Assembly: GCA_006738865.1 (NCBI GenBank)
Contig: AP019701.1
Location: 425,001 to 489,000 of the forward strand
Reading direction: 5' to 3'
DNA: 64,000 nt
Source: Allostella sp. ATCC 35155
Lineage (GTDB): Bacteria > Pseudomonadota > Alphaproteobacteria > ATCC43930 > Allostellaceae
Below are positions 1 through 64,000 of the stretch, piece after piece. Positions within the stretch are counted from its first letter, which is position 1, and the number at the start of each line of letters is the position of its first letter. Under the pieces are notes generated by a model that did not search any database, was not told where the DNA came from, and worked only from the letters and a program-made list of their open reading frames with translations. The translations under genes were made by a program, and so were the position numbers.

Positions 1-320
1 CGACCCTGTCGGCCCGGGTCGGCTCGATCGGGGACAACCGCCTCGGCGGCTGGTACGGCTATCGGGCCTCCAAGGCGGCGCTCAACCAACTGGTGCGGAC
101 CGCCGCGATCGAGCTGGCGCGCCGGGCGCCTGACGCGGTCTGCCTCTCCCTGCACCCTGGGACAGTGGCGACCGGGCTGTCCGCGCCCTTCGTCCAAGCG
201 GGGCCGAACCTCCACACCGCGCAGGCAGCCGCCGCCCATCTGCTGGCGGTGTTGAACCGGGTCGGCCCGCAGCACACCGGCAGTTTCCTCGACTGGCGCG
301 GCGAACCCATCCCTTGGTGA
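1..320 (+). CDS. Short-chain dehydrogenase/reductase, C-terminal part
   Basis: The gene enters from the left edge, reading in the frame that starts at base 3. The visible part is about 105 residues. It carries the SDR active-site pattern YGYRASKAALN (Tyr-x3-Lys), followed by ELARRAPDAVCLSLHPGTVATGL, the usual region after the catalytic helix in which PG-T-V-T contacts the nicotinamide. The short C-terminal tail (GSFLDWRGEPIPW) resembles the C-signal/CsgA-like SDRs of about 230–250 residues. An NAD(P)-dependent oxidoreductase in the cytoplasm is the safe call, and the substrate cannot be read from this fragment. The glycine-rich cofactor motif lies outside the window. Confidence 0.85.
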   Translation, partial: TLSARVGSIGDNRLGGWYGYRASKAALNQLVRTAAIELARRAPDAVCLSLHPGTVATGLSAPFVQAGPNLHTAQAAAAHLLAVLNRVGPQHTGSFLDWRGEPIPW

Positions 321-366
321 GCAGGCCTTGCGTCTCCTGCGGTCCTGCTAGTGCTGCCGGTCGGGC

Positions 367-1929
367 CTATCCTCGGAGGGCGCGGCGCAGCACTTTGCCG
401 GTCGCGGTCTTGGGCAGGCTGTCGCGGAACTCGACGCGTCGCGGGTACTTGAAGGGCGCGATCTGGCTCTTCACGAACGCCTGCAGCTCGGCGGCCAGAG
501 CGGGCGAGGCCGCGACGCCGGCGCGCACCACGATCACCGCCTTGATGATCTCCCCGCGGTCGGCATCGGGCGCGGGGACGACCGCGCATTCGGCGACGGC
601 CGGATGGCGCGATAGGGCCTGCTCGACCTCGAACGGCCCGACCCGGTAGCCGGCCGTGTTGATCACGTCGTCCGATCGTCCGACGAAGGCGAAGGTGCCG
701 TCGGCGCGCTGCTCTGCCTGGTCCTCCGTCAGGTACCAGTCGCCGCGCAGCGATCCGCCCTCCGTCAGTCGGCCGTCGACGAGATAGCCCAGCATCAATC
801 CCGGGTGCCGGCGGTCGACGCCGATGATGCCCGGCGTGCCGGGAGCCACCGCGTCGCCGGCCTCGTCGACCAGCGCGATGCGGTTGCCCGGGAAGGGCTG
901 GCCCATGCCGGGATCGCGGCCGCTGTCGCCGGGGCGCGCGCACAGCATCATCGGGGTCTCGGTCTGGCCGTATCCGCCGACGAGCTCCGAGCCGGTCAGC
1001 GCGCGCCAGCGCTCGAAGAGATCGGCGGTGACCGCTTCGCCGGCCGACACGGTCAGGCGCAGGCTTGAGAACGCGGCGCCGTCCGCGCCCGAGAGCAGGA
1101 TCCGGCGGATTTCCGTCGCTGACAGGCAGAGGTGGGTAATGCCGTACCGCGCGACCTCGCGCACGACGATCTCGGGCGAGGGCGCCTCGTGCATGAATGC
1201 GGTCGCGCCGTGGTACCAGGCGCCGAACAGCTGGGTCGTCGCCGCCTTGGTCCAGCCCGTGTCGGTGGTCGCCCAGACGAGATCGCCGCGGCCGAGCCCC
1301 AGCCATCGCCAGGGCTGCCAGCAGCGGGCCAGCACCCCGCGTGCCGCATGGATCACGGCCTTGGGCGCGCCCGTCGAGCCCGAGGTGAAGTAGGCGAGCG
1401 CCGGGCGGTCGATCGGCATCGGCTCCGGCGGGCAGCTGCCGGCGCCCGGCCGCAGCCAGGGCCAGCCGGTCAGGTCGGCATCGACGCAGAAGCGGTGCGG
1501 CAGCCGGTCGGCGCAGGTGCGGAACTTCTCGATCCCGGCCGCTGCCGTGATCGCGCCGACGATGCCGGCCGCCGCGACCCGGTGGGCGATCTCCTCGGCC
1601 GACAGCATCCAGACCGACGGGACCGGCACGATGCCGGCATGCATGCAGGCCGTCATGGCGATGTGCCATTCGGGAACGCGCGGCAACAGCACCAGAACCC
1701 GGTCGCCCGGTCGTAGTCCGGCCGCCAGCAGCGAAGCCGCGGTGCCCGCGACCTGGGCCGCCGCCTCGGCGTAGGAGATCCGGATCTCCCGGTCGTCGCG
1801 TCCGCGCCAGACGATCGCCGGGCTGAGCGGTTGCTCGGCCGCGCGCGCGGCCAGCGCGTCGCCGGCGAAGTTGAAGCGTTCCGGGAGGTCCCACCGGAAC
1901 GGGCGCTCTGTGCCTGGTGCCTCGATCAT
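367..1929 (-). CDS. AMP-dependent acyl-CoA synthetase (ANL superfamily)
   Basis: This 520-residue protein would activate a carboxylic acid through an acyl-AMP and load it on CoA. The P-loop-like motif YFTSGSTGAPKAVIH is near residues 178–192, the aromatic/acid motif GYGQTETP near 320, and the catalytic lysine of the C-terminal domain in PKTATGKVLRR near 513. Length and motif spacing fit medium-chain/acetyl-type synthetases. I chose the ATG at 1929 (MIEAPGTERPF), because the upstream extension is arginine/proline-rich and non-family-like. It is divergent from the quinone oxidoreductase gene with only 38 bp between the starts, so both promoters lie in or overlap the coding ends. The exact acid used is not evident. 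Confidence 0.9.
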   Translation of the reverse strand: MIEAPGTERPFRWDLPERFNFAGDALAARAAEQPLSPAIVWRGRDDREIRISYAEAAAQVAGTAASLLAAGLRPGDRVLVLLPRVPEWHIAMTACMHAGIVPVPSVWMLSAEEIAHRVAAAGIVGAITAAAGIEKFRTCADRLPHRFCVDADLTGWPWLRPGAGSCPPEPMPIDRPALAYFTSGSTGAPKAVIHAARGVLARCWQPWRWLGLGRGDLVWATTDTGWTKAATTQLFGAWYHGATAFMHEAPSPEIVVREVARYGITHLCLSATEIRRILLSGADGAAFSSLRLTVSAGEAVTADLFERWRALTGSELVGGYGQTETPMMLCARPGDSGRDPGMGQPFPGNRIALVDEAGDAVAPGTPGIIGVDRRHPGLMLGYLVDGRLTEGGSLRGDWYLTEDQAEQRADGTFAFVGRSDDVINTAGYRVGPFEVEQALSRHPAVAECAVVPAPDADRGEIIKAVIVVRAGVAASPALAAELQAFVKSQIAPFKYPRRVEFRDSLPKTATGKVLRRALRG

Positions 1930-1967
1930 GACAGTCTCGCCTCTTCCCCGGACTTGGAGGTGCACGG

Positions 1968-2957
1968 ATGCGTGCGGTCGTGGTGCGTGAATTCGGCCCG
2001 AGCGGCCATCGGATCGAGGACTTGCCGGACCCCGAGCCGGCCGCCGGCGAGGTCGTGATCGCGGTCGAGGCGGCGGGATTGAACTTCCCGGACCTGCTCG
2101 TCGTCGAGGGCCGGTATCAGGTCCTCCCCGCGCTGCCGTTCGTGCCGGGGAAGGAACTGGCTGGGCGCATCGTCGCAATCGGCGCGGGAGCGGGCGGGCT
2201 GGCCGTCGGGCAACGGGTGATGGCGACCGTCGAGAGCGGCGCCTTCGCTGGTCGCGTCGCCGTTCCCGCCGGGCAGTGCGTCCCGGTTCCGGCGGGAATC
2301 GCGGCCGATGAGGCGGCCGCGCTCGGGCTCGCCTGCCTCACCGCCTATTTCGCGCTGATCGACCGCGCCGGCTTCGCGCCCGGCGACCGCGTCCTCGTAA
2401 CCGGCGCGACCGGTGCCGTCGGCACCGCGGCCGTGCATCTCGTGCGGGCGCTGGGTGGCCGGGCGTTCGCCGGGATCGGCAGCCCGGCCAAGCGCGATGC
2501 CGCTACCGCGCTCGGCGCCGAGGCGGTGATCGACTTCTCGGGCCCCGACGCGCGCAATGCCGTGCGCGATCAGGTCCGCGCCGCCGCCGGGCCGGAGGGC
2601 GTCGACATCGTGCTCGACATGGTGGGCGGAGCGGCCTTCGACGCAGCCTTGCGCTGCCTCGGCTGGCGCGGCCGCCTGATCGTCGTCGGCTTCGCATCCG
2701 GCACCATTCCCAGCGTCGCCGCGAACTACCTGCTGGTCCGGCAGATCGGGGTGCTCGGGATGCAGCTGCGGGACTTCCGCATCCGGCAGCCGGACCGCTA
2801 TCGCGCTGCCCAGGAGGAGATCCTGGCGCTTCGAACATCCGGCCGAGTGCCGGCGCCGCCGATCGAACGATTTGCGCTGGACGACTTCGAGAACGCGTTC
2901 GCCTGCATCCGGGAGCGGCGTGCGATCGGCAAGCTCGTACTGGTTCCCGGCCCATAG
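1968..2957 (+). CDS. NADPH:quinone oxidoreductase / zinc-free medium-chain dehydrogenase
   Basis: This 329-residue protein is a medium-chain reductase of the quinone oxidoreductase branch. It has an N-terminal GroES-like domain (GLNFPDLLVVEGRYQ), a Rossmann fold with VLVTGATGAVGTAAVHL at about residues 141–157, and the C-terminal IERFALDDFENAF typical of this group. The zinc-binding cysteine cluster of alcohol dehydrogenases is absent, which fits NADPH-dependent reduction of quinones or enoyl substrates. It is divergent from the acyl-CoA synthetase, a pairing often seen in acyl-CoA degradation loci, although a shared pathway is inference only. An AGG-containing ribosome site (acttggaggtgcacgg) precedes the ATG. 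Confidence 0.9.
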   Translation: MRAVVVREFGPSGHRIEDLPDPEPAAGEVVIAVEAAGLNFPDLLVVEGRYQVLPALPFVPGKELAGRIVAIGAGAGGLAVGQRVMATVESGAFAGRVAVPAGQCVPVPAGIAADEAAALGLACLTAYFALIDRAGFAPGDRVLVTGATGAVGTAAVHLVRALGGRAFAGIGSPAKRDAATALGAEAVIDFSGPDARNAVRDQVRAAAGPEGVDIVLDMVGGAAFDAALRCLGWRGRLIVVGFASGTIPSVAANYLLVRQIGVLGMQLRDFRIRQPDRYRAAQEEILALRTSGRVPAPPIERFALDDFENAFACIRERRAIGKLVLVPGP

Positions 2958-2989
2958 GCCGGGGACGAACGCGCAGGTTTGGAATGACC

Positions 2990-3058
2990 GCCGTTGCATG
3001 AATTGCCGTTGCATGACCGCAGAATCTGTACCAACATTCGGCCCACTGTTCCAACATG
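2990..3058 (+). promoter_or_regulatory. Two sets of direct repeats upstream of the TRAP/hydantoinase operon
   Basis: GCCGTTGCATGA occurs perfectly at 2990–3001 and again at 3005–3016 (15-bp period). A second pair, TGTACCAACATT at 3027–3038 and TGTTCCAACATG at 3047–3058, matches at 10 of 12 positions with a 20-bp period. They fill the 120-bp gap directly upstream of the MmgE/PrpD start, the expected position for operator sites of the IclR-type regulator encoded in the same operon. Binding by that regulator is inference. Confidence 0.4.
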
Positions 3059-3077
3059 CTGAACGGACGGCCGGAAC

Positions 3078-4505
3078 ATGGATGCCATCGAACCGCTTCT
3101 CGACTTCGGCCTGGGCCTCCGGTTCCAGGACATTCCGGCCGAGCTGATCGAACGAACGAAGCTCGGGATCCTCGATACGCTCGCGGCGACCGTGGCCGGC
3201 GCCACCGGCCAGTCGGTACCCGAGCTGACGAATCTCGCGATGGGGTGGGGCGGTGCGCCGGAGGCCACGCTCGCCAGCAACGGCGAGCGCCTGCCGGTGC
3301 CGCTGGCGACGCTGGTCAACGGCATGGCCGGCCGGGCCTGGGACCTCGACGACGTCCACGAGCAGAACACCTGCCACACCACGGTCAACGTGGTGGCGCC
3401 GGCCCTGGCGCTGGCCGAGGCGCGGGGCGGGGTCGACGGACGGGCGCTGCTGGCGGCGGTCCTGGTCGGCAGCGAGTTTATCTGCCGCATGGCCGCCGCG
3501 CCGCGGCTCAGCTTCAGCTTCACCGGGATGTCGCTCAGCTACCAGTGCGGCTATCTCGGAGCGGCGCTCACGGCGGCACGCCTCATCGGGCTCGATCGCG
3601 ACCGGACGCGCCACGCGCTCGGCATCGCCTATGCGCGCCTGGCCGGCAACCAGCAGGGCTATGTCGACGGGGCGACGACGGTGCGGCTGATGCAGGGCGT
3701 GGCGCCCGAGGGCGGCGTCGTGTCGGCGCTGATGGCCGAGTGCGGGATGACGGGCGCCCGCGAAATCCTGGAGGGGCGGTTCGGCTACTACCCCGTGTTC
3801 CATCGCGGCGTCTACGAGCGCGCCGACCTCGTCGATGGGCTCGGCGAGCGCTGGCGCTATCCCGAGACGAGCATCAAGCCCGTCTATCCCTGCTGCAAGT
3901 ACACCCACGGACCGATCGAGGCGACGGTGGAGGCGATGCGCGAACTGGGCGCCGGCGCCGACGCGATCGAGCGCATCGACGTCGTCGTCAGCAACAAGGA
4001 GGTCTATGACCTCGTCTGCCGCACCGAGGAGCAGAAGTGGAACCCGCAGTCGGTGGTCGATGCGCAGTTCAGCCTGCCCTTCACCGTCGCCAGCGCCGCC
4101 GTCCACGGAGCGGTTTCGCTCGACACGTTCCAGCCGGCGGGGCTGGCCGACGCCGCGGTCCGCGCGCTCCTGCCGCGCGTCCGGGTGACGCTCGAGGTCG
4201 AGGCGCAGGGCGAGGGACGGGGAACCTTCCCCATGCCGGGCGTCGTCACGGTGCGGCTCGCCTCGGGGGCGGAGGCCAAGGCGACCAAGGTCTACGTCAC
4301 CGGCCACCCGAACAACCCGATGACCTTCGAGGACGTCGCCCGCAAGTTCCGGATCTGCGCGGACTTCGCGGGGATGGAGCGGTCGGCCGCCGAGCGGGTG
4401 ATCGCGCTGGTCCGCAAGCTCGAGGACGTGCCGGACGCGGCGGAGATCGCACGGCTCGCGGCGGTGCGGCCGGCCGCCGCCGCCCGCCCGCGCTTGGCCG
4501 TCTGA
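3078..4505 (+). CDS. MmgE/PrpD family protein
   Basis: This 475-residue protein belongs to the MmgE/PrpD (2-methylcitrate dehydratase-like) family. The N terminus shows the family pattern IERTKLGILDTLAATVAG. The conserved RAWDLDDVHEQNTCHTTVN follows near residues 90–108, and the C-terminal domain shows the usual SIKPVYPCCKYTHGPIEA stretch. Family members are hydro-lyases or isomerases acting on carboxylic acids, and many are uncharacterised. It is the first gene of a packed plus-strand operon, 13 bp ahead of the TRAP permease, so a role in breaking down the imported compound is likely. This propionate-unrelated context argues against a true PrpD. A second member of the family is cut by the right edge of the window. 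Confidence 0.88.
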   Translation: MDAIEPLLDFGLGLRFQDIPAELIERTKLGILDTLAATVAGATGQSVPELTNLAMGWGGAPEATLASNGERLPVPLATLVNGMAGRAWDLDDVHEQNTCHTTVNVVAPALALAEARGGVDGRALLAAVLVGSEFICRMAAAPRLSFSFTGMSLSYQCGYLGAALTAARLIGLDRDRTRHALGIAYARLAGNQQGYVDGATTVRLMQGVAPEGGVVSALMAECGMTGAREILEGRFGYYPVFHRGVYERADLVDGLGERWRYPETSIKPVYPCCKYTHGPIEATVEAMRELGAGADAIERIDVVVSNKEVYDLVCRTEEQKWNPQSVVDAQFSLPFTVASAAVHGAVSLDTFQPAGLADAAVRALLPRVRVTLEVEAQGEGRGTFPMPGVVTVRLASGAEAKATKVYVTGHPNNPMTFEDVARKFRICADFAGMERSAAERVIALVRKLEDVPDAAEIARLAAVRPAAAARPRLAV

Positions 4506-4518
4506 CCGGGCGCCGCCG

Positions 4519-6408
4519 ATGGTTCCCGCCAATGCTGCGAAGTGGCGAGGCTATGCCGTCTCGGCGTTCGCCATCGGCACCACGATCGTCCACCTCTACG
4601 CCCCGGTCTATGGCCTCTGGGCGTCGCTGCGGCCGGTGTCGGTGGCGCTCTTCACGATCCTGGGGGTGCTGCTCTTCCCGCTGCGGCTGCCCGGAGGACA
4701 GGTCGGGCAACTGGCGGCGAGGGCGATCGACGCGGCGCTGATCGCGGCCGCCGCGGTGGTCGGATACTATGCCGGGTCCGACTACAACGAACTCCAGCTC
4801 CATTCGGGCGACCTGTCGACGACCGACATCGTCCTCGGCATCGCGCTGGCGGCGACGGTCCTCGAACTGACCCGCCGCACGCTCGGGTTCGGCATGGTCG
4901 GGCTGGCCATCGCGGCGCTCTGCTACGCCGTCTTCGGGCAGCACATGCCGATGGTCATCGCCCACAAGGGCGCCGACCTGCCGACCCTCGTCGACTACAT
5001 CTTCATTTTGCCGGAGGGGGTCTACGGCCTGCCGGTCGGTGTCGCCGCCACCTACGTCATCATCTTCGTCCTGTTCGGCAGCCTGCTCGACGCCTGCGGC
5101 GCCGGGCGCTACTTCATCGAGTTCGCCAAGACGCTGCTCGGGCGCACGGCCGGCGGCCCGGCCAAGATGGCCGTCGTATCGAGCGCCTTCATGGGCTCGA
5201 TCTCGGGCAGCGCCGTCGCCAACGTCGTCACCACCGGCACCTTCACCATTCCCCTGATGGTGCGCAGCGGCATGACGCCCCGCGCCGCCGCCGCCGTCGA
5301 GGCATGCGCCTCCACCGGCGGCCTCATTCTGCCTCCGGTCATGGGGGCGGCCGCCTTCGTCATGGGCGACATGCTGGGGATCGGCTACTCGAACGTCGCC
5401 ATCGCCGCGGCAATTCCGGGGCTGCTCTACTATCTCGCGCTGTTCGTCGTCATCCACTACGAGAGCAAGCGCGACGGCCTCAGCGGCATCGTCGGCGAGG
5501 CGATCGTGCCGATCGGGCGGCTGGTGCGCGAGAGCTGGTGGATGTTCCTGCCCATTCTCGTGCTCTTCCTCGCGATCATGCAGCAGATGAGTGCGATGCG
5601 CTCGGCCGGCACGGCGCTGCTCAGCCTCATCGTCCTCGTCGTCGTCGTTCAGGGGCCGCGGCGCGGGCTCCGGGCGATGGTGGAGGCGCTCGACAACTGC
5701 GCCCGCGCCGTCGTGCCGGTGATGATGGCCTGCGCCTGCGCCGGCATCGTCATCGGCGTCATCCTGCTGACCGGCATCGGGCTGCGTTTCACCAGCATCG
5801 TCCTGTCGCTCGCCGGGGATTCCAAGTTCCTGGCGCTGTTCTTCACCATGATCATCACCCTCATCCTCGGGATGGGGCTGCCGGCGACCGCGTCCTACAT
5901 CACGGCGGTCACCCTGGCCGTGCCGGTGCTGAAGACCCTCGGCGTGCCGCCGCTGGCCTCGCACATGTTCGTCCTCTACTACGCCGCCCTCTCGGCGATC
6001 ACGCCGCCCGTCGCGCTGGCGGCCTTCGCGGCCTGCGGCGTCGCCCGCACCCGCTATTCCGGCTGGGGCGGGCAGGAGGTCCGGCTCGGCATCTCCGGCT
6101 ACGTCATTCCCTTCTTCTTCTGCTACGGCACGCCGCTGCTGATCATCGGCAGCGAGCCGGGCGCCATCCTGCAGGCCGCGGTCACGGCGACGCTCGGCGT
6201 CTTCTCCGTCGGCGTCGCCGTCGCGGGCTTCTTCCACACGCGCCTGTCGCCGCTGCAGCGGCTGCCGCTGCTGGCCGGCGGGCTGATGCTGGTCGACCCC
6301 CACTGGCTCACCGACACGGCCGGCCTCGCCCTGATCCTGGTGGTGCTGGGGCCACGGGTGCTGCGCGGGGTGCAGCAGCGGCGCCTGCGCGCCGGGGCCG
6401 ACGCCTGA
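4519..6408 (+). CDS. TRAP transporter fused permease (DctQM-type, TAXI class)
   Basis: This 629-residue integral membrane protein has the small DctQ-like four-helix domain fused ahead of the large DctM-like domain, as is usual for TAXI-type TRAP systems. The large domain shows the characteristic stretch SGSAVANVVTTGTFTIPLM followed by EACASTGGLILPPVMGAAAFVM, and, in the second half, LGMGLPATASYI with YYAALSAITPPVALAAF. These are the paired conserved loops of TRAP membrane subunits. Transport is driven by an ion gradient in the inner membrane and needs a periplasmic binding protein, which is encoded four genes downstream (10278–11261). The substrate is unknown. Confidence 0.93.
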   Translation: MVPANAAKWRGYAVSAFAIGTTIVHLYAPVYGLWASLRPVSVALFTILGVLLFPLRLPGGQVGQLAARAIDAALIAAAAVVGYYAGSDYNELQLHSGDLSTTDIVLGIALAATVLELTRRTLGFGMVGLAIAALCYAVFGQHMPMVIAHKGADLPTLVDYIFILPEGVYGLPVGVAATYVIIFVLFGSLLDACGAGRYFIEFAKTLLGRTAGGPAKMAVVSSAFMGSISGSAVANVVTTGTFTIPLMVRSGMTPRAAAAVEACASTGGLILPPVMGAAAFVMGDMLGIGYSNVAIAAAIPGLLYYLALFVVIHYESKRDGLSGIVGEAIVPIGRLVRESWWMFLPILVLFLAIMQQMSAMRSAGTALLSLIVLVVVVQGPRRGLRAMVEALDNCARAVVPVMMACACAGIVIGVILLTGIGLRFTSIVLSLAGDSKFLALFFTMIITLILGMGLPATASYITAVTLAVPVLKTLGVPPLASHMFVLYYAALSAITPPVALAAFAACGVARTRYSGWGGQEVRLGISGYVIPFFFCYGTPLLIIGSEPGAILQAAVTATLGVFSVGVAVAGFFHTRLSPLQRLPLLAGGLMLVDPHWLTDTAGLALILVVLGPRVLRGVQQRRLRAGADA

Positions 6409-6437
6409 GCCGACACAATCCATTCGAACGGCGAGAG

Positions 6438-8546
6438 ATGGTGATGCGAGGGAACACGGCACGACTCGGTTGCGACATCGGCGGCACATTCACCGACTTC
6501 GTGCTCATCGACGGCGAGACCGGGGCGCTCAGCGTCGAGAAGGTGCTGACGACGCCGGCCGACCCGGCCACCGGCATCTTCGACGGCGTCGGGCAGCTCG
6601 AGCGGGCGACGCCCGGGTTCCTCGCGCGGGCGGCGACGGTCATCCACGGCACCACGCTCGTCATCAACGCCTTGATCGAACGCAAGGGCAGCCGCACGGC
6701 GCTGCTGACCACCCGCGGCTTCCGCGACGTCCTCGAGATGCGCGACGAGCTGCGCTACGACGTCTACGACCTGCAGCTCGAATTCGCGCCGCCGCTCGTC
6801 CCGCGGCGCCTGCGCTACGAGGTCGGCGAGCGCGTCGGCGCCCGCGGCCAGGTGATCGAGCCGCTGGACGAGGCCGCGCTGCCGGCGCTGCTCCAGGCGA
6901 TCCGGGCCGAAGGGGTCGGCGCGCTGGCCGTCGTCTTCCTCCATGCCTATGCCAACCCCGACCACGAGCGCCGGGTCGGGGCCTGGTTCGCCTGCCATGC
7001 GCCCGAGATCGCGGTCTCGCTGTCGAGCGACGTCCTGCCCCGGATCAAGGAGTACCAGCGCACCAGCACGACGGTGGCCAACGCCTACGTCAAGCCGCGG
7101 GTGGCCGCCTATATCGGGCACCTGGAGGACGGCCTGCGCGCGCGCGCGTTTCCTGGTGACCTCTACATCATGCAGTCCAGCGGCGGCGTCATCGAGGCGG
7201 TCAACGCCAAGGCGTTTCCCGTCCGCATCCTGGAATCCGGCCCCGCCGGCGGGGTCGCCGCATCGCGCTGGTGGGGCACGCTGGCCGAAGAGCCGGACCT
7301 CCTCTGCTTCGACATGGGCGGCACCACGGCCAAGCTTTGCGCCGTCGTCGGCGGCGAGCTGCTGGTCACCGACGAGTACGAGGCGGCCCGCCATCAGCAC
7401 TTCAAGAAGGGGTCGGGCATCGCCATCAACGTGCCCGTCCTTGACCTGCTCGAGATCGGCACCGGCGGCGGCAGCATCGCCCGGATCGACCGGCTGGGCC
7501 TGATGAAGGTCGGCCCGCAGAGCGCCGGCGCCGTTCCGGGCCCGGCCTGCTATGGCCGTGGCGGGACGGAGCCGACGGTGACCGACGCCGACGTCGTGCT
7601 CGGCATCCTCGATCCCGACCACTTCCTCGGCGGAGAGATGCGCCTCCACCGCGACGCCGCCCTCGCCGCCGTTGCGGCCGGGGTCGGCGGCCCGCTGGGC
7701 CTTGCCGTCGAGGCGGCGGCGGGTGCCATCCACGACGTCGCGAACGAGGACATGGCGGCGGCGGCACGCCTCCACCTCGCCGAACGGGGGCAGTCGGCCG
7801 AGGGGCTGACGATGGTGGCCTATGGCGGGGCCGGCCCGGTGCACGCGTTCGGGCTGGCCGAAAAGCTGGGCCTGCGCCGGATCCTCGTCCCGCCGGCGGC
7901 CGGCGTCATGTCGGCCCTGGGGATGCTGGTCGCGAACGTCGCGGTCGACCGCTCGCGGACGATGCGCCGGCAGCTGGCGGCGGTCGATCTCGCCGAGCTG
8001 TCCGAGGCCCTGCGCGAGCTCGAGGCGGACGCGGGTGCCCTGCTGCCGCAGGACCAGGCGCGGCCGACCCGGGTCCGGCGGACCGCGGAGATGCGCTACG
8101 CCGGCCAGGGCTACAACGTCCTGGTCGATCTGCCGGTTGCAGCCGACTGGCCCCGGTTCGCGGTCGAGGACCTGCGGGCGGCCTTCGAGGCGTCCTACCG
8201 GCGCGGCTTCGGCCGCGTCTATCCCGACGTCGCGGTCGAACTCGTGAACCTGACCGTCGCGCTGGAGCAGGAGCCGCCGGAGCCCTGGATGCCGACCCTG
8301 CTCGCGCCGGCCGACGCGCCGGTCGAAACGGCCCGCCGGACGTCGCGACTGGTCCATCTTCCCGGCCGCGAGGCCGCGGTCTGCCCGGTCTACGACCGCT
8401 ACCGTCTGCGTCCGGGACATGTCGTGGAGGGGCCGGCGCTGGTCGAGGAACGGGAAACCACGGTGCTTGTCGGCCCCGGCGCCCGGCTCGAGGTCGACCG
8501 GTACGGCATCCTCGTCATCACGCTCGCCGCCGGAGACGCCCGATGA
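6438..8546 (+). CDS. Hydantoinase/oxoprolinase family protein, subunit A
   Basis: This 702-residue protein is the ATP-binding subunit of the HyuA/HyuB group (N-methylhydantoinase, 5-oxoprolinase, acetone carboxylase alternatives). The ASKHA-type phosphate loop RLGCDIGGTFTDFVLIDG is at the N terminus. A second phosphate loop, CFDMGGTTAKLC, lies near residue 290, with TGGGSIARID and the AYGGAGPVHA motif further on. The ATG at 6438 lies after the weak purine tract GGCGAGAG, and 6444 (ATGCGAGGG) is an alternative start. The next gene overlaps it by 4 nt, which suggests translational coupling of a two-subunit enzyme. The reaction would be ATP-dependent opening of a cyclic amide or lactam, but the substrate cannot be fixed from sequence. 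Confidence 0.93.
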   Translation: MVMRGNTARLGCDIGGTFTDFVLIDGETGALSVEKVLTTPADPATGIFDGVGQLERATPGFLARAATVIHGTTLVINALIERKGSRTALLTTRGFRDVLEMRDELRYDVYDLQLEFAPPLVPRRLRYEVGERVGARGQVIEPLDEAALPALLQAIRAEGVGALAVVFLHAYANPDHERRVGAWFACHAPEIAVSLSSDVLPRIKEYQRTSTTVANAYVKPRVAAYIGHLEDGLRARAFPGDLYIMQSSGGVIEAVNAKAFPVRILESGPAGGVAASRWWGTLAEEPDLLCFDMGGTTAKLCAVVGGELLVTDEYEAARHQHFKKGSGIAINVPVLDLLEIGTGGGSIARIDRLGLMKVGPQSAGAVPGPACYGRGGTEPTVTDADVVLGILDPDHFLGGEMRLHRDAALAAVAAGVGGPLGLAVEAAAGAIHDVANEDMAAAARLHLAERGQSAEGLTMVAYGGAGPVHAFGLAEKLGLRRILVPPAAGVMSALGMLVANVAVDRSRTMRRQLAAVDLAELSEALRELEADAGALLPQDQARPTRVRRTAEMRYAGQGYNVLVDLPVAADWPRFAVEDLRAAFEASYRRGFGRVYPDVAVELVNLTVALEQEPPEPWMPTLLAPADAPVETARRTSRLVHLPGREAAVCPVYDRYRLRPGHVVEGPALVEERETTVLVGPGARLEVDRYGILVITLAAGDAR

Positions 8547-10225
8547 GCCAGCTTTCCCCGATCCAGATCGACATCCTGTGGAAGCGTCTGGTCACCGCCG
8601 TCGACGAGGCGGCGACGACACTGGTGCGCGCCTCCTTCTCCAGCGTCATCCGCGACTTCCACGACTATGCCTGCGCCCTCTTCGACCGCCGCGGGCGGAT
8701 GCTGGCGCAATCGACCCATTCGACGCCGGGCCTGCTCGGCATCCTGCCCTTCACCATCCCGGGCTTCCTCGCCCATCCGCTGGCGAAGGAGCTGCGGCCG
8801 GGTGACGTCCTTGTCACCAACGACCCGTGGCTCGCGAGCGGCCATCTCATCGATGTCACCGTCGCGACGCCCGTCTTTCGCGGCGACGAGGTCGTCGGCT
8901 TCGTGCTGTCGGTCGTCCACCATCTCAACATGGGCGGCCGGCTCGCCACGCTGGCGAGCCGCGACGTCTACGAGGAGGGGCTGAAGATCCCGATCCTCCG
9001 CCTGTTCCGCGAAGGGCAGCCGGAGGAGGCCGTGTTCGAGTTCATCCGCGCCAACGTGCGCGAGGGGGGCAAGGTCATCGGCGATCTCCGCGCCCAGGTC
9101 GCAGCCAACGAGGCGGCGGCGCGCAAGCTGCTGGACACCATGGAACTCGCCGGCCTGACCGAGCTGGAGACCCTGGGCGACGAGATTATCAGCCGGTCCG
9201 AGGCGAGCATGCGGGCGGCGATCCGCGAGCTGCCGCCGCTGGAGGTCCACCGCTCGATGCAGCTCCGCGGCGTCGCCGGCTACGAGGAGCCGGTCACGCT
9301 GGCGCTCACGGTCCGCATCCGCGACGGCGAGGTGGAACTCGACTTCGCCGGCACGTCGGCGCAGATCCCGCGCGCGGTCAACGTCACGCTGAACATGACG
9401 CGGTCCTACTCGGTCTATCCGCTGAAGTGCGTGCTCGATCCGGGCATCCCCAACAACGAGGGCTGCCTGCGGCCGATCCGCATCCTGGCGCCGGAGGGCA
9501 GCGTCCTGAACGCCCGCTTCCCGGCGGCGACCTGGGGCCGGACGGTGGTCGCCCACATGCTGCCCGAGCTCATCATCCAGGCCCTGTCCGAGGTCGTGCC
9601 GGGCCGGCTCGTCAGCGGCAGCGGCTCGACGCCGCTCTGGTACGGCAACCTCGCCGGGCGATACCGGGACGGCCGCACCTTCTTTGCCGTCGTGACCATG
9701 AATGGCGGGCTCGGTGCGCGCGCGACCCGGGACGGGATCGGCGCCATCTCCTATCCCGCCAACGTCGCCAACATCCCGGTCGAGGTCATCGAAAGCGATG
9801 CCCCGATCCTCTTCGAGTGCAAGGAACTGGCGCCGGAAGCGGCCGGCGCCGGCCGGCATCGCGGCGGCGCGGGCCAGCGGATCGTGCTGCGCGTGCCGGA
9901 ATCGGCCGCCGAGGAACTGGACGGCACGATCCAGGCGAGCATCCGCGGCGGACGGTTCGGCGTGCCGATCGAAGGGCTGCAGGGCGGCCTGGACGGCGGC
10001 ATCCCCTTCGCGGAGCTGAACGGCCGCCCGGCGCCGCTGGGCTCCTCGTCGGAACTCGCGCCCGGCGACCGGCTGGAACTGGTGGTGCCCGGCGGCGCCG
10101 GGTACGGGCCGCCCTCGGAGCGGGCGACTGCCGATATCGAACGGGACATCGCCGACGAACTGATCGGCGAGGAAGAGGCGCGGCGCCTCTACGGCGACCG
10201 CGCGACCCCGGCGGCTGCGGACTGA
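8543..10225 (+). CDS. Hydantoinase/oxoprolinase family protein, subunit B
   Basis: This 560-residue partner of the upstream HyuA-like subunit starts inside its stop codon (ATGA). Family features include the N-terminal SPIQIDILWKRLVTAVDEA, the metal-site region NDPWLASGHLIDVTV near residue 92, the SVVHHLNMGG stretch, and GSGSTPLWYGN in the C-terminal half. Together the A and B chains form the active ATP-dependent amidohydrolase. The length is normal for the family. There is no signal peptide, so the enzyme acts in the cytoplasm on the compound imported by the TRAP system flanking it. Confidence 0.93.
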   Translation: MSQLSPIQIDILWKRLVTAVDEAATTLVRASFSSVIRDFHDYACALFDRRGRMLAQSTHSTPGLLGILPFTIPGFLAHPLAKELRPGDVLVTNDPWLASGHLIDVTVATPVFRGDEVVGFVLSVVHHLNMGGRLATLASRDVYEEGLKIPILRLFREGQPEEAVFEFIRANVREGGKVIGDLRAQVAANEAAARKLLDTMELAGLTELETLGDEIISRSEASMRAAIRELPPLEVHRSMQLRGVAGYEEPVTLALTVRIRDGEVELDFAGTSAQIPRAVNVTLNMTRSYSVYPLKCVLDPGIPNNEGCLRPIRILAPEGSVLNARFPAATWGRTVVAHMLPELIIQALSEVVPGRLVSGSGSTPLWYGNLAGRYRDGRTFFAVVTMNGGLGARATRDGIGAISYPANVANIPVEVIESDAPILFECKELAPEAAGAGRHRGGAGQRIVLRVPESAAEELDGTIQASIRGGRFGVPIEGLQGGLDGGIPFAELNGRPAPLGSSSELAPGDRLELVVPGGAGYGPPSERATADIERDIADELIGEEEARRLYGDRATPAAAD

Positions 10226-10277
10226 CCGCCGCGACCGCCTGTCTGGACGAGGCGAACAGGGAAAGGAGAACACAGCA

Positions 10278-11261
10278 ATGCAGCAGCGAAACAAGCTACT
10301 CGGGGCGCTGGTTGCCGGCGGGCTGGCGATCGCGGCATCCGCGGCCGTCGCCCAGGACAAGCCGAAGTTCTGGAACCTGGCCGGCGGCGGCTCGGCCGGC
10401 TCCTGGTATGTCGGGGGTGCGATCATCTCGGAGATCGTGAACTCCAACCTCAAAAACGTGCGGCTGACGCCGCAGCCGGGCGGCGGCGTCGTCAACATGC
10501 GCTCCCTGCAGTCGGGCAAGGCGGACTTCGCCTTCATGTTCACCTCGACCTCGGCACAGGCGCTCGCGGGGGAGGGGCCCTTCAAGGGCAAGCCGCTCGA
10601 CAAGGTGCGGGCGATCATGGCGCTGTCGCCCATGTACGTGCACCTGGTGGTCCGCGCCGACGGGCCGATCAAGACCTATGGCGACATCGCAGCGCGCAAG
10701 ATCTCGCCCGGCAAGCGCGGATTCACCGGCGCGGAGACCTTCCTCCAGCTCATCCGCGAGCACGGGATGAGCGTCGAGAGCATCGAAGGCAAGGGCGGGC
10801 GCGTGCTCTGGCTCGACTATGCCGACGCGACCGAGAACATGCGCGACGGGCTGGTGGACGGTCTCTTCTCCACCTCCGCCGTGCCGCATTCCTCCTATAC
10901 CGAGTTGGGGTCCGCCTTCCCGATCCGGATCGTGCCGCTGGAGCAGAAGGTGATGGAGGGCTTCGCGAAGAAGACTCCGGGCTGGGCCGTCGGCGCGATC
11001 CCGCCGAACAGCTATCCCGGCCAGACCCAGGCGGTGCCGACGCTGGTCGACGCGATGGGCCTTGCGACCCACGCCGACCTGCCGGAGGAGGACGCCTACC
11101 AGTTCACCAAGCTGGTGTGGGAGCACCGCAAGCGCCTCATCGAGGGCTACCCCGCCTACAAGGACCTCACGGCCGAGGTCGCGATGAACGAGGCCGTCAA
11201 GAGCCTGCCGATGCATCCGGGCGCCACCCGCTACTGGCGCGAAGCCGGCCTGCTGAAGTGA
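10278..11261 (+). CDS. TAXI family TRAP transporter solute-binding protein
   Basis: This 327-residue protein starts with a clear signal peptide, probably cleaved after Ala25 (AAVA-QDKP). The mature protein opens with NLAGGGSAGSWYVGGA (residues 33–48), the defining start of TAXI binding proteins, followed by PGGGVVNMRSLQSGKADFAF and VRAIMALSPMYVHLVVRA. It would capture the substrate in the periplasm for the fused TRAP permease. A strong ribosome site (gggaaaggagaac) and a GC-rich hairpin immediately after the stop suggest higher expression than its neighbours. The same fold reappears at the C terminus of the operon's regulator (12481–14124). Confidence 0.95.
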   Translation: MQQRNKLLGALVAGGLAIAASAAVAQDKPKFWNLAGGGSAGSWYVGGAIISEIVNSNLKNVRLTPQPGGGVVNMRSLQSGKADFAFMFTSTSAQALAGEGPFKGKPLDKVRAIMALSPMYVHLVVRADGPIKTYGDIAARKISPGKRGFTGAETFLQLIREHGMSVESIEGKGGRVLWLDYADATENMRDGLVDGLFSTSAVPHSSYTELGSAFPIRIVPLEQKVMEGFAKKTPGWAVGAIPPNSYPGQTQAVPTLVDAMGLATHADLPEEDAYQFTKLVWEHRKRLIEGYPAYKDLTAEVAMNEAVKSLPMHPGATRYWREAGLLK

Positions 11262-11267
11262 CGCGAC

Positions 11268-11293
11268 GGCGCGGCGGCGAGCGCCGCCGCGCC
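11268..11293 (+). other. Perfect 12-bp hairpin after the binding-protein gene
   Basis: GGCGCGGCGGCG at 11268–11279 pairs exactly with 11282–11293, beginning seven bases past the stop of the TAXI binding protein. No T-run follows. It is therefore more likely an mRNA-protecting hairpin or a pause/attenuation site between the binding protein and the downstream enzymes than a full terminator. This fits the usual excess of binding protein over other transport components. Confidence 0.55.
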
Positions 11294-11314
11294 GATACCT
11301 TCTGGAGCTGAGAC

Positions 11315-12484
11315 ATGAAGTATGCGGTGGTGGGGGCCGGCAACATCGGCCAGGCCCTGATCGAGGATGTGCTCGCGGTCGAGCCCGATGCCGAGTTCGT
11401 CGCGGTCGACCGGTTCGCTGGCGCGCTCGGCCAGGTCGAGCGGCGGTTCGCCGGCCGGGCGGTGACCACGCGCCAGGTCGACGGAACGGATGTCGGCGTG
11501 CTGCGCGACGCGATCGCCGGCGCCGTCGTCACGGCCAACTGCTCGGAAGGGTCGCAGTCGGTCGAGATCCTCGAAGCCTGCATCGCGGCCGGCAGCCACT
11601 ATGTCGACGTCCACGGGACCCTCCTGGTGGACGAGCGGCTGGCCCGGTCCGACAAGGCGAAGGCGGCCGGCGTGACCGCCGTCATGGGCATGGGCTGCAG
11701 CCCCGGCGTCACGAACATGCTGGGCGCCTATGGGGCGCGCCACGCGTCCGGTCGGGTCAGCGTCGATGTCGAGTATGTCACGCACCGGCCGCTCAATCCG
11801 TCCGGCGGCCTGCTGGAGACGGCGCTGCGGCAGTTCCGCAGCCACGTCCGCGCCATGACCTACGAAGACGGACGGATGGTCCCGCACAAGCCCTTCGAGG
11901 GCAAGATCCGGACGAGCCTGCCGGGGATTGCCGGCGAGGTGGAGCTGATCTACACCCCGCACTCCGAGCCGCAGACCATTCCGCTCTTCGTGCCGGGCCT
12001 GCACCGGGTGACGGTGCGCGGAGCCTATCATCCGGAGATGATGACGTTGCTGGAGTCGCTCTACCGCTTCGGGCTTCTGGATGCGGGCCTGGAGGTCACC
12101 GTCGACGGCAAGCGCGCGAACTTCCAGGCGCTTCTTCGCGAGGCGCTGTTCGGCGACGGGACGCTGCGTCCGTCCGGCATCGCGCCGCTCTATATCCTGC
12201 GCGTTCGCGTGACGGGCGAAACCGATGCGGGCACCCAGGTGGACGAGATCACCGTCGGCCACGATCCCGGCTGGGACACGCTGCCCCAGGCCCGGATGAC
12301 GGCGCTGCCGACGGCCTACACCGTGCGCCTCGTCGGCAGCGGCCAGTTTCGCAACCCCGGCGTCCACGGGCCCGAGCTCTTCTCGGACGCCGACGTCGAG
12401 GGTTGTCTCGCGCATCTCGAATCGCGGGGTCTCTGGGTCCATCGCGTGCGCCACGACGGCTCCGGGCGATCCGCCGCCGCATGA
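11315..12484 (+). CDS. Saccharopine dehydrogenase-like NAD(P)-binding oxidoreductase
   Basis: This 389-residue protein has an N-terminal Rossmann fold (YAVVGAGNIGQALIEDVL, residues 3–20) and the arrangement of saccharopine-dehydrogenase/homospermidine-synthase relatives. That includes NCSEGSQSVEILEACIAAG, GSHYVDVHG and GMGCSPGVTNMLGAYGA, which face the amino-acid substrate in this superfamily. It is probably a reductase or dehydrogenase of an amino-acid-like intermediate. Its 3' end overlaps the IclR–TAXI regulator by 4 nt. Together with the aminotransferase two genes on, it hints that the pathway product is an amino or oxo acid. The precise reaction is unknown. Confidence 0.85.
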   Translation: MKYAVVGAGNIGQALIEDVLAVEPDAEFVAVDRFAGALGQVERRFAGRAVTTRQVDGTDVGVLRDAIAGAVVTANCSEGSQSVEILEACIAAGSHYVDVHGTLLVDERLARSDKAKAAGVTAVMGMGCSPGVTNMLGAYGARHASGRVSVDVEYVTHRPLNPSGGLLETALRQFRSHVRAMTYEDGRMVPHKPFEGKIRTSLPGIAGEVELIYTPHSEPQTIPLFVPGLHRVTVRGAYHPEMMTLLESLYRFGLLDAGLEVTVDGKRANFQALLREALFGDGTLRPSGIAPLYILRVRVTGETDAGTQVDEITVGHDPGWDTLPQARMTALPTAYTVRLVGSGQFRNPGVHGPELFSDADVEGCLAHLESRGLWVHRVRHDGSGRSAAA

Positions 12485-14124
12485 GCAGGGGCGGAGCGGA
12501 CAGCCCGGGCGAGAAGGACAAGGATCCGGGCGGCTCGATCGGCAAGGCGATCGCCGTCATCCGCTGCTTCATCGACGGGCAGGACGAATGGGGCGTGCGC
12601 GAGCTGGCGGCGGCCCTGTCGCAGCCGGCCAGCTCGGTGCATCGGCTGCTGCGGGTGCTGATGCGCGAGGGCCTGCTGGCCTTCGACCCGGTGCAGCAGA
12701 AGTACCGGGTCGGCATGGAACTCTACCGCATCGGTTCGGCCGTCGGCCACCGGATGCGGTTCGGGCAGATCGCCGAGCCGGTGATGAAGGAGCTGGTCGA
12801 CGAGACCGGCGAAAGCGTCTGGCTGGCGACCTTCGATGCCGACGACCCGCGCCGCGTCGTCTATGTCGAGGAGCGGGCGCCGCCGCAGCGCCTGCGTCAG
12901 CCCGCGCCCATCGGGCGGACCTGCGGCATCGCCGACGACGTGGCCGGGCTGGCGGTCCTCGCCTTCCTCGGCGAGGGCGAGCGGGCGCGCTCGGGCGTCG
13001 ACGCGGCGCGCCTGGCCGAACTGGAAGGGCGTCTCTGCACCATCCGGCTCGGCGGCTATGCGATCGACGTGTCGGACGATCCCGATCCCGTGGTGCGCAT
13101 CGCGGCGCCGACCTTCGACGGCAAGCGCCGTCCCAACGGCGCGGTCGTGCTGGCCGTCCCGTCGCATCGCTTCGACCGTGCGCGCGAGGCCCAGTTCGGT
13201 GCGCGCGTCGCGGTCGCGGCCGACCGGCTGTCCCACTTCCAGGGGGCCCAGCTGCTCGGTGGCGCCGGCGCCGGCAGCTGGCACGACGGGCTGGAGGTCA
13301 TCGGCGGGCTGATGCGGCCGCACGTCTCCGGCATGGTCGCGACGCCTTCCCTCGGCGGCGGCGCGCGCAATCTCGACGAGCTGCAGGACGGTCGCGGCGC
13401 CTACTGCATGACGACGGCCGCCAGCCTGCGGGCGGCCTACGAAGGGTTGCCGCCCTTCCGCCAGCCGCACGATCGGCTGCGGGCGGTGATGAACCTGTCG
13501 CGCCTCCATCTCCACATCATCGTGCGGGCAAGCACGGGCGTGGGGTCGTTCCGCGACCTGCGCCGCCTGCGCCTGTCGCCCGGCCTGCAGGGCTTCTCGA
13601 CGTCGCATCTCTTCGACGACCTGCTGGCGCTCGCGCGGGTTTCGGCGGCGAGCATCCGGCGCGCCGGCGGCGACGTCGTCCATTTCGACTATCCCGAGGC
13701 GCGGCGCCAGTTCGAGGCCGGCCATATCGACGCGATGATCTGGCTGACCGGGTTGCCCAACGCGCTCTACCGCGACCTCGCCGCCACCGGCGATGCCCGG
13801 CTGGTGCCGCTCGACCGGCCCCTCATCGAGGCGATGGCGGCGCAGAACCCGGCCTACGAGGCCGGGGCGCTGCCGGCCGGCATGTACCAGAACCAGCCCG
13901 ATCCGGTGCCGACCCTCGGCGTTCGCACCGTCCTCGCGACCACCGTCGACCGTGACCCGGCCGAGGTCCGTGCGGTCACGCAGGCGGTGTTCGAGCGCCG
14001 GCAGGATCTCGTGCGCGTCTCCTCGGCCTATGGCGATCTCGACGCCACCTTCGCCCAGGGGATGATGACCGTCCCGGTGCATTCGGGCGCCCGCGACCAC
14101 TGGGACGCGATGGCCCATTCGTGA
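12481..14124 (+). CDS. IclR-family regulator fused to a TAXI-type solute-binding domain
   Basis: This 547-residue protein has three parts. Residues 17–85 form an IclR winged helix-turn-helix (GSIGKAIAVIRCF, QPASSVHRLLRVLMREGLL). Residues 86 to about 250 form the IclR effector domain. From about 258 to the end there is a complete TAXI binding fold without signal peptide (GAGAGSWHDG at 261–270, SLGGGARNLDEL, LRAVMNLSRLHLHIIVRA, RLSPGLQGFSTS, PVHSGARDHWDAM). The last part aligns along its length with the operon's own binding protein. The normal IclR length is about 260. The ATG at 12481 overlaps the previous stop, and the next gene follows directly. It is likely a cytoplasmic ligand-sensing controller of this operon. 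The fold assignments are firm and the ligand is inferred. Confidence 0.9.
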   Translation: MSRGGADSPGEKDKDPGGSIGKAIAVIRCFIDGQDEWGVRELAAALSQPASSVHRLLRVLMREGLLAFDPVQQKYRVGMELYRIGSAVGHRMRFGQIAEPVMKELVDETGESVWLATFDADDPRRVVYVEERAPPQRLRQPAPIGRTCGIADDVAGLAVLAFLGEGERARSGVDAARLAELEGRLCTIRLGGYAIDVSDDPDPVVRIAAPTFDGKRRPNGAVVLAVPSHRFDRAREAQFGARVAVAADRLSHFQGAQLLGGAGAGSWHDGLEVIGGLMRPHVSGMVATPSLGGGARNLDELQDGRGAYCMTTAASLRAAYEGLPPFRQPHDRLRAVMNLSRLHLHIIVRASTGVGSFRDLRRLRLSPGLQGFSTSHLFDDLLALARVSAASIRRAGGDVVHFDYPEARRQFEAGHIDAMIWLTGLPNALYRDLAATGDARLVPLDRPLIEAMAAQNPAYEAGALPAGMYQNQPDPVPTLGVRTVLATTVDRDPAEVRAVTQAVFERRQDLVRVSSAYGDLDATFAQGMMTVPVHSGARDHWDAMAHS

Positions 14125-14180
14125 TTGGCTCGTCCGGCCGGCGCACGGGCCGACCGGAGCAACTGGAGGCATGTCGACAG

Positions 14181-15311
14181 ATGGTGCGCGTATCGGCCGA
14201 AGTCCTGAACTCGTCCCGGCCGCCCTATACCCCGGGCCAGTCCCGGGAGGCGGTGGCGGCCCGCTTCGGCCTGGCGATCGAGGACGTCGCCAAGCTCGGA
14301 TCGGCGGAGAATCCCTTCGGCCCCTCCCCGAAGGCGGCGGCGGCGGTCGATGCCGCGCGGTCGCGCATCGACAATTACCCGGACTGGTCCTCGCGGGCCC
14401 TGCGGGAGGCGATCGGCGCGAAGTACGGCTTCGATCCCGACTGCGTCGTCTGCGGCTCGGGCGAGACCGAGGTCATCTCGCTCGTCCTGCGGGCCTATTC
14501 GCGGCCGGGCGACCGCATCCTGATGTTCGCGCCCTGCTTTCCCGTCTATCACATCTTCACCGAGCAGGAGGGGCGGGTTCCCCTCTTCGTCCCGCTGGCC
14601 TCCGCCACGGATTTCGACTTCGACCGCTACCTGGAGGCGCTGCGGGCCGAGCGGCCGGCAATCGCCTTCGTGACCAATCCGCACAGCCCGACCGGGCGAC
14701 TGCCGTCCGAAGCGGACATCCGCCGCGTCGCCGAGGCGGCCGCCGGGACCGATACGCTGGTCGTCCTCGACGAGGCCTATATCCACTTCACCGAGACGCC
14801 CGGCCACATGGCGCTGACCCGGGACTATCCGCACCTCATCGTCCTGCGAACCTTCTCCAAGGCCTTCGGGCTGGCCGGATTGCGGCTCGGTTTCGGCGTC
14901 GCCGCCAATGCCGGGCTGGTCACGCCGCTGCGCAACATCAAGCCGACCTGGAACCTCGGCTGGATGCAGACGGCCGGCGGCATCGCTGCGCTCGACGACG
15001 ATGCGCACGTCGCCCGCACCGTCGCCATGGTCGTCGAGATGCGGGCCTACACCGCCCAGGCGCTTGCGGGCCTGAACCGCTTCCGCATGGTGGACGGGTC
15101 GCGCAGCAACTTCTTCCTGGTCGAGATCCTGGACCCTGAACTGACCTCGACGACGGTCTTCGAACGCCTTCTCGAGAAGGGGGTGATCGTCAAGGACTGC
15201 TCGATCGACTTCGTCGGCTTGGGGGACCGCTTCCTGCGCGTCGATGTCGGCGTGAAGAAGGACATGGACCGATTCATCGGCGCGCTGCGCGGTCTCGATC
15301 GAAACTGGTGA
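14181..15311 (+). CDS. Histidinol-phosphate aminotransferase-like PLP enzyme
   Basis: This is a fold-type I aminotransferase of 376 residues from the ATG at 14181. A GTG at 14121, overlapping the regulator stop, would add 20 non-conserved residues. Family features are SAENPFGPSPKAAAAV, NYPDWSSRALREAIG, the phosphate-binding SGETEVISLVLRAY, NPHSPTG, VLDEAYIHF, and the PLP lysine in TFSKAFGLAGLRLGF (about Lys227). It resembles HisC, but its place at the end of a catabolic TRAP operon, far from his genes, suggests transamination of the imported compound's product rather than histidine synthesis. A GGAGG precedes 14181 with somewhat long spacing. Confidence 0.88.
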   Translation: MVRVSAEVLNSSRPPYTPGQSREAVAARFGLAIEDVAKLGSAENPFGPSPKAAAAVDAARSRIDNYPDWSSRALREAIGAKYGFDPDCVVCGSGETEVISLVLRAYSRPGDRILMFAPCFPVYHIFTEQEGRVPLFVPLASATDFDFDRYLEALRAERPAIAFVTNPHSPTGRLPSEADIRRVAEAAAGTDTLVVLDEAYIHFTETPGHMALTRDYPHLIVLRTFSKAFGLAGLRLGFGVAANAGLVTPLRNIKPTWNLGWMQTAGGIAALDDDAHVARTVAMVVEMRAYTAQALAGLNRFRMVDGSRSNFFLVEILDPELTSTTVFERLLEKGVIVKDCSIDFVGLGDRFLRVDVGVKKDMDRFIGALRGLDRNW

Positions 15312-15431
15312 GACACCGGCGGCCGCGGGCGCTCCATCCGGAGGGTCTCGCTGGCGATCTCAGCAATTGTGCGCGCCGCGCATCCAGTCCGGCTTCGGGC
15401 CGGTCTATGCTGGAACGCAGACGACGAACTG

Positions 15432-15456
15432 TCGGTGGTTTGCTGTCCCCGCAACC
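15432..15456. repeat. 25-bp direct repeat, left copy
   Basis: This copy contains the core GGTGGTTTGCTGTCCCCG and ends GCAACC. It matches 24 of 25 bases of the copy at 17753–17777. On the minus strand it encodes the VAGTANHR tail of the recombinase remnant. The CCCCGCAACCA end looks like the 3' end of a tRNA, the usual attachment target of such recombinases. Confidence 0.7.
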
Positions 15457-15473
15457 AATTTGACTTGCTCAAA

Positions 15474-15509
15474 CAGACGGCCGTCGCGCTCACCCGCGGC
15501 GGCCGTCTG
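15474..15509 (+). terminator. Hairpin with short T-run after the left repeat
   Basis: CAGACGGCCG (15474–15483) pairs with CGGCCGTCTG (15500–15509), and the hairpin is followed by CTTTTG. It resembles a factor-independent terminator on the plus strand. It sits 17 bases beyond the left repeat, in the same relative position as the hairpin behind the right repeat. Confidence 0.5.
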
Positions 15510-15710
15510 CTTTTGTGCGCCACAAAGCCACAGCATCCGCGCGAGGTCGCCCTCCAGTTCGATCGTCAGCGTGCCGTTCTCCGGGACGAGGCGGATCACC
15601 TCCACCAGAGAGCGGATCGCGTCGAACGCCTGCAGCAGCATCGCCGGAAGCAGCCACTCCGGCGCGACCGAGGGGCGACCTGTTCGGGAATACGGGCGGT
15701 TTGCTTGGCC

Positions 15711-15924
15711 CTAGAGACAAAACTTCGGTTATCCAAAAATGGATCGAAGTGGGCCGAAACCCTCAACCGCTCAGATTGACGCAACACACCTTCGGGATTC
15801 ACGGAGTCCGCTAGTCTATGGTGCCGGCCGTCGCCCGGACGTTTTGCCATCCGGCCGGGGGGCGGAACGGGGAAGCTGCCCGGGCGCTCTGTCGTGCGGC
15901 CGGGCGCGGGAACGGGAAGGCACG
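15711..15924. other. Leader region before the polyketide synthase gene
   Basis: No gene was recognised here. The gap between the aminotransferase stop (15311) and 15925 holds the remnant recombinase, the left repeat, a hairpin and this leader. The part near 15720–15800 is clearly lower in GC than the surroundings and contains a TTGACG at 15776 without a convincing −10 at normal spacing. A purine-rich ribosome site (cgggaacgggaagg) sits just before the ATG at 15925. Confidence 0.4.
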
Positions 15925-16995
15925 ATGCTCTTGCAGAACGCAACCGCGGTCACGCCGCGCATGGTGGCGCTGGCGACGGCCGTGCCGGCCCATGTGCTGG
16001 AGCAAGGGGCGGTGGCGGAGGCCGCGACCACTATATTCGCGGGCGCCTGCGGAGGGTTCCAGCACTTCGCCCCCGTGTACGACCATGCGGACATCAACCG
16101 GCGCCATTCCTGCGTGCCGCTGGAATGGTTCGGCTTGGCGCACGACTTCGCCGAGCGCAACGGGCTGTTTCTTGATCATGCCGTGGCCCTTCTGGCCGAG
16201 GCGGCTGACGCAGCCCTGGTCGCGGCCGGCCTCGGGCCGCGGGATATCGATGTACTGGTAACGGTATCGTCGACCGGTATGGCGACGCCGGCGCTGGATG
16301 CGCGCGTGATGAATCGCCTCGGCTTCCGCCCGGACGTGGAGCGCCTGCCCATATTCGGGCTCGGTTGCGCCGGCGGTGTGCTCGGCCTGGCGCGCGCGGC
16401 GGCCATGGCCCGGGCTGCGCCGGGCGCCCGGGTGATGCTGCTGGCGGTCGAGCTGTGCAGTCTGACGTTCCGCCGCGACGACCGGTCGGTGACCAACATC
16501 ATCGCCACCGCCCTCTTCGGGGACGGCGCCGCAGCCGCGATCGTCACCTGCCGGGACGACCGGCCGGGGGTGGTGCTCGGCCCATGGGGCGAGCACACTT
16601 GGCCCGGCACGCTGGACGTGATGGGTTGGGATATGGCCGCCGACGGATTCCAGGTCGTCTTCTCGCGTGAGATCCCGGCACTGGTCCGCGACCGGCTGCG
16701 GCCGGTCGTCGACGACTTCCTTGCCCGCCACGGGATCGCGTGGAGCGGCATCGCGGGTTTCCTCTGCCATCCCGGCGGCGCCAAGGTGCTGGATGCACTG
16801 GCCGACTGTTTCGTGCTGGACGCAGCACAGCTGCGCCATGCCCGAGCGACCTTGCGCGACCATGGCAACATGTCGTCGGTCACGGTCCTCTTCGTGCTGC
16901 GGGCCGCTATGGATGCTGTCGCCAGAGGCCGTCACCTGATGACCACCCTGGGCCCCGGCTTCTCTGCCGGAATGCTGCTGGCCGACCTCGGATGA
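15925..16995 (+). CDS. Type III polyketide synthase (chalcone/alkylresorcinol synthase-like)
   Basis: This 356-residue thiolase-fold enzyme has the three catalytic residues of type III synthases at the expected positions: Cys148 in GLGCAGGVLGLARA, His282 in LCHPGGAKVL and Asn315 in RDHGNMSSVTVLFVL. It would extend an acyl-CoA or acyl starter with malonyl-CoA and cyclise the chain to a resorcinol or pyrone. Bacterial enzymes next to an isoprenylcysteine-type methyltransferase are typically phenolic-lipid (alkylresorcinol or alkylpyrone) synthases such as SrsA. The ATG at 15925 has a good purine-rich site upstream. The gene lies between two copies of a 25-bp repeat in a mobile-DNA scar. Confidence 0.9.
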   Translation: MLLQNATAVTPRMVALATAVPAHVLEQGAVAEAATTIFAGACGGFQHFAPVYDHADINRRHSCVPLEWFGLAHDFAERNGLFLDHAVALLAEAADAALVAAGLGPRDIDVLVTVSSTGMATPALDARVMNRLGFRPDVERLPIFGLGCAGGVLGLARAAAMARAAPGARVMLLAVELCSLTFRRDDRSVTNIIATALFGDGAAAAIVTCRDDRPGVVLGPWGEHTWPGTLDVMGWDMAADGFQVVFSREIPALVRDRLRPVVDDFLARHGIAWSGIAGFLCHPGGAKVLDALADCFVLDAAQLRHARATLRDHGNMSSVTVLFVLRAAMDAVARGRHLMTTLGPGFSAGMLLADLG

Positions 16996-17480
16996 TGATC
17001 TGGATGCTGGCGCTGGTCGCGGCGCAGCGCCTGGCGGAAATGTTGTGGGCCGGGCACAACACCCGCCGGCTGCTCGCCCAGGGCGCCCGCGAGGTGGGCC
17101 GCCGCCACTATCCGCTGTTCATCGCACTGCACGCCGCCTGGCTGTCCGCCATCTTGGCGACGACCCCCTTCGACCGGTCCCCGGACTGGGCGCTGCTCGG
17201 CCTGTTCGGGCTGCTCCAGTTCGGCCGCCTGTGGGTGATCTGGACGCTGGGGCGGTTCTGGACGACACGCATCGTCACCCTCGATGCAATGCCGCTGGTG
17301 CGTTTCGGCCCGTATCGCCTCGCTCGGCACCCCAACTACTGGATCGTCGCGGCGGAGATCGCGGTACTGCCTCTGGCGTTCGGCAACTGGACCGTCGCCG
17401 TCGTCTTCTCGGTTCTCAACGCGGCGCTGCTCCGCCACCGCATCCGGATTGAGGATGCGGCCCTGGCGGGGCGGGCATGA
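16992..17480 (+). CDS. Isoprenylcysteine carboxyl methyltransferase family membrane protein (SrsB-like)
   Basis: This 162-residue protein has about four hydrophobic segments and the ICMT/PEMT C-terminal pattern VRFGPYRLARHPNYWIV near residues 99–115, where RHPNYW is the SAM-binding motif. It overlaps the polyketide synthase stop by 4 nt (ATGA), so the two are co-translated. In the srs phenolic-lipid operons an enzyme of this family O-methylates the alkylresorcinol made by the adjacent type III synthase, and the same job is the best inference here. No hydroxylase (SrsC-like) follows; the island ends just downstream. Confidence 0.85.
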   Translation: MMIWMLALVAAQRLAEMLWAGHNTRRLLAQGAREVGRRHYPLFIALHAAWLSAILATTPFDRSPDWALLGLFGLLQFGRLWVIWTLGRFWTTRIVTLDAMPLVRFGPYRLARHPNYWIVAAEIAVLPLAFGNWTVAVVFSVLNAALLRHRIRIEDAALAGRA

Positions 17481-17486
17481 CCCCGG

Positions 17487-17651
17487 TCACCGACCGGCCC
17501 GATACTGGCGCAGCGCGTCCGCCAACCGGGCGATTTCAGTGAACCGGGTTATGCCCCGCCAACCGCCCAGTTCCACCAGCCGCGGAGTCAAAAAAGCCGC
17601 TATGCCGCGGTTCACGGTGGAGTAGTGTCGACCCCGGGTATACCAGTTGCT
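17487..17651 (-). pseudogene. Unidentified 54-codon coding remnant without start
   Basis: The minus strand is open between TGA (17652–17654) and TGA (17487–17489) with protein-like composition. It includes GRHYSTVNRGIAAFLTPRLV and GWRGITRFTEIARLADALRQ, the latter a plausible amphipathic helix. There is no start codon at a sensible place. It looks like the C-terminal end of a lost gene, perhaps part of the same mobile element. I do not recognise the family. Confidence 0.35.
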
Positions 17652-17752
17652 TCATCTGATCGATCGAGATCGGAGGCGGGCGCGCGTAGTTCCGGGACAT
17701 CGTGCCCTGATGGGTTGCATGTGTGGGCTATGTCATAGCTGAGTCCGGATAC

Positions 17753-17777
17753 TCGGTGGTTTCCTGTCCCCGCAACC
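17753..17777. repeat. 25-bp direct repeat, right copy
   Basis: This is the second copy of the repeat at 15432–15456, differing at one base (C for G in GGTGGTTTCCTGTCCCCG). It lies 2.3 kb from the first in the same orientation. On the minus strand it would read VAGTGNHR, again the style of a serine-recombinase tail. The two copies bracket the recombinase remnant and the polyketide synthase/methyltransferase pair. Confidence 0.7.
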
Positions 17778-17791
17778 CACGACAGCACACA

Positions 17792-17819
17792 ACGCCCGCC
17801 TCCCCAAATAGGCGGGCGT
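17792..17819 (+). terminator. 10-bp hairpin after the right repeat
   Basis: ACGCCCGCCT (17792–17801) pairs perfectly with AGGCGGGCGT (17810–17819) around an 8-nt loop, followed by CTTGCGTTG. It lies 14 bases beyond the right repeat and would end transcription of the synthase/methyltransferase pair. Confidence 0.6.
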
Positions 17820-17990
17820 CTTGCGTTGCACGCCGCGCTGGCCCAGATCCACTATCCCTGCCAGCGTGCCATCCAGCTTGGCGACCGGCCCGTCCGGCGA
17901 CATGCCGACGCCGACTGGGTTGGTCACGCTTCCGGCTCCACTCGCTGGTAGACTGGGAGCGGCAGCGGGGTGGGGCCAGCGAGGGCGGCG

Positions 17991-18674
17991 ATGACCGAGG
18001 TCAAGGAAGCGATCTTCGACTATTGGACCCGCTGGGCGCCGCACTTCGACGGCAGTGCCTCGCATGTCCGCCATCCGGCGGCATGGCAGGCGGTGATCGC
18101 CGCCGCGGTGCCGGGTCCGCCTCGGCGCTGCCTGGATTTCGGCACCGGCACCGGGGCCTGCGCGCTCGCCCTGGCGGCGCTCGGCCATCTCGTCGTCGGT
18201 CTCGACGGGGCGCCCGGCATGCTCGCGCAATGCCGCCGCGTCGCTGCCGAGCGAGATCTCGACATCGTACTCGTCCGCGGCGACGTCGAGGCGGTTCCGT
18301 TCGCCGACGCCACGTTCGACGTCGTCGCGGCCCGGAACCTCTTCTGGACCCTGCCGGACCCGGACCGCGCGATGCGCGAGATCGTCCGGCTGCTGCGGCC
18401 GGGCGGGATCTTCCTCTTCTCCGATGGCCTGTGGCTGACCGGATCGGTGCCGCCCGAAGCCTCGTCCCACGACATGACCGACTATGTGCCGCTGCTCGAC
18501 GAACTGCCCTACTATCGCGGCCTGTCCCCGGAGAAGGCGCGGTCGCTGCTGGCATTCCACGGATTTGGCGCGCCGTCGCAATGGGAGGCCGCATTCCCGA
18601 TCCATCCCTACGCGCATCAGGCGACCGGCGCGCGGCACTTCTTCGTCATGACCGCCGCGCGCCCGGCGGAATGA
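17991..18674 (+). CDS. Class I SAM-dependent methyltransferase
   Basis: This 227-residue protein has the Rossmann-like methyltransferase core. Motif I is CLDFGTGTGACALALAALG (about residues 45–63), the acidic end of strand 2 is VVGLDGAPGMLAQCR, the strand-4 region is VVAARNLFWTLPDPDRAM, and then comes LRPGGIFLFSDGLW. It is of the Methyltransf_11/UbiE-like type acting on a small molecule, with no identifiable substrate. I chose the ATG at 17991 (MTEVKEAIFDYW), preceded by GAGGG, over an upstream GTG. It is 15 bp from the HD-domain gene, so the two may be co-transcribed. Confidence 0.88.
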   Translation: MTEVKEAIFDYWTRWAPHFDGSASHVRHPAAWQAVIAAAVPGPPRRCLDFGTGTGACALALAALGHLVVGLDGAPGMLAQCRRVAAERDLDIVLVRGDVEAVPFADATFDVVAARNLFWTLPDPDRAMREIVRLLRPGGIFLFSDGLWLTGSVPPEASSHDMTDYVPLLDELPYYRGLSPEKARSLLAFHGFGAPSQWEAAFPIHPYAHQATGARHFFVMTAARPAE

Positions 18675-18689
18675 AGAGGACGTCCGCCG

Positions 18690-19277
18690 ATGCAGAAGCC
18701 CCCGGCCGGCCGGGCCTGGCAGCGCATGCTGTCCGGCCGTCGGCTCGACCTCCTCGATCCCTCCCCCCTCGACGTCGAGATCGAGGACATCGCGCTCGGC
18801 CTGTCTCGGGTGGCGCGCTGGAACGGCCAGACGACGGGCGCGCACGGGCTGTCGGTGGCGCAGCACTCGCTGCTGGTGCTCGACATCCTCGAAGCGACCG
18901 TCAGCCGGCCCAGCCGGGAGCTGCGCCGTGCGGCGCTCCTCCACGACGCCAGCGAGTTCGTCACCGCCGACCTGATCACGCCCTTCAAGCGGGTGATCGG
19001 CGACTCCTACAAGGCGGTGGAGGTCCGAGTGCAGGAAGCGGCCCATCTCCGCTTCGGCCTGCCGGCGCGGTTGCCGCAGGACTGGACCCTTGCAATCAAG
19101 CGGGCGGATGGCGACGCGGCCTTCTTGGAGGCGGTGGCGCTCGCGGGCTTCACCGAGGCGGAAGCGAGGCGCGTCTTTCGCTATCGCCGGACGCGCCGGG
19201 CGGGCGAGCTCGTGCCGTGGCCAGCCGAGGAGGCGCGCTGCCGCTTCCTCGATCGGTTCGAGCAGCTGCGGTCCTGA
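18690..19277 (+). CDS. HD-domain phosphohydrolase, YfbR-like
   Basis: This 195-residue protein resembles the YfbR 5'-deoxynucleotidase group. It has DIALGLSRVARWNGQTTG, GLSVAQHSLLVLDIL (metal histidine), RRAALLHDASEFVTADLITP (the HD pair followed by the family-typical EF-TAD-ITP) and a downstream basic tail. Such enzymes dephosphorylate deoxynucleoside monophosphates using a divalent metal. The length is close to the family norm. It follows the SAM methyltransferase gene by 15 bp. A function in nucleotide-pool cleaning is inferred from family knowledge only. Confidence 0.83.
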   Translation: MQKPPAGRAWQRMLSGRRLDLLDPSPLDVEIEDIALGLSRVARWNGQTTGAHGLSVAQHSLLVLDILEATVSRPSRELRRAALLHDASEFVTADLITPFKRVIGDSYKAVEVRVQEAAHLRFGLPARLPQDWTLAIKRADGDAAFLEAVALAGFTEAEARRVFRYRRTRRAGELVPWPAEEARCRFLDRFEQLRS

Positions 19278-19384
19278 CCGCAATGGTCCAGGCCATTCGC
19301 GGCGCGGGATGGGGTTCCCGTGCGCGCATCGACGAGGTCGGCCGCGCCTGCTAGGCTGCATCCGCCTCGATCGAGGAGGGGCCG

Positions 19385-19957
19385 ATGGCGAGGGGGGCGA
19401 ACAGCGTCGGCGGGCGTGGCTACACGGCGCCGGCCCGCGGCGCGCATTGGATCACGGCGGCATTGCTGGCGGTGTCGATCCCGCTGGGGCTGGTCATGAC
19501 CCGCATCGAGGGGGACCTCAAGTTCACCCTCTACCACTGGCATGAGTGGATCGGGTTTCTCGTCTGGTGGCTGACGCTCTTCCGGGTGGCCTGGCGCATC
19601 GGCCATCCGCCGCCGCCCCACCGGCCGCCCCTGCCGCGGCTGCAGGCCATCGCCGCGGAATCCGTGCACGGGCTGCTCTATCTCGCCCTTCTCGTCATGC
19701 CGATCGCCGGCTGGATCGGCAATTCGGCATTCGGCTTCCCGCTCGAGCCGTTCGGCCTCTTCCAGCTGCCGGATCTCGTCGCCAAGGACGAGGCGCTGGG
19801 TCGCCGTGTGCTCGATCTCCACGGCTGGGCCGGCTGGGCGGTCATCGTCCTGCTCGCGATGCATGTCGGCGCGGCCCTGCACCATCACTTCGTGGTGGGC
19901 GACGCGACCCTGCGTCGGATGCTGCCGCGGGCGCTCGGCGGGCTGCCACCCGGCTAG
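19385..19957 (+). CDS. Cytochrome b561
   Basis: This 190-residue protein has four transmembrane helices carrying the haem-ligand histidines of bacterial cytochrome b561: ARGAHWITAALLAVS in helix 1, LYHWHEWIGFLVWWL in helix 2, AAESVHGLLYLALLVMPIAG in helix 3 and WAVIVLLAMHVGAALHHHFV in helix 4. These proteins move electrons from quinol, or oxidise superoxide at the membrane surface as shown for CybB. An GAGGAGGGG site precedes the ATG. It converges on the ArsR repressor gene with 10 bp between the stops. Confidence 0.92.
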   Translation: MARGANSVGGRGYTAPARGAHWITAALLAVSIPLGLVMTRIEGDLKFTLYHWHEWIGFLVWWLTLFRVAWRIGHPPPPHRPPLPRLQAIAAESVHGLLYLALLVMPIAGWIGNSAFGFPLEPFGLFQLPDLVAKDEALGRRVLDLHGWAGWAVIVLLAMHVGAALHHHFVVGDATLRRMLPRALGGLPPG

Positions 19958-19967
19958 GCGCCGGAGA

Positions 19968-20324
19968 TCAGGATGCGGGCTGGGGCGGGGGCGGCGCCGC
20001 GCCGCAGGCCGCGTCGGCAACACCCTCCGGAGGTGCGCAGAACGCCGCGTGCAGCGCGCGCATGACGGTCGCTACTTCGGGGCGCGTGATGCGGTAATGG
20101 ACGTTGGTGCCCTCCCGGCGCGCCTCGACCAGCCCGTCGGCGCGCAGGCGCATGAGCTGCTGCGACATCGGCACCTGCTCGATCCCGAGCGCCTGACGCA
20201 GCTCCGCCACCGACCGTTCGCCCTCGACCAGTGCACAGAGCACCAGCAGCCGTTGCGGGTGCGACAGGCTCCGCATCAGGTCGGCCGCCGATTCCGATGC
20301 GGCCTTCATGCTTTCGAAATTCAT
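19968..20324 (-). CDS. ArsR-family repressor with BigR/SqrR-type cysteine pair
   Basis: This 118-residue winged-helix repressor has the core LSHPQRLLVLCALVEGERSV, VPMSQQLMRLRADGLV and REGTNVHYRI. Cys30 and Cys96 are 66 residues apart, exactly the spacing of the redox pair in BigR (Cys42/Cys108) and SqrR (Cys41/Cys107), which form a tri- or tetrasulfide bridge when reactive sulfur is present. No metal-binding CxC motif of arsenic or cadmium sensors is seen. I used the ATG at 20324, since the longer frame would run through the operator. It is divergent from a DUF2892 gene, a partner often found beside such regulators. A role as sulfide/persulfide sensor is therefore a strong inference. Confidence 0.85.
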   Translation of the reverse strand: MNFESMKAASESAADLMRSLSHPQRLLVLCALVEGERSVAELRQALGIEQVPMSQQLMRLRADGLVEARREGTNVHYRITRPEVATVMRALHAAFCAPPEGVADAACGAAPPPPQPAS

Positions 20325-20325
20325 G

Positions 20326-20340
20326 ATATTGAATTTATAT
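20326..20340. promoter_or_regulatory. AT-rich dyad between the repressor and the DUF2892 gene
   Basis: ATATTGAATTTATAT starts just ahead of the repressor ATG in an island of about 30 AT-rich bases (20325–20355), striking in this GC-rich DNA. The four outer bases repeat as ATAT on both sides. It is a suitable operator and −10 region for an ArsR protein controlling both directions. Confidence 0.5.
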
Positions 20341-20422
20341 AGTGTGAATGTTACCTGCAAGACGTCTTCCCGCTGCCGGCCACCCTGGTTGGGCCGCGAG
20401 GGACGGGAGAGGGGAACGGAAT

Positions 20423-20626
20423 ATGACGATCGATCGCGCAGTCCTGATGTTCGCGGGTTTCATGATCCTGGCCTCGCTGGCGCTCGGTTTCTACCTGTCG
20501 CCCTGGTGGTATCTGCTCACCGCCTTCGTCGGGGTCAACCTGATCCAAGCCTCGGTCACGGGCTTCTGCCCGGCGGCGATGGTGTTCAAGGCGCTGGGCG
20601 TCCGCTCGGGCCGTGCCTTCGACTAG
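20423..20626 (+). CDS. DUF2892 membrane protein (YgaP transmembrane domain-like)
   Basis: This 67-residue protein consists of two hydrophobic segments, AVLMFAGFMILASLALGFYL and WWYLLTAFVGVNLIQASVTG, ending in GFCPAAMVFKALGVR. This is the DUF2892 pattern with its conserved G-F-C-P. The same domain forms the membrane part of the rhodanese YgaP and is commonly found beside BigR/YgaV-type repressors, as here. The ATG at 20423 follows GAGAGGGGAAC. It leads a plus-strand run into the RND adaptor gene, suggesting a reactive-sulfur-controlled operon. Confidence 0.85.
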   Translation: MTIDRAVLMFAGFMILASLALGFYLSPWWYLLTAFVGVNLIQASVTGFCPAAMVFKALGVRSGRAFD

Positions 20627-20660
20627 CTGCGCCGCAGCCTTGAGAAAGGTCCGACCGTCG

Positions 20661-21719
20661 ATGGTTCTGCTGCCCATGTTCCGGCAACGCGTCTCGCGGC
20701 CGGGCGTCCGGCCTGCCACGGCGATCCTGGCATTGCTGGCGGCGCTCTCCGCCGGCGGTGCCGGGGCGGCCGAGTTCGTCGTCACGCCCGTCACCGTCAC
20801 CGAGATGAAGGCCGTCTTCGGCCGCGTCGAGAGCCGGATCGTGGTCCCCGCCCGCGCCCGCATCGGCGGCTCGGTCCGCGAGATCCGCATCGCCGAGGGC
20901 GACGAGGTCGCGGTCGGCCAGGTCGTCGCCGTCGTCGTCGACGAGAAGCTGGCGCTCCAGCTCGATGCTGCCGACGCCAAGCTCGAGGCCCTCAACTCCC
21001 AGCTCCGCAATGCGCGCATCGAGCTCGAGCGCTCGCAACAGCTCCGCGCCTCCGGCACCGGCACCCAGTCCCGGCTCGATCAGGCCCGGATGCAGTACGA
21101 GGTCGCCGCCAACCAGGTGGCCGCCGCCCGGGCCGAAAAGGCGGTGGTCGAGCAGAGTGCCCGGGAAGGCGCGGTCTTCGCCCCCGCCGCCGGCCGGGTG
21201 CTCACGGTCCCGGTGACGCTGGGCTCGGTCGCCCTGCCGGGCGAGGAGATCGCGCGCATCGCGCCCGGGCCCTATCATCTGCGCCTCTCCCTGCCCGAGC
21301 GGCATGCCGCGGAGATCGTCCGCGGCGCGGACGTCGTCGTCGGCGCGCGCGGGCTGGCCCAGCCGGTCGGGCAGCGCGTGAGCCCCCGGACCACCCCTGC
21401 CATCACTGGGCGCATCGTCAAGGTCTATCCCGAGATCGCCGACGGCCGGGTGATCGCCGACGTCGATGTCGCCGGCATCGGCGACTACTTCGTCAACGAG
21501 CGCATGCTGGTGTCGGTCCCGGTCGGCAAGCGCAGCGTGCTGGCGGTGCCGCCAGAGGCGGTGCGCACGGTGCACGGGGTCGACTATGTGCGGCTGGCGA
21601 CGGCAGCGGGCGGGTCGGACGTGGCCGTGATCCTGGGCGAGACCTTCGCCGAGGGCGGGGCGACCCGGGTCGAGATCCTCTCCGGCCTCCGCGCCGGCGA
21701 CCGGGTCGTGCTGCCATGA
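20661..21719 (+). CDS. RND efflux periplasmic adaptor (membrane fusion protein)
   Basis: This 352-residue protein has a signal/anchor segment (ATAILALLAALSAGGAGAAEF), a biotinyl-lipoyl half-motif (GGSVREIRIAEGDEVAVGQVV), a coiled hairpin rich in Ala/Glu/Arg (about residues 95–165), the second lipoyl half (VFAPAAGRVLTVPVTLGSVA) and beta-barrel/proximal domains. It links an inner-membrane RND pump to an outer-membrane channel. It overlaps the pump gene by 4 nt (ATGA). The start at 20661 has GAGAAAGGT upstream, and the alternative upstream start adds a non-family leader. No outer-membrane factor gene is in the window. Confidence 0.92.
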   Translation: MVLLPMFRQRVSRPGVRPATAILALLAALSAGGAGAAEFVVTPVTVTEMKAVFGRVESRIVVPARARIGGSVREIRIAEGDEVAVGQVVAVVVDEKLALQLDAADAKLEALNSQLRNARIELERSQQLRASGTGTQSRLDQARMQYEVAANQVAAARAEKAVVEQSAREGAVFAPAAGRVLTVPVTLGSVALPGEEIARIAPGPYHLRLSLPERHAAEIVRGADVVVGARGLAQPVGQRVSPRTTPAITGRIVKVYPEIADGRVIADVDVAGIGDYFVNERMLVSVPVGKRSVLAVPPEAVRTVHGVDYVRLATAAGGSDVAVILGETFAEGGATRVEILSGLRAGDRVVLP

Positions 21720-24700
21720 GGCTGGGAATCGCCGGCGGGCTGACGCGCGTCTTCGCCGTCTCGCCCCTGACGCCGCTCTTCCTGCTGGCGGCGCTGGCAC
21801 TGGGAGTGGTGGCGTTGCTCGGCCTGCCGCGCGAGGAGGAGCCGCAGATCTCCGTGCCGATGGTCGACATCCGGGTCGAAGCCAACGGGCTGCGGGCCGA
21901 GGACGCCGTCAAGCTGGTCACCGAGCCGCTCGAGACCATCGTCAAGAGCATCGGCGGCGTCGAGCACGTCTATTCCCAGACCGAGGATGACGGCGCGCTG
22001 GTCACCGCGCGCTTCGCGGTCGGCACCAGCGCGGACGCTGCCATCCTGCGGGTGCACGAGAAGATCCGTGCGAACATGGACCGCATCCCGGTCGGTATTC
22101 CCGAGCCGCTGATCGTCGGCCGCGGCATCGACGACGTCGCCATCGTCGTCGTCACCCTGCGCCCGGCGCCGCGGGCCGCCGGGCGGTGGACCGCCAACGA
22201 CCTGACCCGGATTGCCCGGGAACTTCAGGTCGAGATCGCCAAGCTGCCCGACATCGGGCTGACCTACGTCGTCGGCGAACAGCCGGAGCAGTTCCTGGTC
22301 GAGCCCGATCCGGAGAAGCTGTCGCTGTTCGGGATCACCCTGCAACAGCTCGCCGCCAAGCTCGAGGGCGCCAACCGCTCCTTCCGGATCGGCACCGTCC
22401 GCGACCAGGGTGGCCAGCGCGCCATCGTCGCGGGCCAGACGCTGCAGGGGCTGCCGGCGATCGGCAACCTGCTGCTGACGGCACGCGACGGCCGCCCGGT
22501 CTATGTCCGCGACGTCGCCGACATCGCCTTGTCGACCGCGCCGGCCGAGCGCCGCGTCAGCGATATCCGCCGGGGCCCGGACGGCCTCGACCGTGCGCCC
22601 GCCGTCTCGCTCGCCATCGCCAAGCGGCCCGGCACCAACGCCGTGATCATTGCCGAGGAGATCGTGCATCGCCTGGACCAGGCGCGGGGGCGGATCTTCC
22701 CGCAGGACGTCGAGATGACGGTCACGCGGAACTATGGCGAGACCGCCGACGCGAAGGCGAACGAGCTGCTGTTCCATCTCGGACTGGCGACGATTTCGAT
22801 CGTCGTCCTGGTCGGGTTCGCGATCGGCTGGCGGGCGGCGCTGGTGGTGGCGGTGGTCATCCCGACGACGATCCTGCTGACGCTCTTCGCCGCCTGGATC
22901 ATGGGCTACACCCTGAACCGCGTCAGCCTCTTCGCCCTGATATTCTCCATCGGCATCCTCGTCGACGACGCCATCGTCGTCATTGAGAATATCGCCCGCC
23001 ATTGGGCCATGGGAGACGGCCGCTCGCGCCTGCAGGGCGTCGTCGACGCCGTCGCCGAGGTCGGAAACCCGACCATCGTCGCTACGCTCACGGTGATCGC
23101 CGCCCTGCTGCCGATGCTGTTCGTCTCCGGGATGATGGGCCCCTACATGAGCCCGATCCCGGCCAACGCGTCGGCCGCGATGCTGTTCTCGTTCTTCGTC
23201 GCGGTGATGCTGACCCCCTGGCTGATGCTCCGGATCGGCGGAGGAGGGGCTGCGGCGGCGCACGACCCGGCGGCGGCGGCCGGCGGCCGGCTCGGCCGGC
23301 TCTATGTCGCGGTCGCGGCGCCGATCCTGGCCAGCCGTGCCCGCTCCTGGACGTTCCTGCTCGTGGTCGGCTTCACGACGCTCGCCTCGCTGGGGCTCCT
23401 CTACACCCGTGACGTCACGGTCAAGCTGCTGCCGTTCGACAACAAGTCCGATCTCCAGGTGGTGGTGGATCTGCCGAAGGGCGCGTCGGTGGAGGATACC
23501 GACCGTACCCTGCAGGCGGTGGTCGACGGTCTTGCCGCAGTGCCGGAGATCGTCTCGTTCCAGACCTATGCCGGCACCGCGGCGCCCTTCGACTTCAACG
23601 GGCTGGTGCGCCACTACTATCTGCGCACCGGCCCCGAGCAGGGGCAGGTCGCGGTCAACCTGTCGCCCAAGGGCGAGCGCGAACGGCCGAGCCACGCGGT
23701 TGCCCTCGACATGCGCCGGCGCCTGGGCGCCCTGTCGCTGCCGGCGGGCACCGTGCTCAAGGTGGTCGAGCCGCCGCCGGGGCCGCCCGTCATCGGCACC
23801 CTCCTCGCGGAGATCTACGGTCCCGACCCGGAGACGCGGCGGGCCGTCGCCGCAGGCGTGCGCGCCGCCTTCGAGAGCGTGCCCTTCGTCGTCGATATCG
23901 ACGACAGCTATCGCAACCGGCCGGAGCGCGTCCGCGTCGCCATCAACCAGGACAATCTCGAATACCGCCAGGTCGAACAGTCCGACGTGTACGATACGCT
24001 GCGCTACCTCTATGCGGGCGCCACCGTCGGCTATTCCCATCGCGGCGAGGGTCGCCAGCCGATCCCGATCCGGATCGCGCTGTCGAAGAAGGGGGGCACG
24101 GTCGGCGAGCGCGTGCTGGCGACGCCCGTCCCGGCGAATGCGCTGCCCGGCGGCCGCGGCGTGGTCGAACTCGGCGACGTCGTGGAGATCCGGCGCGAGC
24201 CGGCCTCCTGGCCGATCTTCCGGCACAATGGCCGGGCTGCCGAGATGGTGATGGCCGAGCTCGCCGGGGCCTACGAGGCGCCGATCTACGGCATGCTCGC
24301 CGTCGCGGAGGCGATCGAGCGCGCCGACTGGGGCGACGTGCCGAAGCCCGTGATCGCGCTCCACGGCCAGCCCGACGACGAAAGCCGCCCGACGCTGCTC
24401 TGGGACGGCGAGTGGGAGGTGACCTGGGTCACCTTCCGCGACATGGGCGCGGCCTTCATGGTGGCGATCCTCGGCATCTATATCCTGGTCGTCGCGCAGT
24501 TCGGATCGTTCAAGGTGCCGCTCGTCATCCTGACGCCGATCCCGCTCACCTTCATCGGCATCCTCGGCGGGCACTGGCTGTTCGGCGCACCGTTCACCGC
24601 GACCTCGATGATCGGCTTCATCGCGCTCGCCGGCATCATCGTGCGCAACTCGATCCTGCTGGCGGACTTCATCCGCCATGCGCGCACCCCCGGCCGGCCG

Positions 24701-24904
24701 CTGGTCGAGGTGCTGCTCGAAGCGGGCGCGATCCGCTTCAAGCCGATCCTGCTGACGGCGCTCGCCGCCATGATCGGCGCCGCGGTGATCCTGGCCGATC
24801 CGATCTTCCAGGGCCTGGCCATCGCGCTTCTCTTCGGTCTCGTCTCCTCGACCCTGCTGACAGTGCTCGTCATTCCCGCGATCTATCGCGTGCTGCGGAG
24901 CTGA
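21716..24904 (+). CDS. RND-family efflux pump permease
   Basis: This 1062-residue protein has the AcrB-like layout. There is a first membrane helix (FLLAALALGVVALLGL), a large periplasmic loop, helices 2–6 with the conserved proton-relay region SIGILVDDAIVVIENIARHW (about residues 411–430), a second loop and helices 8–12 (MIGFIALAGIIVRNSILLADFI). It exports hydrophobic or toxic compounds by proton antiport with the upstream adaptor. The sequence resembles the HAE1-type branch with short loops rather than the CusA metal pumps, but the substrate is not evident. The operon context with the sulfur-sensing repressor is unusual. Confidence 0.93.
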   Translation: MRLGIAGGLTRVFAVSPLTPLFLLAALALGVVALLGLPREEEPQISVPMVDIRVEANGLRAEDAVKLVTEPLETIVKSIGGVEHVYSQTEDDGALVTARFAVGTSADAAILRVHEKIRANMDRIPVGIPEPLIVGRGIDDVAIVVVTLRPAPRAAGRWTANDLTRIARELQVEIAKLPDIGLTYVVGEQPEQFLVEPDPEKLSLFGITLQQLAAKLEGANRSFRIGTVRDQGGQRAIVAGQTLQGLPAIGNLLLTARDGRPVYVRDVADIALSTAPAERRVSDIRRGPDGLDRAPAVSLAIAKRPGTNAVIIAEEIVHRLDQARGRIFPQDVEMTVTRNYGETADAKANELLFHLGLATISIVVLVGFAIGWRAALVVAVVIPTTILLTLFAAWIMGYTLNRVSLFALIFSIGILVDDAIVVIENIARHWAMGDGRSRLQGVVDAVAEVGNPTIVATLTVIAALLPMLFVSGMMGPYMSPIPANASAAMLFSFFVAVMLTPWLMLRIGGGGAAAAHDPAAAAGGRLGRLYVAVAAPILASRARSWTFLLVVGFTTLASLGLLYTRDVTVKLLPFDNKSDLQVVVDLPKGASVEDTDRTLQAVVDGLAAVPEIVSFQTYAGTAAPFDFNGLVRHYYLRTGPEQGQVAVNLSPKGERERPSHAVALDMRRRLGALSLPAGTVLKVVEPPPGPPVIGTLLAEIYGPDPETRRAVAAGVRAAFESVPFVVDIDDSYRNRPERVRVAINQDNLEYRQVEQSDVYDTLRYLYAGATVGYSHRGEGRQPIPIRIALSKKGGTVGERVLATPVPANALPGGRGVVELGDVVEIRREPASWPIFRHNGRAAEMVMAELAGAYEAPIYGMLAVAEAIERADWGDVPKPVIALHGQPDDESRPTLLWDGEWEVTWVTFRDMGAAFMVAILGIYILVVAQFGSFKVPLVILTPIPLTFIGILGGHWLFGAPFTATSMIGFIALAGIIVRNSILLADFIRHARTPGRPLVEVLLEAGAIRFKPILLTALAAMIGAAVILADPIFQGLAIALLFGLVSSTLLTVLVIPAIYRVLRS

Positions 24905-25019
24905 CGGGGCCTCGCCCGGCCGCCGATTGCGCTGAATCAAGGCCTCGCCCGCGGCGCACGCCGAGAATGCGGCGCAGGGCCGGCCGGCGGCCCGGTGTGC
25001 TGCAGAAGGAGGAAGGCGG

Positions 25020-26297
25020 TTGGCAGTGCAGACTTCCCCTGGCGCAGACACCGGTCCGTCCCTCCCGCCGCCGCGCGGCCGCAGCGCCGGCCGGTTCGTC
25101 GCCCGTCGGTGGCGGTGGCTGGGGCTGCTCGCCGTGCTCGCGGGCGCCGCCGCCTGGGCGCTGCCGCAATGGCTGGTCGGTCCCGAGGTGGCGGTCCATA
25201 CCGTCGTGCGCGGCGAGCTGGTCCACAGCATCGTGGCGACCGGCCATGTCGAGACTCCCTACCGCGTGGAGATCGGCAGCCAGATCACCGGCACGGTGAA
25301 GGACGTGCTGGTGGAGGAGGGGGAGCGGGTGCGCCCCGGCCAGCCGCTGATCGTCCTCGACGCGACCGAACTCGATGCGGCGGTGGCGGCGGCGGAGGGC
25401 GCGGTCGCCCAGGCCGAGGCGCGGCTGCGCCAGATGCGCGAGCTGACCCGGCCCGCCGCCGAGGAGGCACAGAAGCAGGCGCGCGCCAACCTGGAGAATG
25501 CGCGCGTCGCCTACGATCGCGCGGCCCGGCTCGCCCGGTCCGGCAGCGGGACGCAGGCGACGCTGGACGAGGCGACGCGCGCCCTCAACGTCGCCCAGGC
25601 CGCCATGCGCACGGCCGAGCTCCAGGTCTACACGTCCGCTCCCGGCGGCAGCGACTACGTCATGGCCGAGACCCAGCTCGGCCAGGCCCGAGCCAACCTC
25701 GCCACGGCCCGCGCCCGCCGCGGCTACGCCACCATCGCCGCGCCTCGCGACGGCACGCTCATCACCCGCAGCGTCGAGCGCGGCACGGTGGTGCAGCCGG
25801 GCAAGGCGCTGCTGGTCCTGGCCCCCGCCGGCGACATGCAACTCGTCGTCCAGATCGACGAGCGCAACCTGAGCCTGCTCGCGCTGGGCCAGGAAGCTCT
25901 GGCGTCGGCCGACGCCTATCCCGACCGGCGCTTTCCTGCCGTCCTGCGCTACATCAACCCCGCGGTCGACATCGCGCGGGCCTCGGTCGAGGTCAAGCTC
26001 CAGGTGCCCGATCCACCCGACTACCTGCGGCAGGACATGACGGTTTCGGTCGACATCGCCGTCGACCGCCGGCCGGATGCCGTCGTGGCGCCGACCCGCG
26101 CCATCCATGACATGGCCTCCGGTTCGCCCTGGGTGCTGGTGGTGCGGGACGGGCGCGCCCAGCGGCAGCCGGTCCGTCTCGGCCTGCGGGCGATGGACCA
26201 GGTGCAGATCCTGGAGGGCCTCGCCCCGGGCGAGGCGGTCCTGCCGCTGACCTCGGGCGTCGCCGCCGGCCAGCCGATCCGCCCGGTCGCGCCATGA
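25020..26297 (+). CDS. MacA-like periplasmic adaptor of an ABC efflux system
   Basis: This 425-residue protein has a single N-terminal membrane anchor (WLGLLAVLAGAAAWALPQWL). Two lipoyl halves follow (YRVEIGSQITGTVKDVLVEE and YATIAAPRDGTLITRS), with a helical hairpin between them (about residues 115–220) and a C-terminal barrel domain. It is MacA/HlyD-like and overlaps the permease gene by 4 nt, as in macAB. The start is taken as TTG at 25020, placed 6 nt after AAGGAGGAA; a GTG at 25026 is possible. It would couple the ABC transporter to an outer-membrane channel. Confidence 0.9.
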   Translation: MAVQTSPGADTGPSLPPPRGRSAGRFVARRWRWLGLLAVLAGAAAWALPQWLVGPEVAVHTVVRGELVHSIVATGHVETPYRVEIGSQITGTVKDVLVEEGERVRPGQPLIVLDATELDAAVAAAEGAVAQAEARLRQMRELTRPAAEEAQKQARANLENARVAYDRAARLARSGSGTQATLDEATRALNVAQAAMRTAELQVYTSAPGGSDYVMAETQLGQARANLATARARRGYATIAAPRDGTLITRSVERGTVVQPGKALLVLAPAGDMQLVVQIDERNLSLLALGQEALASADAYPDRRFPAVLRYINPAVDIARASVEVKLQVPDPPDYLRQDMTVSVDIAVDRRPDAVVAPTRAIHDMASGSPWVLVVRDGRAQRQPVRLGLRAMDQVQILEGLAPGEAVLPLTSGVAAGQPIRPVAP

Positions 26298-27520
26298 ACC
26301 GGTGGCTGCCGTTCGAATGGATCGCCGCCCTGCGGTTCCTCGCCGAGGGCCGTATGCAGACGGTGTTCATCCTCGGCGGCGTCACCATCGGCGTCGGCGT
26401 CATCGTGTTCATGTCGGCGATGCTGGCGGGGCTGCAGGCCAACTTCATCCGCCGGGTGCTCACCTCGCAGCCGCAGATCCAGCTCCTCCCGCGGGAGGAG
26501 GCGGCGCGACCGCTGCGCGCCGTGCGGGGCGTCATCGAAGCTGCGGTGGTGCAGCGGCCGACCCAGCGCATCCTCTCGATCGACCAGTGGCAGGCGATCG
26601 CCGCGGCGGTGCGCGCCCGGCCCGATGTCCTGGTGGTGGCGCCGACCGTCGCCGGGTCGGCGCTGGCCGTCCGCGGCGACGCCAGCCGCAGCATCTCGGT
26701 CGTCGGCATGGATCCCGCCCAGTATTTCCGGATCGTGCGGGTGCCCGACTATCTGGTGGCCGGCGAGGCGCGGCTCGGCACCGACGACATCGTCGTCGGT
26801 TCGGAGCTGGCGCGGAATCTGGGTGCGGGCGTCGGCGACAGGATCAACGTCACCACCGCCCGCGGCGGCCAGCGCACGCTCACGGTCACCGGCATCGTCG
26901 ATTTCGGCAACAAGGGCGCGAACGAGCGCAGCACTTATGTCGCCCTGCGGACCGCGCAGAGCCTGCTCGACCTCGTCGGCGGCGCCACCACCATCGACGT
27001 CACCGTCGCGGATATCTACGCGGCCGATGTGATCGCGCGCGACATTGCCGGGATGGCACCCGTCAAGGCGGACAGCTGGATCACCACCAACGCGCAGTTC
27101 TTCACGGCCGTGCGGGCACAGCAGACCTCCAACACCCTGATCCGCCTGTTCGTCGGCCTGTCGGTGGCCTTCGGGATCGCGGCCGTCCTTGTCGTCTCGG
27201 TCATCCAGCGCTCGAAGGACATCGGTATCCTGCGCGCGATGGGCGCATCGCGCGGGCGCATCCTGCGGATCTTCCTGGTCCAGGGCGGCGTGCTGGGCTT
27301 CGCCGGATCGGTTCTCGGTTCGGTGCTGGGTGCCGGTTCCCTGTTCCTCTGGCATCGCTGGTTTCGCCAGGCGGACGGGTCGGAGCTGTTTCCGCTGGTC
27401 CTGACCGCCGACCTCTTCGCCGCCGCCGCCATGTTGGCCGCGCTGACGGGAGTTCTCGCCGCCCTCGCGCCCGCGGTCCGTGCCGCCAGCATCGACCCGG
27501 TGGATGCGATCCGTGGCTGA
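26294..27520 (+). CDS. MacB-like ABC transporter permease (FtsX domain)
   Basis: This 408-residue protein has one N-terminal helix ([19 protein letters not shown]), a large periplasmic MacB-core domain (about residues 45–280) and three C-terminal helices. One of these is [19 protein letters not shown], followed by the conserved cytoplasmic loop [20 protein letters not shown]. The ATPase is encoded separately just downstream, unlike E. coli MacB where it is fused. It would be a mechanotransmission-type exporter of lipids, peptides or small molecules. It is preceded by the adaptor with a 4-nt overlap and its stop overlaps the ATPase start. Confidence 0.92.
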
Positions 27521-28229
27521 AATCCTCGTCCTGGAGGCGGTGCGCAAGTCCTACGGCATCGGCACGCCGGTCGAGACCGAGGTGCTGCACGGCATCGACC
27601 TCGCCGTCCGGGCCGGCGAGTTCCTGGCCATCATCGGGCCCTCCGGTTCCGGCAAGAGCACGCTGCTCAACATCATCGGCCTGCTCGACCGCCCGACCTC
27701 CGGCCGGCTGGTCATCGACGGGACGGACACGACGGGACTGGGCGACGGCGACCGCACCCGCCTTCGCGGTCGCACCATCGGATTCGTCTTCCAGCATCAC
27801 TACCTCATCTCCGCCTTCACGGCGCTTGAGAACGTGATGATGCCGATGATCGTGGACCGCGGCCGCGCAGATCCGGCGATGGCCCGCCGCGCGGAGGAGC
27901 TGCTCGGGTGGATGGACCTCGAGCGCTGGCGGAACAACCGCGTCAACAACCTCTCCGGCGGCCAGCAGCAGCGGGTCGCGGTCGCCCGGGCACTGGCCCT
28001 CGACCCTCCGCTGGTGCTGGCCGACGAGCCGACGGGAAACCTCGACACCGCCGCGGCCGAGGGCGTCTTCGCGCGGATGCGCCGGATCAACCGGGAGCGC
28101 GGAACCACCTTCCTCCTCGTCACCCACAATCTCGCACTGGCCGAGCGGTGCGACCGCATCGTCGAGGTCGTGGACGGCCGGATCGCTGCCGAGCCTGCGG
28201 GCGCCCATGCCGGGCCCGCTGCCGGCTGA
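27513..28229 (+). CDS. ABC transporter ATP-binding protein (LolD/MacB type)
   Basis: This 238-residue ATPase has Walker [14 protein letters not shown]-loop [12 protein letters not shown], signature [15 protein letters not shown], Walker [12 protein letters not shown] and the switch histidine in VTHN. The signature and D-loop style match the LolD/MacB/FtsE group. The GTG at 27513 overlaps the permease stop by 8 nt, which fits translational coupling; the longer frame reading from 27480 lies inside the permease gene. It powers the adaptor/permease pair upstream to make a three-gene exporter. Confidence 0.93.
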
Positions 28230-28272
28230 GGCGGCGTAGGCCTGCCGGCCGCCGCACGCCGGGGCCGGTGAC

Positions 28273-29196
28273 TCACCCGCCGTTGGCGGTGTGCGGCGCC
28301 GTCATCTCCGCCTTCAGCACCTCGCCGAGCCGGCGGAACGTCTCCTGCCGGCCGGAGGTGCGCCGCCAGACCAGGCCGATGCGCCGGTGCGGCAGGTCGC
28401 CGCCCAGCGGCACGACCGACACGTCGAGGCCGCGGACGATGCCGGCGTCGATCGCCATCTGCGGCAGCAGCGTGACGCCGAGGCCGTTCGCGACCATCTG
28501 GACCAGGGTATAGAGGCTGGTTCCCTGGAAGCCGGAATTGCGGCGGGCGCTGCCGAGTTCGCAGGCCGCCAGCGCATGGTCGCGCAGGCAATGCCCGTCC
28601 TCCAGCAGCAGCAGGTTCTCGGGCGCCATCTCCTCCGGCCGGGCGACCGGGCGGTCCTCCAGCCGGTGGCCGGCGGGCAGCACGACCGAGAAGCGGTCCT
28701 CGCCGAGGTCGAGGCACTCCGCATCGCCCAGGGCATAGGGCAGGGCGAGCACCGCGGCGTCGATCTCGCCGGCTTCGAGGCGTGCCAGCAGGACCGCCGT
28801 CTGGTCCTCGCGCAGATAGATCTGCAGGTCCGGAAAGGACCGCCGCAGGGCGGGCATGGCCCGCGGCAGCAGGAACGGCCCGATGGTCGGGATCATGCCG
28901 AGATGCAGCGGGCCCGCCATGGGCAGGCTGGCGCCCTGGGCGATGTCCACCAGATCCTCGGCGCCCTGCAGGAGCGCGCGGGCACGCTCGGTGATCTGGC
29001 GCCCGAGCGGGGTCGGGACGACCGACCGCTTCGTCCGCTCGAGCAGCTGGGCGCCGAGCAGCTCCTCCAGTTCTTGGATGCCGGCGCTGATGGTCGACTG
29101 GCTGACGAGACAGGCTTCCGCCGCCTGGCCGAAATGGCAGCGGTCGACGACGGCGACGAGGTAGCGGAGCTGGCGCAGGGTGGGGGCCGGTTTCAT
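28273..29196 (-). CDS. oxyR: LysR-family peroxide sensor OxyR
   Basis: This 307-residue LysR protein has the N-terminal helix-turn-helix LRQLRYLVAVVDRCHFGQAA / VSQSTISAGIQELEELLG. The OxyR redox pair is present as Cys203 and Cys212 in HCLRDHALAAC, with the nine-residue separation of Cys199/Cys208 in E. coli OxyR. It is divergent from ahpC, the classic target. Oxidation to a disulfide would turn on ahpCF transcription from the 173-bp intergenic region. The length is normal and no key residue is missing. Confidence 0.93.
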   Translation of the reverse strand: MKPAPTLRQLRYLVAVVDRCHFGQAAEACLVSQSTISAGIQELEELLGAQLLERTKRSVVPTPLGRQITERARALLQGAEDLVDIAQGASLPMAGPLHLGMIPTIGPFLLPRAMPALRRSFPDLQIYLREDQTAVLLARLEAGEIDAAVLALPYALGDAECLDLGEDRFSVVLPAGHRLEDRPVARPEEMAPENLLLLEDGHCLRDHALAACELGSARRNSGFQGTSLYTLVQMVANGLGVTLLPQMAIDAGIVRGLDVSVVPLGGDLPHRRIGLVWRRTSGRQETFRRLGEVLKAEMTAPHTANGG

Positions 29197-29205
29197 GAAA
29201 CTTAT

Positions 29206-29233
29206 ATAGTGACTCAGTCGATTAATACGATCG
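29206..29233. promoter_or_regulatory. Candidate OxyR binding region between oxyR and ahpC
   Basis: CGAT (29219–29222) and ATCG (29230–29233) flank a 7-base spacer, the 4-7-4 layout of OxyR half sites, and ATAG at 29206–29209 precedes them. The stretch is AT-rich and immediately upstream of oxyR. Assignment rests on position and dyad layout, not on a strong consensus match. Confidence 0.4.
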
Positions 29234-29369
29234 GTATTTTGCGCTTCAATCGGACAGTGCCCGCCCCTATCTATCGGTGCGACGGCAACGAGGGGCTTGG
29301 CGATCCGCGCCAGGGCGTTGCCGTCGGCCGGAACGATACGCGGCCCGAGCGAATTGCGGAGTGAGTTTC

Positions 29370-29933
29370 ATGTCCTTGATCAACACCGAGATCCTGCCGT
29401 TCAAGTCGACTGCGTTCCATCAGGGCAAATTCGTCCCGGTGAGCGATGCCGACGTGAAGGGCAAGTGGTCGGTCTTCTTCTTCTATCCGGCCGATTTTAC
29501 CTTCGTCTGCCCGACCGAGCTCGAGGACCTGGCCGACAACTATGCCGAGTTCCAGAAGCTCGGCGTGGAGATCTACAGCGTCTCGACCGACACGCATTTC
29601 TGCCACAAGGCGTGGCACGACACCTCGCCCGCCATCGGCAAGATCAACTATCCGATGATCGGCGATCCGACGCTGGCGATCTCGCGCAACTTCGGCGTCC
29701 TCATCGAGGATGCGGGCCTTGCCGACCGCGGGACCTTTGTGGTCGACCCGGAGGGCAAGATCCAGATCGTCGAGATCACCGCCGGCGGCATCGGCCGCGA
29801 TGCGACGGAACTGCTGCGCAAGGTCAAGGCGGCCCAGTACGTCGCCGCCCACCCGGGCGAGGTCTGCCCGGCGAAGTGGCAGGAAGGCGAGAAGACCCTC
29901 GCCCCGTCGCTCGACCTCGTCGGCAAGATCTGA
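29370..29933 (+). CDS. ahpC: Alkyl hydroperoxide reductase subunit C (peroxiredoxin)
   Basis: This is a 187-residue typical 2-Cys peroxiredoxin. The peroxidatic Cys47 lies in [17 protein letters not shown] and the resolving Cys166 in [10 protein letters not shown], with the conserved [12 protein letters not shown] between them. It reduces hydrogen peroxide and organic peroxides in the cytoplasm and is recycled by AhpF encoded next. The ATG at 29370 follows GGAGTGAG. Control by the divergent OxyR is expected. The GGLG and YF motifs of sensitive peroxiredoxins cannot be judged fully, but the C-terminal helix is present. Confidence 0.96.
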
Positions 29934-29949
29934 CCGCACGTTCGAGCCA

Positions 29950-29979
29950 CCCGGTTCCGGCTGCCCCGCCGGAACCGGG
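29950..29979 (+). terminator. Intercistronic hairpin between ahpC and ahpF
   Basis: CCCGGTTCCGG (29950–29960) pairs perfectly with CCGGAACCGGG (29969–29979) around an 8-nt loop, 16 bases after the ahpC stop. There is no T-run. Partial termination or mRNA protection would give more AhpC than AhpF, the usual ratio. Confidence 0.55.
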
Positions 29980-30047
29980 CCTCGCCGCCGCCCTCCCACC
30001 CATATTCCATCCCGATCCGTCAGAACCCGTCGCCTGGAGTGCTCGCC

Positions 30048-31628
30048 ATGTTGGACGCCGCCCTGAAGACCCAGATGCAGGCCTATCTCGGCCGGATCAC
30101 CCAGCCGGTCGAGCTGGTGGCGTCGCTCGACGAGGGCGCCAAGTCGCGCGAGCTGGAAGAACTCCTCCAGGAAATCGCCGGCATGTCGGATCGCGTGACC
30201 TATGTCCGGCGTGACGACGACCTGCGGCGGCCGTCCTTCGCCATCAACCGCGCCGGCACCGACATCGGCGTCCGCTTCGGCGGCCTGCCCATGGGCCACG
30301 AGTTCACCTCCTTCGTGCTGGCGCTGCTCCAGGTCGGCGGCCACCCCTCGAAGGAAGCGGCGGAGACCATCGCGCATATCCAGGCGCTCGACGGCGACTT
30401 CTGGTTCGAGACCTTCTTCTCGCTGTCCTGCCAGAACTGCCCGGACGTGGTGCAGGCGCTCAACCTGATGAGCGTGCTGAACCCGCGCATCCGCCACGTC
30501 GCCATCGATGGCGCGCTCTTCCAGCAGGAGGTCGAGGCGCGCGGCGTGCTCGCGGTCCCGGCCGTCTTCCTCAATGGCGAGCCCTTCGCGCAGGGCCGCA
30601 TGACGATCGAGCAGATCCTCGCCAAGCTCGACACCGGCGCGGAGGCCCGCGAGGCCGAGAAGTTGAAGCACAAGGGCGCCTTCGACGTGCTGGTGGTGGG
30701 CGGCGGCCCGGCCGGCGCGGCGGCCGCGATCTATGCCGCGCGCAAGGGTATCCGCACCGGTATCGTCGCCGAGCGCTTCGGCGGCCAGGTGCTCGACACC
30801 ATGGGCATCGAGAACTTCATCTCCGTCTCGCACACCGAGGGTCCCAAGCTGGTGGCGCAGCTCGAGCAGCATGTCCGCGACTACGGGGTCGACGTGATGA
30901 ACCTGCAGACGGCCGTGCGCCTGGCGCCGGCCGCCGTGCCGGGCGGCCTCGGGGAGGTCGAACTGGCCAATGGCGCGGTGCTGCGGGCCCGCTCGATCGT
31001 GCTCTCGACCGGCGCCCGCTGGCGCCAGATGAACGTGCCGGGCGAGGCCGAGTACCGCAACAAGGGCGTCGCCTACTGCCCGCACTGCGACGGCCCGCTC
31101 TTCAAGGGCAAGCGCGTCGCGGTGATCGGCGGCGGCAATTCCGGCGTCGAGGCGGCGATCGACCTCGCCGGGATCGTCGCCCATGTCACCCTGATCGAGT
31201 TCGACGTCAAGCTGCGCGCGGATGCGGTGCTGCAGAACAAGCTGCGCTCGCTGCCCAACGTCACCATCATCACCTCCGGCCAGACGACCGAGGTGCATGG
31301 CGACGGCGCCCGGGTGGTCGGCCTGTCCTACCAGGACCGCATCACCGGCGAGACGAAGCGGGTCGAACTCGAGGGCATCTTCGTGCAGATCGGCCTCGTG
31401 CCGAACACGGAGTGGCTGAAGGGCGCGATCGAACTCAGCCCGCGCGGCGAGATCGAGGTCGATGCCCGCGGCCAGACCTCCGGCATCGGCATCTTCGCCG
31501 CCGGCGATGCGACGACCGTGCCCTACAAGCAGATCGTCATCGCCATGGGCGAAGGGTCGAAGGCGGCACTTTCGGCCTTCGACTACCTGATCCGCAACGA
31601 GCCGGTCGACCTCGCCGCAGCGGCCTGA
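30048..31628 (+). CDS. ahpF: Alkyl hydroperoxide reductase subunit F
   Basis: This is a 526-residue flavoprotein disulfide reductase. The N-terminal double thioredoxin-like domain carries Cys128/Cys131 (CQNCPD) and the thioredoxin-reductase-like body carries Cys344/Cys347 (YCPHCDGP), one residue off the E. coli numbering. FAD site [19 protein letters not shown] and NADH site [17 protein letters not shown] are intact. It passes electrons from NADH to AhpC. The ATG at 30048 is preferred to the GTG at 30039. Transcription probably continues from ahpC through the hairpin. Confidence 0.96.
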
Positions 31629-31648
31629 CCGCGGCGCGGAATCGGGCT

Positions 31649-31678
31649 GCGGCCGCCGCCGGACATGGCGGCGGCCGC
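31649..31678. terminator. Bidirectional hairpin between ahpF and the FGE-fold gene
   Basis: A perfect 12-bp stem (31649–31660 with 31667–31678, GCGGCCGCCGCC arms) with a 6-nt loop sits between two convergent genes. Both directions lack a long T-run, so termination efficiency is uncertain. Confidence 0.55.
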
Positions 31679-31680
31679 GC

Positions 31681-32418
31681 TCATTGCAGGTCTCGCGCGC
31701 AGCGGAAGCCGATATAGACTACCGCGGTCCCGGGTGGCTTGTGCGCGCGATGGTCGCGGTGCATCTGCGCTGCGCCGTACCACCAGGATCCGCCGCGGGT
31801 GATCCGCTCGCTCCCCACCGCGCCGTCGACCCATTCCCAGGCGTTGCCGCCCATTTCGAAAAGTCCGTTCACCCCGGCGGCCGTCGTTCCCGCGCGAGCA
31901 TGCCCGCGACCGCGCGTCAGAACGGCAGTACGATCGATCGCGGGCGCCGGTCCGCAGTCGTCGAGGCAGTTGGCGCCCGCGGGGCTGTCCCCGGTCGGGT
32001 AGGGATAGGTGCGGCCGGTGACCAGCGGCGCCGGCGGGTCGGCCCGCCGCTCGACATACGCTGCTTCCATCCACTCCGCGTCGGTCGGCAGGCGCTTGCC
32101 AGCCCAGCGGCAATAGGCCGCCGCCTCGGCGAAGGTGACATGAACCGCCGGCTCGTCGGCCGACGCCGGCTCGCCAAAGGGCGTCTTCCAGGTCCAGCCC
32201 GCCTTCTTCGTCCAGCCGGCCTCGTAGACCTGCCCGCCGCCCGCGCGCTCGGCCTCCGTTGCCGTTCCGGTGGCGGCGACGAAGGCCGCGAACTGGCCGA
32301 CCGTGACCTCGGTGCGGTCGATCGCAAAGCGGCCGACAGGCTGCATCTCCGCCGCGGCCGGCGCCGCACTGGCCAGCAGGGCGAGAACCACGGCCGGAGG
32401 CGGCGTCCAGCGGATCAT
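31681..32418 (-). CDS. FGE-fold (SUMF1 domain) secreted protein, catalytic cysteines absent
   Basis: This 245-residue protein has a signal peptide (VVLALLASAAPAAAE) and a complete formylglycine-generating-enzyme sulfatase fold: RFAIDRTEVTVGQFAAFVAA, VHVTFAEAAAYCRWAGKRLP, TDAEWMEAAY, LFEMGGNAWEWV, TRGGSWWYGA and YIGFRCARD. Genuine FGEs carry the copper-binding cysteines in a WLC-x-x-x-YC-type segment after GGSW. Here that segment reads WWYGAAQMHRDHR with no cysteine. It is therefore probably a structural or binding member rather than a sulfatase activator. The start overlaps the stop of the upstream HD gene by 4 nt. Confidence 0.85.
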   Translation of the reverse strand: MIRWTPPPAVVLALLASAAPAAAEMQPVGRFAIDRTEVTVGQFAAFVAATGTATEAERAGGGQVYEAGWTKKAGWTWKTPFGEPASADEPAVHVTFAEAAAYCRWAGKRLPTDAEWMEAAYVERRADPPAPLVTGRTYPYPTGDSPAGANCLDDCGPAPAIDRTAVLTRGRGHARAGTTAAGVNGLFEMGGNAWEWVDGAVGSERITRGGSWWYGAAQMHRDHRAHKPPGTAVVYIGFRCARDLQ

Positions 32419-33074
32419 CCCGCACCGATCCCGACGAGGGGCCGCACCGGTACCCCGGTATCGGCTGCGATCGCGCCCACGATCTCGCCCAGCTCGTCCG
32501 ACAGCTGCCCCGGCAGGCGTCGCCGGAAGGTGTCGGCCAGCGCGGCATAGTAGGCGATCGTGTCGGCCGCGGAGGCGTTGAAGCGCCCCCAGACGGACGC
32601 GCCGACCCCCGCCGTGCGCAGGTCGCGCAGGATCGAGCGCGCGTTGTGCACCTTGTCGGCGAGCGAGACGAGCAGGACGTCCCCGCCGGCCGCATCGAGA
32701 TGCTGGAGATAGTCGAGCTTGCGCTGCCGCCAGGGCGGCTTGGCGCCGCCGTCGGTGGCCTGGCTGTCTGAACAGGCCAGCACGATGTCGGCGACGCGCT
32801 CGCCAAAGCGGTCGCGGATGTCGGCGAGGCGCGGCAGCCCGCCCTGGTCCTCGACCGCATCGTGCAGCAGGCCGGCGATCGCGAGATCCTCGTCGCCGCC
32901 ATATTCCAGCACCGTCGCCGCGACCGCGAGCAGATGCGCGATGTAGGGCACCCTTGTGCCCTTGCGCGTCTGGTTGGCGTGGGCCTGCCGCGCGTAGGCG
33001 AGCGCGGCGTCGAAGCGGGTTCCGAGCTGCACGTTGTGGTGATCCTTCCGGGAACCAAGTCGTGGTCCAACCAT
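32415..33074 (-). CDS. RelA/SpoT-type HD hydrolase domain protein (small alarmone hydrolase-like)
   Basis: This is a stand-alone HD domain of 219 residues in the RSH/Mesh1 style. It contains ARQAHANQTRKGTRVPYIAHLLAVA, AGLLHDAVEDQGG (HD pair) and LLVSLADKVHNARSILRDLR, equivalent to the metal- and guanine-side motifs of (p)ppGpp hydrolases. No synthetase or regulatory domain follows. It would hydrolyse (p)ppGpp or a related pyrophosphorylated nucleotide. The ATG at 33074 has a GGAGG directly upstream; GTG at 33032 (VQLGTRFDAAL) is nearer the conserved part. It is translationally coupled to the FGE-fold gene. Confidence 0.82.
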   Translation of the reverse strand: MVGPRLGSRKDHHNVQLGTRFDAALAYARQAHANQTRKGTRVPYIAHLLAVAATVLEYGGDEDLAIAGLLHDAVEDQGGLPRLADIRDRFGERVADIVLACSDSQATDGGAKPPWRQRKLDYLQHLDAAGGDVLLVSLADKVHNARSILRDLRTAGVGASVWGRFNASAADTIAYYAALADTFRRRLPGQLSDELGEIVGAIAADTGVPVRPLVGIGAG

Positions 33075-33169
33075 CGCGCCTCCGGCGGGCGGCAGGCAAT
33101 AGCGGGGGCGCACACGTCCGAATGCGACACCGCGACGTATCCGTCGATCCCAGGCAGGAGAAAAGTGGA

Positions 33170-34129
33170 ATGGTCGATCGGGTGGCGGTGATCGGGGCGG
33201 GAATGGCCGGGCTGGCCGCGGCGCGGCGCCTGCGCGAGGCGGGCGTCCGGGTTGCGCTTTTCGACAAGAGCCGCGGGCTCGGCGGCCGCATGGCGACGCG
33301 TCGCATGGACGGCTGGCAGTTCGATCACGGCGCGCAGTACCTCACCGCGCGCGGGCCGCGCCTCGCCGGGCTGGTCGCGGGCTGGTGTCGCGCCGGCACC
33401 GCCGCGCCCTGGTTCGAAGGGGCCTTCGTCGGTGTCCCCGGCATGAGCGCGCCGCTGCGCACCATGCTGGACGGGGAGACGGTGGTGACCGCCTGTCCCA
33501 TCGCCCGGCTGACGCACGATCGGGCCGGATGGTCCGTCCACACCGCGGAAGGTCCGGTGGCGACGGACGGAAACGGCCGTTTCGCCGCGGTGATCGTCGC
33601 CGTTCCGGCACCGCAAGCGGTACCGCTCCTGGAGTCGGCCGGCATTGCCATGCCGGAACTGGAGCGCGTCCGCTATGCGCCCTGCTGGGCGCTCATGCTC
33701 GCATTCGGAGCGCCTGTCGGGCTGGACTTCGACCGTTTGCGCATCGACGAGGGCGAGATCGCGTGGGTGGCGCGAGACGGGGCCAAGCCCGGGCGCGCCG
33801 TGCCAGGGGATGCGATCGTCGTGCATGCCGCGCCCGACTGGTCGCGCCGGCATCTCGAATGGCCGGCCGACCGGGTGGTGCCGGAACTGCTGGAGCGGTT
33901 CCGGGTCCTGGTCGGCAGCCGGGCCGAACCCGTGCTGGCCGTAGCCCATCGCTGGCGGTTCGCCCAGGTCGAAGTCGCGGCCGACCGTCCATGCCTGTGG
34001 GACGCCGAACGCCGCCTCGCGCTGGCCGGGGACTGGTGCCTGGGACCGCGGGTCGAGGCCGCCTTCGACAGTGGCGAGGCCGCGGCCGACCGGGTTCTCA
34101 TGGCGCTCGACATCCGGCCCACGGGGTGA
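33170..34129 (+). CDS. Renalase-like FAD-dependent amine oxidase family protein
   Basis: This 319-residue flavoprotein begins with the dinucleotide fold VAVIGAGMAGLAAARRLREA and the family-typical DKSRGLGGRMATRRMDGWQF / DHGAQYLTAR, which marks the bacterial renalase-like group. The C-terminal LALAGDWCLGPRVEAAFDSG closes the FAD site. Bacterial renalases oxidise mis-reduced dihydro-NAD(P) isomers, and whether this one does is inference. It is divergent from the HD gene with 95 bp between, and an AGGAG site precedes the ATG. Confidence 0.88.
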   Translation: MVDRVAVIGAGMAGLAAARRLREAGVRVALFDKSRGLGGRMATRRMDGWQFDHGAQYLTARGPRLAGLVAGWCRAGTAAPWFEGAFVGVPGMSAPLRTMLDGETVVTACPIARLTHDRAGWSVHTAEGPVATDGNGRFAAVIVAVPAPQAVPLLESAGIAMPELERVRYAPCWALMLAFGAPVGLDFDRLRIDEGEIAWVARDGAKPGRAVPGDAIVVHAAPDWSRRHLEWPADRVVPELLERFRVLVGSRAEPVLAVAHRWRFAQVEVAADRPCLWDAERRLALAGDWCLGPRVEAAFDSGEAAADRVLMALDIRPTG

Positions 34130-34213
34130 TGACGGGCGACCGCCCGGCCACTATCCTGCTCCGGTCAACCTGCGGGGCCGCCCGGTTCCCGCCGTATCCC
34201 GGAGAGGGTTCCG

Positions 34214-35821
34214 ATGGAACGAGGCATGGTCGTCGCGCCGCAGAACGATGCGGCCGAGGTGGGGGCACGCGTCTTCCTGGCCGGCGGCAACGCCGTCGAC
34301 GCGGCGGTCGCGACCGCCTTCGCCCAGGGCGTCATGGACCAGATGATGTGCGGCATCGCCGGATTCGGGGCGGGCCATGTCTACCTGCCGAAGCAGGGCG
34401 TCCATGCCGTCATCAACTTCTTCGCGAAGGCGCCGCTCGCGGTCCGCCCCGACATGTGGCGCGACCTGCTGGAGTACGAGACGCGCGACGGCTTCGGCTT
34501 CGTGCTCAAGGGCCGGGTCAACGACCTCGGCTACCAGTCGGTGGCGGTGCCGGGCACCGTCGCCGGCCTCCATGGCATGCACAAGCTCTATGGCCGCCTG
34601 CCCTGGGCCGAGGTGGTGCTGCCGGCCGCCCGCATCGCCGAGGACGGCTATCGCATCACCCCGCACGTCCACACCTACTGGACGACGACGGAGAACATGG
34701 GGCGCGTCGAGGTCATCGAGCGCATCCGCTACACCCGCGAGTATGCGTCCCTGTTCTTCGGGGCCGACGGGCAGCCGCATCCGCCGGGCACCACCGTGAC
34801 CAACCCCGACTATGGCAGCAGCCTGCGGGCGATTGCGGCCGACGGGCCGGACGTCTTCTATCGCGGTGCCATGGCGCGGCGGATGACGGAGGATTTCGCG
34901 GGCCATGGCGGGTTGCTGGCCCAGGCCGACCTCGACCGGTACGAGCCGGAATGGACCCCGCCGGTCTGGGGCAGCTACCGCGGCCTGCGCGTCGCCGCCA
35001 ACCCGCCGCCCGGCTGCGGCGCGATGCTGCTGCGGATGCTGCACATCCTGGAGCATTTCGACCTCAAGGCGATGGGCGTCAATTCGCCGGAATACATCCG
35101 CGTCGTCGCCGAGGCGATGAAGCGGGCGCAGATCGTCAAGGACCGCGACATCGGCGACCCCCACTTCGTCGACGTGAAGGCGGAATCGATCTTCGACCGC
35201 GAGGCGGCCCGCGCCGACGCCGAGGCCATCCGCCGCGGCGAGGTCGCGCATGTGCCGCGCGCCGGCGGCTCGAAGGAGGGGGCCGACACGACCCATCTCT
35301 GCACCTTCGACAGCGAGGGCAACGCCGTCACCATGACCCACACGCTGGGCATGCAGTCGGGCGTCATCACCCCCGGCCTCGGCTTCATGTACAACGGCGC
35401 GATGGCGATGTTCGACCCGCGCCCCGGCCGGGCGCAGTCGCTGGCGCCGAACAAGCGCCGGGTCAGCTCGCTGGCGCCCACCATCCTATTCAAGGGCGAC
35501 GCGCCATACCTGATCCTGGGGGCGCCCGGCGGCTCGAACATCCCGATGGGCATCCTCCAGGTGATCCTCAACGTCGTCGACCACGGGATGTCGGCGCTGG
35601 AGGCCGTCAACGTGCCGCGCTTCTCCGCCACGGGCGACGCGATCGACGTCGCCGCGCGCATCCCGGTCCTCACCTGCGAGGCGCTGGCGGCCATGGGCTA
35701 CCGCACGATCCGCAGCGTCCAGCCCTACATCTGCGCGCGCGTCCACGCCATCCTGGTCGATGGCGGGCGGGTGACCGGCGGCGCCGACCCCTCCTCGGGC
35801 GGATCGGTGATCGCCGTCTGA
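34214..35821 (+). CDS. Gamma-glutamyltransferase family protein (no signal peptide)
   Basis: This 535-residue N-terminal-nucleophile hydrolase has the autocleavage threonine, about Thr359, in GADTTHLCTFDSEGNAVTMT. The substrate-binding region is GGSNIPMGILQV and the N-terminal family start is VVAPQNDAAEVGARVFLAGG / NAVDAAVATAF. Classical GGTs are exported, but this one starts directly at the domain with MERGMVV and has no signal sequence. It is therefore probably a cytoplasmic amidase-type member (cephalosporin-acylase/GGT-like) cutting gamma-glutamyl or related amides. AGAGGG precedes the ATG. The gene stands alone between unrelated neighbours. Confidence 0.9.
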   Translation: MERGMVVAPQNDAAEVGARVFLAGGNAVDAAVATAFAQGVMDQMMCGIAGFGAGHVYLPKQGVHAVINFFAKAPLAVRPDMWRDLLEYETRDGFGFVLKGRVNDLGYQSVAVPGTVAGLHGMHKLYGRLPWAEVVLPAARIAEDGYRITPHVHTYWTTTENMGRVEVIERIRYTREYASLFFGADGQPHPPGTTVTNPDYGSSLRAIAADGPDVFYRGAMARRMTEDFAGHGGLLAQADLDRYEPEWTPPVWGSYRGLRVAANPPPGCGAMLLRMLHILEHFDLKAMGVNSPEYIRVVAEAMKRAQIVKDRDIGDPHFVDVKAESIFDREAARADAEAIRRGEVAHVPRAGGSKEGADTTHLCTFDSEGNAVTMTHTLGMQSGVITPGLGFMYNGAMAMFDPRPGRAQSLAPNKRRVSSLAPTILFKGDAPYLILGAPGGSNIPMGILQVILNVVDHGMSALEAVNVPRFSATGDAIDVAARIPVLTCEALAAMGYRTIRSVQPYICARVHAILVDGGRVTGGADPSSGGSVIAV

Positions 35822-35846
35822 ATGCCGGGGCCGGGCGGCGGGCGGG

Positions 35847-36032
35847 TCAGCCCCGTCCGCCCTCCGCCTCGTCGAAGCTGCGCTTGATCAGGGCGAAGAT
35901 ATAGACGATGGCGGCCCCTGCCATGGCGAGGCCGAGCGTGTAGAAGCCCGTCTGGTGGATCGTCGCCGCCATGGCGAGGCCGACGATGCCGATCACGCCG
36001 ACGATGCCGCCCACTACCCAACGCCTGACCAT
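35847..36032 (-). CDS. Small two-helix membrane protein
   Basis: This 61-residue protein consists of two hydrophobic helices, VVGGIVGVIGIVGLAMAATI and YTLGLAMAGAAIVYIFALI, then a charged tail KRSFDEAEGGRG. It has no recognised family. The ATG at 36032 has a gaggcagcgag site. It sits 94 bp downstream of the histidine kinase on the same strand, so it may share that transcript. Confidence 0.65.
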   Translation of the reverse strand: MVRRWVVGGIVGVIGIVGLAMAATIHQTGFYTLGLAMAGAAIVYIFALIKRSFDEAEGGRG

Positions 36033-36126
36033 CTCGCTGCCTCGTACGCTTCCTCGGATCCGGTGGCATATGGATAGCGCGGATCGGGGTGCCGACCCAG
36101 CCCCCGGTCGGGGCCGGTGGCGCCGG

Positions 36127-37539
36127 TCAGGCGGCGCGGCGCGCCTCGTCGGCCGGGTGCGGCAGGCGGAGGCGGAACACCGTGCCGTCGGCATCGCTGC
36201 CGGCCAGCGCGATGTCGCCCCCGTGGGCCCGCATCAGCTCGCGGGCGATGGCGAGGCCGAGCCCGGTGCCGCCGCTGCGTCCGGCGCCGGCGAAGGGCTG
36301 GAACAGGTTGGCCAGCGCCTTCGGCGGCAGGCCGGGGCCGTCGTCGGACACCTCGATCTCGAGATCCGAGCCGGCCGCCGCGGCAGCGATGCGCAGGCGG
36401 GACGCCCCGGCGGCCGCGGCATTGTGGGCCAGGTTCGAGAGCACGCGGAAGAGCAGGTCGCGGTCGGCTTCGACGGCGATCTCCGCGGCGACGGCATTGT
36501 CGATCCGGAAGTCGCGCCCGTCGGCCGCCCGGACGACCGGCGCCAGCTCCTCCACCAGACCGGACAGCGCAAACCGGCTGCGCTTCAGCAGCGGCCCGCC
36601 GTCGCGGGCGAAGTCGAGGGTGCGCTGGCAGAGCTGGACGGCGCGGTCGATGGCGGCCATCAGCGTCGGCGAGACGCGGCGGACCTCCGGGTCGCCGCTG
36701 GCGCCGAGCCGGTCCGAGAGCAGGCTGACGGTGGTCAGGATGTTGCGCAGGTCGTGGTTGATCCGGGTCACCGCCTCGCCCAGGGCGGCCAGCCGGGCCC
36801 GCTGGCGCAGCGACTGGCGCACCGTCGCCTCCATCGCCGCCAGCTCGCGGCGCACGGTGCCGATCTCGTCGCTCCGTCGCGACGGCGCCTCGCTCCGGCT
36901 GGCGTCTTCCGGGTTCTCCTTGAACCGCACCATGCTGCGCGTGACCTCCCGCAGCGGGCGCACGATCATCCAGCGCAGCGTCACGAAGATGAGCGCGGCG
37001 GTGACGAACGAGATCAGCAGCGACAGGCCGAGAATGCGCCAGGAATAGGCGACCATGGCGCGGCGCAGCGGCGCCTCGTCGAGCAGCAGGTCGATCCGGC
37101 CGCCGATGAGGTTGGGGGCGGTCGCCTTGATCCACAGCACGCGGTCCTCGGTGTGGAGCAGGGTGCCGAACGCATCCCAGATCGCCACCGGCATGGCCTG
37201 CTCGCGCAGGTCGACGGAGACGTCGGCCGAAGGCGGCATGTCGCGGAAGACCCCGCGGCGGATGCCGGTGTTGCTGGGCGGCACGACGATGCCGTGGGCT
37301 CCGACCTGGTCGAGGAGGCGATTGGCGAGTTCGGCCGTGACCGCCTCGTCGGGCGTCGCCTCGAGGGCGATGATGGTCAGCTGGGCGGCGTTGACCCGCT
37401 GCTCCAGCCAGTCCAGCCGGAAGCGGGCGACCGAGGGGGCATAGACGAACACTTCGACCAGCATGACGAAGCTGACGGTCATCAGCAGAAGCCGGCTCGA
37501 CAGGCCGGTCAGAGGTCGCATCCGGCGTCGCATCGTCAT
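36127..37539 (-). CDS. Membrane sensor histidine kinase
   Basis: This 470-residue kinase has an N-terminal helix (LLLMTVSFVMLVEVFVYAPS) and a periplasmic sensor region of about 130 residues. A second helix (GLSLLISFVTAALIFVTL) leads into a HAMP-like linker and the dimerisation helix with the phospho-accepting His in VTRINHDLRNILTTVSLLSD. The ATP-binding domain follows (NLAHNAAAAG, VSDDGPGLPP, GGTGLGLAIAREL). No response regulator gene is adjacent. Its ATG (37539) overlaps the stop of the upstream disulfide-reductase-like gene by 4 nt, suggesting that the two proteins function together, perhaps in redox signalling. Confidence 0.9.
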   Translation of the reverse strand: MTMRRRMRPLTGLSSRLLLMTVSFVMLVEVFVYAPSVARFRLDWLEQRVNAAQLTIIALEATPDEAVTAELANRLLDQVGAHGIVVPPSNTGIRRGVFRDMPPSADVSVDLREQAMPVAIWDAFGTLLHTEDRVLWIKATAPNLIGGRIDLLLDEAPLRRAMVAYSWRILGLSLLISFVTAALIFVTLRWMIVRPLREVTRSMVRFKENPEDASRSEAPSRRSDEIGTVRRELAAMEATVRQSLRQRARLAALGEAVTRINHDLRNILTTVSLLSDRLGASGDPEVRRVSPTLMAAIDRAVQLCQRTLDFARDGGPLLKRSRFALSGLVEELAPVVRAADGRDFRIDNAVAAEIAVEADRDLLFRVLSNLAHNAAAAGASRLRIAAAAAGSDLEIEVSDDGPGLPPKALANLFQPFAGAGRSGGTGLGLAIARELMRAHGGDIALAGSDADGTVFRLRLPHPADEARRAA

Positions 37540-38960
37540 CCCAGGCGGCCGAGGAGACGGACCAGACGGCGCATGCCGGGTCCGAACAGGGTGGGCGCGA
37601 ACCAGTCGCCGGCGGCGCGCCGCCCGGCCTCGCCGAGGGTCGGATAGGGGGCGACCATCCCGGCCATCGCGCCGATGCCGAGGCCGCGGCCGATCGCCAG
37701 GATCCAGGGCTGGATCAGTTCCCCGGCATGCGGCCCGACGATGGCTGCGCCGAGGATGCGGCCGCGCCGGCCGATCACCACCTTGACCAGCCCCTCGGTC
37801 CGGCCCTCGGCGCGCGCGCGGTCGTTCTCGGAGAAGGGCGCGCGCAGGACCCGCACCGGGTAGCCCAGCGCACGCGCCTCCGCCTCCGAGCAGCCGACCG
37901 CGGCCAGCTCCGGATCGCTGTAGGTGACGCGCGGCACGGCACGGATGTCGACGCGGGCCGGCCAGCGGAAGAGAGCGTTGCGCAGCACGATACCGGCCTG
38001 ATAGCCCGCCATGTGGGTGAACCGCCAGCCGCCGTCGACGGCATCGCCGAGGGCGAAGATCCGCCGGTTGCTGGTGCGCAGCCGGCGATCGACCGTGATG
38101 CCGACGGCGCTGAAGGTGACGCCGGCCACCTCCAGCCCGAGGTCCGCGACGCGCGGACGCCGGCCGGTCGCGACCAGCAGATGGCTGCCGACGACCGGGC
38201 CGGACCCGGCCTGCCCGGAGAGGGCGACGGAGACCCGGCCGGATTGCCCGGCGATCGCCGATATGTGCACGCCCTCGCGGATCGTCACCCCCTCGTCCGT
38301 CAATCGCTGCCGGACGACGGCCACCAGCTCGGGATCGTCGCGCTTCAGGATGGTGCCCCGTTCGAGCAGCGTCACCCGGCTGCCGAGGCGGCGATGGGCC
38401 TGCGCCATCTCGATGCCGACGGGCCCGCCGCCGATGATCAGCAGGTGCTCGGGCAGGTCGGCCTGCCGGAAGAGTTGCTCGTTGGTCAGGTAGGGGACGC
38501 TTTCGAGGCCGGGAATGTCCGGCACGGCGGGCTCGGCGCCGCTTGCGATCACGAACCGGCGCGCCCGGATCTCGCGGCCGTCCGCTTCGACCGCGCCGGG
38601 GCCGGTGAAGCGCGCCGCGGCGCGGATCACCGTCACGCCGAGGCCGGCGAAGCGCGCCTCCGAATCGTGCGGGGCGATGGCCGCGATGGTGCCGTCGACG
38701 TGGCGGCGCACGCGCGCGAAATCGACGGAGGCGGGGCCGGCGTCGATGCCGAACCGCGCGGCATCCGCCACGGCGAAGGCGGCTCTCGCCGCCGCCAGCA
38801 GGGCCTTCGAAGGGACGCAGCCGGTATTCAGGCAGTCGCCGCCCATGGTGCCCTTCTCGATCAGTACCGTGCGCGCGCCCATCTGGACCGCGCCGGCGGC
38901 GACCCCCAGGCCGGCCGCGCCGGCGCCGATCACGCAGATGTCGGCTTCGATTCTTTCCAT
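37536..38960 (-). CDS. FAD pyridine nucleotide-disulfide oxidoreductase (Lpd/MerA-like)
   Basis: This 474-residue class I flavoprotein reductase has the FAD fold [20 protein letters not shown], redox-active Cys43/Cys48 in [19 protein letters not shown](P) fold [20 protein letters not shown] and second FAD motif [10 protein letters not shown]. In the C-terminal interface the usual catalytic His of HPT-x-x-E is Tyr ([15 protein letters not shown]), as in a subgroup of uncharacterised homologues. It is therefore probably not a lipoamide dehydrogenase; no 2-oxoacid dehydrogenase genes are near. It is translationally coupled to the histidine kinase downstream. Confidence 0.87.
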
Positions 38961-38992
38961 GCCCGACTCCTGCCGCCGCGGCCGCTCGTGCG

Positions 38993-39021
38993 TTGACTTG
39001 CTCCCGGGCCTCCCGTATAAG
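38993..39021 (+). promoter_or_regulatory. Sigma-70 type promoter of rpmH–rnpA
   Basis: TTGACT (38993–38998) and TATAAG (39016–39021) are separated by exactly 17 bp, 44 bp ahead of the rpmH start. This is the best housekeeping promoter in the window and the expected strong promoter for the ribosomal protein L34 operon. Confidence 0.8.
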
Positions 39022-39064
39022 CCCGCACTCTCGAAAAACGACGAATTTCCTCGGAGCTCGTGCC

Positions 39065-39199
39065 GTGAAGCGCACCTATCAGCCGAGCCGCCTCGTTCGC
39101 AAGCGCCGCCACGGATTCCGGGCCCGCATGGCGACCGTCGGCGGCAAGAAGGTCATCCGCAATCGCCGGGCGCAGGGGCGCAAGCGCCTCTCGGCCTGA
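39065..39199 (+). CDS. rpmH: 50S ribosomal protein L34
   Basis: This 44-residue, very basic protein is [20 protein letters not shown] then [18 protein letters not shown], an unmistakable L34. It starts with GTG at 39065 and its stop overlaps the rnpA ATG by one base. It has a strong −35/−10 promoter directly upstream. The order rpmH–rnpA–yidD–yidC is the conserved bacterial arrangement. Confidence 0.98.
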
Positions 39200-39621
39200 T
39201 GCCGCCGGCCGTCGGACGGCTGACGCAGCGGTCGGAATTCCTGCGCGTCGCCGCCGCACGGCGAAAATGGGCCGCTCCCGGGCTGGTCCTCCAGGCCTGT
39301 GAACGCACGGACGACGCGACGGCCGCAGAGCCGCCCCGCGTCGGCTTCACCGCGACCCGCAAGATCGGCGGCGCCGTGGTGCGCAACCGGGCGCGTCGGC
39401 GACTGCGTGCGGTCGCCGCCCAGCTGCTGCCCAGTCTCGGCCGGGCCGGCTGGGACTATGTCCTGATCGCGCGTGATGGGACCGTCGAGCGCCCGTTCGG
39501 CGCGCTGCTCGGCGATCTCGAGACGGCGCTGGCGCGGGTGGAACGCCGACGGCCCGTCGCGCCCGATGCGCCCCCACCCGATGCGCCCACGCCGCCCGCA
39601 GCGGCGGCCGACGCGCCATGA
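39199..39621 (+). CDS. rnpA: Ribonuclease P protein component
   Basis: This 140-residue protein binds the RNase P RNA and helps tRNA 5' maturation. The family start is [20 protein letters not shown], and the signature helix is [20 protein letters not shown] (RNR-type motif). A Pro/Ala-rich tail of about 25 residues at the end is dispensable-looking and is probably clade-specific. It overlaps rpmH by one base and yidD by four. Confidence 0.95.
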
Positions 39622-39893
39622 GCATCCCGGCCCGGTTGCTGGTGATCCTGGTGCGTGCCTACCAGTGGATCCTCTCGCCGATCCTGCCGCCCTCGTGCCG
39701 TTTCGAGCCGACCTGCTCGTCCTACGCCGTCGAGGCGCTGTCCCGTCACGGGGCGGTTTGCGGCGGCTGGCTCGCCCTGCGTCGACTGGCCCGTTGCCAT
39801 CCGTGGAGTTCTGGCGGATACGACCCCGTACCGGCCGCCGGTCGGGCCGACCACGACCATACCCATTCCCGCTGCGCCGGACATCGGCGGTAG
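39618..39893 (+). CDS. yidD: Membrane protein insertion efficiency factor YidD
   Basis: This 91-residue protein has the amphipathic N-terminal helix [19 protein letters not shown], the signature [19 protein letters not shown] and [13 protein letters not shown]. It assists YidC at the inner membrane. Its start overlaps the rnpA stop by 4 nt, and yidC begins 25 bp downstream. The last 15 residues (Asp/His-rich) are not conserved in the family. Confidence 0.94.
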
Positions 39894-39918
39894 CCATCCT
39901 CCCGTCGGGGACCTTCCG

Positions 39919-41643
39919 ATGACCGATCAAAAGAATCTGATCCTCGCGATCGCGATCTCGATCGCCATCCTGCTCGGCTTCCAGTTCTTCGTGCAGAAGC
40001 CCCAGCAGGAGGCCGCGCGGCAGCAGCAGCAGCAGACCGATCCGACGGCGCGCCCGTCGGGCGATGCGGTGCCGCCCGGGGTGCCGGGCGCCCAGCCGAC
40101 CCCTGCGCCCGTCGCCGGCGGGGCGATGGAGCGCGACGCCGCCCTGCAGCAGGCGCCGCGCGTGCCGATCGATTCGCGCCGCCTCAAGGGGTCGGTGTCA
40201 CTGCGCGGCGGCCGCATCGACGACGTGACGCTGAAGGACTACCGCGAGACGGTGCAGCCGGGCAGTCCCCTCATCGACCTCCTGTCGCCGTCGGACACCG
40301 CGCGACCGTACTTCGTGCAGTTCGGCTGGGTGGCGGGGACCGACAGCGCCGACGTGCCGGTGCCCCGCGACGACACGGTGTGGCGGGCGGAGGGCCCGGT
40401 GCTGAGCACGGACCAGCCGCTGACGCTGGTCTGGGACAACGGCCAGGGGCTGGTCTTCCGGCGCACCATCGCGCTCGACGCCAACTTCCTGATGACGGTC
40501 ACCGACCGCGTCGAGAATACCGGGTCGGCGCCGGTGACGCTGCTGCCCTATGCGCTGGCCAAGCGCTGGCCGACGCCGCACACCGAAGGTTTCTACATCC
40601 TGCACGAGGGCCTGATCGGGGTCACGGACGGCACCCTGCGCGAGATCAGCTATTCCGGCATCCGCGACGACCGGGAGGTCAAGCAGACCACCACCGGCGG
40701 ATGGGTCGGCTTCACCGACAAGTACTGGCTGGTCTCGCTGATTCCCGACCAGACCGAGACGGTGGAGAGCCGCTTCGTCTGGGCCAAGCGCGGCGCGGCC
40801 GACAGCTACCAGGCGGACTATCTGGGCGCTGCCCGGCAGGTCGCCCCCGGGGCGTCGGCCGAGGCGACCCACCGTGTCTTCGCCGGCGCCAAGGAGGTGC
40901 ACCTCCTCGACGACTATCGCGACCGGCTCGGCATCCAGCGCTTCGACCGCGCCATCGACTTCGGCTGGTTCTACTTCCTGACCAAGCCGATCTTCTACGT
41001 CATCGACTATTTCTACCGCTGGCTCGGCAATTTCGGCCTCGCCATCCTGCTCCTGACGGTGCTGATCAAGCTCGCCTTCTTCCCGCTCGCCAACAAGTCC
41101 TACCGGTCGATGAGCAAGCTCAAGCTGCTCCAGCCGAAGATGATGGAGCTGCGCGAGAAGTACGGCGAGGACCGCCAGCGCCTGAATCAGGAGATGATGA
41201 ACCTCTACCGCAAGGAGGGGGCGAACCCGGCGTCGGGCTGCCTGCCGATCCTGGTGCAGATCCCGGTCTTCTTCGCGCTCTACAAGGTGCTGTTCGTCAC
41301 CATCGAGATGCGGCACGCGCCGTTCTACGGCTGGATTCGCGACCTCTCGGCACCCGATCCGACCAGCATCTTCAACCTGTTCGGCGTGATCGACTGGACC
41401 CCGCCCCACATGCTGATGATCGGCGCCTGGCCGATCCTCATGGGCATCACCATGTTCCTGCAGCAGAAGCTGAACCCGCAGCCGCCGGACCCGATCCAGG
41501 CCAAGGTGTTCATGGTCCTGCCCTTCGTCTTCACCTACATGCTGGCCGCGTTCCCGGCGGGCCTCGTCATCTACTGGGCCTGGAACAACCTGCTCTCGAT
41601 CCTGCAGCAGTGGGTCATCATGCGTCGGGCCGGCGCGGCCTGA
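39919..41643 (+). CDS. yidC: Membrane protein insertase YidC
   Basis: This 574-residue Gram-negative-type YidC has an N-terminal helix (LILAIAISIAILLGFQFFV), a Gln/Pro-rich linker, a large periplasmic domain (about residues 85–330) and the conserved five-helix core. The core contains FFYFLTKPIFYVIDYFYRWL-like and LLTVLIKLAFFPLANKSYRS segments and the loop KLKLLQPKMMELREKYGEDR. It inserts and folds inner-membrane proteins with or without Sec. The ATG at 39919 was chosen because it opens directly with the signal-anchor helix. Confidence 0.97.
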   Translation: MTDQKNLILAIAISIAILLGFQFFVQKPQQEAARQQQQQTDPTARPSGDAVPPGVPGAQPTPAPVAGGAMERDAALQQAPRVPIDSRRLKGSVSLRGGRIDDVTLKDYRETVQPGSPLIDLLSPSDTARPYFVQFGWVAGTDSADVPVPRDDTVWRAEGPVLSTDQPLTLVWDNGQGLVFRRTIALDANFLMTVTDRVENTGSAPVTLLPYALAKRWPTPHTEGFYILHEGLIGVTDGTLREISYSGIRDDREVKQTTTGGWVGFTDKYWLVSLIPDQTETVESRFVWAKRGAADSYQADYLGAARQVAPGASAEATHRVFAGAKEVHLLDDYRDRLGIQRFDRAIDFGWFYFLTKPIFYVIDYFYRWLGNFGLAILLLTVLIKLAFFPLANKSYRSMSKLKLLQPKMMELREKYGEDRQRLNQEMMNLYRKEGANPASGCLPILVQIPVFFALYKVLFVTIEMRHAPFYGWIRDLSAPDPTSIFNLFGVIDWTPPHMLMIGAWPILMGITMFLQQKLNPQPPDPIQAKVFMVLPFVFTYMLAAFPAGLVIYWAWNNLLSILQQWVIMRRAGAA

Positions 41644-41644
41644 G

Positions 41645-42316
41645 GTGAGCGACGACCGCCCCGAGGTCCAGCAGGAGCCCGATCTCGACGCCGAGGCGGT
41701 CGAGGCCGGGCGCCTGCTCTTCGCCCAGGAGTGCGCCTTCTTCTGGGCGGCGACGACCGCCAACGACCTGCCGCCGATCGAGCTGCCCGAGATCGCCTTC
41801 CTCGGCCGCTCCAATGTCGGCAAGTCCAGCCTGATCAATGCTCTGACCGGCCGCAACGCGCTCGCCCGCACATCGAACACGCCGGGGCGCACCCGCCAGC
41901 TCAACTTCTTCCGGCTCGGCGACCGGATGACGCTGGTCGACATGCCGGGCTACGGCTACGCCAAGGTGTCGCGCACCGAGACGGCGTCCTGGGTGCGGCT
42001 GATCGACGCCTATCTCCGCGGCCGCCCGACGCTGCAGCGTCTCTGCCTGCTGATCGACGCCCGCCACGGCTTCAAGGACAGCGACCGCGACTGGATGAAG
42101 ATGTGCGACCAGGCGGCCGTCTCCTACCAGATCGTGCTGACCAAGGCGGACGAGCCCAAGCAGTCGGAGCTGGAGCGCACGCGGGCCGCAGTCGCGAAGG
42201 AGGCGGCGGGCCATGTCGCGGCCCATCCCGTCGTCCTGGAGACGAGCGCGCGCGAAGGCCGCGGCATCCCCGAACTGCGCGCGATGCTGGCGCGGCTGGC
42301 CGAATCGGGATCCTGA
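41645..42316 (+). CDS. engB: Ribosome biogenesis GTP-binding protein YihA/EngB
   Basis: This 223-residue GTPase shows G1 GRSNVGKSSLINALTG, G2/G3 TPGRTRQLNFF and DMPGYGYAKVS, G4 LTKAD and G5 ETSAREG. It acts in large-subunit assembly. It starts with GTG one base after the yidC stop (TGAGGTGAG), so it is co-translated. The N-terminal acidic extension of about 20 residues is longer than in E. coli. Confidence 0.95.
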   Translation: MSDDRPEVQQEPDLDAEAVEAGRLLFAQECAFFWAATTANDLPPIELPEIAFLGRSNVGKSSLINALTGRNALARTSNTPGRTRQLNFFRLGDRMTLVDMPGYGYAKVSRTETASWVRLIDAYLRGRPTLQRLCLLIDARHGFKDSDRDWMKMCDQAAVSYQIVLTKADEPKQSELERTRAAVAKEAAGHVAAHPVVLETSAREGRGIPELRAMLARLAESGS

Positions 42317-42418
42317 GCCCGACGTCCTGAAACCGTCACGCGCGGGCGCGTTGGCGGCGCCCCGGCGATCGGATACAGTCCCGGCCCTTTTCCTGCCCAC
42401 GGCCCCGGGGTCCGACCG

Positions 42419-43330
42419 ATGAGCGCTGCCGACATCTCCCGCAACGAATGGCTCGCCAAGGCCGCGACGCTGTCCGAGGCGCTGCCCTACATGCGGCGCT
42501 ATGCGGGCAAGACCTTCGTCGTGAAGTATGGCGGCCATGCCATGGGCGACGAGCGGGTGGCGGAGCTGTTCGCGCGCGACATCGTCCTGCTGCGCCAGGT
42601 CGGCATCAATCCCGTCGTGGTGCATGGCGGCGGTCCGCAGATCGGCGCCATGCTGTCGCGGCTCAAGATCAAGAGCGAGTTCATCGACGGGCTGCGCGTC
42701 ACCGACAAGGAGACGGTCGAGATCGTCGAGATGGTCCTGTCGGGTGCCATCAACAAGCAGCTCGCCGCCATGATCAGCGCGGCGGGCGGCGTTGCGGTCG
42801 GCCTGTCGGGCAAGGATGGCGGCCTCATCCGCGCCGAGAAGCTGACCCGCACGAAGCGCGACCCCGACAGCAACATCGAGAAGGTGCTCGACCTCGGCTT
42901 CGTCGGCGAGCCGAAGACGGTCGACACCGCGATCATCGGCTCGCTGCAGAAGGCGGGCATCATCCCGATCATCGCGCCGATCGGCCTCGGTCCCGAGGGC
43001 GAGACCTTCAACATCAATGCGGACACGGTGGCGGGCGCCGTCGCCGCCGCGCTCAAGGCGACGCGCCTCCTGTTGCTGACCGACGTGGCGGGCGTCAAGG
43101 ACAAGGCGGGCGACCTGATGCCGGATCTGAGCGACGCCGACGTCCGCCGGCTGATCGGCGACGGCACCATCACCGGCGGCATGATCCCCAAGGTCGAGAC
43201 CTGCCTCGAGGCGGTCGAGGGCGGCGTCGAGGCGGCCGTCATCCTCGACGGCCGGGTGCCGCACTCGGTCCTGCTGGAGATCTTCACCGCCCACGGCGTC
43301 GGCACCCTGATCCGCCGCGACCGGGCCTGA
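42419..43330 (+). CDS. argB: Acetylglutamate kinase
   Basis: This 303-residue amino-acid kinase catalyses the second step of arginine synthesis. Motifs are [40 protein letters not shown] and [17 protein letters not shown]. The N-terminal extension [20 protein letters not shown] is typical of the arginine-sensitive hexameric type. The 102-bp gap upstream contains TTGGCG and GATACA separated by 15 bp, a weak promoter candidate. The engB–argB order is a feature of Rhodospirillales-like genomes. Confidence 0.96.
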
Positions 43331-43335
43331 GGGTC

Positions 43336-43373
43336 GGCAGCGGGCGGGGCCGTCGCCGGCCGTGCCCGCTGCC
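43336..43373. terminator. Bidirectional terminator between argB and the RTX gene
   Basis: GGCAGCGGGC (43336–43345) pairs perfectly with GCCCGCTGCC (43364–43373), with a smaller hairpin inside the loop. It lies between two convergent stops. Confidence 0.6.
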
Positions 43374-43379
43374 CGCCGG

Positions 43380-44258
43380 TCAGAGGAGGAAATAATCCTC
43401 CGACAGCTGGTTGATGCCGGAGACGGTGAGGACGTCGCCGCTGCCGAAGTCGATGCTGATCGAGCCGGCGGTGCTGGTCAGCGTCGTCGCCGACAGCAGG
43501 GCGTTGAAGCTGGCGAAGCCGAACTCCGACAGGTCGACCAGATCCTCGTCCGGGACGAAGTCGTTGATGCGGTCCTGGTCGTCGCCCGGCGAGAACACGA
43601 ACTGGTCGTCGCCCGAGCCGCCGGTCATGGTGTCGTTGCCGATCTGCCCGGCCAGCACGTCGTCGCCGGCGTTGCCCAGCAGGATGTCGTCATCCTTGCC
43701 GCCATTGACCGTGTCGTTGCCCGAACCGCCGACGAGCAGGTCGTTGCCGGTATTGCCGAAGATGACGTCGGCGCCGCTGCCGCCCTCGGCGGTGTCGTTA
43801 CCGACGTCGCCGAACAGCGTGTCGGCGCCCGCCTGCCCGAGCAGCAGATCGTCGTCGGCCCCGCCGTTGACGGTGTCGTCGCCGTCGCCGCCCTCGACGG
43901 TGTCGCGGCCGCGATTGCCGTTGATGAGGTCGTCGCCGAGATCGCCGCGGATCGAATCGTCGCCGTCGTTGCCGTAGAGGAAGTCGTTCCCCCCACCGCC
44001 ATAGACCTGGTCGTTGCCCTGGCCGGCATAGGCCGCGTCCCGGCCGGCCGAGCCGTAGAGGATGTCGGCGCCCTGGCCCGCGAGCAGCAGGTCGTCGCCG
44101 TCCAGCCCGATCATCGTGTCGTTGCCGACGCCGCCCTCCAGCGTGTCGTCGCCACCCGCGCCGTTGATGCTGTCGTCCCCGTCGAGCGCGCGGATGAGGT
44201 CCGCCTCTTCCGTCCCGAACTGGACGTCGTTCCCCTGGGTGAGCACCAGCACCGCCAT
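43380..44258 (-). CDS. RTX calcium-binding repeat protein, type I secretion substrate
   Basis: This 292-residue acidic protein consists largely of about 20 RTX nonapeptides (pattern GGxGxDxLx, for example [12 protein letters not shown]-like units) from about residue 28 to 210. It then has an Asp-rich [20 protein letters not shown] segment and a tail [13 protein letters not shown] typical of an uncleaved C-terminal type I secretion signal. No enzyme domain is present, so it is probably a secreted structural or adhesive protein that folds on calcium. No ABC/MFP export genes lie nearby. It interrupts the housekeeping block between argB and dapD. A TATACT on its own strand near 44300 may be the −10. 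Confidence 0.88.
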
Positions 44259-44434
44259 ATCCTGTCCCCTCGTTCCGCCCTGGATTGACTAGTGGTAGTA
44301 TAGCATCCGGTCGGGGTCGCTTTATATGCCCTTCCGGCGATGATCGCGGGCGCCGGTTGACAGGTTCGGGCGGGCGCGGCCAATGTTCGGCCCCATTCCC
44401 GCCCCACCCCCGCACTCCCGGAAGGCCGACCGCG

Positions 44435-45292
<858 letters not shown>

Positions 45293-45296
45293 CCCG

Positions 45297-46460
45297 ATGA
45301 ACCTCACCCTCGACCCGGTCCGGCTGACGCAGGCCCTCGTCCGCTGCCCCAGCGTGACGCCGGCCGAGGCGGGGGTGCTCGACACGCTGGGCGGACAGCT
45401 CGAAGGGCTGGGCTTCCGCACCCGCCGGATGCCCTTCTCCGAGCCCGGCACGCCGGACGTCGACAATCTCTTCGCGCGCCTCGGCGAGGGGCGGCCGCAT
45501 TTCTGCTTCGCCGGCCACACCGACGTGGTGCCGACCGGCAAGGCGGATGCCTGGCGCTTCGATCCCTTCGCCGGCGAGGAGCGCGAGGGCTGGGTCTGGG
45601 GGCGCGGCACCTCCGACATGAAATGCGCGATCGCCGCCTTCACGGCTGCGGTCGCATCCTTCCTCGCCGATCGCGGTCCCGACTTCGGCGGCTCGATCAG
45701 CCTCCTCATCACCGGCGACGAGGAGGGGCCGTCGATCAACGGCACCAAGAAGATGCTGGCGGCGCTGGCCGAGACGGGCGCGATCCCCGACGACTGCATC
45801 GTCGGCGAGCCCACCAACCCCAAGGCGCTCGGCGACATGATCAAGATCGGCCGCCGCGGCAGCCTCAACGCCTATCTCACCGTGCACGGCGTCCAGGGAC
45901 ATGTCGCCTATCCCCACCTCGCCGACAATCCCATCCACCGGTTGGTGCGGATGCTGGCGAGCCTGACGGGAGAGCCGCTCGACGACGGCACGGCGCATTT
46001 CGAGCCCTCGACGCTGCAGGTCGCGACCGTCGATGTCGGCAACCCGGCGACCAACGTCATCCCGGCCGAGGCCACGGCCGTCTTCAACATCCGCTTCAAC
46101 GACGCCCATACCAGCCAGACGCTGATCCGCCGCATCCGCGAGCGGCTGGACGCCGTCGGCGGCCGCTACGACCTCGACATCAAGGTCAGCGGCGAATCCT
46201 TCGTCTTCCAGCCGGGGCGCCTCAGCGGCCTCGTGCAGGATGCCTGCGAGGCGGTGGTCGGCCGGCGGCCCGAACTCAGCACCACCGGTGGCACCTCCGA
46301 TGCCCGCTTCATCCAGGCCTACTGCCCGGTGGTGGAGTTCGGCGGCGTCGGCGACACGATGCACCAGATCAACGAGCGCCAGCGCAGCGACGACATCCGC
46401 AGCCTCGCCCGGATCTACGAGCGGGTGCTGCAGGACTATTTCCCGCGGCCGGCCGCGTAG
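45297..46460 (+). CDS. dapE: Succinyl-diaminopimelate desuccinylase
   Basis: This 387-residue di-zinc M20 peptidase-family enzyme removes succinate to give LL-diaminopimelate. Motifs are [11 protein letters not shown] (metal His/Asp), [43 protein letters not shown], the dimerisation domain around [16 protein letters not shown] and C-terminal [13 protein letters not shown]. It is four bases behind dapD, clearly the same operon. Confidence 0.97.
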
Positions 46461-46472
46461 CCGGAGCCGGTC

Positions 46473-47048
46473 TTGGCCATTCCCTCCCGGGGCGAAATCC
46501 TGGTGGCGCTGGAAGGCGCCTGGCGCCTCGCCTGCCGCGATCCCGATGGCATGGCGCGCTTCGACGGCAGCCTCGACCAGTTCTGGAAGTCGTTCTTCTC
46601 GGCAGTGCTGACCCTGCCGTTCTTCGCGCTGCTGATCGGCATGCGCGACCTGCCGGCCGACCCCCGCGGCGGTCTCGGGGCGATGGCGCTGACCGAGGCC
46701 ATCGCCTATGTCGCGAGCTGGACGGCGTTCCCGCTGGCCATGTTCCACCTGACCGGCGCGATGGGCCGCCGCGACCGCTATCTCGCCTTCATCGCCGCCT
46801 TCAACTGGTCGGCGCCGATCCAGGTCTCGCTCTTCGTCGCTGCGACCGGGCTGGCCGCCATCGGCCTGCTGCCGGACGCCATCGTCCAGGGCGTGACCTT
46901 CGGCGTCACCATGCTGGTGCTCGCCTACGAGTGGTTCATCGTCCGCACGGCGCTCGCCGTCGGCGGCCTGGCCGCGTTCGGCATCGTCGTGCTCGACCTC
47001 GCGCTCGGCATCATGATCAACAGCATGGCGCAGTCGATCTACGGATAG
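46473..47048 (+). CDS. Hypothetical multi-pass membrane protein
   Basis: This 191-residue protein has about five hydrophobic segments, starting with an amphipathic N terminus (ILVALEGAWRLACRDPDGMA) followed by FFSAVLTLPFFALLIGM and further helices up to GIVVLDLALGIMINSMAQS. No family is recognised. It begins with TTG at 46473, 12 bp after dapE, with GGAGCCGG as a possible ribosome site. It is therefore probably the last gene of the dapDE transcript, ending at the hairpin at 47079–47102. Confidence 0.7.
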   Translation: MAIPSRGEILVALEGAWRLACRDPDGMARFDGSLDQFWKSFFSAVLTLPFFALLIGMRDLPADPRGGLGAMALTEAIAYVASWTAFPLAMFHLTGAMGRRDRYLAFIAAFNWSAPIQVSLFVAATGLAAIGLLPDAIVQGVTFGVTMLVLAYEWFIVRTALAVGGLAAFGIVVLDLALGIMINSMAQSIYG

Positions 47049-47078
47049 GCCCGATCAGATGCCTGCTCGCCGAAGCGA

Positions 47079-47102
47079 GATGGGCGCCCCAAGGCGCCCA
47101 TC
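47079..47102. terminator. Bidirectional terminator with 10-bp stem
   Basis: GATGGGCGCC (47079–47088) and GGCGCCCATC (47093–47102) form a perfect stem with a CCAA loop. It lies between the plus-strand membrane protein and the minus-strand Pro/Tyr-rich protein, 31 bp from each. Confidence 0.65.
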
Positions 47103-47133
47103 CGCTACGCGAAAGACCCTCTTCGGCCGGCCG

Positions 47134-47418
47134 TCAGAAGGTCAGGCCGAAATTGAACACCGGACGCGGCGGCGGCGCGTAGTAGCGCGGCGGCGGCGGA
47201 ACATAGTAGGCGCGCGGCGGCGGCGGCGCATAGTAGCGACGCGGCGGCGGGGCGTAGTAGACGGGCGGCGGCGGCGGCGCGTAGTAGCGCGGCGGCGGGC
47301 TGCACACCCGGTTGCCGTAGCGATCCCACCAGCAGCGGGCCTCGGCGGGCGCCGTCGCGGCGAGAACGCCGACGGCGGCAAGGACAGGAAGCGCGATCTT
47401 CATAAGACGGTTGGTCAT
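47134..47418 (-). CDS. Pro/Tyr-rich secreted protein
   Basis: This 94-residue protein has a signal peptide (KIALPVLAAVGVLAATAPAEA) and then CWWDRYGNRVCS followed by about six repeats of R-YYAPPP(PP), and ends PVFNFGLTF. The repeat is low-complexity but the reading frame is kept open with clear codon order. The two cysteines in the short head could form a disulfide. Similar YYxPPP proteins occur widely in alphaproteobacteria without a known function, and a cell-envelope or extracellular location is inferred. Confidence 0.75.
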   Translation of the reverse strand: MTNRLMKIALPVLAAVGVLAATAPAEARCWWDRYGNRVCSPPPRYYAPPPPPVYYAPPPRRYYAPPPPRAYYVPPPPRYYAPPPRPVFNFGLTF

Positions 47419-47481
47419 CGAGGGTCTCCTCGTTGCACGACTATCGAACGTCCGTCGCCCGGACCCTATTCCCGGTTCACG

Positions 47482-48222
47482 CTAATCATAGCAGACCCGG
47501 ACGAAGTAGAGGCCGTCGGGCGGCGCGGTCGGCCCGCCGGCGGCGCGGTCGCGACGCTCCAGCGCGCGGACTACGTCGTCGCCGGACCATTTGCCATCCC
47601 CGACCAGCTTCAGCGTACCCACCATGTTGCGGACCTGATGATGCAGGAAGGACCGGGCCTCGGCCTCGACCCGCAGCTCGTCGCCGTCGCGCGTCACCGC
47701 CAGACGGTCGAGCGTCCTGACGGGCGACGCCGCTTGGCATTCTGCCGCACGGAAGGTGGTGAAATCATGGCGCCCCTCGAGCAGCCGGGCGGCGGCCGCC
47801 ATGGCTGCGGCGTCGAGGCGCCGGGGCACATGCCAGACCCGCCCCAGCTCCAGCACGGGCGGTGCCCGCCGGTCGCTGATGCGGTAGAGATAGCGGCGGT
47901 GGCGGGCGTGGAAGCGGGCATCGAAATCGTCCGCCACCCGGTCCGCCTCCAGGATCGCGATGCGATGCGGCTTGAGATGGAAGTTGAGCGCGTCGCGCAG
48001 CGTCGCCGGCGGCCAGTCGCGTTCGAGGTCGAGATGGGCGGCCTGGCCCAGGGCATGGACGCCGGCATCGGTGCGGCCGGCGGCATGGACGCGGACGGCG
48101 CCGCCGACCAGTCGCTCGACGGCCGTCTCCACGGCCTCCTGCACCGATAGCCCGTTGCGCTGACGCTGCCAGCCGACGAAGCCGCCGCCGTGATACTCGA
48201 TCCGCAGTCGGAACCGCGGCAT
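47482..48222 (-). CDS. truA: tRNA pseudouridine synthase A
   Basis: This 246-residue enzyme makes pseudouridine at positions 38–40 of the tRNA anticodon arm. The catalytic Asp is in [20 protein letters not shown]. The start [20 protein letters not shown] and the conserved [20 protein letters not shown] are present. It lies one base downstream of the fmt stop, in the order def–fmt–truA on the minus strand, a conserved translation-related operon. Confidence 0.96.
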
Positions 48223-48223
48223 C

Positions 48224-49147
48224 TCAGCGGCCGGACAGGATCGTGCCGGCGACGATGGGAAAGCCGCGCAGCAGGGCGTCGGCCTCGACCGGGGCGCGGC
48301 CGGGCCGCTGCAGGCGCTGGGGCCGGAAGGCGCCGTTGCCGCAGGCGACGGTCAGCCGATCGTCCAGCACCGTGCCGGGCGGGGCCGCTCGGCCGGCGGC
48401 CGGTTCGCCCGCCAGCACGCGGATCCGTTCGCCGGCCAGCTCGAACCAGGTTCCGGGCCAGGGATTGAGCGCGCGCACCGCACGGTCGATCGCGTCCGCG
48501 TCCGATCCCCAGTCGATGCGGCCTTCGCTGCGGTCGAGCTTGGCGGCGTAGGTGACGCCCTCGGCCGGCTGCGGCTCCGGGTGGAGGCGGCCGGTGGCGA
48601 TGCCGTCCAGCGCCGCGACGACGAGGCGCGCGCCGAGCCGGGACAGCGCGTCGTGCAGCTCGCCCGCCGTCATGCGCGGCCCGATCGGCACGGCCTCGGC
48701 CAGCAGCATCGGCCCCGTGTCGAGCCCTTCGTCCATCTGCATGATGGTGACGCCGGACCGCGCGTCGCCGGCGAGGATGGCGCGCTGGATCGGCGCGGCG
48801 CCGCGCCAGCGCGGCAGCAGCGAGGCATGGACGTTGATGCAGCCGAGGCGCGGCGCCGCGAGCACGGGCGCGGGCAGAATCAGGCCGTAGGCCGCAACCA
48901 CTGCGGCGTCGGCCGCGAAGGCACCGAACTCCGCCTGGACCTCGGCCGTCCGCAGGCTGCGCGGCGTGCGGACCGGGATGCCGAGTGCGTCGGCGCGGGC
49001 ATGGACGGGGCAGGGCTGCACGCGGTGGCCGCGTCCGGCCGGCTTCGGCGGCTGGGCATAGCAGGCGACGACGGAGTGGCCGGCGGCGATCAGGGCCTCG
49101 AGGATCGCCACCGAGAAGACCGGCGACCCCATGAAGATCAGGCGCAT
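48224..49147 (-). CDS. fmt: Methionyl-tRNA formyltransferase
   Basis: This 307-residue enzyme formylates initiator Met-tRNA. It starts [20 protein letters not shown], carries the folate-binding loop [33 protein letters not shown] and a C-terminal OB-fold domain. It lies between def (10 bp upstream) and truA (1 bp downstream) and forms one operon with them. Confidence 0.96.
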
Positions 49148-49157
49148 CGGCGGCGGC

Positions 49158-49670
49158 TCAGGCGCTGACGCGCTTGGCCTTCAGGAGCTTGCGCAGGATC
49201 ATGTTGCGGCGCAGCGCGGAGATGTGGTCGATGAAGAGCACGCCTTCGAGATGGTCCATCTCATGCTGGATGCAGGTCGCCAGCAGCCCCGAGGCGTGGA
49301 CCTCCCGCGACGCGCCGTTCTCGTCGAGATACCGCACCTTGACCTCCGCGGGCCGCACCACGTCGGCATAGTGCTCGGGCACCGAGAGGCAGCCCTCGTT
49401 GTGCTCGGTATCTTCGTCCGACGCCCAGACGATCTCGGGATTGACGATCTTCATGGGCTGCCGCGGCTCGCCCTCGCGGGCGAGGTCGAGCACCAGGATG
49501 CGCTGGGCGACCCCGACCTGCGGCGCGGCCAGCCCGATCCCGGGGGCCGCGTACATCGTCTCCAGCATGTCGTCCAGCAGCTTGCGGACCGTCTCGTCCA
49601 CCACTTCGACCGGCTTGGCCTTGATCTTCAGGCGCGGGTCGGGGGCGACGAGGATGGGAAGAGTCGCCAT
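49158..49670 (-). CDS. def: Peptide deformylase
   Basis: This 170-residue metalloenzyme removes the formyl group from nascent proteins. All three motifs are present: [17 protein letters not shown] (metal Cys) and QHEMDHLEG (two metal His and the catalytic Glu). It is the first gene of the def–fmt–truA operon and pairs with fmt functionally. Confidence 0.97.
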
Positions 49671-49761
49671 GATCCTCGTGGTCTCGGATAATTCTCGGTG
49701 TTCCGGATGGCCTTGAGATAGGCCCCCGGGCCGCCGCCTTCAAGCAAATGTCGCGCCCCGA

Positions 49762-50676
49762 CTACTCGCCCGGGGGTGGATCGCCGGGCGGCGGCTCGGC
49801 CCATCGGCGCTCGAAGGCCCAGACCTTCTCGAATCCCATCAGGCGGGTCATGTCCGCGAACGGGTGGAGCGGCGTCGCGGCGCCGTTCGTCGTGCCGGTC
49901 TCCCGCAGCGCGCCATAGATGCCGGAGAGGGCCGCGGCCGCCGCGAGGAAGCCCGACGCGGGGTAGATCGCCATGCGATAGCCGATCGTGTCGAGCCGCT
50001 GCGGCGTCAGCATCGGCGTGCGGCCGCCCTCCACCAGGTTGGCCAGCAGGGGTGCTGCGATCCGCCGGCCGATCGCCTCCATCTCGGCCTCGCTCTCCGG
50101 CGATTCGACGAACAGGATGTCGGCGCCGGCCGCGCGGTAGGCCTCGGCCCGGCGCAACGCCTCGTCGAGGCCGAGCGTCGTGCGCGCATCGGTGCGGGCG
50201 ACGATCAGGAAGTCGGCATCGCGGCGCGCATCGGCGGCGACCCGGATCTTGCGCACCATGTCCGCCGTCGGGATGACCCGCCGGCCGGGCGTGTGGCCGC
50301 ACTTCTTGGGGAACTCCTGGTCCTCGATCTGGATGCCGGCGGCCCCGGCCGCCTCGTAGCCGCGCACCGCATGGGCGACGTTGAGCAGCCCGCCATAGCC
50401 GGTGTCGGCATCCGCGACGATGGGCGTCGCCGTGCCCTCGGCGAAGCGCGCCACCCGCTCGACCATGTCGGAATAGGTCGCAAGGCCGGCATCCGGCAGC
50501 CCCAGGAGCGAGGCGACGGTGCCGAAGCCGGTCATGTAGAGGCAGTCGAACCCCAGACCGTCGGCGATCCGCGCGGAGATCATGTCGAAGATGCCGGGCG
50601 CGACGACAAACCGACCCTCCCGAACCTGTCGGGCGAGGCGGCGGCGCTTGTCCCCGGCGGTCGGCTGCTCGGTCAT
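49762..50676 (-). CDS. Isocitrate lyase/PEP mutase family protein
   Basis: This 304-residue TIM-barrel protein contains MTGFGTVASLLGLPDAGLAT, the metal site IVADADTGYGG, IQIEDQEFPKKCGHTPGRRV and LIVARTDARTTLGLDEALRR. The KKCGH motif with its catalytic cysteine is that of lyases (methylisocitrate-lyase-like) rather than of PEP mutase, so cleavage of a 2-hydroxy or alkylmalate-type acid is likely. The ATG at 50676 was chosen from the family start. It lies 25 bp downstream of an orphan TRAP binding protein on the same strand, which may supply the substrate. Confidence 0.88.
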   Translation of the reverse strand: MTEQPTAGDKRRRLARQVREGRFVVAPGIFDMISARIADGLGFDCLYMTGFGTVASLLGLPDAGLATYSDMVERVARFAEGTATPIVADADTGYGGLLNVAHAVRGYEAAGAAGIQIEDQEFPKKCGHTPGRRVIPTADMVRKIRVAADARRDADFLIVARTDARTTLGLDEALRRAEAYRAAGADILFVESPESEAEMEAIGRRIAAPLLANLVEGGRTPMLTPQRLDTIGYRMAIYPASGFLAAAAALSGIYGALRETGTTNGAATPLHPFADMTRLMGFEKVWAFERRWAEPPPGDPPPGE

Positions 50677-50701
50677 GGGTGCTCCCTCCCGTGGCCCGCC
50701 G

Positions 50702-51673
50702 TCAGCGGCGGCCCTCGATCGCGGCCAGCGCGGCCTCGTAGACGCCGGGTGCCAGGCTCTCCAGCGCGGCCTTCTCGACGATCGGCAGCGCCTTCTGCCG
50801 GAATGTCGGGCTCGGGTCCATCCGGACCATCCCGGCGGTCTCCAGCCGCTCCAGCAGGCGGGCATTCTCGGCCGCCGCCATCCGCGTCGCCGTCGCCCCC
50901 GCCGCGACGATCGCCGCCTGGAGCCGGCCGCGCCGCTCGGGCGAGAGCTTCTGCCAATAGGCGCGGCTGGCCAGGACGGAGGCGAACCCGTGCTGGTGCC
51001 CGGTCGCGATCAGGTAGCGCTGCGCCACGACGATGCCGCGGCCGACGATGTTGGACAGGACGTTCTCCTGCGCGTCGACCGCGCCGTCGCGCAGGGCCTG
51101 CGGCACTTCGGGTGCGGCGATCGGCGTGACCGCCGCGCCCATCGCGCCCCAGATGCGGATCCAGAGCGGCACTTCCGGCATGCGGATCTTGATCGTCGCA
51201 AGGTCGTCGGCCGTCGCGATCGGGCGGTTCGCCGTGGTCCAGCGCGGTCCCAGGTCGTAGGTGCCGACGAGGACCGCCTTGCCGCGGCGTTCGAGCGCCT
51301 CGCCCATCCGGCGGCCGACCGGGCCGGCGAGGAAGCGTTCGACGGCGGCGAAGTCCGGGAAGAGGTAGGGAACCAGGGTCGCGTCGAGCTCGGGGTAGTA
51401 GACGGCCCCGTGAATGGTGCCGACATGCAGGTCGTGGTCGCCCGCCTTCAGCATGTCGAGCAGCTCCGTCTCGCCGCCGCGCCTGCCGTCGAGCGACAGA
51501 TCGAGTTCGACGTCCGGCATGCGCGTCCGCAGCTCGGCCACGAGGGCGTCGACGAAGATCCGGGTCAGCCCCGCATCGGCCATGGCGGACGCCAGCAAGG
51601 GGCGGGCACGCGACTCCCCCGGCCAGGAGGCGAGCAGCAGTCCAACGAGGAGGATGGCGAGACGCATCGTCAT
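50702..51673 (-). CDS. DctP-type TRAP transporter solute-binding protein (orphan)
   Basis: This 323-residue protein has a signal peptide (LAILLVGLLLASWPGESRA) and the DctP fold: VPYLFPDFAAVERFL, IRMPEVPLWIRIWGAMGAAV (with the conserved carboxylate-binding Arg), DGAVDAQENVLSNIV and a helical C terminus. No DctQ/DctM permease genes are adjacent, so it must work with a permease elsewhere or act as a sensor. It probably shares a transcript with the PEP mutase/isocitrate lyase-family gene. Confidence 0.9.
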   Translation of the reverse strand: MTMRLAILLVGLLLASWPGESRARPLLASAMADAGLTRIFVDALVAELRTRMPDVELDLSLDGRRGGETELLDMLKAGDHDLHVGTIHGAVYYPELDATLVPYLFPDFAAVERFLAGPVGRRMGEALERRGKAVLVGTYDLGPRWTTANRPIATADDLATIKIRMPEVPLWIRIWGAMGAAVTPIAAPEVPQALRDGAVDAQENVLSNIVGRGIVVAQRYLIATGHQHGFASVLASRAYWQKLSPERRGRLQAAIVAAGATATRMAAAENARLLERLETAGMVRMDPSPTFRQKALPIVEKAALESLAPGVYEAALAAIEGRR

Positions 51674-51777
51674 AGTCCGAATGTCGGCGGCCCCGCCCGG
51701 CCCCGAACCCTATGGGACGAAATCCCCGGCGTCAAACGACCATGGGGGCGTCGGCTCCCGAACTCTCATCGTTTGGT

Positions 51778-51806
51778 TGATCAGCTGCGAAATCTGGTCT
51801 AATCAT
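51778..51806 (+). promoter_or_regulatory. Promoter for the small secreted protein at 51838
   Basis: TTGATC (51778–51783), a 17-bp spacer and TAATCA (51801–51806) lie about 30 bp upstream of the ATG. A GGGAGG ribosome site is at 51824–51829. Confidence 0.6.
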
Positions 51807-51837
51807 AGGTCGAGAAAATGCAGGGAGGATCGCGACT

Positions 51838-52188
51838 ATGCGAATTCGAGCCTTGGCATTGGGCCTGCCGTTGCTGCTTCTGGCGATTCGTCCGGCGTCG
51901 GCCTATCAACTCTGCGCCGACGTGTTCATCACGATCGATCTGCCGGAGATCGTCATGAACGTCGGCGGGCAGACGATCACGTTTCCCGCCGGCAGGAGCA
52001 CGCCCGTCCAGACCTGCAAGGAGACGACCGCTTTCGGTGTCGTGAAGGCGGGCCGCTGGATCGGCGACGAGAAGCCCTGCGACGACACGATTCCGCCCGG
52101 CAATGCATTGCAGAAGAGCTACTACATCCGCTGGGTCAACCCCGGAATGGGCAGCGCGCAGCCGGCGATCACCTGCCGCATCAAGTAG
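51838..52188 (+). CDS. Small secreted cysteine-containing protein, unknown function
   Basis: This 116-residue protein has a signal peptide (LALGLPLLLLAIRPASA) cleaved near Ala22. The mature part of about 94 residues has four cysteines (26, 60, 81, 113), enough for two disulfides, and a beta-rich composition (VFITIDLPEIVMNVGGQTIT, SYYIRWVNPG). No family is recognised. It has its own promoter and ribosome site and stands alone, facing the DMT transporter gene at its 3' end. Confidence 0.7.
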   Translation: MRIRALALGLPLLLLAIRPASAYQLCADVFITIDLPEIVMNVGGQTITFPAGRSTPVQTCKETTAFGVVKAGRWIGDEKPCDDTIPPGNALQKSYYIRWVNPGMGSAQPAITCRIK

Positions 52189-52209
52189 CGGCGCGACTGC
52201 CGGTCGCGC

Positions 52210-53136
52210 CTAGCGCGGCGCGCCGCCGCGCGAGGGGCCGGTGGCCTTGCGGCCGACCTGCGCCTCGCGCCAGCCGACATAGACGGCGCTCGTCAGGATG
52301 ACGGCGGCGCCGGCCAGCGTCCATTCGGTCGGCACTTCGTCGAAGACGAAGTAGCCGACGGCGATGGCGAAGAGCAGGCGGACATAGCCAAAGCCGGCGA
52401 GATAGCCCGCATCCGCCTCGGCATAGGCGCGCAGGAAGCAATAGTGTCCGGCCGTCGCCAGCAGGCCGACGCCGACGAACAGCACCCAGTCGGCCGCCGT
52501 CGGCCACTGCCAGAACCAGATGCCGAGCGGTGCCGCGAGCACCAGGGACAGCATCGTGTACCAGATCGTCACCTGCATGGCCGGCTCGTGCCGCAGCAGG
52601 TTCTTGGCGGTGGCGACGCTGAGGCAGGTGACGAAGGTGCCGAACAGCGCGATCCCCAGCGCGTCGAGCGGCGTGCCGGCACTGGGCTGGGCGATCAGCA
52701 CCACGCCCGAGAAGCCGACGCCGACCGCCGACCAGCGCCGCCAGCGCACCTTCTCGCCGAGCAGCAGCACCGCCAGGACGGTCATGATCAGCGGGCCGGT
52801 GAAGCTGACGAGCGTGGCGTCGGCCAGCGGCAGGCGGGTCAGCGCGAGATAGCTGCAGCACATGCCGACCGTCGACAGGACGTTGCGCAGCATGTGGCCG
52901 CCGAAACGCCGGGTGCGCAGCCCGACCGGACCGAGCCTGGCGATCGTCGGCAGCAGCACGACGAGGCCGATCGCCAGCCGCAGGAAGACGATCTGGAAAA
53001 TGGAATGGTGCGCCCCCAGCCACTTGATGAGGACGAAGGTCGAGACGAGGAAGGTCTGGTCGGCGAGGAACCAGCAGAGGCCGCGGCTCGCCGGCTGCAG
53101 GGCCGACCAGCGCGCGCCGAGCGCGGGGGGGATCAT
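52210..53136 (-). CDS. EamA/DMT-superfamily transporter
   Basis: This 308-residue membrane protein has ten helices in two EamA repeats. The first repeat has FLVSTFVLIKWLGAHHSIFQ and LPLADATLVSFTGPLIMTVL, the second ends with FDEVPTEWTLAGAAVILTSA. It resembles RarD/YdcZ-like exporters of metabolites, and the substrate is unknown. The ATG at 53136 was chosen because the upstream frame overlaps the neighbouring transporter. It follows a second DMT gene on the same strand, 77 bp apart. Confidence 0.88.
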   Translation of the reverse strand: MIPPALGARWSALQPASRGLCWFLADQTFLVSTFVLIKWLGAHHSIFQIVFLRLAIGLVVLLPTIARLGPVGLRTRRFGGHMLRNVLSTVGMCCSYLALTRLPLADATLVSFTGPLIMTVLAVLLLGEKVRWRRWSAVGVGFSGVVLIAQPSAGTPLDALGIALFGTFVTCLSVATAKNLLRHEPAMQVTIWYTMLSLVLAAPLGIWFWQWPTAADWVLFVGVGLLATAGHYCFLRAYAEADAGYLAGFGYVRLLFAIAVGYFVFDEVPTEWTLAGAAVILTSAVYVGWREAQVGRKATGPSRGGAPR

Positions 53137-53213
53137 GGGGCCGGCCGAGGCTAGGGCCTGGCCCGTCGCCGGGCAAGCACGGCTTCCCGGCTTCCCGGCT
53201 TCCCGGTCGGTCG

Positions 53214-54083
53214 CTAGCCGGGCCGGCTGGCGATCCAGATGCCGACCGCGACCGCGGCAAGCCCGCCGAGCAGCGGCGGGGGAACGGGCTCGCCCAGCAG
53301 GAGCAGGCCGAAGATCGCCGCGGTGACCGGGTTGACGGTGACGCTGGTCGCGACCCGCGTCGGCGTCGCCCGGTCGAGCGCCCAGGCCCAGAGCCAGAAG
53401 GTCACGGCCGCACCGACGATGCCGAGATAGGCGACCGCCAGCCAATCCGCGGCCGCCAGTTGCGGCAGCTGCGCCGCGCCGCCCGTCGCCAGCGACGCCG
53501 CGAAGAGGGCGCCGGCCCCGCAGGCCATGCCCGTTGCGGTGTAGGGCAGGACGGCGCTGCGGCGGATCAGGGGCCGCGACCAGACATTGTAGAACGCCAT
53601 GCAGAGGGCGCCCGCCGCCATCAGCAGGTCGCCGCGCCAGGCGCCGGGCGGGGCGAGCGACAGCCCGGAGGCGAGCGCCAGCAGTACGCCGCCCATCGCG
53701 ACGGCGACGCCGGCCGACTTCCGCAGGGTCAGCCGCTCGACGCCGAGGATGGCCGCCACCGCCATGGTCAGCAGCGGCAGCGTCGACAGGGCGAGCGCGC
53801 CGCGGGCGGCGCTGGTCAGCGCCAGCGCGGCATTGAACAGGCACGGAAAGACGGCGAAGAACAGGAGCCCCAGCGCGGCGGTCTTCGCGCGGTCTCGCCC
53901 GCGCGGCCAGGGTCGACGGGCGAGGAGCGCCACCGGCACCAGCAGCGCGGCGCCGACGGCGAAGCGCAGGAAGCCCAGCGTCACCGGGTCGATGCGGCCG
54001 GCGAGAAGGCGGGTGGCACCGATCGCCGTCCCGCCCAGGCCGCTCGACAACACCGCCGCCGCCACCCCGATGCCTTCGCTCAT
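53214..54083 (-). CDS. EamA/DMT-superfamily transporter
   Basis: This 289-residue ten-helix transporter has RIDPVTLGFLRFAVGAALLV, ALALTSAARGALALSTLPLL and, in the second repeat, ATSVTVNPVTAAIFGLLLLG followed by EPVPPPLLGGL, which is the classic EamA second-repeat ending. It is divergent from a LysR regulator with a palindrome between them, a common arrangement in which the regulator controls the exporter. The substrate is unknown. Confidence 0.88.
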   Translation of the reverse strand: MSEGIGVAAAVLSSGLGGTAIGATRLLAGRIDPVTLGFLRFAVGAALLVPVALLARRPWPRGRDRAKTAALGLLFFAVFPCLFNAALALTSAARGALALSTLPLLTMAVAAILGVERLTLRKSAGVAVAMGGVLLALASGLSLAPPGAWRGDLLMAAGALCMAFYNVWSRPLIRRSAVLPYTATGMACGAGALFAASLATGGAAQLPQLAAADWLAVAYLGIVGAAVTFWLWAWALDRATPTRVATSVTVNPVTAAIFGLLLLGEPVPPPLLGGLAAVAVGIWIASRPG

Positions 54084-54156
54084 GTCACTGCATCCCACAT
54101 GCGGCCGAGGTTTGGCAGAGGCGATGCCATCACGACAGCGAATATCCTTTATGGCC

Positions 54157-54182
54157 GGCATCGCATATCGTGATGCGATGCC
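54157..54182. promoter_or_regulatory. Perfect 10-bp inverted repeat at the LysR start
   Basis: GGCATCGCAT (54157–54166) and ATGCGATGCC (54173–54182) are exact inverted copies around ATCGTG. The right arm covers the likely ATG (54178) of the LysR gene. The related GCGATGCCATCACGA lies at 54121–54135. It is a plausible operator for autoregulation and for control of the divergent transporter. Confidence 0.55.
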
Positions 54183-55053
54183 GGCGGCCCTCGAACTCGA
54201 ACTGCTGCGCGCCTTCCTCGCCGTCGTCGAACACGGCTCCTTCACGCGCGCCGCCCGCGCCCTCCACCGGACCCAGTCGGCGGTGAGCATGCAGGTCGCG
54301 CGCCTGGAGGCCCGCCTCGGCGCCGATCTGCTCGATCGCGGCGGCGGCTCGGTCGCGCCGACCCCGGCCGGCGAGGCCCTGATGGGGCCGGCCCGGCAGA
54401 TGCTGCGGCTGGAGTCCGAGGCGATCGGCCGGGTCCGCGACCATGCCGCGGCCGGCCGGGTCCGCATCGGCGTCATGGAGGACTATGGCACGCTGGTCCT
54501 GCCGGCGATGTTGGCGGCCTTCGCGCGGGCCTATCCGCGCATCGCGATCACCATGGAGACGGGTCTGACCCGGGCCATGCCGGAGCGGCTGGGGCGGGAT
54601 TTCGATCTGGTGCTGGCGATGCACCGGCACGGGACCGGCGGCGGCGAACGGGTCGCGGGCGAACGTGCCGTCTGGGCCGCCGCACCCGACTGGCGACCGC
54701 CCGCCGGCCAGCCGCTGCCGGTCGCGCTCTATCCCGTCGGCTGCCTCTTCCGCGAATGGGCGATCGCGGCCCTCGACCGCGCCGGGATCGCCTGGCGCCT
54801 CGCCTATGTCGCCGAAGGGCAGGCCGCCATCGAGGCGATCGCCGCGGAGGGCCTTGCCGCGACCGTCGTCAAGGCGGGCACCTTTCCCGCCCGGCTGTCC
54901 CGCCCCGGGGCCGGGCTGGACCTGCCCGAACTGCCGGCCGCGGATATCCGGCTGCATCGCGCCGCCGATGGCGAGGGGCCGGACGCGCGCGCCTCGGAAC
55001 TGCTCGCCGGACATCTCGTGTCCGCGTTCGCGGCGCGATCGGCATTATCTTGA
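54178..55053 (+). CDS. LysR-family transcriptional regulator
   Basis: This 291-residue protein from the ATG at 54178 has the helix-turn-helix LELLRAFLAVVEHGSFTRAA and TQSAVSMQVARLEARLGADL, then a type 2 periplasmic-binding-like effector domain (VRIGVMEDYGTLVLPAMLAA). An alternative ATG at 54151 would add nine residues and place the palindrome inside the gene. It is divergent from the DMT transporter at 53214–54083, the likely target. The effector is unknown. Confidence 0.88.
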   Translation: MPAALELELLRAFLAVVEHGSFTRAARALHRTQSAVSMQVARLEARLGADLLDRGGGSVAPTPAGEALMGPARQMLRLESEAIGRVRDHAAAGRVRIGVMEDYGTLVLPAMLAAFARAYPRIAITMETGLTRAMPERLGRDFDLVLAMHRHGTGGGERVAGERAVWAAAPDWRPPAGQPLPVALYPVGCLFREWAIAALDRAGIAWRLAYVAEGQAAIEAIAAEGLAATVVKAGTFPARLSRPGAGLDLPELPAADIRLHRAADGEGPDARASELLAGHLVSAFAARSALS

Positions 55054-55136
55054 CGGCCGCGCCTGCCTATCTGTAACGCCTCGAACGAAGCCATCGGGGC
55101 GAACGGCCCCCCGCATTCCCAACGGAGCATCCCCGC

Positions 55137-56216
55137 ATGTCGGCGACCCCCGTCACCGTGCTCACCGGCTATCTCGGCGCCGGCAAGACCACGCTTCTCA
55201 ACCGCATCCTGACCGAGCAGCACGGCAAGAAGTACGCCGTCATCGTCAACGAGTTCGGCCAGATCGGCATCGACAACGACCTCGTCGTGGACGCGGACGA
55301 GGAAGTCTTCGAGATGAACAACGGCTGCATCTGCTGCACCGTGCGCGGCGACCTCATCCGCATCATCGAGGGGCTGATGAAGCGGCGCGACAAGTTCGAC
55401 GCCATCATCATCGAGACGACCGGCCTGGCGGCGCCGGCGCCGGTCGCCCAGACCTTCTTCGTCGACGAGGATGTGCGCAAGCGGACGCGGCTCGACGCGG
55501 TCGTGACGGTGGTCGACGCCCGCCACGTCCTGCAGCGGCTGGCCGACACGCCCGAGGCCGAGGACCAGATCGCGTTCGCCGACGTCATCCTGCTGAACAA
55601 GACGGACCTCGTCTCGGCCGAGGAACTGGCGGCGGTCGAGGCCCGGTTGAAGCAGATCAATCCGCTCGCCACCATCCACCACACCGAACGCTGCGAGATC
55701 GCGCTCGACCAGGTGCTCGACCGCGGCGCCTTCGACCTCGACCGCATCCTTGCGATCGAGCCGCACTTCCTCCAGGCCGACGACCACGATCACCATCATG
55801 ACCACGGCCATGGTCACGATCACGACCACGGCCATCATGGCCATGGGCATGCGCACGAGGGGCATGGTCACGAGGGGCATGCTCACGACGGGCATGGCCA
55901 TCGCCGGCACTATCACGACGAGGACATGCACAGCGTCTGCCTGCAGTCCGACCGGCCGCTCGACGAGCGCAAATTCGACCAGTGGATCTCGAAGGTCCTG
56001 GCCGAGCAGGGGCCCAGCATCCTGCGCGCCAAGGGCATCATCGACCTCGCCGGCCGCGACCGTCGCTTCGTGCTGCAGGCCGTCCACATGATCAAGGAAG
56101 GCGCCTTCCAGCGGCCGTGGAAGGAGGACGAGCGGCGCTGGAGCCGCCTCGTCTTCATCGGCAAGGAACTGGACGCCGCCGGACTGGAGGCGGGTTTCGA
56201 TGCCTGCCGCGCCTGA
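55137..56216 (+). CDS. CobW/COG0523 metallochaperone GTPase with His-rich insert
   Basis: This 359-residue P-loop GTPase of the CobW family has G1 [12 protein letters not shown] (residues 11–22), the metal-binding Cys64-Ile-Cys66-Cys67 in [24 protein letters not shown] and LLNKTDLVS. Residues 215–265 are a histidine-rich segment with 23 His in 51 residues ([12 protein letters not shown] and on), followed by a CobW C-terminal domain ([15 protein letters not shown]). It probably delivers or stores zinc. The His-rich stretch sits between the two domains. It overlaps the WD40 gene by 17 nt. No Zur box is obvious upstream. Confidence 0.93.
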
Positions 56217-57231
56217 GACGGCGGGCGCGATCCGGCGCCGCGTCCGGCGCTGGAACCTCCCGGCGGCGGTGACGGCGGTCGCCGCGGCGACGGACGGACG
56301 CTCGGGCGCCTTCGCGCTCGGCGACGGCAGCCTGCGCCGGGTCGGCTTCGCGGAGGACGCGGCGATCGACGCGGTGGCGCTGCACGAGGGCGCCGTCCTG
56401 GCGCTGGCGGCGGTGCCGGGCGGCTTCGTCACCGGCGGCGACGACGGCCGCGTCGTGCTGGCCGAAGCGGGCGGCGAGCGGGTGCTGCACCAGGAGCCGC
56501 GACGCTGGGTCAGCCACCTTGCCGTCCATGCCGGCAGCCGGACGGTGATCGCGGCGGCGGGCAAGGCGGCGATCGGCGTCGACCTCTCCGGCAATGCGCT
56601 GGGGCGGTGGGAGGGGCATCCCTCGACCATCACCGGCATCGCGCTGAACCCGACCGGCAAGCGGCTGGCGGTCGCCCATTACAACGGCGTCAGCCTGTGG
56701 TGGCTCGCCTCCAAGCAGCAGAGCCCGACCCGGCTCACCTGGAAGGGCTCGCACATCAGCCTCTCCTGGTCGCCCAACGGCAAGTACCTGATGACCGCCA
56801 TGCAGGAGAACGAGCTGCATGGCTGGCGCGTCGCCGATTCCTCCGAGATGCGGATGGCGGGGTTGGCCGCCAAGGCGAAGTCGCTCGCCTGGTCGCCGGA
56901 CTCGCGCTGGCTCGCCAACAGCGGCTCCGACATCGTCACCTGCTGGGACTTCTCCGGCCGCGGCCCGATGGGCCGTCCGCCGGCCGAGATCTGCCCGGGC
57001 GAGGGGGCGCTCGTCACGGCCGTCGCGATCCATCCCAAGATGGCGATCGTCGCGGCCGGCTACGAGAACGGCGCCGTCCGCCTCGGCCGCCCCGGTCACA
57101 ACCGCACCACCGACCTGGAGGCTGCCGGCAGCGGCAGCGTGGCGGCGCTGGCCTGGTCCCCCTCCGGCGACCAACTGCTCGCCGGCACCGAGGATGGTGG
57201 TACCGCCCTCTACGACTTCACGGCGGGGTAG
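56200..57231 (+). CDS. WD40 repeat protein paired with the CobW chaperone
   Basis: This 343-residue protein probably forms a seven-bladed beta-propeller. Recognisable blades include [80 protein letters not shown] and [20 protein letters not shown]. It has no signal peptide. It starts inside the end of the CobW gene (17-nt overlap), which implies obligate co-expression. A role as scaffold or client adaptor for the metal chaperone is inference from this coupling. Confidence 0.87.
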
Positions 57232-57247
57232 ATCAGGCGCCCGGGGC

Positions 57248-57277
57248 ATGATATACGTAAAGTGTATCGTATATCAT
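57248..57277. promoter_or_regulatory. Palindromic operator of the toxin–antitoxin pair
   Basis: ATGATATACG (57248–57257) and CGTATATCAT (57268–57277) form a perfect inverted repeat, 10-bp arms with a 10-bp spacer, ending 12 bp before the antitoxin ATG. It is AT-rich and overlaps the probable −10. This is the standard layout for autoregulation by an AbrB-type antitoxin. Confidence 0.7.
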
Positions 57278-57289
57278 TGAGGTGAAGCC

Positions 57290-57520
57290 ATGCGCGTGGC
57301 GAGATGGGGCAACGGCTTGGCGGTTCGCCTGCCAAGTTCGGTGGTCCAGTCGCTGGACCTGCGTGAAGGTGACGAGATCGACCTGCAGGTGATCGATTCC
57401 CGCACGCTGGCGGTCGAGCGGTCTTCGGGAACGGAAGAACTGCTTGCCCGCTTGCGCAGCTATCGGGGTCGGCTCCCTCCGGGATTCCGGTTCGATCGAC
57501 TGGAAGCGAACTCCCGGTAG
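57290..57520 (+). CDS. AbrB/MazE-type antitoxin (VapB-like)
   Basis: This 76-residue protein has an N-terminal swapped-hairpin DNA-binding domain, MRVARWGNGLAVRLPSSVVQ then DLREGDEIDLQVIDSRTLAV. Its C-terminal tail, LLARLRSYRGRLPPGFRFDR, probably wraps and blocks the toxin. It follows a palindromic operator and a GAGGTG ribosome site, and precedes the PIN-domain toxin by 8 bp. Confidence 0.9.
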   Translation: MRVARWGNGLAVRLPSSVVQSLDLREGDEIDLQVIDSRTLAVERSSGTEELLARLRSYRGRLPPGFRFDRLEANSR

Positions 57521-57528
57521 GTCCGCCC

Positions 57529-57942
57529 GTGCCGAAGACAGTCTGTTTCTTCGATACGAATGTCCTGCTCTATCTGATCTCGCCCGATGTTCGAAAGGCT
57601 GCGCAGGCAGAGGCGCTGATGCTCGACGGCGGGCTCGTCAGCGTCCAGGTACTCAACGAGTTTGCGTCGGTTGGAACTCGAAAGGCGGGTTTGTCCTGGA
57701 CCGAGATCCGCGAAGTCCTGGAACTCCTTCGCCGCTTCCTGCTGGTCGTCCCAGTGGATCTGGATATCCACCTTCGCGCCCTGGACCTTGCCGAGCGCTA
57801 TCGGCTGTCGTTCTACGATGCCGCCATCGTCGCCGCTGCGGCCCAGTGTGGTTGCTCGATTCTGTGGAGCGAAGATATGCAGTCGGGCCAATCGTTCGGC
57901 GACCTTCGCATCGAGAACCCGTTCGCGGCGTCACTTCGGTGA
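57529..57942 (+). CDS. vapC: PIN-domain ribonuclease toxin (VapC family)
   Basis: This 137-residue PIN-domain protein has the acidic metal-site residues in CFFDTNVLLYLIS (Asp), SVQVLNEFASVG (Glu), LSFYDAAIVAAAAQCGCSIL (Asp) and WSEDMQSG (Asp), so the nuclease site is intact. VapC toxins cut tRNA or rRNA until held by the antitoxin encoded just upstream. The pair ends at a strong hairpin. Confidence 0.92.
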   Translation: MPKTVCFFDTNVLLYLISPDVRKAAQAEALMLDGGLVSVQVLNEFASVGTRKAGLSWTEIREVLELLRRFLLVVPVDLDIHLRALDLAERYRLSFYDAAIVAAAAQCGCSILWSEDMQSGQSFGDLRIENPFAASLR

Positions 57943-57943
57943 A

Positions 57944-57977
57944 CGCCTCCCGGCGGGCGCGGGCGCGCCGGGAGGCG
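57944..57977. terminator. Bidirectional terminator after vapC
   Basis: CGCCTCCCGGCG (57944–57955) pairs perfectly with 57966–57977 around a 10-nt loop. It starts two bases after the vapC stop and also faces the end of the DoxX gene. Confidence 0.6.
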
Positions 57978-57983
57978 CCGACT

Positions 57984-58412
57984 TCAACCGAGCGCCGGGC
58001 GTGTGCGCAGCGTCGTTGCGGCGCCGGGCCGCAGCGCGGCCACGCCGTCGCCGAGCAGCGCTTGGACGAACAGGGTAACCGTCCAGAAGACGGGGTATTC
58101 CCAGCCGCCGCCCTTGGCGCTGAAGAGCCAGCCGTTGGGGACGTGCTGCAGGGTGGCGCCGATCATGATCGGGACGAGGGCGAGCGCGACCCAGCGGGTC
58201 CAGAGACCGAGGATCAGCGCCGCGCCGCCCAGCGCCTCGGCGGCGATCACGAGGTAGGCGAGGGCGCCCGGATAGCCGATCGACTGGAAGAAGCCGACGG
58301 TGCCGGGAATGCCGAAGACGAAGACCTTGAGGCCGGCATGGGCCAGGAACATCACGCCCAGGCTGACGCGGAGCAGCGTGGCGGCATAGTCGGCGGAACG
58401 GGTGTCGGACAT
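57984..58412 (-). CDS. DoxX family membrane protein
   Basis: This 142-residue protein has four helices and the DoxX pattern ATLLRVSLGVMFLAHAGLKV, followed by GFFQSIGYPGALAYLVIAAE, ALGGAALILGLWTRWVAL and a GWLFSAKGGGWEYPVFWTV loop. The family includes thiosulfate:quinone oxidoreductase subunits and uncharacterised membrane proteins. No partner gene identifies a pathway here. Confidence 0.88.
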   Translation of the reverse strand: MSDTRSADYAATLLRVSLGVMFLAHAGLKVFVFGIPGTVGFFQSIGYPGALAYLVIAAEALGGAALILGLWTRWVALALVPIMIGATLQHVPNGWLFSAKGGGWEYPVFWTVTLFVQALLGDGVAALRPGAATTLRTRPALG

Positions 58413-58512
58413 CGGTGCTCTCCCGAGGAGGGGGCGGCGATGCCGGCCCCGATTGCGATGCCGCGAGAGGTAGCGCCTTTCCGGGTGCGGGATAATTCGG
58501 CCAGACGACGAC

Positions 58513-58998
58513 TTATTGGTTCCTGGTGGTTGACGGTCGCGGGGCGTAGGCGAGCGGCAGGGCGGTCGTGTACTTGATCTCCTCCATTGCGAAGCTCGAA
58601 CTCACGTCATAGAGGTCGATGGCCGCGATGAGGCGCTTGTAGACGCCGTCATAGGCGGCGATGTCGGGAACGACGACCCGCAGCAGATAGTCGATCTCGC
58701 CCGCCATGCGATAGAACTCGACGACCTCGGGAATCGTCTCGACCGCCGCGGCGAAGCGCGCGAACCACTCGGCGTTGTGCTGGTTGGTGCGCACCTGCAC
58801 GAACACGGTGACGCCGACATTGAGGCTGTCGCGGTCGAGCAGGGCGACGCGGCGACGGATGACGCCCGCCTCCTCGAGCGCCCGGATGCGCCGCCAGCAG
58901 GGGGTGGGGGACAGGCCGACCCGGTCGGCGATCTCCGCGTTGGAGAGGCCGGCGTCCGCCTGCAGCAGGGCAAGGATCTTCAGGTCGATCGCGTCCAT
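58513..58998 (-). CDS. Lrp/AsnC family transcriptional regulator
   Basis: This 161-residue regulator has an N-terminal helix-turn-helix (LDLKILALLQADAGLSNAEI-type start, VGLSPTPCWRRIRALEEAGV) and a C-terminal RAM/AsnC ligand-binding domain (VVEFYRMAGEIDYLLRVVVP). The ligand is likely an amino acid. The 140 bp upstream, shared with the divergent DUF6356-like gene, contain two AGAA/TTCT dyads (59003–59010, 59031–59043). Confidence 0.92.
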   Translation of the reverse strand: MDAIDLKILALLQADAGLSNAEIADRVGLSPTPCWRRIRALEEAGVIRRRVALLDRDSLNVGVTVFVQVRTNQHNAEWFARFAAAVETIPEVVEFYRMAGEIDYLLRVVVPDIAAYDGVYKRLIAAIDLYDVSSSFAMEEIKYTTALPLAYAPRPSTTRNQ

Positions 58999-59138
58999 GG
59001 GAAGAATTCTCCCACAGACGCAAAATTAGTAGAATAGCGTTCTCTCAATCGGTAGATCACGGGCCGATTTTGCAAACCGATTTCCGCTCGAGCGCGCTAG
59101 CCTCCGTGAAAATCAGCGTTCCGGGGGCTTTCACGGCG

Positions 59139-59393
59139 ATGTCGATCATCCGTTCCTTCAGCGATCATCCGGCCGCGGTCGGCGAGACCTACGGCCAGCA
59201 CATGGGCTTCGCCATGGGTGTCGGCGGCCGCATGGTGCTGGCTGGGCTCGCCTGCATGCTGCACGGCATCTTCCCGTTCCTCTGCGAGCGCACGGGCAGC
59301 CGCACGATCCTGGCCCTGCACGCCCGCGTGACCGCCGGCCAGCGCGCCGCCTTCACGGCCGCCGACGCCAAGGCCGCGCGGCGGGCGGCCTGA
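59139..59393 (+). CDS. DUF6356-like small protein
   Basis: This 84-residue protein has the pattern IRSFSDHPAAVGETYGQHMG, then one hydrophobic helix GGRMVLAGLACMLHGIFPFL, then CERTGSRTILALHARV, which matches the DUF6356 style of short alphaproteobacterial proteins. Its function is unknown. The ATG at 59139 is the family-like start. It is divergent from the Lrp regulator. Confidence 0.75.
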   Translation: MSIIRSFSDHPAAVGETYGQHMGFAMGVGGRMVLAGLACMLHGIFPFLCERTGSRTILALHARVTAGQRAAFTAADAKAARRAA

Positions 59394-59450
59394 CGCCGCC
59401 CGCCGCGTCGTCTCGTCAGCCCGCGCGGGCCAGCTGGCCGCGCCGCACCG

Positions 59451-61130
59451 TCAGGCGGCGAAGTCTCGCAGCACCCGGCCCGGGCGCCGGGCGGGGTCGA
59501 TCACCCGGTTGTCGGCGACGATGCGGGTGCCGTTGACCCAGACGCCGTGCACGCCCTCGCCCGCGGTGACGAGCCGCGGCGCACCGGCCGGCAGGTCGTG
59601 CACCTTGCGCTTGGGGCCCCGGCCCACGGTCAGCGGGTCGAGCAGCAGCAGGTCGGCGGCCATGCCGGGTGCGAGGCGGCCACGATCGGCGATCCCGAAG
59701 AGATCGGCCGGCTGGCCCGTCAGCCGCCGCACCGCCTCCTCGAAGCCGAGCGCGCCGCGCGCACGCACCCAATGGCCGAGCAGGTGCAGCCCGAAGCCGG
59801 CATCGCAGAAGAAGGTGAGGTGGGCGCCCGCGTCCGACAGCGAGATGTGGGTGTCGGGATCGGTCAGCAGCGGGACGACGCCCGCCTCGTCGGCATTGAG
59901 GAGGATGGCCGTGTACTCCGTGTCGAGCGCCTCCGCGAGGCCGATGTCGAGCATGCAGTCGAGCGGATCGCTGCCGCGCTCGGCCGCGATGTCGGCCAGC
60001 GAGCGGCCCTCCAGGCCGGCATGGGCCGGGGTCGCGGCATTGACGAGGTGCAGCCGGTCCCACTGGCTGTTGAAGAGTCGCCGGCCGCGGAAATCGCGCA
60101 GTTCCGCCTTCACCGCGGCGCGGAAACCGGGGTCGGCATAGACCTGCGCCACCGCCGCGCCATGGGCCTCCATGGCCGGCTTCCATGCCGTCAGCCCCTC
60201 GAAGACGTAGGGGTTGTGCAGCGTGAAATCCATCGTCAGCGGGCAGCAGGAGACCTGGGTGTAGACCGGGTGCCCGCGCTCGCGCGCCGCCCGGGTCTGG
60301 GCCAGGGTCGTCGTCGAGGCCGTCGGGTTCGTGCCGTTGTAGAAGGTGGCCGCGACGATCACCGGCCGGCCGCTGTCGGCGGCGAGTTCCTCAAGGAAGT
60401 CGATTGTCGTGCGCTGCCCGCGCGTCAGCATATAGACGCCGCGGCCGCCCTCGCCCATGGCGCCGACCAGCGCCCGGATCTCCGCCTCGTCGGCGAGGCG
60501 CGACGGCATCGGGATGCCGTTCTCGCCATTGTGCGTCTCGGCCGTCGAGGTCGCGAAGCCGACGGCGCCCGCCGCCATGGCGCCGCGCACGAGGTCGGCC
60601 ATGCGCGCCACCTCGTCCGGGGTCGCGGCGCGCCGGGCGGCATCGTCGCCCATGACGTAGGTGCGCACCGACGAATGGCCGACGAAGGCGGCGACGTTGG
60701 GGGCGACGCCCTGCCGCTCCAGCATGGCGAGGTACTCGGGGAACTGCTCGAACTCCCAGCGCACGCCCGTGCGCAGCGCATCCAGCGACATGCCCTCGAC
60801 ATGGGTCAGGTTGCGCATGGTGAGGTCGCGGTCGGCGGGCCGGCACGGCGCGATGGTGAAGCCGCAATTGCCGATGACGACGCTGGTGACGCCGAGCGCC
60901 GGCGAAGGGTCGGCATAGGCGTCCCAGGTGAGCTGCGCGTCGTAGTGCGTGTGGCCGTCGATGATGCCGGGCATCAGCACCAGCCCGCCGGCGTCGACCG
61001 TCTCCTTCCCGGCGCCGAGCCCGGGGCCGATGGCGGCGATGCGTCCGTCCTGGACGGCGAGGTCGGCGGTGTAGGACGGGCGGCCGGTGCCGTCGACGAT
61101 GGTGGCTGCGCGGAAGACCGTGTCGAACAT
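59451..61130 (-). CDS. N-acyl-D-amino-acid deacylase-like amidohydrolase
   Basis: This 559-residue metal-dependent amidohydrolase has the TIM-barrel metal site GIIDGHTHYDAQLTWDAYAD and the D-aminoacylase signatures GVTSVVIGNCGFTIAPC and ISLSDAGAHLTFFCDAGF. The C-terminal beta-sandwich ends in GVWVNGTRIVADNRVI. It would release free D-amino acids (or dihydropyrimidinase-like products) from N-acyl forms. The ATG at 61130 has GGGAG 8 nt upstream; a GTG at 61139 overlapping the MFS stop is an alternative. It forms an operon with the MFS transporter upstream. Confidence 0.9.
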   Translation of the reverse strand: MFDTVFRAATIVDGTGRPSYTADLAVQDGRIAAIGPGLGAGKETVDAGGLVLMPGIIDGHTHYDAQLTWDAYADPSPALGVTSVVIGNCGFTIAPCRPADRDLTMRNLTHVEGMSLDALRTGVRWEFEQFPEYLAMLERQGVAPNVAAFVGHSSVRTYVMGDDAARRAATPDEVARMADLVRGAMAAGAVGFATSTAETHNGENGIPMPSRLADEAEIRALVGAMGEGGRGVYMLTRGQRTTIDFLEELAADSGRPVIVAATFYNGTNPTASTTTLAQTRAARERGHPVYTQVSCCPLTMDFTLHNPYVFEGLTAWKPAMEAHGAAVAQVYADPGFRAAVKAELRDFRGRRLFNSQWDRLHLVNAATPAHAGLEGRSLADIAAERGSDPLDCMLDIGLAEALDTEYTAILLNADEAGVVPLLTDPDTHISLSDAGAHLTFFCDAGFGLHLLGHWVRARGALGFEEAVRRLTGQPADLFGIADRGRLAPGMAADLLLLDPLTVGRGPKRKVHDLPAGAPRLVTAGEGVHGVWVNGTRIVADNRVIDPARRPGRVLRDFAA

Positions 61131-61135
61131 GGGCG

Positions 61136-62341
61136 TCACTCCCTTTTTCGGTCGTCGCGTCCGGCCGCCAGCCAGGCGGCCGCCGCGAGGTTGAGGGCGG
61201 CGAGCGTCAGGAACGCCGCCGGGTAGGACCCGGTCGCGGCGAGGATGCCCGTCACCAGGGGCGGGCCGAAGACGACGCCGCCGAAGGTCATGAACATGGC
61301 GCCGCCGGTCGCCTCGCCGGCGCGCCCGGGCGGCGCCAGCCGGGCCACCTCGGCAAGATAGAGGCCGGTCCAGCCGATGGCGGTGGCGCCCAGCAGCGCG
61401 GCGATGGCGGCGAGCAGCCAGAAGGGCCAGGTCGCGTCGGCCTGCACCAGCACCGCCATGCTGACGGCGGTCGCGATGCCGACCAGGATCACCAGGGTCC
61501 GGGTGCGCAGCACCGTCTCGGCCAGCGCCCCCCAGATGATGCGGCCGACGACGCCGCCGGCCTGGGCGATGGCGTAGGCGATGCCGGCCAGCGTCAGGTC
61601 GAGGCCGATCGCCTCGACGAAGAAGACGACGAGAAAGGCGCTGACCGAGAGCTGCATTGCCGAGAAGACGAAGGAGGAGAGCGCCAGCCGCCGCAGCCCG
61701 GGGTGCGAGAAGATGAGGGCCAGCGGCCCGCGGATGCGGATGGGTGCCCGCGGTCCGTCGGGGCGGCGGTCGCTGTCGAGCCAGCCCCGCAGCGGCTGGA
61801 TCGCGAGCGCGCAGGCGATCCCGGCGGACGCCAGCACCAGCGCCGCCCCCTGCCAGTCGAGCAGCAGTACGAGGGGCGGGGCGAGCAGCCCCGCCAGCGC
61901 GCCGCCCATCGGCACGCCGGTCTGCTTGATCGAGAAGGCCATGGGCTGCAGCGGCGGCGGCGTCTGGCGCGCCAGGATGTGCGAACTGGCCGGCGTCGCC
62001 GGCCCGACGCCGCAGCCGATCGCCAGCGCGCTGACGATCACGGCGAACGGGTGACCGATCGCGAAGAGGATCAGTCCGAGCGACGCCATCAGGAGCGCCA
62101 CCTGCTGGATGCGCAAGCCCCCGTAGCGTGCCAGCAGACCGCCGGAGATCGGGCTGGTGACGGTCGCGGCGGCATAGACCAGCGCCGTGTAGGCCCCGAT
62201 GTTGCCGGGGTCGATGCCGATCGTCTCCGCGGCGCGCGGCGCCAGGACGGGCACGCTGAGGCCGCTCATGGTGACCAGCGACTGGCCGGCGACCGTCGCC
62301 AGCACCGGCACGCCGACCGCCACCGAGAAGAGTGCGCGCAT
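61136..62341 (-). CDS. Major facilitator superfamily transporter
   Basis: This 401-residue protein has twelve helices. The first half has TSPISGGLLARYGGLRIQQV (the MFS loop 2–3 region) and PATPASSHILARQTPPPLQP / MAFSIKQTGVPMGGALAGLL, the second half VVGRIIWGALAETVLRTRTL. It resembles CynX/NimT-like and lactate/oxalate-type carriers. It is likely to import or export the substrate of the downstream D-aminoacylase. The ATG at 62341 was chosen by helix start, and its stop overlaps the next gene's GTG. Confidence 0.88.
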   Translation of the reverse strand: MRALFSVAVGVPVLATVAGQSLVTMSGLSVPVLAPRAAETIGIDPGNIGAYTALVYAAATVTSPISGGLLARYGGLRIQQVALLMASLGLILFAIGHPFAVIVSALAIGCGVGPATPASSHILARQTPPPLQPMAFSIKQTGVPMGGALAGLLAPPLVLLLDWQGAALVLASAGIACALAIQPLRGWLDSDRRPDGPRAPIRIRGPLALIFSHPGLRRLALSSFVFSAMQLSVSAFLVVFFVEAIGLDLTLAGIAYAIAQAGGVVGRIIWGALAETVLRTRTLVILVGIATAVSMAVLVQADATWPFWLLAAIAALLGATAIGWTGLYLAEVARLAPPGRAGEATGGAMFMTFGGVVFGPPLVTGILAATGSYPAAFLTLAALNLAAAAWLAAGRDDRKRE

Positions 62342-62405
62342 CCGGTTCAGGTCCTCGGGAAATGGCGGGGCGGGGGGCCCCCGCCTGGTCGACACCCCAT
62401 GGCGG

Positions 62406-63614
62406 TCAGACGATGCCCTGGCGGCGGAGTTCGGCGACCTCTGCCCCGGCATAGCCGAGCTCGGCGAGGACGGCATCCGTGTCCGCCCCGAGCGCGGGGG
62501 CGGCGGCCAGCGGCGGGCGGGCGCCGTCGACCTTGACCGGGCCGGCGATCGCCCGGAATGCGGCGTCCCCGGCGGCGACGTCCTGCAGGCGGTCGGTTGC
62601 GGCCACGAAGGGATTGTCCAGCGCCTGGGCGATGTCGTGAACGGGGGCGGCCGGCACGCGGCCGGCGAAGGCGGCCATCCATTCCGCGGTCGTCCGGGCG
62701 GACAGCGCCGCGTCGAGCAGTTCCTCGATGATGGCGCGATGGCGCAGCCGGTCGGGAAAGCGGCGGAAGCGGGGATCCTCGACCCATTCGGGGCGGCCGA
62801 TCGCGCGGCACAGCGCGCCCCAGAACTTCTCCTTGTTGCACATCAGGTAGATCCAGCCGTCGCCGGTGCGATAGAGTTGGCAGGGCACCAGGGCGGCATG
62901 GGCCGACCGCCGTTCGCGCCCCTGGACATGGCCATGGGTCAGGCGCCACTGGCCGATATAGCTGAGGTGGAAGAGGGCGGTGTCGAAGAGGCTGACGTCG
63001 ATCTCCGCCCCCTGGCCGGAGGCGCGCGCCGCCATCACCGCCGAGACGAGGCCGAGCGCGGCCGACAGTCCGGCGGCATAGTCGATCATCGGCAGGCCGA
63101 AGCGGGACGGGGCGCCGTCCGGCTCGCCGGTCAGGGCGAAGTGCCCGGCCTCGGCCTGCATCAGGAAATCGTAGCCGGGCCAGGCCGCGCGCTCGGGCTC
63201 GCGCCCGTAGCCGGTCAGATGGACGACGACGAGGCGGGGATTGGCGGCCGCGAGGCGCGCGCGGGTCAGGCCGAGCTTGCCCGGCACGTCGCCACGCAGG
63301 TTGTGGATCAGCGCGTCGGCCTCGGCCGCCAGCCGCTCCAGCACGGCCAGCCCCTCCGGCCGGGCGAGGTCGAGGGTCAGGCTGCGCTTGTTGAGGTTGA
63401 GCGCCTGGAAGAGGCCGCTCGCCGCCGTCGGGTCGAGGCCGGCGATGAAGTGCGGCCCGACGGAGCGGCTGACGTCGCCGCCCTCCTTCGGGTTCTCGAT
63501 CTTGATCACCTCGGCGCCGAGATGGGCGAGGTGGAGCGTGCCGAAGGGCGCGGCCCCGTACTGCTCGACCGCGATGACCTTGAGACCGGCGAGCGGTCGC
63601 GGAGGCGCGCCCAT
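62406..63614 (-). CDS. CaiB/BaiF family (class III) CoA transferase
   Basis: This 402-residue protein has the family start PPRPLAGLKVIAVEQYGAAP, HLGAEVIKIENPKEGGDVSR, LNLNKRSLTLDLARPEGLAV, the catalytic Asp in GYDFLMQAEAGHFALTGEP, and SGQGAEIDVSLFDTALFHL. It moves CoA between carboxylic acids. It lies 11 bp downstream of the MmgE/PrpD gene and 64 bp upstream of the MFS gene on the same strand, so a shared acid-degradation transcript is likely. Confidence 0.93.
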   Translation of the reverse strand: MGAPPRPLAGLKVIAVEQYGAAPFGTLHLAHLGAEVIKIENPKEGGDVSRSVGPHFIAGLDPTAASGLFQALNLNKRSLTLDLARPEGLAVLERLAAEADALIHNLRGDVPGKLGLTRARLAAANPRLVVVHLTGYGREPERAAWPGYDFLMQAEAGHFALTGEPDGAPSRFGLPMIDYAAGLSAALGLVSAVMAARASGQGAEIDVSLFDTALFHLSYIGQWRLTHGHVQGRERRSAHAALVPCQLYRTGDGWIYLMCNKEKFWGALCRAIGRPEWVEDPRFRRFPDRLRHRAIIEELLDAALSARTTAEWMAAFAGRVPAAPVHDIAQALDNPFVAATDRLQDVAAGDAAFRAIAGPVKVDGARPPLAAAPALGADTDAVLAELGYAGAEVAELRRQGIV

Positions 63615-63625
63615 CGCCCGGGCGC

Positions 63626-64000
63626 TCAGGCCGACTTCCGCGTCGGGTCGGGGACGTTCGGTGCGGCGGCGTCGAAGATGGCCGCGACGCTGCCGCGATC
63701 CATGCCCATGATCGCCTGGAAGAGGCGCGCCTCCTGGGCGGCCCCGATCACCGGCAGGACGAGGGCGGCATACTTGGCGCGCAGTTCCTCGGCGGTCTGG
63801 AAGTTCTCGGGCTCGCCCTTGGGGATCGGCACGAAGACGCGGTCGCGAACGCCGTCCGTCGTCTCGATCTCGACCGCCGCGGAGAACTGGCGGGGGTACT
63901 CGGCCTCCGCGGCCGCATCGTGGCCGACCTCGACCTTGGCGAGGATCGCCGACGTGCGCGGGTCGCCGATATGCGTCGCATAGTCGTCCCAGCCGAAGCG
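63626..64000 (-). CDS. MmgE/PrpD family protein, C-terminal part
   Basis: The gene enters from the right edge on the minus strand, with about 124 residues visible. The sequence runs KVEVGHDAAAEAEYPRQFSA, VFVPIPKGEPENFQTAEELR and AKYAALVLPVIG, then ends AAPNVPDPTRKSA. The tract with P-K-G-x-P-E-N and an EEL-K-x-L helix is the C-terminal hallmark of MmgE/PrpD proteins. It is the second member of this family in the window and heads the CoA-transferase/MFS/D-aminoacylase run. Confidence 0.75.
   Translation of the reverse strand, partial: RFGWDDYATHIGDPRTSAILAKVEVGHDAAAEAEYPRQFSAAVEIETTDGVRDRVFVPIPKGEPENFQTAEELRAKYAALVLPVIGAAQEARLFQAIMGMDRGSVAAIFDAAAPNVPDPTRKSA

Follow-up and report, generated by a model that had tools for sequence, protein, structure and literature searches.

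The window, a 64,000-nucleotide stretch of the Allostella sp. ATCC 35155 genome, encodes a small ArsR repressor that very probably senses reactive sulfur and that likely controls the adjoining efflux pump. The genes and sites involved are given in Table 1. We consider it quite probable that they belong to a small SqrR-type regulon, in which an ArsR protein released by sulfur controls the DUF2892-adaptor-RND genes and, in trans, a trxC-SQR operon, with the pump clearing a product of sulfide stress. Comparison with related loci further suggests that this type of pump is a standard partner of SQR and that the window holds a trimmed form of a larger operon.

Table 1. Features of the repressor-pump locus; positions are those of the window.
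Feature	Position	Strand	Evidence
SqrR/BigR-type ArsR repressor, 118 aa, Cys30/Cys96/Cys107	19968..20324	-	profile, structure-sequence match, alignment, model
Sigma-70-like promoter TCGAAA-18-TATAGT for the DUF2892-adaptor-RND transcript	20314..20343	+	consensus match only
Predicted SqrR-type operator ATTCATGATATTGAAT (ATTC-N8-GAAT), overlapping the ArsR start codon	20319..20334		exact consensus match
YgaP-type membrane protein (DUF2892), 67 aa, Cys49 in GFCP	20423..20626	+	PF11127 YgaP-like_TM, 43.9 bits, cut-off 25.3
RND periplasmic adaptor	20613..21719	+	TIGR01730, 104.5 bits, cut-off 94.9; annotated from GTG 20613
RND permease, 1062 aa, no cysteine	21716..24904	+	PF00873, 444.5 bits, cut-off 28

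The ArsR gene most likely starts at the ATG at 20324, which gives the 118-aa protein; a longer ORF would begin at the TTG at 20360. The original prediction that this protein carries cysteines 66 residues apart, as do BigR and SqrR, held: Cys30 and Cys96 have exactly this spacing, and in printed sequence alignments both align with cysteines of BigR, SqrR and HlyU. Cys107 is an extra cysteine inside the low-confidence tail of the AF2 model, which was built from 24 sequences and has a mean pLDDT of 81.7, with residues 98-113 below 50. The protein matches PF01022 (31.2 bits, cut-off 22) and the ArsR/SmtB metalloregulator profile NF033788 (75.7 bits, cut-off 55), and scores 91 bits against the NCBIfam BigR equivalog NF040642, under its curated cut-off of 155; we therefore class it as a member of the SqrR-type subfamily rather than as BigR. 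Its nearest solved structures by sequence are BigR (3pqj, 1e-22), SqrR (6o8k, 3.7e-21) and HlyU (4k2e, 9.7e-16), and a structure match of the model puts SqrR on top, with 6o8k ahead of the tetrasulfide form 6o8n, followed by BigR, HlyU and YgaV, with SmtB and CzrA lower. The protein thus combines three features of the SqrR/BigR/YgaV/HlyU-type reactive-sulfur ArsR subfamily: a winged helix closest to SqrR/BigR, cysteines (C30/C96) at the positions of SqrR C41/C107, and an ATTC-N8-GAAT site (20319-20334) at its own promoter. Taking sequence, modelled fold, operator and genomic company together, its predicted role as a reactive-sulfur sensor is well supported, as had been proposed.

Both cysteines are invariant in 24 aligned ArsR proteins (22 picked from 72 related loci and two from the Allostella genome). 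These loci come from a pattern-based scan of 84,980 species with one genome per species, which is a sample and not a census. The spacing is exactly 66 in 67/72 of them, a count biased towards the first cysteine, which lies within LCALVEGE, one of the six search patterns. Three loci (L056, L059, L060) keep both cysteines with a one-residue insertion between them, and the pair is absent from the ArsR of L079 and L080. Eleven proteins of the Allostella genome match PF01022; none exceeds the BigR profile cut-off, two stand out on that profile (92.0 and 90.9 bits, the next reaching 39.8), and both of these have the 66 spacing. On this sequence comparison, the cysteine pair is not a chance feature.

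The deduced SqrR site is quoted as ATTC-N8-GAAT (PMC9774250; papers are cited here by PMC number, those marked ‘excerpt’ for the portions available, as in this case). The 3' half of the predicted operator overlaps ArsR codons 1-2, and the 5' half is non-coding. The whole site falls inside the promoter-like match at 20314-20343, the only such match in 19900-20700 (mean of shuffles, 0.0). Among 54 clear orthologs of the locus (L009-L062, mostly Hyphomicrobiales, several of them near-identical strains), 51 have the exact operator at this position, and L056, L059 and L060 have it with a single mismatch. Across their 794,591 bases the 54 loci hold 55 exact sites in total, so that four lie outside that position. 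The near-identical strains and the coding overlap of the 3' half call for some caution in reading this conservation. The second ArsR codon is AAT in 55/55 sequences (54 loci and the window).

Nine exact operator sites occur in the 5.34-Mb Allostella genome, and none of a reversed control pattern. One is the site in the window; another, at 1.77 Mb, lies ~90 bp before the likely start of trxC, which is followed by genes for a flavoprotein and a DUF5368 protein; the flavoprotein matches mitochondrial-type SQR structures at 3.6e-74 (type II SQR). Rhodobacter trxC is a member of the SqrR regulon, and in R. capsulatus its transcription rises >20-fold with sulfide or without sqrR, while bridged SqrR is reduced by TrxC (PMC10044876, excerpt). 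Since the Allostella trxC-SQR site was found from the operator alone and shows the same pairing as in R. capsulatus, it gives independent support to the regulon. By heuristic gene calls, five of the remaining seven sites are within predicted genes and two (L091, L095) are intergenic, where the adjoining genes have no evident sulfur role; a gene beside one of these two looks by eye like a glutathione S-transferase. No mention of the operator was found in PMC9143464. The genome also encodes another SqrR-like ArsR whose cysteines are 66 apart (L100 6475-6777, genome position 4.25 Mb); its gene begins only a few bases beyond a flavoprotein gene, and it could serve the trxC-SQR operator instead. 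It was also considered as the regulator of a nearby RND gene and rejected, being 2.4 kb from that pump with two other genes between.

The divergent arrangement of the ArsR and DUF2892 genes, and the assignment of the downstream genes to an RND adaptor and pump, agree with the original prediction (Table 1). The DUF2892, adaptor and RND reading frames overlap in sequence, and the true start of the adaptor may be later than GTG 20613. The DUF2892 protein can be classed as a free-standing YgaP-like transmembrane protein: PF11127 is the sole domain in its 67 residues, and the rhodanese domain expected of a YgaP sulfurtransferase is absent. Its Cys49 is present in 85/85 loci with a match (98 searched), and may correspond to YgaP Cys159, which lies near a thiocyanate site, export of thiocyanate having been proposed (PMC4730233, excerpt).

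The permease belongs to the RND family by its PF00873 score and its proton-relay pair Asp417/Asp418, which together with Arg977 occupy the AcrB proton-relay positions. It reaches neither the CusA/CzcA heavy-metal profile TIGR00914 (229.5 of 701.45 bits) nor the multidrug RND subfamilies NF033617 and NF000282 (361.8 and 297.4 bits; cut-off 1250), and no feature of its sequence identifies the substrate. As it has no cysteine, a thiol relay inside the pump is unlikely. Directly downstream, at 25020-28229, is a MacAB-like cluster of an adaptor, an FtsX-type permease and an ABC ATPase, which was considered as a further component of the locus. The adaptor of this cluster shares just ~26% identity with the post-pump adaptor in a Shinella plasmid and MacB had no match in the 13 loci searched, so the cluster is treated as a neighbour.

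In 51/54 ortholog loci the DUF2892-adaptor-RND genes lie upstream of ArsR in unchanged order; two of the others (L011, L062) end near ArsR, and L046 is without the genes. A gene for a ~430-aa SQR lies between ArsR and DUF2892 in 33 of these 51 clusters (not counting L011, cut by a contig end, which shows a partial SQR). L029 has SQR after the pump, L052 has a remnant and 16 have none. This type I SQR matches SQR structure 3sz0 at 2.3e-141, with Cys127, Cys159 and Cys353 aligned to cysteines of 3sz0. On a tree of 51 pumps (L036 was left out as too short), a Fitch reconstruction, which is not a likelihood test, gives at least 10 changes of SQR state and ‘present’ at the root. When 18 genomes were searched at 1e-60 because their locus lacks an intact SQR gene, a type I SQR was found elsewhere in four, all Xanthobacter, and each relocated copy has an exact operator upstream (4/4); an in-frame TGA suspected in two of these copies is the natural stop, codon 426. 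The other 14/18 have no type I SQR at this threshold, so the pump can exist without this SQR. The Allostella genome has no close copy of it either (best match 25%).

Because SQR is inside 33/51 of the orthologous clusters, the window appears to hold a trimmed version of the operon, with the pump, as far as gene order can tell, a standard partner of SQR. The contrast between oxidation and efflux then dissolves, and the suggestion that this locus performs efflux instead of sulfide oxidation proves misleading: the pump clade is often found beside SQR, DUF2892 and SqrR-like ArsR genes.

To quantify this company, 290 genomes with a completeness of at least 95 were drawn evenly from the class; two candidates per genome were scored, so some homologues may be missed. 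A pump homologue at 1e-200 is present in 28, the window's own included. The neighbourhoods of the 27 others (up to ~8 kb on each side, less at contig ends; tblastn 1e-6) contain DUF2892 in 21/27, a SqrR-like ArsR in 18/27 (spacing 66 in 15, 62 in two and 63 in one) and a type I SQR in 9/27. L160, with a gene that shares 54% identity with the type II SQR of the window's genome, is left out of the last count; L165 (G013), which has all three genes, was outside the draw and is not included. As a control we used, from each of these genomes, the best AcrB-like pump, which could be obtained for 24/27; each of the three genes was nearby in 0/24 (Fisher p for case vs. control: DUF2892, 5e-9; SqrR-like ArsR, 2e-7; SQR, 0.002). 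Four of the 27 neighbourhoods (L146, L153, L155, L164) contain no ArsR, DUF2892 or SQR. The exact operator is not enriched beyond close orthologs (4/27 case vs. 7/24 control regions), and among those four case regions it is well placed only in L138 (before SQR) and L139 (between ArsR and DUF2892). None of the ten other RND pumps of the Allostella genome (nine regions) has DUF2892 or SQR nearby; the second SqrR-like ArsR of the genome lies several genes away in one region, and a partial persulfide-dioxygenase-like gene is at the edge of one (L173).

In a FastTree phylogeny of 95 pumps, the window pump falls in a clade of 61 (support 0.99), apart from 33 control pumps. The clade includes the case-set pumps and, Polaromonas excepted, those of the plasmid set, and reaches gammaproteobacteria and one cyanobacterium, taking in Salinivibrio, Haliea, Vibrio and the cyanobacterium Pseudanabaena. 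Pumps without sulfur neighbours from Flammeovirga, Alloyangia and one Shinella are also inside it, and its deeper branches are weakly supported (0.40 at one node). Cysteine-free pumps make up 45/61 of the clade vs. 1/33 of the controls. An arginine in place of AcrB Lys940 (Arg977) was tried as a clade signature; it is present in 61/61 members and also in Polaromonas and 2/33 control pumps, and is thus not diagnostic. In three loci of Haliea and Kineobactrum (L063, L070, L073) a SqrR-like ArsR directly precedes a same-clade RND gene on the same strand, and DUF2892 was not detected there at 1e-4.

The locus was probably acquired horizontally from Hyphomicrobiales, given that the window pump is 76-86% identical to the L009-L061 orthologs vs. 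59-65% to pumps of its own order, that it is nested among those orthologs in the tree, and that both pump (1e-100) and regulator (1e-20) are missing from 3/3 congeners searched. When the locus was compared with the presumed empty sites of congeners L199 and L200, the cytochrome b561 gene alone could be aligned, so no insertion boundary was set.

From 51 plasmid records with pump homologues, 16 regions were read, of which 12 have DUF2892, ten of these with an annotated ArsR as well. Six plasmid flavoproteins (L126, L128, L129, L130, L131, L136) match type I SQR at 37-68% identity and two match the Allostella type II SQR at 51-52% (L124 from Paracoccus, 52%, and L137 from Agrobacterium). The Paracoccus gene, beside the same pump type, has an exact operator upstream (L124 11205). 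Four of the 16 regions (L122, L127, L133, L134) have no ArsR, DUF2892 or SQR, tblastn included.

In the regulon that we favor, a reduced ArsR dimer would sit on ATTC-N8-GAAT and block its own start region together with the divergent DUF2892-adaptor-RND promoter. With rising persulfide or polysulfide, sulfane sulfur would bridge Cys30 and Cys96 and the repressor would leave the DNA, after which the YgaP-type membrane protein, adaptor and pump would be made. The trxC and type II SQR operon, having the same operator, would be co-induced; SQR would oxidise sulfide, TrxC would reset the repressor, and the pump would remove a product or companion of sulfide stress, such as low-molecular-weight persulfide or sulfane-sulfur species or metal-sulfide complexes. 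The genes, the cysteine pair, the fold match, the position and conservation of the operator and the statistical company of the pump clade are the direct basis of this model, from which we infer operator binding, persulfide release, induction and co-regulation with trxC-SQR.

Signal and cargo could differ, a reading compatible with the sensor part of the model and one that we regard as a distinct, if lesser, possibility: persulfide would be the trigger and the pump would handle another cargo under sulfide stress, such as metal sulfides, quinone derivatives or hydrophobic toxicants. The permease has no cysteine and no sequence feature marking its substrate, and in Azospira an SQR-pump-adaptor operon is highly expressed under H2S-oxidising conditions, yet its deletion left the rate of sulfide oxidation unchanged (PMC5358917, excerpt). 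Against this, the repeated linkage of the pump clade to SQR and YgaP-type transmembrane proteins favors a sulfur-related cargo, though it is no proof of one. It is quite improbable that the ArsR answers Cd, Zn, Cu or organotin and that the pump is a heavy-metal exporter. The NF033788 match (75.7 bits, cut-off 55) fits such a metal or organometal sensor, as do the title of a reference in PMC12423496 (excerpt), which calls E. coli ygaVP a tributyltin-inducible operon, and the co-induction by H2S of Azospira RND pumps and SQR, for which metal-sulfide export was suggested (PMC5358917, excerpt); yet the nearest ArsR relatives are sulfur/redox sensors and not SmtB or CzrA, the pump falls far under the CusA/CzcA cut-off, and the conserved neighbours are SQR and YgaP-type transmembrane genes, with rhodanese or TrxC less often.

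A general thiol-redox or electrophile switch, in which C30-C96 would form a plain disulfide under peroxide or electrophile and the pump would export toxic organics, is also improbable. RND pumps often export organic compounds. A disulfide form of SqrR C9S has moreover been crystallised (6o8o), but the association with SQR, DUF2892, trxC-SQR and a SqrR-type operator argues against such a switch, as does the 0/24 count of such neighbours for matched AcrB-like pumps of the same genomes.

Among known systems, SqrR of Rhodobacter capsulatus shares with the window the ArsR fold, a cysteine pair 66 apart (C41/C107; PMC10044876, excerpt), the ATTC-N8-GAAT site and trxC as a regulon partner. It differs in that the local target in the window is the DUF2892-adaptor-RND operon, with the type II SQR elsewhere in the genome, and in the third cysteine, which is in the C-terminal tail of the window ArsR and at position 9 in SqrR. 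BigR (Xylella/Agrobacterium), which controls the sulfur transferase/dioxygenase Blh (PMC5823870, excerpt), is the best PDB sequence match and has the same cysteine pair, but the window ArsR is under the NCBIfam BigR equivalog cut-off. In E. coli YgaV-YgaP a SqrR-type regulator likewise stands beside a YgaP-type transmembrane domain, although E. coli YgaP has a rhodanese domain and the window protein does not. To our knowledge, that operon has no RND pump. Azospira suillum Dsui_3440-3443 (SQR, efflux pump, RND adaptor) forms one operon highly expressed with H2S (PMC5358917, excerpt) and resembles the orthologous operon in joining pump and SQR, a comparison by gene content and not by clade.

The general idea behind the window locus is already published: one sentence in section 2.1 of a 2025 paper states that RND efflux pumps appear to be among the targets of sulfane-sulfur-responsive ArsR regulators (sHdrR relatives), and clusters of this kind may already be listed in its Table S1 and Figure S2 (PMC12423496, excerpt). 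We found no dedicated description of an SQR-DUF2892-adaptor-RND operon in the literature excerpts covered, which did not extend to supplements. The present analysis adds to this the operator, an ancestral operon that contains SQR, the linkage of one pump clade as measured against matched controls, and a regulon that is split. More tentatively, and slightly short of an even call, we propose that an unnamed, dedicated RND lineage exports reactive sulfur (persulfide, sulfane sulfur or metal complexes), paired with SQR and a YgaP-type cysteine protein. The lineage would usually be under SqrR-type control in Alphaproteobacteria, with gammaproteobacterial and cyanobacterial relatives keeping sulfur-type neighbours (the cyanobacterium with a different ArsR), and would have moved horizontally, the window being a pump-only version with its oxidation arm in trans. 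In our judgement, the routes by which bacteria rid themselves of excess persulfide, oxidation aside, are little known; being able to recognise a pump clade that comes with a sensor and operator of known type would make this question directly testable.

Cysteine spacing varies within the clade. The plasmid ArsR proteins have the 66 spacing in L123, L124, L125, L126, L128 (both copies) and L135, and a spacing of 62 in L129 (9216-9551), L130 (the pump-side copy, 9204-9515) and L131 (9222-9533), these three loci being from Sphingomonas, Asticcacaulis and Novosphingobium. The ArsR of L158 and L159 (62) and L163 (63) in the class sample likewise have the second cysteine earlier than 66. At about one helical turn earlier, spacings of 62/63 possibly reflect a different sensing geometry. 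Neither spacing is present in the other ArsR of L130 or in the two ArsR of L136.

Gene order varies as well. Of four further relatives read, L111, L113 and L114 keep all five genes in differing orders, and L112 has no ArsR or SQR in the stretch read; two others were left out, their pumps being cut by contig ends. The Salinivibrio plasmid (L135) has the order ArsR, RND, adaptor, with DUF2892 and a flavoprotein divergent; its ArsR has the 66 spacing, and the flavoprotein was rejected as an SQR, having no blastp match at 1e-5 to either type. On the Pseudanabaena plasmid (L136), the pump occurs with DUF2892, an SQR homologue and a rhodanese, and both ArsR are without the cysteine pair; another type of regulator may serve the same gene set there.
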